Virus record (IMG/VR): IMGVR_UViG_3300033981_000714
Location: 1 to 23,208 of that record
Source of the DNA: a virus
Reading direction: 5' to 3' (one strand)
Length of the DNA stretch: 23,208 nt
The first letter of the stretch is position 1. Each line of letters begins with the position of its first letter. The notes under the pieces are model-generated. The model was not told the origin of the DNA, did no database searches, and was given only the letters and a program-made list of their open reading frames with translations. Both the position numbers and the translations under genes were made by a program. Shown piece by piece: positions 1-23,208 of this stretch.

Positions 1-47
1 AACTCGGCATCTTTGCCAATACGGCCAATCAATTGAATTTGTAACAT
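1..47 (-). CDS. ssb: Single-stranded DNA-binding protein, N-terminal fragment
   Basis: Only the first 15 codons are inside the window. They read MLQIQLIGRIGKDAE, which matches the opening beta strand of bacterial and phage SSB proteins (usual form M-x-x-V-x-L-I-G-R-L-G-x-D-P-E). SSB coats single-stranded DNA during replication and annealing. It is the last visible gene of a minus-strand operon that also encodes an ERF annealing protein, a PD-(D/E)XK exonuclease and a DnaA-like protein, a context in which an SSB is expected. The start codon lies in an 8-bp tandem repeat. The identification rests on a very short stretch, so the family is likely but the rest of the protein is unseen. Confidence 0.7.
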   Translation of the reverse strand, partial: MLQIQLIGRIGKDAE

Positions 48-76
48 GGTTAAATGGTTAAATGGTTATGGGTTAA
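46..76. repeat. 8-bp tandem repeat at the ssb start
   Basis: Three consecutive copies of ATGGTTAA (the third ends in T) are followed by a decayed fourth, GGGTTAA. The repeat covers the ssb start codon and most of the gap to the upstream gene. On the coding strand it reads as TTAACCAT units running into the ATG. It could affect translation initiation or vary in copy number; nothing in the window shows which. Confidence 0.7.
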
Positions 77-82
77 AGGTAC

Positions 83-388
83 TTATTTTTTCTTTTGCTT
101 GCGTTCGGTGATCAACTTTTCCACGATATACGTGCTGATGTCGGCCCCTGTCATGCCGCACCAAGATATAAGGTGTTTCAAATCGGCATATCGGTTCGCA
201 CAATTGCCGATGGGCAGTTCTTTGGGTTCATCCCCTTCCTTGATTGCAAGGCTAATGGTGGCCAAAACCCCCGTAGTTGATGCCCGAATAATAAGCGGGG
301 CACCAAGGTAAATTGGTTTGATAAGCAAGCCCCAGTTCACGCCGTTTAGGTGCTGAAAGCCAAGTTTTTCTAATTCTGTTTTTGTCAT
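83..388 (-). CDS. Hypothetical protein, replication operon
   Basis: 101 residues from the ATG at 388 (MTKTELEKLGF). A longer reading from 424 would overlap the preceding gene by 25 bases, so the internal ATG, leaving an 11-base gap, is preferred. I do not recognise the family. The sequence has a helical N-terminus, a beta-rich middle (VNWGLLIKPIYLGAPLII), a Cys-containing helical stretch and a Lys/Arg-rich tail (ERKQKKK) that could contact nucleic acid. It lies between a DnaA-domain-IV-like gene and ssb in the same minus-strand operon, so a role in DNA metabolism is plausible from position alone. Confidence 0.6.
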   Translation of the reverse strand: MTKTELEKLGFQHLNGVNWGLLIKPIYLGAPLIIRASTTGVLATISLAIKEGDEPKELPIGNCANRYADLKHLISWCGMTGADISTYIVEKLITERKQKKK

Positions 389-399
389 GGTGTTTGTTG

Positions 400-879
400 T
401 TAATTGTGAAAGAAAATGTCGCAAGGTATTTCGTGCAAGGTAGGCTGATTTTCGTTCAATTCCAACTCAATCAATACCATACGCAAATGCTCTGCAAGTT
501 GAAGACATTTGCTATAATACTCCTTGTCCCCGATTTTTGTATTGTTTACAAATTTTATGCTGTGGCTAACGCTGGCATGGTCGCAGTTAAGCAAAGCCCC
601 AATTTTCTCCATTTTCATTCCAGTAACAGCCCTGAGAGCAAACCGAAAAGCGTGTTTACAATTTATTTGTTCTGTAAACCTTCGCTTTGTAAGTGCGGTT
701 TCAATCGGCACTCCCCAGTATGCGGCCATTTCCCTTAGTACGGTTTCTTCGTATCCGGGCTTGATGGGATATTTTACATTAGCCACAATTCTTTTAGATA
801 AAATTCGGTCAATGTATGCCTTGACTTCTAATAAATTAACGTCCTTGCGGTTTAAATAGCGTTTAAAATGTCGTGTCAT
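400..879 (-). CDS. DnaA domain IV-like DNA-binding protein
   Basis: 159 residues without an AAA+ ATPase domain. Residues about 65-112 resemble the DNA-binding domain IV of DnaA: a basic FTEQINCKHAFRFALRAVTG helix pair, then MKMEKIGALLN and CDHASVSHSIKFV, matching the DnaA signature of a helix ending in IG followed by DH-(S/T/A)-x-V-x-H. In DnaA this element reads the DnaA box. A free-standing copy could recognise the phage origin, recruit or compete with host DnaA, or regulate transcription. It overlaps the exonuclease gene by 4 bases (ATGA), suggesting translational coupling. A second DnaA-IV-like gene lies at 13643-14002 on the other strand. The fold assignment is fairly confident; the function is inferred. 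Confidence 0.75.
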   Translation of the reverse strand: MTRHFKRYLNRKDVNLLEVKAYIDRILSKRIVANVKYPIKPGYEETVLREMAAYWGVPIETALTKRRFTEQINCKHAFRFALRAVTGMKMEKIGALLNCDHASVSHSIKFVNNTKIGDKEYYSKCLQLAEHLRMVLIELELNENQPTLHEIPCDIFFHN

Positions 880-1484
880 TTCAGTTTGGTTAATAGTTCA
901 ACTTCAATAATATTGCGGCACATTTGTACCCTGTCGTAAATGGCCTCGATTAGCACATCATCCCGCTTTATTTCATAGGCCTTGATGCGGTATTTCGCTG
1001 GTACATGGTCATAGCTTTGCACCTCGCCGCATATTTCTTCAGGGGTTGGCATAAGCACGTAAACCAATTGGGCGTTTTTAAGCCCCGTTAAGGCCATATA
1101 ACCTTGCAACTGGTACAGATACCCCAGCGGCGGCTTAGAATCCCACAAAGGGAAGGTAAAAGCGTCCCAGCTACTCTTAATGTCCACGATGCTTGTACCC
1201 TCAACGATGTCGGGCGTGCCAGTTAGCCAATCATTTTCAAAGAACCGTTCGTTCTTTTCGGGCATGAACCAGCCAAGGTGGGTTCCAGCAAACTCGATGG
1301 CGGCATCTTCAACCGCCCGGCCCTTTGCCATAGGCTTTGTGTCCAGTTGGCGGCGTACTCCGAAAAGTTGCTCAACAACCCAATCTTGAAGGTAGCCGTA
1401 GCAAGTTGCCCCAGCCGTGTCCTTCCCCCTGCCATTGGCCATAATTTGACCAATGGCAGAACAGCGTGCTTTAAACTCCTTCAT
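876..1484 (-). CDS. PD-(D/E)XK (YqaJ-like) exonuclease
   Basis: 203 residues from the ATG at 1484. A reading from 1523 needs a TTG start and a 53-base overlap with the ERF gene. The N-terminus (RCSAIGQIMAN) is typical of YqaJ/RecB-type phage nucleases. The catalytic core is visible: a Glu-containing helix (GRAVEDAAIEFAG), then LTGTPDIVEG with the metal-binding Asp and IVDIKSS with the D-x-K pair. Such enzymes resect double-stranded DNA ends to give single strands for an annealing protein, and the gene directly upstream encodes an ERF annealase. The two make a phage two-component recombination system like Red alpha/beta. Exact polarity and substrate cannot be read from sequence. Confidence 0.82.
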   Translation of the reverse strand: MKEFKARCSAIGQIMANGRGKDTAGATCYGYLQDWVVEQLFGVRRQLDTKPMAKGRAVEDAAIEFAGTHLGWFMPEKNERFFENDWLTGTPDIVEGTSIVDIKSSWDAFTFPLWDSKPPLGYLYQLQGYMALTGLKNAQLVYVLMPTPEEICGEVQSYDHVPAKYRIKAYEIKRDDVLIEAIYDRVQMCRNIIEVELLTKLK

Positions 1485-2118
1485 TGCCGATTTGTTTTGA
1501 ATAGATTGCAATTGCCTTTTCAACTGTTGCTTGGCTGCTTGCCCACGCCTTTACGTTGATGCACTCGCCATCGTTGAAAGGGTTTGCCTTGGCTCGGCTA
1601 ACTTCGGGCAGTTGTTCGGAAATGTCGAATAACTGATTGCAAAGGTCTTGCATCTTGGTAGGCAGGCTTAAAAATGCAATAGGCTGCTGCACCTTGGCGG
1701 CAACTGAATACGTGTCCTTGTCCGCATCCTTCAACTCCTCGGTAGGTATAAGTAGCATTTGCATTAGTGCGTACTTTAAAGCTGCTGACATGGCTTTGTT
1801 GGTTGACTTGTCGCCGCTGTCCATGGCCTCGCCCTCAACGATTGAAAACACGCTGCTGCCGTCTATTGCGTAGAAGGTAAACTTTACCCGAAGAATGGTG
1901 TAAAGCAGCAAGCCGCCTTTGGCCGTTGTGCGTTCTTCCCGGTTGTTGCTGACCACATCGCTTGTAATGAATACGCCGTTGCGGGCGAATAGCGGGTGAA
2001 TGGCGTTGTAAAGGTCATCAATGCCTCTAAAGTTGTACCCCTGCTGGGCGTTTTTGTTGTTCTTGCCAATGGCCGAAACCTCGGTCATAATGTTGGCGAT
2101 GCTTTGATAGATTTGCAT
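1471..2118 (-). CDS. erf: ERF family single-strand annealing protein
   Basis: 215 residues, close to the usual ERF length. Hallmarks are the conserved block YNFRGIDDLYNAIHPLFARN (about residues 28-47), the following GVFITSDV strand, and GEAMDSGDKSTNKAMSAALK (about residues 94-113), which is the ERF core motif. P22 Erf-type proteins form rings and anneal complementary single strands during phage recombination or circularisation. The Asn/Ser-rich C-terminal third is less conserved, as is usual. The gene is followed with a short overlap by the PD-(D/E)XK exonuclease and starts 12 bases after a small conserved-looking protein. Confidence 0.88.
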   Translation of the reverse strand: MQIYQSIANIMTEVSAIGKNNKNAQQGYNFRGIDDLYNAIHPLFARNGVFITSDVVSNNREERTTAKGGLLLYTILRVKFTFYAIDGSSVFSIVEGEAMDSGDKSTNKAMSAALKYALMQMLLIPTEELKDADKDTYSVAAKVQQPIAFLSLPTKMQDLCNQLFDISEQLPEVSRAKANPFNDGECINVKAWASSQATVEKAIAIYSKQIGNEGV

Positions 2119-2130
2119 GGTTGTTTGGTT

Positions 2131-2319
2131 TTATTGGTTATTAAAGTTTACAAGGTTTTCAACGATTTTGACTGCTTGACGCATTATGGTTTCTTGGGGT
2201 AATATGCCACCAACCCAGCGAAGCGATGCGGCGATGAATGGTTTGCCTTTTTCGGGCTTTGCAATTACTTGGATTTTGCCGCCGCCAATTGATGGGGTTT
2301 CTCGGATTTCGTACTTCAT
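2131..2319 (-). CDS. Small hypothetical protein, replication operon
   Basis: 62 residues beginning MKYEIRETPSIGGGKIQVIA. It looks like a small beta-rich domain (alternating hydrophobic strands, Gly-rich turn) followed by an amphipathic helix (TIMRQAVKIVENLVNF). No family is recognised. Its start overlaps the stop of the lysozyme-like gene by 4 bases (ATGA), so it is translated as part of the chain of coupled genes that leads into ERF. Confidence 0.6.
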   Translation of the reverse strand: MKYEIRETPSIGGGKIQVIAKPEKGKPFIAASLRWVGGILPQETIMRQAVKIVENLVNFNNQ

Positions 2320-2654
2320 CTTGGTTTGTTGGTTTGTAGTTGTTGTTTTACTTTTTTCCAGTATTTAAGGGTAGATGCCTTTTTGTGTCCGTTCGGCCCA
2401 CCGTTCCATTTTCGTGCGATAACCTCGGCGTTTGCGTAGCGGTTGGTAAGTACCCACATATCAAATGCTTTCATTGATTTGCCGCAGTTCCACCTATCAT
2501 CTAAGGTAAACGGTATGCCGATGCGGTTAAACTCGGCAACCATTATCGGGCGAATTTGCAAGCAGCCGCAAGCGTCTTCACGTTTGTTGTATGCAAGGTC
2601 ATTGCCACCGCTTTCAATCATGATAATGGCGGCTAAAAGTTTAATTAGAATCAT
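2316..2654 (-). CDS. Lysozyme/SLT-like transglycosylase (phage P5-like muramidase)
   Basis: 112 residues. Immediately after the first helix is IESGGN, with the likely catalytic Glu at residue 14, then CGCLQIRPIM (the G-x-L-Q-I block of SLT-type lysozymes), LDDRWNCGKSM and ARKWNGGPNG near the C-terminus. This order matches small lysozyme-like proteins of Bacteroidota phages that I recall being annotated as structural protein P5 or transglycosylase SLT. It should cleave the glycan backbone of peptidoglycan, for host lysis or wall penetration during entry. It has no signal peptide, and the only holin-like gene (3008-3427) is in the preceding transcription unit, separated by a terminator. It is coupled by 4-base overlaps to both neighbours in what is otherwise a replication operon. 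Confidence 0.75.
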   Translation of the reverse strand: MILIKLLAAIIMIESGGNDLAYNKREDACGCLQIRPIMVAEFNRIGIPFTLDDRWNCGKSMKAFDMWVLTNRYANAEVIARKWNGGPNGHKKASTLKYWKKVKQQLQTNKPR

Positions 2655-2875
2655 TGGTTTAGTATTTGGCAGTTTAGTAGAATCGGGTCGGCATTGCCTG
2701 TGTTGTATTTAGCCCTGATGTGGTTTTTGGCCCATATCATTAAAAGCCAGTCGGTCATTTCGGCATCGGCTTCGTAATGTTTTAGGCGGTTAATTTTTTG
2801 TTCATCAAGCCAAATGTTTAGCTTGCGAATGTGGGAGGGGCGGTCGGGCAAGGCCCATTGAATTGCAATTTGCAT
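2651..2875 (-). CDS. Small hypothetical protein, first gene of the replication operon
   Basis: 74 residues from the ATG at 2875 (MQIAIQWALPDRPSH). Longer readings would cross the promoter at 2892-2918 and are rejected. The protein is basic and Trp-rich, mostly helical (IRKLNIWLDEQKINRLKHYE, WLLMIWAKNHIRAKY), with no recognised family. It is the promoter-proximal gene of the operon that encodes the lysozyme, ERF, exonuclease, DnaA-like protein and SSB, and its stop overlaps the lysozyme start by 4 bases. Being first in a phage operon suggests a small early effector, which is inference only. Confidence 0.6.
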   Translation of the reverse strand: MQIAIQWALPDRPSHIRKLNIWLDEQKINRLKHYEADAEMTDWLLMIWAKNHIRAKYNTGNADPILLNCQILNQ

Positions 2876-2891
2876 AGCGTTTAAATTTGTT

Positions 2892-2918
2892 CTGCAATAG
2901 TAAACTTTTAAACAATAC
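2892..2918 (-). promoter_or_regulatory. Promoter A of the replication operon
   Basis: On the minus strand the sequence is GTATTG, ten bases, then TACTATTGCAG, followed by AACAAA before the ATG at 2875. The -7 box differs from the Bacteroidota TAnnTTTG consensus by one base. The same GTRTTG-N10-TAnnWTTGCAG layout occurs at 6386-6412 and 12925-12951. It lies between the holin terminator and the first gene of the operon. Confidence 0.65.
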
Positions 2919-2930
2919 GAAACCCCAGCG

Positions 2931-2950
2931 TTAACACTTTTTAACACTTG
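2931..2950 (-). promoter_or_regulatory. Tandem 10-bp operator-like motif upstream of promoter A
   Basis: The minus strand reads CAAGTGTTAAAAAGTGTTAA, two copies of a 10-bp unit on the same helix face. An identical 20-mer is found at 6435-6454, and a reversed, diverged version at 12954-12973. It is 28 bases upstream of the -7 box. It is likely a binding site for an activator or repressor. Confidence 0.6.
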
Positions 2951-2964
2951 GCACAAAAAGAAAA

Positions 2965-2984
2965 GCCCCAACTTTCGTCAGGGC
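2965..2984 (-). terminator. Rho-independent terminator after the holin gene
   Basis: On the minus strand an 8-bp stem (two wobble pairs) closes on a GAAA tetraloop: GCCCTGAC-GAAA-GTTGGGGC, followed by TTTTCTTTTT. It ends the head/holin transcription unit and insulates promoter A. Confidence 0.8.
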
Positions 2985-3007
2985 AATTCAGCAAACAACG
3001 GGGTTAA

Positions 3008-3427
3008 TTACTTGATTTTGCTTGCAATATCTTTGCCCTTGGCGATTAAATCGTACAGGCGTTTGAGTAGCGTTGTGCCTGTCATTTTCTCGATGTTCTC
3101 ATCTATGCTTTTAAACTCGATGGCAATCAACGCAACCCCTACTGTCTTCGTTAAAACGTATGGGGTGTTGATTAACGTGCCAAGAAGGTCGCCAACAATA
3201 TGCACGTCCATGATAAAGAACGAAATGGTAACGGCTTGGTACATTAGCATCTTCCAAACAACCTTGCTCAGCTTTTTGCTTTCGATTTTCTCGCCTATTT
3301 TCTGTGCAGCCATAACGCCAAGCAGGGTATCAAGGGCAATGAACGCCCCGATTGCAATCATTATGCCAGCCACGGGGGCAAAAAAGGCCAGTATTGAAGC
3401 CGATATGTAGGCAAAAGTAGATTTCAT
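3008..3427 (-). CDS. Phage holin, toxin-secretion/lysis holin type
   Basis: 139 residues with several hydrophobic segments: about residues 6-36 (ISASILAFFAPVAGIMIAIG and onward), 62-80 (MYQAVTISFFIMDVHIVG) and 85-103. The stretch ALDTLLGVMAAQKIGEKIES followed by SKKLSKVVWKMLMY resembles the Phage_holin_4 family (D-x-x-x-G-x-x-x-A then a Ser-Lys-rich segment), and the Lys-rich C-terminus is typical of holins. Holins permeabilise the inner membrane at the end of infection. The start shares one base with the preceding stop (TAATG). It is the last gene of the capsid transcription unit, immediately before a terminator. Confidence 0.72.
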   Translation of the reverse strand: MKSTFAYISASILAFFAPVAGIMIAIGAFIALDTLLGVMAAQKIGEKIESKKLSKVVWKMLMYQAVTISFFIMDVHIVGDLLGTLINTPYVLTKTVGVALIAIEFKSIDENIEKMTGTTLLKRLYDLIAKGKDIASKIK

Positions 3428-4437
3428 TACGGGATATTTACACGGTTAACAACCATCGGTGTGCAAGAATAGCATCGGTCATTCGGTAGGCGAAGGTTGA
3501 CCAACAGTTGTTGCAGTTCGATGTTGTAGTACTGCACATAAAGGCTTCGCTTTTCGTTGGCATCCTCTTTGTTTATCGTGGTAACATTGTTCAGCCTGTC
3601 GCTGAAAAGCACCTCATCCATCAATTCAACGCCGCTGGCATATAGCATGGCCCTTCGTAGTCGGTTGCTGAACTGGCACAGCCACGTGTTGTCATCGCAT
3701 TCAATCGAATAGTTTAACGATACGCCGTGGGTGTAACCAATTCCTACCAAATTTGTTTCAGTTAACGAACCCGTTTTGCTTGTCTTTACGGCCCTTGTAA
3801 ACAGCAAATCGCTGAAGCGTGAACGGCGGCCTTTGGAACAGCTTGCACAGTTGGTTGGGTTAATCCACGTATCGAACGCAACCGAAAGCCCAGCGTCAAC
3901 GGCAACCATCAAATGAAGGTCTTGGCCGTTTGTTGGGTAGGTCTTATTGATTAGCACGTTTGTTATTTGGCCAGCCACAGAAGTGAAAGGTATCGTGTCA
4001 ATAATTCTGCCCTGAATAACGTCAATGATATAAAGGTTGTCGGTAATGCCTGAAGCAAAGAACACCGAAACGCTGTTCAGGTTGAATTTCAAATATGGGT
4101 AGTCGCTTACCAGTATTTCAAGGCCAGCATATTGCCCAGCTTTAACTGCATCGGTAGCCTTGTTTTCATCGTAGAAGCCGATTGTACCTTTGTCAACTAC
4201 CGAAGCGAAACGACCTTTGATGTCCATGTGCGAACGAAAGTCGCTCACAATTTTATCGCTTGCCCTGTTCACCGCATCTTGCATGACCTCGAAGCCGCTC
4301 AATTGTTGGCTGTCGTTTAGGTAGTCGGCATGGTTAATGTCGAAGCCCGGCAATTGTGAAAGCGAAGTTTTGCCGCTTGGTAATGCGGTGCAACCATCGG
4401 GCACAAATATCAGGTCGGTAAGGCAAGTTGTCGGCAT
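3427..4437 (-). CDS. Probable virion structural protein downstream of the capsid gene
   Basis: 336 residues, no recognised family. The N-terminal part (MPTTCLTDLIFVPDGCTALP) is Cys-containing, the middle is beta-rich, and a CASCSKGRRSR motif (about residues 198-208) and RCYSCTP near the C-terminus give two CxxC pairs that could bind a metal. The segment FDINHADYLNDSQQLSGFEV resembles N-terminal arms of virion proteins. It is between the major capsid gene and the holin, so a head completion, connector or virion accessory role is the best guess. It follows the capsid terminator, so expression may be by read-through or by a promoter I could not identify. Confidence 0.5.
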   Translation of the reverse strand: MPTTCLTDLIFVPDGCTALPSGKTSLSQLPGFDINHADYLNDSQQLSGFEVMQDAVNRASDKIVSDFRSHMDIKGRFASVVDKGTIGFYDENKATDAVKAGQYAGLEILVSDYPYLKFNLNSVSVFFASGITDNLYIIDVIQGRIIDTIPFTSVAGQITNVLINKTYPTNGQDLHLMVAVDAGLSVAFDTWINPTNCASCSKGRRSRFSDLLFTRAVKTSKTGSLTETNLVGIGYTHGVSLNYSIECDDNTWLCQFSNRLRRAMLYASGVELMDEVLFSDRLNNVTTINKEDANEKRSLYVQYYNIELQQLLVNLRLPNDRCYSCTPMVVNRVNIP

Positions 4438-4446
4438 AGCAAAAGT

Positions 4447-4512
4447 TTATCGACCACCACAATTGCACCCTCCGGGCCGTGATGTCGGTTTTGGTTTTGG
4501 TTTGTATTTCAT
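4447..4512 (-). CDS. Candidate 21-residue ORF with a CNCGGR tail
   Basis: A very short reading frame begins at the ATG at 4512, just downstream of the capsid terminator, and stops 9 bases before the next gene. It encodes a Lys-Pro repeat (KYKPKPKPTSRP) followed by GGCNCGGR. The compositional bias, the close packing against the next gene and the Cys pair make it look real, but a 21-codon frame can arise by chance and I know no family for it. It could also be a leader peptide controlling the downstream gene. Confidence 0.35.
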   Translation of the reverse strand: MKYKPKPKPTSRPGGCNCGGR

Positions 4513-4524
4513 GGGGTTAAAATA

Positions 4525-4545
4525 AGGGGGGCATTTCGCCCCCCT
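4525..4545 (-). terminator. Terminator after the major capsid gene
   Basis: Eight base pairs (AGGGGGGC paired with GCCCCCCT) around a 5-base loop, followed on the minus strand by TTATTTTAA. It begins about 22 bases after the capsid stop codon. The T run is imperfect, so partial read-through into the downstream virion gene and holin is plausible. Confidence 0.8.
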
Positions 4546-4567
4546 GTATTTGTGAATCCGCTATGGA

Positions 4568-5632
4568 TTAGTTTGAGCGGAAGGTCAGGATTCCGTTTAC
4601 ACCTTCCAATCTGTCGCCAGCCTGATACATATCAGAGGGCAAGAAGATGAAATCGTGGTTCAGCGAAATCTCGAAGTTCCAAACCTTTTGGTCAGCACCG
4701 TTACAAGTGTACTCGGCACGGTAGTCAAAGGTCAATGGCAACGCTGGGTCGGGGTGCTGTAAAGTACCTTGTACCAAAGTGCTGTCGTTCATTTCCAAGA
4801 TGCCTTTGAATTCGTTGAACGAAATCATTTGAATTGCACCGGGAATAACGGCTAATGCGTTTAGGGCATTTCCGCTATTCAATTGGATGCGGCGGTCATA
4901 TCCGAAAGTAACGCCAGCTTGTGAAGCATACAACGAAGCAGATACACCGCCATCGTTAAACGCACCGGGGGCAATTGCATTCAATGCCTTGATGTACTTC
5001 CACCATTTTTCGCCACCAAACACGAAAGGCATTTGGGTGAAATCGTTGGCCATGTTTTGGAAAGCAATATCCTCAACGGCGGTAGTTTGTGGAACGTTAC
5101 TGGTGAAGGTGGTAGTCGATTTGAAGGTTGAAGTACCGGCTGGGCTACCAGCATCAACATCGGAAGCAAAGTTGCCGCTGTTTGCAACAAGCTGAATGGC
5201 AGCGTTTGTCGCAACTTTGCGGGTTAGCACGTCCATCATTTTGAAGATTTCACGTGCGATGTACGCTGAATCCTGCTCGCAACGCTCTTCCAACTCGGAA
5301 GCGGTCAATTTGAAACCAACGTGGTAACCATCGGAAGGGGTTAGCGAATACAAAACAGAAGTTTCGCCATCGTTGGCAAAAGTTCCGCAAGTAACTCGGC
5401 CTCCGTCTTGAACCATAGATTCCAAGAAACGCTGTCCGTAAACAACCTCAACTGTTTTGCGGCCGTGGTCGCGGAAGTTGATTTGGTTTTGAATAACCTC
5501 GCTGCGGTTTTGGGCAGAAAGAATGAAAGAAAGCAAAGGCAAAGGCTCGGCTTTCAGGTTGTCGTACCCGAAGGAATCGAACAAGGATAGCTGCACATTT
5601 GGGCAAGCAATAAAAGATGATAAAGCTGACAT
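4568..5632 (-). CDS. Major capsid protein (probable, HK97-like)
   Basis: 354 residues. It follows a scaffold-like coiled-coil gene and a portal-like gene in transcription order, and has its own candidate promoter, a roughly 100-base leader and a strong terminator, as expected for the most abundant virion protein. The sequence has an N-terminal arm (SFILSAQNRSEVIQNQINF), an alpha-helical spine (LEERCEQDSAYIAREIFKMM), a Ser/Thr/Gly-rich region near residues 155-185 and a beta-rich C-terminus (FEISLNHDFIFLPSDMYQAG). These features fit an HK97-fold shell protein, but I identify it from context and general character, not a diagnostic motif. No separate maturation protease gene is visible nearby. 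Confidence 0.65.
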   Translation of the reverse strand: MSALSSFIACPNVQLSLFDSFGYDNLKAEPLPLLSFILSAQNRSEVIQNQINFRDHGRKTVEVVYGQRFLESMVQDGGRVTCGTFANDGETSVLYSLTPSDGYHVGFKLTASELEERCEQDSAYIAREIFKMMDVLTRKVATNAAIQLVANSGNFASDVDAGSPAGTSTFKSTTTFTSNVPQTTAVEDIAFQNMANDFTQMPFVFGGEKWWKYIKALNAIAPGAFNDGGVSASLYASQAGVTFGYDRRIQLNSGNALNALAVIPGAIQMISFNEFKGILEMNDSTLVQGTLQHPDPALPLTFDYRAEYTCNGADQKVWNFEISLNHDFIFLPSDMYQAGDRLEGVNGILTFRSN

Positions 5633-5734
5633 AGTTTTTAAGTTTAGTTTGTCATTTGTTTGTTTTCGCCGTGTTTCGGGGGCGAAATTACCCGACTATG
5701 CCCGATTTAGGTTCGGCTGGGCTGCCGACTATTA

Positions 5735-5742
5735 CAAAATTA
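5735..5742 (-). promoter_or_regulatory. Candidate -7 box of the capsid gene promoter
   Basis: TAATTTTG on the minus strand matches TAnnTTTG exactly, 102 bases upstream of the capsid ATG. No clear TTG lies 17-23 bases further upstream, so the call rests on the -7 box and location. It nearly abuts a plus-strand promoter at 5750-5784. Confidence 0.45.
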
Positions 5743-5749
5743 AGTAGTG

Positions 5750-5784
5750 TTTGACGAAGTGAATGGTATTTTTCCGCATATTTG
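5750..5784 (+). promoter_or_regulatory. Candidate promoter of the 94-residue plus-strand gene
   Basis: TTTG at 5750-5753, 23 bases, then CATATTTG at 5777-5784 (one mismatch to TAnnTTTG), followed 14 bases later by the ATG at 5799. This fits the Bacteroidota -33/-7 arrangement at the long end of its spacing range. Confidence 0.45.
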
Positions 5785-5798
5785 CCCAAAAAAACATT

Positions 5799-6083
5799 AT
5801 GAGCGAAGAAAATTACCAAAGTAGCCCCATTGTTTTGCGGGATATTGAATACAAAAGACGCACGGTTGCGATTTCCGAACCCATTACGAACTACCAATGT
5901 GCCCCACGTGCCCATCATAACTCCATAAAGGCTCAATACAGCAACCGAATGTACTTTGCTGTCCTGATGTACCGTGAACTGCTTAAAGGTTCAGTTAATC
6001 GCTTTGAAGCGGCAACCGAAGCGGCCACGGTGCATGATGTGAATTACGATAAAATTATGCGGATTGCAAGAAAAGACATTTAG
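5799..6083 (+). CDS. Small hypothetical protein, possible regulator
   Basis: 94 residues from the ATG at 5799 (MSEENYQSSPIVLRDIEYKRR); the ATG at 5763 lies within the promoter region and is less likely. One of only three plus-strand genes, transcribed alone and divergently from the capsid gene. The N-terminal half is basic and beta-like; the C-terminal half is helical, with SVNRFEAATEAATVHDVNYD then KIMRIARKDI, which could be a helix-turn-helix. No family is recognised. Its isolated, oppositely oriented position between capsid and scaffold genes, with its own promoter and terminator, is typical of a small regulator or a later acquisition. Confidence 0.55.
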   Translation: MSEENYQSSPIVLRDIEYKRRTVAISEPITNYQCAPRAHHNSIKAQYSNRMYFAVLMYRELLKGSVNRFEAATEAATVHDVNYDKIMRIARKDI

Positions 6084-6115
6084 AAACAAATTAGCCCTGT
6101 TTTTGTTACAAAAAA

Positions 6116-6135
6116 AGCCCCACCGAAGTAGGGCT
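6116..6135. terminator. Terminator between convergent small genes
   Basis: A hairpin with a 5-bp outer stem (AGCCC/GGGCT), one C-A mismatch and a 2-bp inner stem is followed on the minus strand by seven T residues. It is a good terminator for the minus-strand gene ending at 6159 and may weakly stop the plus-strand gene ending at 6083, since the T run on that side is poor. Confidence 0.75.
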
Positions 6136-6158
6136 GTTTCGCCTTGGTTTGTTTTTGA

Positions 6159-6365
6159 TTAAATTGATACTATTTTGTACCCAAAGTGTTGTATAAAAGT
6201 ATCAAATGTATTCCTGCCCATTCTTTGTAAATGATTGTTTTTAAACCAAAGAAACTTTTCTGTGCATCTTTCTACTTCAACTTGCACAGGCTGGTTCATT
6301 TGCTCTGGGGACAAATTCAATCTTATTTCTACAATTGAACCTTTTTTTAAATCTGATGCTTTCAT
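6159..6365 (-). CDS. Small hypothetical protein, single-gene unit
   Basis: 68 residues, starting MKASDLKKGSIVEIRLNL. The pattern (short helix, then strands SIVEIRL, VQVEVERCTEKFLWFKNNH, FDTFIQHFGYKIVSI) looks like a compact SH3-like or Tudor-like beta barrel, but I cannot name the family. It is transcribed alone, from promoter B (6386-6412) to the terminator at 6116-6135. Promoter B is of the same class as the one driving the replication operon, suggesting co-regulation with it and not with the adjacent capsid genes. Base composition is more AT-rich than the flanking structural genes. Confidence 0.65.
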   Translation of the reverse strand: MKASDLKKGSIVEIRLNLSPEQMNQPVQVEVERCTEKFLWFKNNHLQRMGRNTFDTFIQHFGYKIVSI

Positions 6366-6385
6366 TTTGTTTGTGTTTTTGTGTA

Positions 6386-6412
6386 CTGCAATATTAAGCC
6401 TTTTTTCAATAC
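6386..6412 (-). promoter_or_regulatory. Promoter B, same class as promoter A
   Basis: Minus strand: GTATTG, ten bases, TAATATTGCAG, then TACA. It matches promoter A in both boxes and in spacing. The upstream 20-base operator-like element is 38 bases from the -7 box, ten more than at promoter A. Confidence 0.65.
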
Positions 6413-6434
6413 TAAAATTATGGCCTTTATTGTT

Positions 6435-6454
6435 TTAACACTTTTTAACACTTG
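6435..6454 (-). promoter_or_regulatory. Tandem 10-bp operator-like motif upstream of promoter B
   Basis: Minus strand CAAGTGTTAAAAAGTGTTAA, identical over 20 bases to the element at 2931-2950 although the flanking sequence differs. The identity continues only loosely upstream (GTGYCAAG), which suggests selection on the motif and not a recent large duplication. Confidence 0.6.
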
Positions 6455-6463
6455 ACACAAAAA

Positions 6464-6485
6464 AGCCCCCGATTTCTCAGGGGCT
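6464..6485 (-). terminator. Terminator after the scaffold-like gene
   Basis: Six-base-pair stem AGCCCC/GGGGCT with a 10-base loop, followed on the minus strand by six T residues. It closes the portal-scaffold transcription unit and insulates promoter B from it. Confidence 0.8.
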
Positions 6486-6523
6486 GTATTTTTCTCGCCA
6501 TTTACTCGACAAGTTGGCGAAGG

Positions 6524-7327
6524 TTAGATTTTGATGCCTTGCGACCTTGCCTTTGCAAGCCACGCCTCTTTCGCTGCGGCAACTGCTGGGTTCATTTCTT
6601 TGCCAGCGGGTGCGTTGCTTTGACGCTGCGGTGTACCTTGGCCTCCGTTGTTTACCTTGAACCGCTTGACCTCTTTTAAGGTGCTTTCAAACAATTGCTC
6701 TGCGGTAAGCTGCGAAGTTGTGCCGCCTGTTACGATGTTGTTGTCTTTGTCGTAAACAAGCAACTTGCCGTTTTCCTTTTTGAAGATGTATTTGTTTTCC
6801 AACTTGGTTAGCCATACGCCCTCTTTCACAATTTCATCTGCATCGTCAATCCAGTTAGCGGCATCGAATGCACGTTTAACCTCCGCATCGGTTTGCATTT
6901 TGTTCAGGCGTTCCTCAGCATCGGTTTGGGCGTTCTTGATTGCCTCCTGATATTCAAGTTCTTTTGCCTTGGATTGCTCGGTCATTTCCCTTAACTGGTC
7001 GCGTTCTTTTTTGATTTGCTCAATGTCGGGGTTTGACTTGCCCGCTTCGATTGCCTTTTGAAGTTCATCGTTTAGGGCTGCGATTTTGCTGGGAACCAGT
7101 TCAACCAACTCATCAAAGGTTTTGCCTTTTCCGTCCTCGCCGACAATTGCCTTTAGCTTGTTTTCGGCTGTGCCTCTTGCCTTGCCAAAGGTGGCGTTGA
7201 TTTCCTTTAGGTGGGTTTCTCGGTCAATGAAACGCTCGCCCAGGGCGGTGCGAATCGTGTCCTCGTTTGCCCCATCGGCAACCTGTATGCCAGTCAGCTT
7301 TTCAAAGATTTCCTTATTGATTTCCAT
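6524..7327 (-). CDS. Probable scaffolding protein
   Basis: 267 residues, acidic and lysine-rich, with a long coiled-coil region (about residues 75-150: PSKIAALNDELQKAIEAG, IKKERDQLREMTEQSKAKEL and following). A conserved-looking segment comes after it (AFDAANWIDDADEIVKEGVW), then a Gln/Ala-rich tail and a basic end (AWLAKARSQGIKI). This organisation is common in phage capsid scaffolds of the gp20-like type, which often carry a C-terminal basic capsid-binding segment. It lies between the portal-like and major capsid genes, where scaffolds normally sit. It overlaps the upstream gene by 14 bases. Confidence 0.65.
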   Translation of the reverse strand: MEINKEIFEKLTGIQVADGANEDTIRTALGERFIDRETHLKEINATFGKARGTAENKLKAIVGEDGKGKTFDELVELVPSKIAALNDELQKAIEAGKSNPDIEQIKKERDQLREMTEQSKAKELEYQEAIKNAQTDAEERLNKMQTDAEVKRAFDAANWIDDADEIVKEGVWLTKLENKYIFKKENGKLLVYDKDNNIVTGGTTSQLTAEQLFESTLKEVKRFKVNNGGQGTPQRQSNAPAGKEMNPAVAAAKEAWLAKARSQGIKI

Positions 7328-7709
7328 TTGTTTGTTGTTTGCGTGATTGTTTGCTTGAATTTAATTGTGCCTCCAGTTCGGCAATTTTCGCCTGAAGTTC
7401 GGCCTCTTTTTGCTCTGCGTCGGTCAACCTGTTTTCAAGGTTAGCAAGCATGGCATTTTGATGTGCCCCTTGGTCGATAAACTTTTGGTCTATCCCGTAG
7501 CCGCTGAAGTTTTTGGCTTCCCAATCTTCTTCCAGCATGTAGCCTAATGCCCCGAATTTGGCTTTCATTTCGGCAGGCTTCGGCCATGCTCGCCTTGGGA
7601 TTTCAAGTTTACGCCCGAAGTTGGCGGGTTTGCCGGGGTTGTGCGTCCGCTCGGCTTGGTGTTTGGCTACACGAATAAATGTGTAGTTGTCATTGGTTGT
7701 TGTTTGCAT
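7314..7709 (-). CDS. Hypothetical protein with C-terminal coiled coil
   Basis: 131 residues. The basic N-terminal half contains Trp and Pro (PRRAWPKPAEMKAKFGALGY); the C-terminal 45 residues form an evident coiled coil (LANLENRLTDAEQKEAELQ and onward) with a Lys/Gln tail. No family is recognised. Between portal and scaffold genes in the same unit, it could be a minor scaffold, head-connector or capsid assembly factor. Confidence 0.6.
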   Translation of the reverse strand: MQTTTNDNYTFIRVAKHQAERTHNPGKPANFGRKLEIPRRAWPKPAEMKAKFGALGYMLEEDWEAKNFSGYGIDQKFIDQGAHQNAMLANLENRLTDAEQKEAELQAKIAELEAQLNSSKQSRKQQTNGNQ

Positions 7710-7725
7710 ATTGCAAGGGTTTGGT

Positions 7726-9513
7726 TTAAATTAAAGATGGTGGCGGGGGCGATGTAAATTGGTTGGCAATTGTTGAAGATATGCCAATCACAATCGCCCG
7801 TTGTTCTGCGGTTGAAAGGTTGTCGAAGTTTTCGTTTTCTTCGTAGGCCTGATTCAGTATTGTTACAAAAGAACTGTGTAAAATGACCTCGGCCTCAGTT
7901 GCGGTGCTGCCAAGCATAGTCCTTACTGTGATGTCATCTTTTGACCAAAGGCGGTCAAGTTTAATTTGCAGCTTTATCATTTGCTCAACCTTCGGCGATG
8001 CGTTGAAGCGTGTGCCCACGTATTGGTAAAGCAGCGAAGCTAATGCCGAATCTGGCATCGATTGTTCTTTGGCCGTTCCGATTTCGCTTGTGATGTCCTC
8101 GTAAGTTCTAAAGTTGAACGAAGTGGGTACTTGAATGCTGGGCTTTTCAAATGCGTTGCCGTACCTCATGTGGCCAATTGCCTCAATGCTCATGTCCATA
8201 AGGGCAAAAAGTTCCCGGGCAAACTGCACCATGAATGTTTGCCATTCTTCCTTTTCAATTTGCTTGCCCGTGGCGGTTGCTGAATTTGCTTGCTCAGGTT
8301 CAAAGAACATACCAAAGGCCGAACGTCTGCGGCTTTCGATTTGCTCGCTGGTGTATTTTAGAATTTCGCTTGGCGGTGCTGCGAATTGAACAGGCGGGGA
8401 CATGGCCAAGGTATTTGCTTCGCCCATTCGGGTTGTGGCAGCTACCTCATAAATGCCCGTTGGGGAATGGTTCAGGTTCTTGCCTGAGCCGTTACATTTG
8501 CCGCACGTGGTGTACTTGCCTTGGTCTGCAGTCCATACTTGGCCACCTTCGCAGCCAGCGGCATCGCATCTATCGACAACGGCAATAATAATTGGGAACG
8601 CCAACCGGTACGTTGACATCATTAGGTTGCTTTCCAACCGTACAACGGTGTTCAAATGCGGGATTGCATCGCAAAACGATGAACGATAGAACACCTCATT
8701 ATCGTGCATGGCGGGTTTTCCACCAAGTTTCCAAGCGGGTAGGTAACCGTATGCATGCCTAAAGGTTTCAACTACCTCAAAGGTCAGGTTGCCTTTGTCA
8801 TCTTTGCCGTTTACAAATGCCTCGAAAATGCCTTGCTTGTCGATGTATTTAAAGGTCATTTTGTCGCTGTCCTTGCCGTTCCAAATCAGGGCGTACTCGT
8901 TTGCCCTGTAACCCGCAACGTATTTTTCATCGTAAATTTTGGCAATTGGGGCAATCAGTTCCGACTGGTCAACAATATCGTATTCCTCGCCATCTTCCCC
9001 TGTAACCGTTTTCATGGGCATGTAGTCAGGGCATACTACAAGCAATTGGTTCGGGTAGTTTATTTTGCGTTCCCGAACGATGTCGAAAAAGAACGCCTCG
9101 ATAGAATAGTATTCAGGGTAAAGGCCGTAAAAATACTCCTTCTGCTCAGGGTTCGGCCATTCAATAGAATAGTTTTGGCTGTTGGCAACCGCCTTGGTTC
9201 GGTTCAGGGCCCGATTCCATTCGGTGTTGGTTGTCGGTTCGTATAGCCCTTTTTGGTATTCCCATTCCTCGGCCTGTTGGTTCGGTGCTTTTGACCGAAG
9301 TATTTCGTAGGGGAACTGGTCGGCCTCAGCGTGAACTGCCACCGCATTATGCTCCCGAATGGTTTCGGCGTATATTTCGTTGAAGTCGGGCAGGCCATCG
9401 TAGTAGCTTTCCGTTTGGAATTTCTTGTCGTACTTACTGGGCATGCCAACAACATTCCGTTTTTTGCGGATTGCCTTTGCGGCGTGGTCAATTAGGCTAT
9501 AAATGTCTGCCAT
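7726..9513 (-). CDS. Probable portal protein with a zinc-binding insertion
   Basis: 595 residues, within the usual range for portals. The middle contains DAIPHLNTVVRLESNLMMS followed by a hydrophobic strand, and a C-terminal helical region with ATATGKQIEKEEWQTF and a long amphipathic helix (FARELFALMDMSIEAIGHM), resembling portal stem/wing segments where E-A-T-A precedes the helical domain. It lies upstream of scaffold and capsid genes. At residues about 316-340 there are four cysteines (CDAAGC, then CGKCNGSGK, a DnaJ-type CxxCxGxG knuckle) that probably bind zinc. I infer portal from position, length and secondary structure; the terminase that would confirm it is not in the window. Confidence 0.6.
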   Translation of the reverse strand: MADIYSLIDHAAKAIRKKRNVVGMPSKYDKKFQTESYYDGLPDFNEIYAETIREHNAVAVHAEADQFPYEILRSKAPNQQAEEWEYQKGLYEPTTNTEWNRALNRTKAVANSQNYSIEWPNPEQKEYFYGLYPEYYSIEAFFFDIVRERKINYPNQLLVVCPDYMPMKTVTGEDGEEYDIVDQSELIAPIAKIYDEKYVAGYRANEYALIWNGKDSDKMTFKYIDKQGIFEAFVNGKDDKGNLTFEVVETFRHAYGYLPAWKLGGKPAMHDNEVFYRSSFCDAIPHLNTVVRLESNLMMSTYRLAFPIIIAVVDRCDAAGCEGGQVWTADQGKYTTCGKCNGSGKNLNHSPTGIYEVAATTRMGEANTLAMSPPVQFAAPPSEILKYTSEQIESRRRSAFGMFFEPEQANSATATGKQIEKEEWQTFMVQFARELFALMDMSIEAIGHMRYGNAFEKPSIQVPTSFNFRTYEDITSEIGTAKEQSMPDSALASLLYQYVGTRFNASPKVEQMIKLQIKLDRLWSKDDITVRTMLGSTATEAEVILHSSFVTILNQAYEENENFDNLSTAEQRAIVIGISSTIANQFTSPPPPSLI

Positions 9514-9531
9514 TTGTTCGGGCTGTTTTCA

Positions 9532-9563
9532 CAAAAATACGCAAACTATTCTATGTGTTTCAA
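9532..9563 (-). promoter_or_regulatory. Promoter of the portal-scaffold unit
   Basis: On the minus strand TTG (9563-9561) is followed by 21 bases and TATTTTTG (9539-9532), an exact TAnnTTTG box with correct spacing, 18 bases before the portal ATG. The -33 element lies inside the 3' end of the upstream glycosyltransferase gene. It lacks the tandem operator motif of promoters A-C. Confidence 0.65.
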
Positions 9564-11303
9564 CATTTCGTTTAGCGGCAACCGAATGACCGCATCGGTG
9601 CAATCGTGATGCCCCGCCAAAATTAGGCAATTGCCCTTTTTGTCAATCTCCAAATGACTTGGAAAAGTTACCAAATCCAGCATCGGATTGAGCCAAGTAT
9701 GGGGCGTTTCGGGTATGTCCTTATTGTTCACAAAGGTCGCTTTCCAAAGCGGTGTTCTGCTCCAGCGTAGTGCCCTGAACGGTGGCTTTGCCTCCAACTC
9801 CATTAAACCTGCCCAGTATAAATTGATAGCGTTAACCCTCTGCCTCACGTGAAAGATGGTGTACAACTTGCTACCATGCTCAACTAATTGCGTGCCGCCC
9901 CTAATATGCCCCCGTGCCAAGGTAGGTGTTTCGGTTTTGTATTCGGCAATCGGTTCGCCAAGGTTATACTCAACCACATGGCCCGGGGCATACAGCACGT
10001 GAAGCCGCCCTTCGTAAACAAACGGCGACCAGTTCTTTTCTCGGCCATCGTGGTCTTTTGGTTTACTTGCTGGGGGTTTCATCTGCCAACATTCTTGCGT
10101 GTCGATGTAACCAAAGTACATTTTGTGTCCATCGTTAAACACCAACGCTGGCCGCCCGTTAAATTCAAAACCCCGTGGGTCTTCAGCATGCCCATTCTCG
10201 GTAACAAAGGGAATAATGCGGCCGTTTGTTGGCTTGCCCTCGTTCCAATCCCAAACCGCTATTTTCCTATCCCTAAACCAAGGGAACTTGTCCAACCGTG
10301 TAGCGTATAAGTTGCCAACCAATGTACCGTTGAATGCGTTTGTAAAAGGTTTGATTGCTGCAGAATGGTAGGGTATAAGTTCAAGTTCGGGTTGCAGCTT
10401 TGCCTCAATCGCATCGAAATGAATCTTGCGAACATCGGGCTTTTCAACATTGCGAACTGGCTTGCTTACCGCAAACTTGGCTTTCATTAAATGGTGGGCC
10501 TTAGCGGCTGTTACGCTGCCATACATTTGCTTTTCAATATAGGCAACAACCCTATCGTAAAGGTCATAGGTTTTTCGTGCATCGGTGCTATATTGCCCGT
10601 AGCAACCCACGAAGTAGTGGTTGCGTTTCAGTTCGGTAAAGTCGGGCGTCTTGGCCTTGAATTGTACGGGTGCGATGCCAAGGTCAGGGTTTACGTTTGC
10701 TTGGCAAAGGGCCACATTAAAAGCCAATTCATCGGGGAATGAATGCCCCCAATGCTTCGTGGCTAAATGCTCTTTGTAGTTCGCCTTGGCGTTTGCCCAA
10801 ACCTCTGCGGCTTTGGGTGTATTTTTCCAGTACAGGATTGATGAATTGATTTCGGGCAGCACTCCCGTTTCAGGCAGTTCAAATTCTTTGCGAACTTTGT
10901 CCAGCGTCAGCCAAAGGCAAGGCCATGAATCGTTAGTTAGGTCGGTTTGCGAAACCACTTGCGTAGCAAAATCAAAACCAAGGCAACGCTCCCATAGGGT
11001 GTTGAGTTCTTGTACAGCCACGCCATCGCAATCAATGTACATCGTTTCATCGAATGGGGTGTATTTATCAAGGTGTAGTTTAAACTTGCCCGGTGCAATC
11101 CGCCCAGTCGCATCGTTCAAATCTGCGGGGTCAATCTGCACAGCATGGGCAACGTGCTTGCGTTCCCGTTCGGGCAGAAGGTTAATATCCCCTACAATCG
11201 CAATCGGTATTTCAGGGCTAAAATGGGCAAGGGAATTGACCATGTTTTTCGCCCATTGGCCGTAGCTTGAATTCCCTGATAAAAAAAGTAGGTAACCTTT
11301 CAT
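9546..11303 (-). CDS. Glycosyltransferase fused to a GH130/GH43-like beta-propeller
   Basis: 585 residues from the ATG at 11303 (MKGYLLFLSG); an earlier reading would need a TTG start inside the promoter. Residues 1-260 look like a GT-A/GT8-type glycosyltransferase: strand IPIAIVGD, then FDETMYIDCDGVAVQ with the metal-binding D91-C-D93, and a later INSSILYW segment. Residues about 300-585 resemble a five-bladed propeller of GH130/GH43 type: AEDPRGFEF, KNWSPFVYEGRLHVLYA, HIRGGTQLVEHGSKLYTIFH and LILAGHHDCTDAVIRLPL are successive blade motifs with the E-D-P-R and R-G-G-T signatures of GH130 mannoside phosphorylases. Both parts should handle nucleotide-sugars or glycans. Substrate unknown; virion decoration or host-surface modification are possibilities. 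Confidence 0.7.
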   Translation of the reverse strand: MKGYLLFLSGNSSYGQWAKNMVNSLAHFSPEIPIAIVGDINLLPERERKHVAHAVQIDPADLNDATGRIAPGKFKLHLDKYTPFDETMYIDCDGVAVQELNTLWERCLGFDFATQVVSQTDLTNDSWPCLWLTLDKVRKEFELPETGVLPEINSSILYWKNTPKAAEVWANAKANYKEHLATKHWGHSFPDELAFNVALCQANVNPDLGIAPVQFKAKTPDFTELKRNHYFVGCYGQYSTDARKTYDLYDRVVAYIEKQMYGSVTAAKAHHLMKAKFAVSKPVRNVEKPDVRKIHFDAIEAKLQPELELIPYHSAAIKPFTNAFNGTLVGNLYATRLDKFPWFRDRKIAVWDWNEGKPTNGRIIPFVTENGHAEDPRGFEFNGRPALVFNDGHKMYFGYIDTQECWQMKPPASKPKDHDGREKNWSPFVYEGRLHVLYAPGHVVEYNLGEPIAEYKTETPTLARGHIRGGTQLVEHGSKLYTIFHVRQRVNAINLYWAGLMELEAKPPFRALRWSRTPLWKATFVNNKDIPETPHTWLNPMLDLVTFPSHLEIDKKGNCLILAGHHDCTDAVIRLPLNEMLKHIE

Positions 11304-11318
11304 AAGTTGTTTGCTATT

Positions 11319-11350
11319 CAAAGGTAATAACAAAAAACAAAAAGCCCCAA
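11319..11350 (-). promoter_or_regulatory. Promoter of the glycosyltransferase-propeller gene
   Basis: Minus strand TTG (11350-11348), 21 bases, TACCTTTG (11326-11319), 15 bases before the ATG. The same box, TACCTTTG, appears at 13580-13587 and 17745-17752. The -33 element lies within the terminator hairpin of the preceding cassette operon. Confidence 0.6.
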
Positions 11351-11359
11351 GGCTGGGGC
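11344..11359 (-). terminator. Terminator of the cassette operon
   Basis: GCCCCA/TGGGGC 6-bp stem with a 4-base loop, followed on the minus strand by TTTTTGTTTTTTG. It ends the transcription unit that begins at promoter C and passes through the cassette-like genes. It overlaps the -33 region of the next promoter. Confidence 0.8.
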
Positions 11360-11430
11360 TAATTGTTTGGGTTCTAAAAGGAAACGAAATTCGTACCCTA
11401 TTGGTAGTTGGATGCTTGGTTTTTAATGCA
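11360..11430. other. Short intergenic flank beside the left cassette repeat
   Basis: No gene, tRNA or convincing promoter is seen between the terminator at 11344-11359 and the first cassette repeat at 11431. With the repeat it forms the roughly 120-base gap between the glycosyltransferase terminator and the cassette 1 gene. Confidence 0.5.
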
Positions 11431-11471
11431 GCCGTACCCTATCGGGGGTTGTATGGCCTATACATTAGTTA
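11431..11471 (-). repeat. Cassette-junction repeat, copy 1 (attC-like)
   Basis: 41 bases matching copy 2 (11985-12025) at 36 positions. On the coding (minus) strand it begins TAACTAATGTATAG, contains CCCCCGATAGGG and ends in GGC. It lies just 3' of the 157-residue gene, as an attC site lies 3' of its cassette gene. Internal pairing of CCC with GGG gives a modest hairpin without a T run, so it is not a standard terminator. Confidence 0.65.
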
Positions 11472-11481
11472 CAAGCAAGTG

Positions 11482-11955
11482 CTACGACCGTGCATCAATG
11501 ACGGTTTTCTTGTATTCAAGGAAAGCGGCTTTTGCCATTCGTATATGCAACTCACTTTCTTCTCTCGGAACAGGGTCTTTAATCAATGCTATTGCTTCAT
11601 CCAGTTTTAGGCTTTCACTATCCAAATAATCAGCCATTATTTCAATTAGGTTTTGCTCTCTGTTTTCTAACATAGCCGCTTTTTTAATCAAAGTTTTTTC
11701 GACTAATTCAAACCAACATTGATTATATGAACCGCTACCATCATCCTCCCAATTTCTTTTGAAGCCGAACATATACCACTCCTCCGCTTTCAAATCTTTA
11801 GTGTCAATTTCATTAACTGACTCCCAAAGTTTATCAAAATCTTTTTTGATTAAAACCTCGTTATCCCTAATTGAAGCAACTCTTAAATCATTTTCTTCAA
11901 AAGAAATTGAACCATCAATAACGCTGCTATGTGTGAAAATTGCAATGTAAATCAT
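11482..11955 (-). CDS. Cassette gene 1, hypothetical protein
   Basis: 157 residues, acidic, beginning MIYIAIFTHSSVIDGSISFE. The opening strand followed by a helical, Glu/Lys-rich body (IKKDFDKLWESVNEIDTKDL, EEWYMFGFKRNWEDDGSGSY, then two helices) looks like a single globular domain with no signal peptide or membrane segment. No family is recognised. The coding region is clearly more AT-rich than the phage structural genes, with codon use to match, indicating different origin. Its start codon and 35 bases of leader are identical to those of cassette gene 3. It is followed by repeat copy 1. Confidence 0.6.
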   Translation of the reverse strand: MIYIAIFTHSSVIDGSISFEENDLRVASIRDNEVLIKKDFDKLWESVNEIDTKDLKAEEWYMFGFKRNWEDDGSGSYNQCWFELVEKTLIKKAAMLENREQNLIEIMADYLDSESLKLDEAIALIKDPVPREESELHIRMAKAAFLEYKKTVIDARS

Positions 11956-11990
11956 TTTGTTTCAGTTTAATTTCGTGTTAGCAAGCCGTA
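11953..11990 (-). repeat. 38-bp direct repeat containing a start region, copy 1
   Basis: This 38-base segment is identical to 12590-12627. On the minus strand it runs from TACGGCTTGCTAACACG to the ATG of cassette gene 1. It overlaps the junction repeat at 11985-12025 by six bases. It carries no TAnnTTTG box, so it may act as a recombination boundary or translation leader instead of a promoter. Confidence 0.75.
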
Positions 11991-12025
11991 CCCTATCGGG
12001 GGGTGTTGCGGCTATACATTAGTTA
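11985..12025 (-). repeat. Cassette-junction repeat, copy 2 (attC-like)
   Basis: 41 bases matching copy 1 at 36 positions and sharing the 20-mer TTGCGGCTATACATTAGTTA (plus strand) with copy 3. AGCCG pairs with CGGCT, and ACCC with GGGT, to give a folded single strand of the kind seen in attC sites. It lies between cassette genes 1 and 2. Confidence 0.65.
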
Positions 12026-12337
12026 TGTGCCATTTTAACGGACACCCCGTTCAATATCAAAATAATAATATGCTGAATTGTATAAAGACTTCCATTTATC
12101 TTTCGGAATATCGTCAGCTTCCATTATATCCCATAGGTCTTGCGGGTCGCAATGCCTATCAACGCCACCATAAGACCAAACACTTCTTATTCGGCAAAGT
12201 AAACGAGCCATTGTTTTATTGTAAACTTCATTGTTTCTAATATGCGAACCTTCCTGACCTACGCATATTATTATTTCTCCGTCTTGATTTACTGTCTTGT
12301 TCATTTTAAATTGTTGTTAATAAAAACGGCACATAAC
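12022..12337 (-). repeat. 10-bp inverted repeat bounding cassette 2
   Basis: GTTATGTGCC at 12022-12031 and its exact complement GGCACATAAC at 12328-12337 enclose cassette gene 2. In integron cassettes the start of the cassette (R') is complementary to R'' of its own attC because both meet in the circular form. A perfect 10-bp match placed precisely at the junctions is the best sign that this unit moved as a circle. Confidence 0.6.
12035..12304 (-). CDS. Cassette gene 2, hypothetical protein
   Basis: 89 residues starting MNKTVNQDGEIIICVGQEG. It has an N-terminal beta hairpin, a basic helix (NNEVYNKTMARLLCRIRSVW), a Cys-His stretch (GGVDRHCDPQDLWDIMEADD) and an aromatic C-terminus (SLYNSAYYYFDIERG). 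The family is not recognised. Enclosed by a perfect 10-bp inverted repeat, AT-rich, and followed by junction repeat copy 2; all three properties are typical of integron-type cassette genes, which are commonly small and of unknown function. Confidence 0.6.
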   Translation of the reverse strand: MNKTVNQDGEIIICVGQEGSHIRNNEVYNKTMARLLCRIRSVWSYGGVDRHCDPQDLWDIMEADDIPKDKWKSLYNSAYYYFDIERGVR

Positions 12338-12344
12338 AAGGGTT

Positions 12345-12364
12345 TTGCGGCTATACATTAGTTA
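12345..12364 (-). repeat. Cassette-junction repeat, copy 3 (short)
   Basis: A perfect 20-base match to part of copy 2. On the minus strand the extended site runs from TAACTAATGTATAG to CCCTTGTTATG, beginning with TAAC and ending with GTTA, the arrangement of attC outer core sites. The central hairpin of copies 1 and 2 is missing. Confidence 0.6.
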
Positions 12365-12373
12365 GCGAAAATG

Positions 12374-12592
12374 CTATGGACACCTAAGTCCATTGTGAAC
12401 TATTTCCCACTCCCAATATTTTGAGTTGTTTTTTCTAACTCTATTTTCTGACCAACCTTGCTTATACCAAACCAACTGATAAGGATTAGGCTTACGAGAA
12501 GCACTTCCGCTAACATCGGCTTGCTGCAAGGCGGGCTTTTGTGCTTCGTTTGACATTTTAGCGAAGTGTTTCCAGTTTCTTTCGTCTGCCAT
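12374..12592 (-). CDS. Cassette gene 3, hypothetical protein
   Basis: 72 residues: MADERNWKHFAKMSNEAQ followed by a low-complexity linker and a Trp-rich basic C-terminus (QLVWYKQGWSENRVRKNNSK, then YWEWEIVHNG). It may be a small nucleic-acid- or peptide-binding protein, but no family is recognised. Its start lies in the 38-bp repeat shared with cassette gene 1, and junction repeat copy 3 follows it. With only 22 bases to the stop of the 98-residue gene, it is read in the same transcription unit from promoter C. Confidence 0.6.
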   Translation of the reverse strand: MADERNWKHFAKMSNEAQKPALQQADVSGSASRKPNPYQLVWYKQGWSENRVRKNNSKYWEWEIVHNGLRCP

Positions 12593-12627
12593 TTTGTTTC
12601 AGTTTAATTTCGTGTTAGCAAGCCGTA
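12590..12627 (-). repeat. 38-bp direct repeat, copy 2, overlapping the end of an upstream gene
   Basis: Identical to 11953-11990. The stop codon (12615-12617) and the last few codons of the 98-residue gene fall inside it, so that gene's C-terminus is written by the repeat. This marks the right edge of the cassette region. Confidence 0.75.
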
Positions 12628-12911
12628 TAGCACGTATCGGCTTCGGGTTTTTTGAAAGAATTAACAAGCGTTTGCAAAGAATTGGTATCGGTAACAGGGA
12701 TGCGTTGATAGATATGCCCATCTTCGGGGCGAATTACCAGCACCTCGCAAAGGCGTGTTGTTTGCTGCCAGTCCAGCATTAGCGTTGGGGCCAGCATCTT
12801 CGTGAAGATTGTGTACGGATAGCCGTGCATCATTTCAAACACACTATCGTGCCCGCTTTCCATGTTGAAGCCAAGGGCCATAATGTCGCAAAAGTTAATT
12901 GGTTGTTGCAT
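12615..12911 (-). CDS. Hypothetical protein, 3' end rewritten by a repeat
   Basis: 98 residues (MQQPINFCDIMALGFNMESG). A compact mixed alpha/beta sequence with a strand pair CEVLVIRPEDGHIYQRIPV and a helix TNSLQTLVNSF. No family is recognised. It is the first gene after promoter C. Its last residues (about TCYTAC and the stop) come from the 38-bp cassette repeat and adjoining junction-like sequence, so the original C-terminus may have been lost or replaced when cassettes were inserted. Codon use upstream of that point resembles the phage core. Confidence 0.6.
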   Translation of the reverse strand: MQQPINFCDIMALGFNMESGHDSVFEMMHGYPYTIFTKMLAPTLMLDWQQTTRLCEVLVIRPEDGHIYQRIPVTDTNSLQTLVNSFKKPEADTCYTAC

Positions 12912-12924
12912 GGGTTATTTGTTT

Positions 12925-12951
12925 CTGCAAACCTAAATAAAAAACCAACAC
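12925..12951 (-). promoter_or_regulatory. Promoter C of the cassette operon
   Basis: Minus strand GTGTTG, ten bases, TAGGTTTGCAG, then AAACAAAT before the ATG at 12911. Here the -7 box matches TAnnTTTG exactly, and the GTRTTG-N10 spacing and trailing GCAG are as in promoters A and B. TTTG also lies 17 bases upstream of the -7 box. Confidence 0.65.
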
Positions 12952-12953
12952 GC

Positions 12954-12973
12954 AAATGTTAATAAGTGTTAAA
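12954..12973 (+). promoter_or_regulatory. Tandem 10-bp motif at promoter C, reversed
   Basis: AAATGTTAAT then AAGTGTTAAA on the plus strand, two 10-bp units related to those at 2931-2950 and 6435-6454 but in opposite orientation to the promoter. It is 18 bases from the -7 box. Confidence 0.5.
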
Positions 12974-12976
12974 ACA

Positions 12977-13004
12977 AAAAGCCCCAACAAATGTCGGGGC
13001 TTTT
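12977..13004. terminator. Bidirectional-looking terminator after the 176-residue gene
   Basis: AAAAGCCCC/GGGGCTTTT gives a 9-bp stem with T runs on both sides. On the minus strand it ends the unit of the gene at 13029-13559 and sits directly upstream of promoter C. Confidence 0.85.
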
Positions 13005-13028
13005 CGATACCATGAAACCAAAAAACGC

Positions 13029-13559
13029 TTATTCAAATACGCCAACAGGGGCGTTGTATAGAACGGGGAATTCATTGGGTGCAGACTGCCAGCCGAAGGT
13101 AACCATGTATTGCTGCACATCGTTTTCATCAGCCTTGGCTGGTTTTGCGATGCAACGTACTGGCTGCTCAACAACTCGGATTTCATCTTCCTCGTAGTAG
13201 AACCAAGCCAATTTGTACTTGCCAATGGTGTTCAGCGTTTCGTAGAACGTATCGTTGCTGCTGTCCACGTTCGCATCCATTACCGATAAGGTATGGTTGA
13301 ACTTGGTTAGGATGTCAGGCGTGCCTCGGCGTGGGTTGGTAATGGTTACCTCTTCCGCTTCGGGATAGTTCGCCTTGATTTCCTTGATGATTGCTACATC
13401 GCCAGCGGCAATAGCGGCAGTCCACTCGGCAGCATCGGTGTAGTCCAAAAAGGTGTAGTCATTGTCAATAACGGCCACGGCAGAAATGCCCGTTAACCGA
13501 TTGATTTCGCAGACGTTTTCGCTGTAAACAGGCAAATTGTCAAAACAAGAATAGCTCAT
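13029..13559 (-). CDS. Probable virion protein, possibly the tail tube
   Basis: 176 residues, acidic and beta-rich, with no clear family motif. It has its own -7 box and a strong terminator, so it is transcribed as a single, probably abundant, message. Mid-size single-gene structural units of this kind in siphoviruses are often the major tail (tube) protein or a head decoration protein, and segments such as FNHTLSVMDANVDSSNDTFY and YMVTFGWQSAPNEFPV fit a beta-sandwich. No other tail-tube candidate is in the window. The neighbouring plus-strand pair separates it from the tail genes. The role is inferred from context only. Confidence 0.45.
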   Translation of the reverse strand: MSYSCFDNLPVYSENVCEINRLTGISAVAVIDNDYTFLDYTDAAEWTAAIAAGDVAIIKEIKANYPEAEEVTITNPRRGTPDILTKFNHTLSVMDANVDSSNDTFYETLNTIGKYKLAWFYYEEDEIRVVEQPVRCIAKPAKADENDVQQYMVTFGWQSAPNEFPVLYNAPVGVFE

Positions 13560-13579
13560 ATTTGTAAAATTTAGTTTAT

Positions 13580-13587
13580 CAAAGGTA
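13580..13587 (-). promoter_or_regulatory. -7 box for the 176-residue gene
   Basis: TACCTTTG on the minus strand, an exact TAnnTTTG and identical to the boxes at 11319-11326 and 17745-17752. 20 bases precede the ATG. No TTG is present at the standard upstream distance. Confidence 0.5.
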
Positions 13588-13629
13588 GTAAGGCCGTTTT
13601 AAACCTTCGCCCATTTGTCGCTATAATCG

Positions 13630-13637
13630 TACATTTG
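13630..13637 (+). promoter_or_regulatory. -7 box of the plus-strand pair, possibly leaderless
   Basis: TACATTTG matches TAnnTTTG and ends only 5 bases before the ATG at 13643, so the message would start at or next to the start codon. It is divergent from the box at 13580-13587; the two are separated by 42 bases. Confidence 0.5.
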
Positions 13638-13642
13638 TAGTT

Positions 13643-14002
13643 ATGAACGTGGCACAACTTTCATTGGCCGAACTTTTCGACCTTAAATTTGCGGTAAATA
13701 GCGAACTGAATCGCCGCATTTCGCTGGCAGCCGATGACTTTCTTTGGTCGCTTTGTGCATACTACGGGGTTGATTACGCCGCATTTCGGGCCGCAACAAG
13801 GCGGCAGTATTCCGACATTAAGCGAATTGCGTCTTATTATTTCGTGGCCATGAAAGGGTTGTCAAGCGGCGAAGCAGCAGAACTTATCGGCATCAATCGG
13901 GTAACTGTTGGCCAGCACGTTCAACGGGTTTTGTTTTTCAAAAAGAACGTGCCCGGTAAATGGTTTAAAATTTACAACATAATTCAATCTACAACAAAAT
14001 GA
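13643..14002 (+). CDS. DnaA domain IV-like HTH protein
   Basis: 119 residues. Residues about 53-95 (ATRRQYSDIKRIASYYFVAM, KGLSSGEAAELIGINRVTV, GQHVQRV) follow the DnaA domain IV or TrpR-like pattern: basic helix, KGLS turn, helix ending in IG, recognition helix and H-x-x-(R/K)-V. The DH-S/T signature of true DnaA is replaced by NRVT, so sequence specificity has probably changed. It is shorter than the related gene at 400-879. It overlaps the next gene by 4 bases (ATGA), so both are translated together, and it may regulate that small unit or another phage promoter. Confidence 0.7.
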   Translation: MNVAQLSLAELFDLKFAVNSELNRRISLAADDFLWSLCAYYGVDYAAFRAATRRQYSDIKRIASYYFVAMKGLSSGEAAELIGINRVTVGQHVQRVLFFKKNVPGKWFKIYNIIQSTTK

Positions 14003-15126
14003 AAAAACCCGTAGCGGTAACCATCGGCATTGGCGATTACCTGAAGCACGCTGAAAAATCGGCAGAACTTGTCCGTAAGCATCTTGGACTTGAAACCCGA
14101 ATTATAACTGATGAACATTTGCACCATGCATTAAACTTGCATCAGTTTAAAGAAATGGTGTGGACATTGAAGTACAAGATTTGGGATATTTGGCCCGACC
14201 TTGATTTGGTAATGTATCATGACTGCGATTGGCGGCCCGTTCGGGATTTCGATTTGACAGATCATTTGCCCGATTTCAAAGACGTTTACTTTTGCCTTGA
14301 CCGGGACAATGACCATACCCGTGGCCTTGAACAGCAATACCGTTTAAAGCCCTCAACCTATTTCAATGCTGGTTGGTTTGTGGCCAACCGCAAGCACAAG
14401 CCGATATTTGATTTCTGCTACAAAAACTATTTCAGGTACGAAAACATATGGGGCGACCAATGCGTTTCAAATCAGGTTTTCAAAAACTTGGTAACGCTGG
14501 CAGACAAGCGGTTGAACGTGATGGACGTTAATACAAATATCCCCAATGAAGAAGTGCTGGCTTTTCACTCATCAGCAAATTACTCAATTTACGAAGGTAA
14601 CAATGACTTTGAATGGGGGAGCCCCGAATCACAAATTGAAAACTGGGACTTTGCTCATACGTGGATAACGGACAAAATGCACATAACCGAAATTCACAAC
14701 GTGGCCAAGCAATACAAAGGCGGCAAGGCCCTTGAAGTAGGTACTTTTAAGGCACATGGGGCAAAGGCTATGGCAATGGCTGGCATGTCGGTAAAGACAA
14801 TCGACATCAGCGATGAACATTTAAAGGCAAACATTGCGTTTTGTAGCCCATATTTAATTGATTTTCGCATAACATCAGGCGAAAAAGAACTGCAAAACGA
14901 TGAAAAATATGATGTGGTGTTTCATGACAGTTATCACGGGCCCAGCGTTATTCAAGAATTGGTGCAATACTATCAAAAAAAGGTAGCCGAAAATGGTGTT
15001 TTGATAGTTCACGATGTAGATTCATTCGATGTAAACGAATTGCTTGGCTTAATTGGTAACCCAAGGCATACAATTACGACCGACGGCAAGGGCCGACAAT
15101 TAGGCTGCTTTTATTCAGGCTTATAA
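13999..15126 (+). CDS. Glycosyltransferase-methyltransferase fusion
   Basis: 375 residues in two domains. Residues 1-230 resemble a GT-A/GT8-like glycosyltransferase: VMYHDCDWRPV contains the metal-binding D75-C-D77, and FNAGWFVANRK (122-132) matches the GT8 F-N-A-G block. Residues 235-345 form a class I SAM methyltransferase of the Methyltransf_24 kind: GKALEVGTFKAHGAKAM is the SAM-binding glycine-rich motif, VKTIDIS the acidic strand, then YDVVFHDSYHG and NGVLIVHDVD. It would transfer a sugar and methylate it or its acceptor. Like the GT-propeller gene it carries a DCD motif. Its 3' end overlaps the convergent minus-strand gene by 16 bases without a terminator. Confidence 0.75.
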   Translation: MKKPVAVTIGIGDYLKHAEKSAELVRKHLGLETRIITDEHLHHALNLHQFKEMVWTLKYKIWDIWPDLDLVMYHDCDWRPVRDFDLTDHLPDFKDVYFCLDRDNDHTRGLEQQYRLKPSTYFNAGWFVANRKHKPIFDFCYKNYFRYENIWGDQCVSNQVFKNLVTLADKRLNVMDVNTNIPNEEVLAFHSSANYSIYEGNNDFEWGSPESQIENWDFAHTWITDKMHITEIHNVAKQYKGGKALEVGTFKAHGAKAMAMAGMSVKTIDISDEHLKANIAFCSPYLIDFRITSGEKELQNDEKYDVVFHDSYHGPSVIQELVQYYQKKVAENGVLIVHDVDSFDVNELLGLIGNPRHTITTDGKGRQLGCFYSGL

Positions 15127-15992
15127 AACCCAGCAGCCTCGGCCCGGTCTTTAACATTTTGCGGCACATCTTCGGTTGCCACGGGAATTAACTGGTGCCC
15201 GCAATTGTAACCGCCACGAAGTGCCCAAATGGTACTTGAATTCGTTGCCCTGTTCTTGCCGTCCCAATTTAGCGAAGCCCATGCCTCCACCTCCTTGCTG
15301 TGGTATATTTGATTGTTACGCTGGCTGCAAAAACTACGCGTACCCTTCACATCAACGCCAATGTATTCGTAAAACTCGAAGCCTAATTCTTCGGTCATTT
15401 CGTTGATGACTTGGGCTTGGCTTATTGAATAGAAATCGTAGGCGTTTTGCTTGGCGTACCTTTCCATTCTGCCCTGAAAGTCCGCACTACCTTCAATGTT
15501 CTTTCGCACATTTCGCAGCACTTGGCCAAAGTTTTCGCCCGTGGCCACGCTGTTTTCAATGACCTTGCGAAAGGCGGCGGCGGCATCGGCTGGGGCATTG
15601 GTAGATAGTAGGTCTAAGGTTGTACTTTTAGCGTTACCCAATATGGCCTGAACCTTCGCACTTTGCGTGTATGCCTGCCCGGTTATAACGCCCATCAGCT
15701 TTGCCGAAAGTTCTGCCCCATCGCTCATGCTATCAACAAAGCCCCTCAACGCCTCGGTGTATTTGGGGTTGTTGTATGCGGCCTTCATCTTGTTAGTAAG
15801 CGTCTGCACCTTTGCAAAGTTGCCTTGGCTTATGATTACGTTGCCAGCTTCATCAAGGGCAAGGTCGGCTAACTCCGAAACCATTAAAGCAAACGCCTCA
15901 CGCTGTGCCGCCTTTACGCTTCTGAAAAACGCATCGGGCACATCGTCCATGCTTTGGGCGATTTTCTTTATAAGCCGTTCCTTGCGGGTCAT
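15111..15992 (-). CDS. Mu F-like/SPP1 gp7-like head morphogenesis protein
   Basis: 293 residues. The N-terminal two thirds are helical and Ala-rich. The C-terminal 90 residues match the phage minor head family: YSISQAQVINEMTEELGFEF, GVDVKGTRSFCSQRNNQIYH, WDGKNRATNSSTIWALRGGY, NCGHQLIPV, in which Asp, the Cys and the final CxH are the conserved, possibly metal-binding, residues. These proteins bind the portal and are packaged or needed for head assembly. It shares the TAATG junction with the preceding gene. It lies among tail genes and about 6 kb from the portal, an unusual arrangement. Confidence 0.7.
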   Translation of the reverse strand: MTRKERLIKKIAQSMDDVPDAFFRSVKAAQREAFALMVSELADLALDEAGNVIISQGNFAKVQTLTNKMKAAYNNPKYTEALRGFVDSMSDGAELSAKLMGVITGQAYTQSAKVQAILGNAKSTTLDLLSTNAPADAAAAFRKVIENSVATGENFGQVLRNVRKNIEGSADFQGRMERYAKQNAYDFYSISQAQVINEMTEELGFEFYEYIGVDVKGTRSFCSQRNNQIYHSKEVEAWASLNWDGKNRATNSSTIWALRGGYNCGHQLIPVATEDVPQNVKDRAEAAGFYKPE

Positions 15993-17740
15993 TACAGCGG
16001 GTTAACGATAAACCGTTGGTCTTTCTTGGCCACCTCAACAATGCACGGTGCAATCTCGGCGGCCTCTGAATAGTCGGGTTCGTACTCGCCAATCTTCACG
16101 TACTGCACCCCGTTCACGTAGAAGTTGCGGTGCATAAGCCCAACCGCAATAGCTTGGTGGGCGGCAGGAAATATCGCATCAATCGCAAGTTCTTCTACCT
16201 TTCGGCCGTTGCTAAAAAACGAACGCTGATAAGAATCCACGCCCTTGCGTTCATCGTGGGCAAGGCTTACAATCTTGCCGTTCAATAGCCGCCCCTCAAC
16301 GTACATTCGATTTGTATATCCCGTATTGTACGCATGGCCGAATGAATTGGTATCGTTGTTCCAAGTTAGTTCGGTTTCGCAGTCCAGTTCTTTAACGTGG
16401 TAGCATTCGCTGCAAGCAAATGTTTCGGGCTGGAAGTTTTGAATCTTGTATTTTAAGGTAGCACAAAGGGTAGCATTGTTGTTGTGGGCCTTAATGATAA
16501 TGCGTTTGGGCCCAGCGGCCATGCCAAAGTTGCTCAACGTAAAGGTATGAACCCCGTTGCTGCCGTGCGGGCTTGAACAAACCTGCCCTGATAGGTCATT
16601 ATTTTGAATGCATACCTGAACATTGCCTGAGCCATGCCCGCTAATGGTCAGTTCAAATTGCACGTTGGTAACAATCGTGCTAATGTCGCAGTCAATTCCC
16701 TCGGCATAAGCAAAGTCATCTTTTCTGCTGCTATTGAAACAAACCTGATTGCCGTCTATGCTAATGCCAGCGGCTATGTTGGTATTCCAGTTGCCGTCTT
16801 GCCCAATCGTTTGAAATACCGCACATTCGGCCTCTTCGCTTAGGCATACCGAAACATCGCAGCCCTCAGGCAGTTCAATACACTTTTCAATGATGCCGTT
16901 CTGCAAGCCGCCGCCCGTGTAGGTAAATTCTGTCCATGCCCCGCCGTTTACGCTGTATGCGTAGGTTCTTTTTACCAAATATGCCTCGCTGTTGCATAAC
17001 GAAATGCAGCCCGTAAACTGCCCCGTTGTCAAAAACTGCAATCGGTTAATGTTAAGCGGCTCGCCAAAGTACCAATCAAATGTGCCGGGCGATGCAATCG
17101 GAAGCGTGTAAATGGTAAGCCCTAATGCTGCGTTTAGCGAAGCCGTGCCTTGTGAATAGTTACTAACCTCAAACGTGCCACGATACCAATTGCCAGCCGC
17201 CCCCACAGGAAATTTAATTTGCACCTCGCCGTCAAACCTATTAAAGCAAATTGAATGATCGGCCAATATGCTCACGTTGTCAATTTGGGTAATTGATATA
17301 ACGGTAAGAAAAATGCTGTAAATTGCGTAACCTTGGCCCGCAATAAAAGCATTTGCCCCGCTTGGCGTTCCAACAAGTGTTAACGTGGTAGCGGCCACTC
17401 CGCCTGTATTTACCGCAAAGGTATCGCCTGTTACCACGTTGCGAACGAACTGGTATTGCAGTATGCCGTTAACAATAAAGTTGCCGCCTGTATCAACCAA
17501 CGTAGAAGCTGTGCCGCCCGTTGCCGTGCCTGTTTTTACGGGTAGGCAGGTTATTAAATTGTTGCCCGTTTCTCCCGCCTTGAATTGAAAGCAAAAATCT
17601 TCACTTGAATCCCAAGGTAGGCACATTGGGGAAGCGTAAAAGCCGCATTCTTGGGCTATCTGCTCGTTGAATGATAGTTCGCCCTCCCCGTAGAATATCG
17701 GGCTGCTGTAAGGTATCGGTTGTGCGTTTCTAATTGCCAT
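15992..17740 (-). CDS. Cysteine-rich tail structural protein
   Basis: 582 residues, largely beta-structured, Gly/Asn/Thr-rich with many cysteines (for example GCISLCNSEAY, LPEGCDVSVCLSEEAECAVF, CSECYHVKELDCETEL). No family is recognised. It is directly downstream of the hub-like tail gene in the tail unit, the position of distal tail or receptor-contacting proteins. The middle part is consistent with repeated beta-sandwich domains, and the conserved-looking C-terminal 110 residues (WNNDTNSFGHAYNTGYTNRM and onward) could anchor it to the tail. It may be a tail-tip or fibre-like protein; sequence cannot decide. An exact TAnnTTTG box precedes its start. Confidence 0.55.
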   Translation of the reverse strand: MAIRNAQPIPYSSPIFYGEGELSFNEQIAQECGFYASPMCLPWDSSEDFCFQFKAGETGNNLITCLPVKTGTATGGTASTLVDTGGNFIVNGILQYQFVRNVVTGDTFAVNTGGVAATTLTLVGTPSGANAFIAGQGYAIYSIFLTVISITQIDNVSILADHSICFNRFDGEVQIKFPVGAAGNWYRGTFEVSNYSQGTASLNAALGLTIYTLPIASPGTFDWYFGEPLNINRLQFLTTGQFTGCISLCNSEAYLVKRTYAYSVNGGAWTEFTYTGGGLQNGIIEKCIELPEGCDVSVCLSEEAECAVFQTIGQDGNWNTNIAAGISIDGNQVCFNSSRKDDFAYAEGIDCDISTIVTNVQFELTISGHGSGNVQVCIQNNDLSGQVCSSPHGSNGVHTFTLSNFGMAAGPKRIIIKAHNNNATLCATLKYKIQNFQPETFACSECYHVKELDCETELTWNNDTNSFGHAYNTGYTNRMYVEGRLLNGKIVSLAHDERKGVDSYQRSFFSNGRKVEELAIDAIFPAAHQAIAVGLMHRNFYVNGVQYVKIGEYEPDYSEAAEIAPCIVEVAKKDQRFIVNPL

Positions 17741-17744
17741 AATA

Positions 17745-17752
17745 CAAAGGTA
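17745..17752 (-). promoter_or_regulatory. -7 box before the Cys-rich tail gene
   Basis: TACCTTTG on the minus strand within the 14-base gap, 4 bases before the ATG, so a transcript from it would be essentially leaderless. It has the same 8-mer as the boxes at 11319-11326 and 13580-13587. No -33 TTG is seen at 17-23 bases. Confidence 0.4.
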
Positions 17753-17754
17753 GT

Positions 17755-19899
17755 TTATTCGGGTTCTTCTATGCTGTTCAGGTTTTCAAACTCAGGCGGC
17801 ACTTGGTCAACCAATCGGCCAGCCAGTTGTGCTTCGGTTTGCCCTGATAGCAAATTGCGTGTCATGTCAAGAATGTACATATTTCGCCCCTCGCCCGCAT
17901 CGTTGACCTGATACTTTAATTGGCTGAACGGCGATGCCGCTATTTGCTGCCAAGTCGGTAGAGGCAAGTTACCTGACCATTCGTTTTTTAGTAGGTAGTT
18001 GTTGCCGTCTTCAACCTGAACGGCATCGCCGCCGTCCACGTTGGTAAATCTTAATGTAAAGTGGCTGCTTTCGTAAATAAACAATTGACTTGGAGGAGGT
18101 GCAACATAATCAATGGTTAAAAATATCTTATCGTTTGCATTTAATAAAATAGGGATTGTAAAAACCTCCATTTTTATTTTCTTAACCAAGAAAGGAATGG
18201 GGGGAATAGTTAAAAAATCGTTTTGGTTGTCGGAAAACTGAGCCAAAATATTGCCAGTAGTATAGCTTGAATCGGTTCGCCAAAGGTTTAAATTAACAAC
18301 GTAAAATGACGGCCCAATAACAATCCCCAAGTTTGTTTTTGTAATTAAATCAAGAATCCCATAAAAAACATAATATCCAGTTACTGGAATTGTATATTCA
18401 TACGTGATGTTGTTGTAGTTGCTTCCTCCGTCAAACGCTGGGGCAACCGAATCGTTATTCCATTGGCAATAAAACTGACTTGAAGGCACAATACCTGTTC
18501 CAAATGTTCCTGTACTTGTTCCGTTCCAGTTTATTCCGGGAGAGCCTTTTGATGCAATTAATTCAAGTAAATCAAATTCAAATGGGGTGTTGGCTAATAA
18601 TGGTTGTTGAACATACGGCCCTGATGAATTGGCATAAAAGCCAGTTGTAAAAAGGTTTAGGTACTGCTTAAAAATCGTGGCGGGCAACCCTGTAAAGTTG
18701 TTTATCAATACATTTTGGTTGCTGATGTCGCCGTTTAAATAGTATTCCCCGCTAAAATACAACGTGCCTTTTTCGTCCCAGTCAATGCCGTTGTGCTTTC
18801 GGCATATCACGTAAAACACCTCGTTGTCTTTGCTGCTATCGGGGTTGGCCAACCCTTGCTGCGTTTGAGTGTAGTAAATTAAATTAGTATCTGTAATCAA
18901 TGCCTGCATACGCAAGTCAAGTTCTTTATCCACGTTGCTGCGGTAACTCATCGAAAACTGCTCCTCGAAGGTTGAAAGAAAAGGTGTAAATGCAAAATAC
19001 CCGTCAAGGTCTTCATCTTTGCTGCCAAGTCGAACGCACGAATATAACGTGTCGCTGTTTATCATTTCCTTTACAGGCGTAGCTACGTGCTTGGTGTCTA
19101 TTACACCTGATTGCCGTATGTCATCAAACCTTTCAACACGAAGGCGAAGGTTACCTACGGAATCCCTTTCAATGTACTGAACCAAATTGTATAGCTTGGC
19201 AAGGTCGCTGTATAGGTACTCAAATGAAATGTTAGGGCCGTATTGTTTTACGCCGTCCCGTAACGCCTCGCCGCTAAATAGGTAGCCTTGATTAAGCACG
19301 CCTTGAACTGGGTCTAAATACTCCTGTAAAGCATCGGAATAAAAGCCAATTTGGTTGTCGGTCATGGCCGCTACAAGGAATTTCATAGCCTCATATCTGC
19401 TCCAGCCTGTTACCCTGTTTGGAAAGTAAACAAGCGGCGGCGTTGGTAGGTTGTTCAATACCTGAATTTGTGTTGAACTGGCAACCCCTGTGATGTTTGT
19501 GCCGTTCTTCGACCGCCCTGAACCAATAATAAATTCAATGCTTTTGTTGTTTTCAATCTTGGCAAAGAACGAATTGTCCACAAGTTGAATCTCAACCGTT
19601 TGGGCGTACAGGTCGAAGGTGCAATCGGTAACGAATACAAGGCCATGCAATACGGTTTCCCAAACGCCAGCGTACTCATCATACCTTGATAGGGTGCAAG
19701 GTACTTGGGTGTCATAATCGGTACGCAATAGGTTTTGAAAGTAGCGGAACCCTTGGCCGCCCAATAGTACCGTACCCGTTATTTCTTGAAGGAATGCCTT
19801 GCGTTCAATGTCGTACCAAATATGCTCCGACAAATCGTTCAGGTCGCTTATCGTGTCGGGCGTGTAGTCAGTCCCGTTTATGAATAATCTTGCTGTCAT
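17755..19899 (-). CDS. Tail hub/distal tail protein with a jelly-roll-like insert
   Basis: 714 residues. The N-terminal 420 (MTARLFINGTDYTPDTISDL, VEIQLVDNSFFAKIENNKSI, SRYEAMKFLVAAMTDNQIGF) resemble phage tail hub/baseplate proteins of gp27-like type, with later LRVERFDD strands. Residues about 430-616 (plus-strand 18050-18610) are a Tyr/Asn-rich domain with ITYEYTIPVTGYYVFYGILD and LLNANDKIFLTIDYV, the pattern of a C1q/TNF-like jelly roll; this stretch is markedly AT-rich compared with both flanks. The remaining C-terminus returns to core composition (GDAVQVEDGNNYLLKNEW). It overlaps the tape measure gene by 4 bases. The insert is a likely receptor-binding module acquired by recombination. 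Confidence 0.65.
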   Translation of the reverse strand: MTARLFINGTDYTPDTISDLNDLSEHIWYDIERKAFLQEITGTVLLGGQGFRYFQNLLRTDYDTQVPCTLSRYDEYAGVWETVLHGLVFVTDCTFDLYAQTVEIQLVDNSFFAKIENNKSIEFIIGSGRSKNGTNITGVASSTQIQVLNNLPTPPLVYFPNRVTGWSRYEAMKFLVAAMTDNQIGFYSDALQEYLDPVQGVLNQGYLFSGEALRDGVKQYGPNISFEYLYSDLAKLYNLVQYIERDSVGNLRLRVERFDDIRQSGVIDTKHVATPVKEMINSDTLYSCVRLGSKDEDLDGYFAFTPFLSTFEEQFSMSYRSNVDKELDLRMQALITDTNLIYYTQTQQGLANPDSSKDNEVFYVICRKHNGIDWDEKGTLYFSGEYYLNGDISNQNVLINNFTGLPATIFKQYLNLFTTGFYANSSGPYVQQPLLANTPFEFDLLELIASKGSPGINWNGTSTGTFGTGIVPSSQFYCQWNNDSVAPAFDGGSNYNNITYEYTIPVTGYYVFYGILDLITKTNLGIVIGPSFYVVNLNLWRTDSSYTTGNILAQFSDNQNDFLTIPPIPFLVKKIKMEVFTIPILLNANDKIFLTIDYVAPPPSQLFIYESSHFTLRFTNVDGGDAVQVEDGNNYLLKNEWSGNLPLPTWQQIAASPFSQLKYQVNDAGEGRNMYILDMTRNLLSGQTEAQLAGRLVDQVPPEFENLNSIEEPE

Positions 19900-22800
19900 G
19901 CTCCCCTAAGTTTTTTGCGTGTTTGTTTCATGGTTTGGAATCCGTCCCGTAGCACGGCGGTTTGTTCTTTGGTTGCCCTGAAAAGGCGGTAGTCATCGAA
20001 GTTGCTGGACATTTGCAAGGCCATTGAATTCGCCAAGCGGTCGGCAAAATCTTCCTCAGCTTGCCGCTGTTGTTCCATCAAGGCGGGCCGCACAAAGTTT
20101 TTGTTAATGTACCCATCAAGGCTGCCATCAATCCACGATTTGGCAAGGCCCGGGTATTGTAGGTTCTTCCCGGTTGGTATAATCGCTTCCCCTTCGTGTG
20201 CCATTACGGGAATGGTGTCCTTGCCTTTGGGGTTGCCGCCCAACTGCAAATAAGGCGTACCTTCAAAGAACTTGTACGGGTTGGGCTGTGCTGCAATGAT
20301 ACCGATTTGAAGTGCCCCAAATGCACCAGCGACAGCGGCGGCGGCGGCGGCAACGCCGGGCCCGATTAAAGGTATGGCGGCGGTTGCGGCAAATGCGTTC
20401 AATGCCGCTTGTGCTGCCGACATGGTGGCGTTAATAATTTGACTGGCTCTGCCTACCTCAAACTGCTCGGCTAAGATTGCGTTCTTTTTTGCCTCGTATT
20501 CTTCCTCGATGCGTAGCCGTTCCTCAGCGGTTAGGTTTTCATTGGCCAGCCTTTGATTCTTTTCCTTTTCAAGATTGTTTAATTGAAGGTCAAAGTAACC
20601 GTTCAATGCGTCCATTGCTGGCCCAAGTACCGAATTAACCGCACCAAATACCTTGCCCATTTCGGATTCGATTTCCCCTACTTTTTTAAGGGCATCTTGC
20701 TTTGCCTTTTCTTGAATTGTTAAAATTACTGGAAGTTCAATCCCTTCTTCATCGGTAAATGTGCCAAGGTCTGCTGATGATGCAATCAGCCCAAACTCCT
20801 TGGCAAGTTTGTCCGCATAATCAAACGATAAATCACTTGCCCTGTCCAATGCTTCAAGGTCTTCATCGCCCACAATGCCGCCCCTTACTTCTTCTAATTT
20901 GTTTTTGAATATCGCAAGTTGGTTTTCAAGTTTTGAAATCGCCTTTTGATATTCACTTGCCTTTTCAATATTGCCAGCGAATGTAGCGTTTTCTTGTGCA
21001 GTTTTAAGTTTGCCAAGTTCTTCGTTTAGCTTTTCAAGGGCCGTCTTGGCCTTTTCTTTTTCTTTGGTGTTATTGTCGCTTGCCGCTGCACTTTCGTTCT
21101 CAACGACAGTATTTGATGCCACAGCAACATTTACTTCTTTTGAAGTTTCTGCAATACTCTTTTGAACATTTGCCAATTTCTCTCCAGCCTCTGCACTTTT
21201 GGCTTGCGATTCGGCATACTGCTGAATCATATTTGAAACATCACCAAAGTTTCTTGATGTTTGCTTTACATTTACGCCTAATGCCTTTGCGGTTTCAAAA
21301 AACTTGCTAACCGAATTATCAAAAAACCCTGTATTAACCTCTCCTGCCTTTACCCTTTTAGCAAACTCATCAAGAAGTTTAGCATTGATTCCCATGCCAC
21401 TTTGAAGAAGTTTGTCCCTCGATTCAATAGATTTGGTTTCTTCTTCAAGTTGTATCTCTGCCGCTTTTTGTGCAATTGCCTCTGCGGCCCTTAGTTTTAT
21501 CCTTGCTGCAAAAGATTTGTTTGCTTCATTTAAAGCCGTTTGTAGTTGACCATTAAATTTTGTTTCATCCTTCAGGTCTTTAATTGCAACTGGCGAAAGT
21601 TCGTTAAATCTTTTTAGGTATTTGGCTCGTTCTTCGCTTTCGGGGTTTGTGTTTCTTAATGCCTCGGCAAGCAAATTAAGTTCAGCCTGTTCTTTTCGCA
21701 AACCTTCTACTGCCGAACTTGCAACCGCATCAAATTCTTTTTGCGATTCAGTTACCCCATTCATCATATCCAACAAATCAGGGCCGTAGGCAACCAATGT
21801 TGCTACCGCAGACGCAATCAATCCAAATGGGTTTGATTTTATTGCAGCATTCAATCCCTTTACTCCACCTGTAACGCCTTTTAGTATGCCTGTCAGGCCA
21901 CCCATGTCTTTTGCCAATGCGGCAACCTTCATAGCACCAAAACCTGAAGCGACAATGAACAGCAACTTGCCCAAATTCTTAATGGTATCGGCATCAACAC
22001 CATCTGTAAAACTCCTCAACCCCTCGGCAGCACCCAATAACGCTGGCATCAATGCATTGCCAATGGTAATCTTAACGTCCTCAAACGCATTCTGCATCAA
22101 CTGAAACTGTGCATCTGCGGTTTGGGCTTGCTTTTCAAACGCCAAGTTAACCGCATTCGACCCCGTGGTCATGTCGGCCAAGGTGGCTGTATAAGATTCG
22201 TTTACCGTGCCGCCAAGGGCAAGGATAGCCGATGCGGTTTCAACGCTGCCAGTAACCTGTGCAACGGTCATGCCCGATGCCTCGGCTTCCTCTTTGATTA
22301 ACTTGAACGCATTACCAAGGCCGCCCGATGTTTTGATTAAGTCAATGCCGTCTTTAGCCCCCAGTTGTTTGAATATATTCGACAACTCCTTGCCGGGCTT
22401 CTGCATTTCAGTTAACGCCTGTTTAAGCTGCGTTTGTGCGGCGGCGGCTGGGGTTCCCAATGTAGTGATGGCGGCGGTTGATGCTTGCAAGTCGGCAAGT
22501 GAAACCCCAGCGGCGGCGGCGGCTGGTGCAACCCCACCGAATTGTGCGGTAAGTTCGGCCAATGTGGTTTTGCCCGCCTTTACGGTTTTGAATAAAATGT
22601 CGCTTATCTGCTCGGCACTCAACCCCTCAGCGGCAAATGCGTTCACGGCCGATGTCATTATGTTTGCAGCCTCGGCAGTTGTAGCCAAGCCAGCAACACC
22701 CAACTGGGCAGAACTTTCAAGAACGGCCATAGCGTCCTCGGCACTTACACCCGCAGAACGCACATCGTACAAGGCAGATGACAATTGCCCCAACTCAACA

Positions 22801-23156
22801 GGGGTTTTCTTTGCCAAGTCCCTGACCGATGCCCCCATCGAATCCATGCTTTCCACGTTGGTATCAACCAAGGTGGCAATGTTGCTCATTGATTTGTCAA
22901 ATGCGGCAGCGGCGTTTACTGCCTCGCGGCCAAATGAAACCAACTGTTGAACAGCAAATGCCGCAGCAATCGTTTTGCCAAGGTCTTGCAACGTGGCCTT
23001 TAAGCCGTTTGCACCTTTGCCTACATCATCAATTTTGTCATCGGCTTTCTTGGCATCGGCTTCAACCGCCTTGAGCCTACCTTTTAGGTCGTCTAATTCC
23101 TTTTTGAGTTTTGTGGTTTCCGCCTGAAACTCCACTATTATTTTGTCGATGGCCAT
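19896..23156 (-). CDS. Tail tape measure protein (TP901 type)
   Basis: 1086 residues. An N-terminal coiled coil (VEFQAETTKLKKELDDLKGR) is followed by the TP901-type core, about residues 75-370 (FDKSMSNIATLVDTNVESMD, DVRSAGVSAEDAMAVLESSA, GTPAAAAQTQLKQALTEMQ, PALLGAAEGLRSF), and then hydrophobic helices. A more AT-rich coiled-coil segment (about residues 490-840) precedes a conserved C-terminal GTPYLQLGGNPKGKDTIPVM AHEGE region common in tape measure proteins. It sets tail length during assembly and is ejected with DNA. At about 0.15 nm per residue a tail near 160 nm is predicted. The downstream hub gene overlaps by 4 bases. No C-terminal lytic domain is seen. Confidence 0.92.
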   Translation of the reverse strand: MAIDKIIVEFQAETTKLKKELDDLKGRLKAVEADAKKADDKIDDVGKGANGLKATLQDLGKTIAAAFAVQQLVSFGREAVNAAAAFDKSMSNIATLVDTNVESMDSMGASVRDLAKKTPVELGQLSSALYDVRSAGVSAEDAMAVLESSAQLGVAGLATTAEAANIMTSAVNAFAAEGLSAEQISDILFKTVKAGKTTLAELTAQFGGVAPAAAAAGVSLADLQASTAAITTLGTPAAAAQTQLKQALTEMQKPGKELSNIFKQLGAKDGIDLIKTSGGLGNAFKLIKEEAEASGMTVAQVTGSVETASAILALGGTVNESYTATLADMTTGSNAVNLAFEKQAQTADAQFQLMQNAFEDVKITIGNALMPALLGAAEGLRSFTDGVDADTIKNLGKLLFIVASGFGAMKVAALAKDMGGLTGILKGVTGGVKGLNAAIKSNPFGLIASAVATLVAYGPDLLDMMNGVTESQKEFDAVASSAVEGLRKEQAELNLLAEALRNTNPESEERAKYLKRFNELSPVAIKDLKDETKFNGQLQTALNEANKSFAARIKLRAAEAIAQKAAEIQLEEETKSIESRDKLLQSGMGINAKLLDEFAKRVKAGEVNTGFFDNSVSKFFETAKALGVNVKQTSRNFGDVSNMIQQYAESQAKSAEAGEKLANVQKSIAETSKEVNVAVASNTVVENESAAASDNNTKEKEKAKTALEKLNEELGKLKTAQENATFAGNIEKASEYQKAISKLENQLAIFKNKLEEVRGGIVGDEDLEALDRASDLSFDYADKLAKEFGLIASSADLGTFTDEEGIELPVILTIQEKAKQDALKKVGEIESEMGKVFGAVNSVLGPAMDALNGYFDLQLNNLEKEKNQRLANENLTAEERLRIEEEYEAKKNAILAEQFEVGRASQIINATMSAAQAALNAFAATAAIPLIGPGVAAAAAAVAGAFGALQIGIIAAQPNPYKFFEGTPYLQLGGNPKGKDTIPVMAHEGEAIIPTGKNLQYPGLAKSWIDGSLDGYINKNFVRPALMEQQRQAEEDFADRLANSMALQMSSNFDDYRLFRATKEQTAVLRDGFQTMKQTRKKLRGA

Positions 23157-23208
23157 CGGCTTCTTTTGTTTTAAGTTTTAGCAAGCGGATGAAGTCGTTA
23201 ATTGTGCC
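23077..23208 (-). CDS. 3' end of a gene upstream of the tape measure, possibly a tail chaperone
   Basis: An open frame enters from the right edge and stops at 23077-23079, after overlapping the tape measure start by about 80 bases. The first residues visible, GTINDFIRLLKLKTKEADG, are amphipathic and protein-like. In siphoviruses the gene before the tape measure is usually the tail assembly chaperone, whose long form often ends near or within the next gene. A second frame ending at 23178 is an alternative. Too little is visible to choose, so the call is weak. Confidence 0.3.
   Translation of the reverse strand, partial: GTINDFIRLLKLKTKEADGHRQNNSGVSGGNHKTQKGIRRPKR

Follow-up and report, generated by a model that had tools for sequence, protein, structure and literature searches.

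Propellers of the GH130 type are known mainly as mannoside degraders. Hydrolases of this family require two carboxylates, and phosphorylases a proton donor together with phosphate-binding residues (PMC8950772). In the enzyme BT3780, mutants of D142, E141, K199, and D363 lose activity, and N74 contributes (PMC4599007). GT108 has its fold and mechanism in common with GH130 and includes transferases (PMC8476585, PMC8950772) as well as dual transferase/phosphorylases (PMC8950772); its GH130-fold propeller can work as a GDP-Man transferase (PMC8476585; PDB titles). Mycobacteriophages glycosylate their own capsid and tail proteins with phage-encoded glycosyltransferases (Che8 gp110, Corndog gp38; PMC12363180).

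Here, we analyzed a virus record of 23,208 bases (IMGVR_UViG_3300033981_000714), referred to as the window, with emphasis on one gene, P0001. A first-pass annotation had described its product as a 585-residue phage protein with DxD, EDPR, KNW, and RGGT motifs, all of which were found in the open reading frame (D91-x-D93, E374-D-P-R377, K423-N-W425, and R468-G-G-T471; Table 1). Our best explanation for the whole, to which we assign a probability of roughly 0.45, is that P0001 is a phage glycan-building enzyme with two catalytic-type modules per chain.

Gene and Neighborhood

The start codon of P0001 is an ATG at 11303, with a TTG at 11333 as possible alternative, and stop codons interrupt the plus strand over the coordinates of the gene. 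P0001 is located inside the head module of a tailed phage, which also holds a Mu F-like head protein and a holin. The sole detectable relative of the portal protein among phage records belonged to Flavobacterium phage tant8-1 (E 3e-4), and it is on this account that a Bacteroidota host is weakly hinted at. Elsewhere in the window, two small proteins (13643-14002, plus strand, and 400-879, minus strand) contain a helix-turn-helix stretch resembling DnaA domain IV by eye.

Table 1. Positions of P0001, its domains and motifs, and further genes in the window
Feature	Position	Strand	Description	Basis
P0001	9546..11303	-	585 aa, two domains: GT8-like (probable) and GH130-clan propeller (predicted)	Open reading frame and translation
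N-terminal probable GT8-like GT-A domain	10440..11303	-	Residues 1-288; DxD D91/D93, NSS 153-155, PDE 190-192	Model confidence low
C-terminal predicted five-bladed GH130/GT108-clan propeller	9549..10406	-	Residues 300-585	Profile and structure
EDPR motif	10173..10184	-	Residues 374-377; D375 is the proposed GH130 catalytic Asp (D142 of BT3780; PMC4599007)
KNWSPF motif	10020..10037	-	Residues 423-428; K423 aligned with Lys of beta-1,2-mannoside GH130 enzymes
RGGT motif	9891..9902	-	Residues 468-471	Alignment
Portal protein gene	7726..9513	-	phrog_7376; follows P0001 directly in transcription order; used as anchor for synteny
P0002	13999..15126	+	GT8-like domain and methyltransferase; second glycan-type gene nearby
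Tape-measure protein	19896-23156		In the window

Conservation of the Two-Domain Architecture

Relatives of P0001 were present in 17 IMG/VR contigs with 75–100% identity, in 16 of these at full length. A divergent phage (two contigs, loci L139–L142) encodes the complete two-domain architecture, which aligns with P0001 almost end to end at 30% identity (E 4e-55). On the strength of these relatives, the motifs of P0001 are judged to exceed chance and the two-domain fusion to be real and conserved. Neither the phage and plasmid records searched nor a profile search of genome contigs with alignment A2 returned a relative of P0001. A match to LucasX (H1) was judged on reading to be due to chance.

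In 11 comparison loci, the P0001 homologue directly precedes the portal gene. The distant locus L141 has the same head-gene order, but a P0002-like GT8 gene lies between the homologue and the portal gene. Head-gene synteny was seen wherever the contig of a relative extends far enough, even at 30% identity. A group of phages thus has the fusion among its core genes, placed in the head module as neighbor of the portal gene. A counterpart of P0002 was found near the P0001 homologue in most relatives; the match was limited to the GT8 part in L006, L008, and L013, and none was found in L010.

Both halves of P0001 gave dN/dS values of 0.08–0.19 (Nei-Gojobori), which are rough because synonymous sites are near saturation in most pairs. 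These values indicate that each of the two domains is maintained by purifying selection.

Two further observations were made on the relatives. In L005 (8001-9755), the glycosyltransferase half is 92% and the propeller half 80% identical to P0001, and EDPR is changed to EDPC; recombination at the domain boundary is possible. A 176-aa protein encoded at 13029-13559 (minus strand) of the window is 97–100% identical across relatives and 60% identical in L141, compared to mostly 62–85% for neighboring genes, and thus appears unusually conserved.

Homology and Fold of the C-Terminal Domain

P0001 alone had no match in Pfam even at E 10 (PF04041 included), no match in NCBIfam, and nothing firm in the PDB. 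As Pfam gave no match, relatives were collected for a profile. A DNA pattern for EKNWxPF returned 80 loci in viral contigs among the matches listed, approximately 50 of which encode a propeller-type open reading frame by motif and reading. A second DNA pattern (YYMGAYTF) led to five chlamydial contigs, and BLAST from P0001 reached L092 at 1e-20 and the chlamydial locus L034 at 3e-9. The family profile (A4) comprised 32 of the collected relatives. Its matches in the PDB were GH130 entries from rank 1 to 18 (best 1.2e-17), followed by GH32/GH43 at 0.04–0.4. The Pfam model of GH130 (PF04041) matches 13 of the 32 family members, and the Pfam model BMT (fungal beta-mannosyltransferases) weakly matches two. 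P0001 itself fails the curated Pfam cut-off for GH130 proper; the divergent two-domain relative L139 was matched by a GH130 sequence profile with E 7.4e-6. A GH130 consensus served as a probe for listing PDB entries only, and the results rest on the entries found.

An AF2 model was generated from 46 aligned rows, after an earlier input of 17 near-identical sequences had given a poor model. For residues 300–585, pLDDT was mostly 80–96, except around 523–543. The first 36 Foldseek matches of the propeller model were GH130 or GT108 entries or a Leishmania protein of the same type. By VIA-align, the best match was Uhgb_MP (Z 25.6, rmsd 2.9 Å over 260 residues); Z values were 20.6–25.6 for GH130, 19.7–20.3 for GT108 (20.3 for MPT-2, a GDP-Man transferase), and at most 18.6 for GH43/GH62. 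Profile and model together indicate that residues ~300–585 form a five-bladed propeller of the GH130/GT108 clan. The ranking by Foldseek and VIA-align implies that the predicted fold is one that all of the GH43/62/130 group have in common, GH130 being the closest.

The first-pass annotation had proposed a five-bladed propeller and named beforehand the fold of this region as the point on which the proposal would be decided; no other fold emerged, as the model has high confidence in this region and GH130 entries head its PDB matches. The wording "GH130/GH43-like" was kept for GH130, which both profile and structure favor, and narrowed to GH130/GT108, since GH43 scored lower. Membership in GH43 was rejected on these Z values.

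Active-Site Residues and the Question of Trimming

In an alignment with five GH130 structures, N325, R336, E374, D375, R377, K423, H485, Y496, and D567 match GH130. Within the 46 aligned rows, D375, K423, N424, W425, P427, F428, and Y496 do not vary. Besides D375, the remaining residues of the -1 subsite are nearly invariant, and R377 of EDPR is variable (C in L005). Whether the GH130 catalytic acid is retained had been listed as a point to check, and the proposed catalytic Asp was found as D375. By this alignment, D375, E374, and D567 would be the counterparts of D142, E141, and D363 of BT3780. K423 aligns with a Lys common to beta-1,2 enzymes, where the beta-1,4 enzyme 1VKD has Arg, and is by elimination probably the specificity residue K199 of BT3780.

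Each of the five GH130 sequences compared has the Arg of the HR motif; P0001 has A439 in its place, and almost the entire KNW family lacks this Arg. The His is retained. P0001 also lacks the basic residue that precedes IG/VG. We take both of these basic residues to be phosphate ligands of GH130 phosphorylases, and P0001 does not have the basic phosphate-binding residues of that class. H485 and A439 occupy the positions deduced, from the alignment with the five GH130 structures, for the two Glu of a BT3780-type hydrolase. Judged by its residues, P0001 appears to match neither the hydrolase nor the phosphorylase pattern clearly.

These findings bear on the earlier suggestion that the pairing might both make and trim a glycan. 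The propeller would then act as a GH130-type phosphorylase or hydrolase, and P0001 would make and edit a mannoside. GH130 homology, the proposed catalytic Asp, and the kept residues H485 and K423 are in line with such an activity, as are the dual transferase/phosphorylases of GT108 (PMC8950772) and the exported look of chlamydial members. The family is, however, associated with biosynthetic genes, and the substitution by A439, the missing basic residue before IG/VG, and a His (H485) at a position deduced for a hydrolase Glu (PMC4599007) disfavor the suggestion. With the HR Arg missing and the hydrolase pattern not seen, trimming seems quite improbable, and less likely than a synthetic or a binding role. 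Since neither pattern fits clearly and the GT108 fold can use GDP-Man, transfer is preferred as the putative activity of the propeller.

The N-Terminal Domain

The N-terminal profile had its best PDB match with the GT8 enzyme Gat1 (E 7e-4 over 52 residues). By hhalign, D91-x-D93, N153-S-S155, and P190-D-E192 align with WaaJ in the same order, at low probability and with thin profiles; no comparable alignment arose with a GT2 control. No match was obtained for this domain in Pfam, the GT8 model included, and pLDDT was below 50 across most of it. Together, this is moderate evidence that the N-terminal half is probably a GT8-like GT-A domain. The DxD glycosyltransferase domain of the first-pass annotation is supported by the ordered GT8-like motifs and the Gat1 match, and remains only probable in view of the poor model and the lack of a Pfam match.

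The KNW Clade and Its Genomic Setting

A tree of the propellers joins P0001 to L139 and L143 (SH-aLRT 93) in a clade on a long branch of 2.0 changes per site, and the KNW family is a clade of its own, separate from the five GH130 sequences compared. The tree places the P0001 propeller in an unnamed "KNW" clade of viruses and Chlamydiae. Fusions to GT2 belong to a second subclade, and GT2-TPR-propeller fusions occur in viral contigs and Parachlamydiaceae (L031, L072, L073, L087, L098, and L114). The closest neighbor of L139 is L143, a propeller that stands alone and whose gene lies in a phage cluster alongside those for NeuB, a cytidylyltransferase, GT8, GT2, an MptE-like protein, and a methyltransferase. 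A GT2 domain was found in 12 of 34 propeller-bearing contigs and in 2 of 29 control contigs, with five of the 12 carrying it in the fusion itself and with contig sizes that differ; these counts weakly support an association of the propeller with other glycosyltransferases. Predicted structures from pithoviruses, Indivirus, and Satyrvirus match the propeller model, and some are annotated with glycan enzymes. The claim that the pairing is unusual for a phage virion-gene region therefore held in part: its position next to the portal gene is conserved in relatives, and KNWxPF propellers are common among the viral loci listed.

Chlamydial standalone members start with signal-peptide-like stretches (by eye), which suit export better, so not every KNW member need be a nucleotide-sugar transferase. 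Other arrangements were also observed. Viral propeller proteins with a C-terminal extension are encoded in L091, L112, and L055 (methyltransferase-like by eye in L091 and L112), and L095 (540-1469, minus strand) holds a 951-aa viral open reading frame whose KNW-type propeller is flanked by an unassigned N-terminal region and, by eye, a GT2-like stretch at the C-terminus.

The repeated fusion to unrelated glycosyltransferase types (GT8-like and GT2) would also be expected if the propeller were a non-catalytic module that binds sugar or positions the acceptor for the GT8-like domain, and the loss of the phosphorylase HR Arg and the variability of R377 point the same way. A lectin would not need the proposed catalytic Asp, however, which is invariant along with nearly invariant -1 subsite residues, and standalone propellers exist; we regard an accessory role as unlikely. 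A glycan-building enzyme with two catalytic-type modules remains our preferred reading.

Proposed Function

According to this preferred reading, the GT8-like domain would use its DxD motif for the metal-dependent transfer of one sugar from a nucleotide-sugar donor. The propeller would add a second, probably manno-configured sugar in an inverting, transferase-type reaction like that of the GDP-mannose-dependent GT108, with no degradation of mannosides. The most likely target, and the weakest step of the proposal, would be a protein of the virion, modified where it is made in the infected cell, or failing that a glycan of the host surface.

The reading draws on the GH130 match by profile and structure, the kept residues, the loss of the HR Arg, dN/dS, synteny, the GT2 fusions, and the gene cluster of L143. 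Set against it are the missing Pfam and NCBIfam matches of P0001 alone, the long branch, the poor glycosyltransferase model and weak GT8 matches, the variable R377, and the signal-like starts of chlamydial members.

Phage enzymes that remodel O-antigen are a precedent for another target, the surface glycans of the infected host instead of the virion, with receptor masking or superinfection exclusion as possible effects. This target is compatible with any reading of the propeller. The second glycosyltransferase-methyltransferase gene nearby (P0002) would suit such a role, and the GT8 references WaaJ and WaaO, LPS enzymes of E. coli, build surface glycan. Yet no flippase-like membrane gene typical of O-antigen conversion cassettes was noticed by eye among the open reading frames of the window. 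All relatives also have the gene within the head module, next to that for the portal protein, and mycobacteriophages glycosylate their own capsids and tails (PMC12363180). We regard the host surface as a somewhat unlikely target. The location in the head module and the mycobacteriophage precedent lead us to favor the virion, although location alone cannot separate the two.

Fusions of KNW-clade propellers to glycosyltransferases are found repeatedly, in phages, in Chlamydiae, and perhaps in giant viruses. A kept catalytic Asp (as proposed), a lost phosphorylase Arg, and these fusions suggest that glycan building is widespread among proteins of this fold, which would aid the annotation of phage glycan-modification genes. 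In its furthest form, the KNW clade would be a large group of glycosyltransferases with a five-bladed propeller, corresponding in prokaryotes and viruses to GT108. P0001 would be a two-active-site enzyme that attaches two sugars in succession to a structural protein of the phage; we consider this combination somewhat unlikely.

Comparison With Known Systems

With members of GH130 (PF04041), which include beta-mannoside phosphorylases and mannosidases as well as Uhgb_MS, a mannoside synthase, P0001 shares the predicted five-bladed propeller, the EDPR catalytic Asp, and the equivalents of N325, R336, K423, H485, Y496, and D567, at the Z values given above. It differs in its fusion to a glycosyltransferase-type domain, the missing phosphorylase HR Arg, KNWxPF, a similarity below Pfam model detection, and a family clade separate from the five GH130 sequences compared. 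The Leishmania GT108 mannosyltransferase/phosphorylases (MPT-1, MPT-2, and MPT-4) have the same fold as predicted for the P0001 propeller; they are single-domain and eukaryotic, and none was among the A4 sequence matches listed. The likeness is one of fold only. GT8 enzymes (WaaJ, WaaO, glycogenin, and the Skp1 galactosyltransferase Gat1) have DxD, N-S-[SG], and PD[QE] in the same order as P0001, whose similarity is weak and not recognized by the Pfam model. In the GT2-TPR-propeller fusions, a KNW-type propeller is likewise C-terminal to a glycosyltransferase, but GT2 and TPR-like repeats (by eye) replace the GT8-like domain, and the subclade is different. Che8 gp110 and Corndog gp38 are phage-encoded glycosyltransferases for capsid or tail proteins, with no propeller described, and are likened to P0001 by its proposed function.
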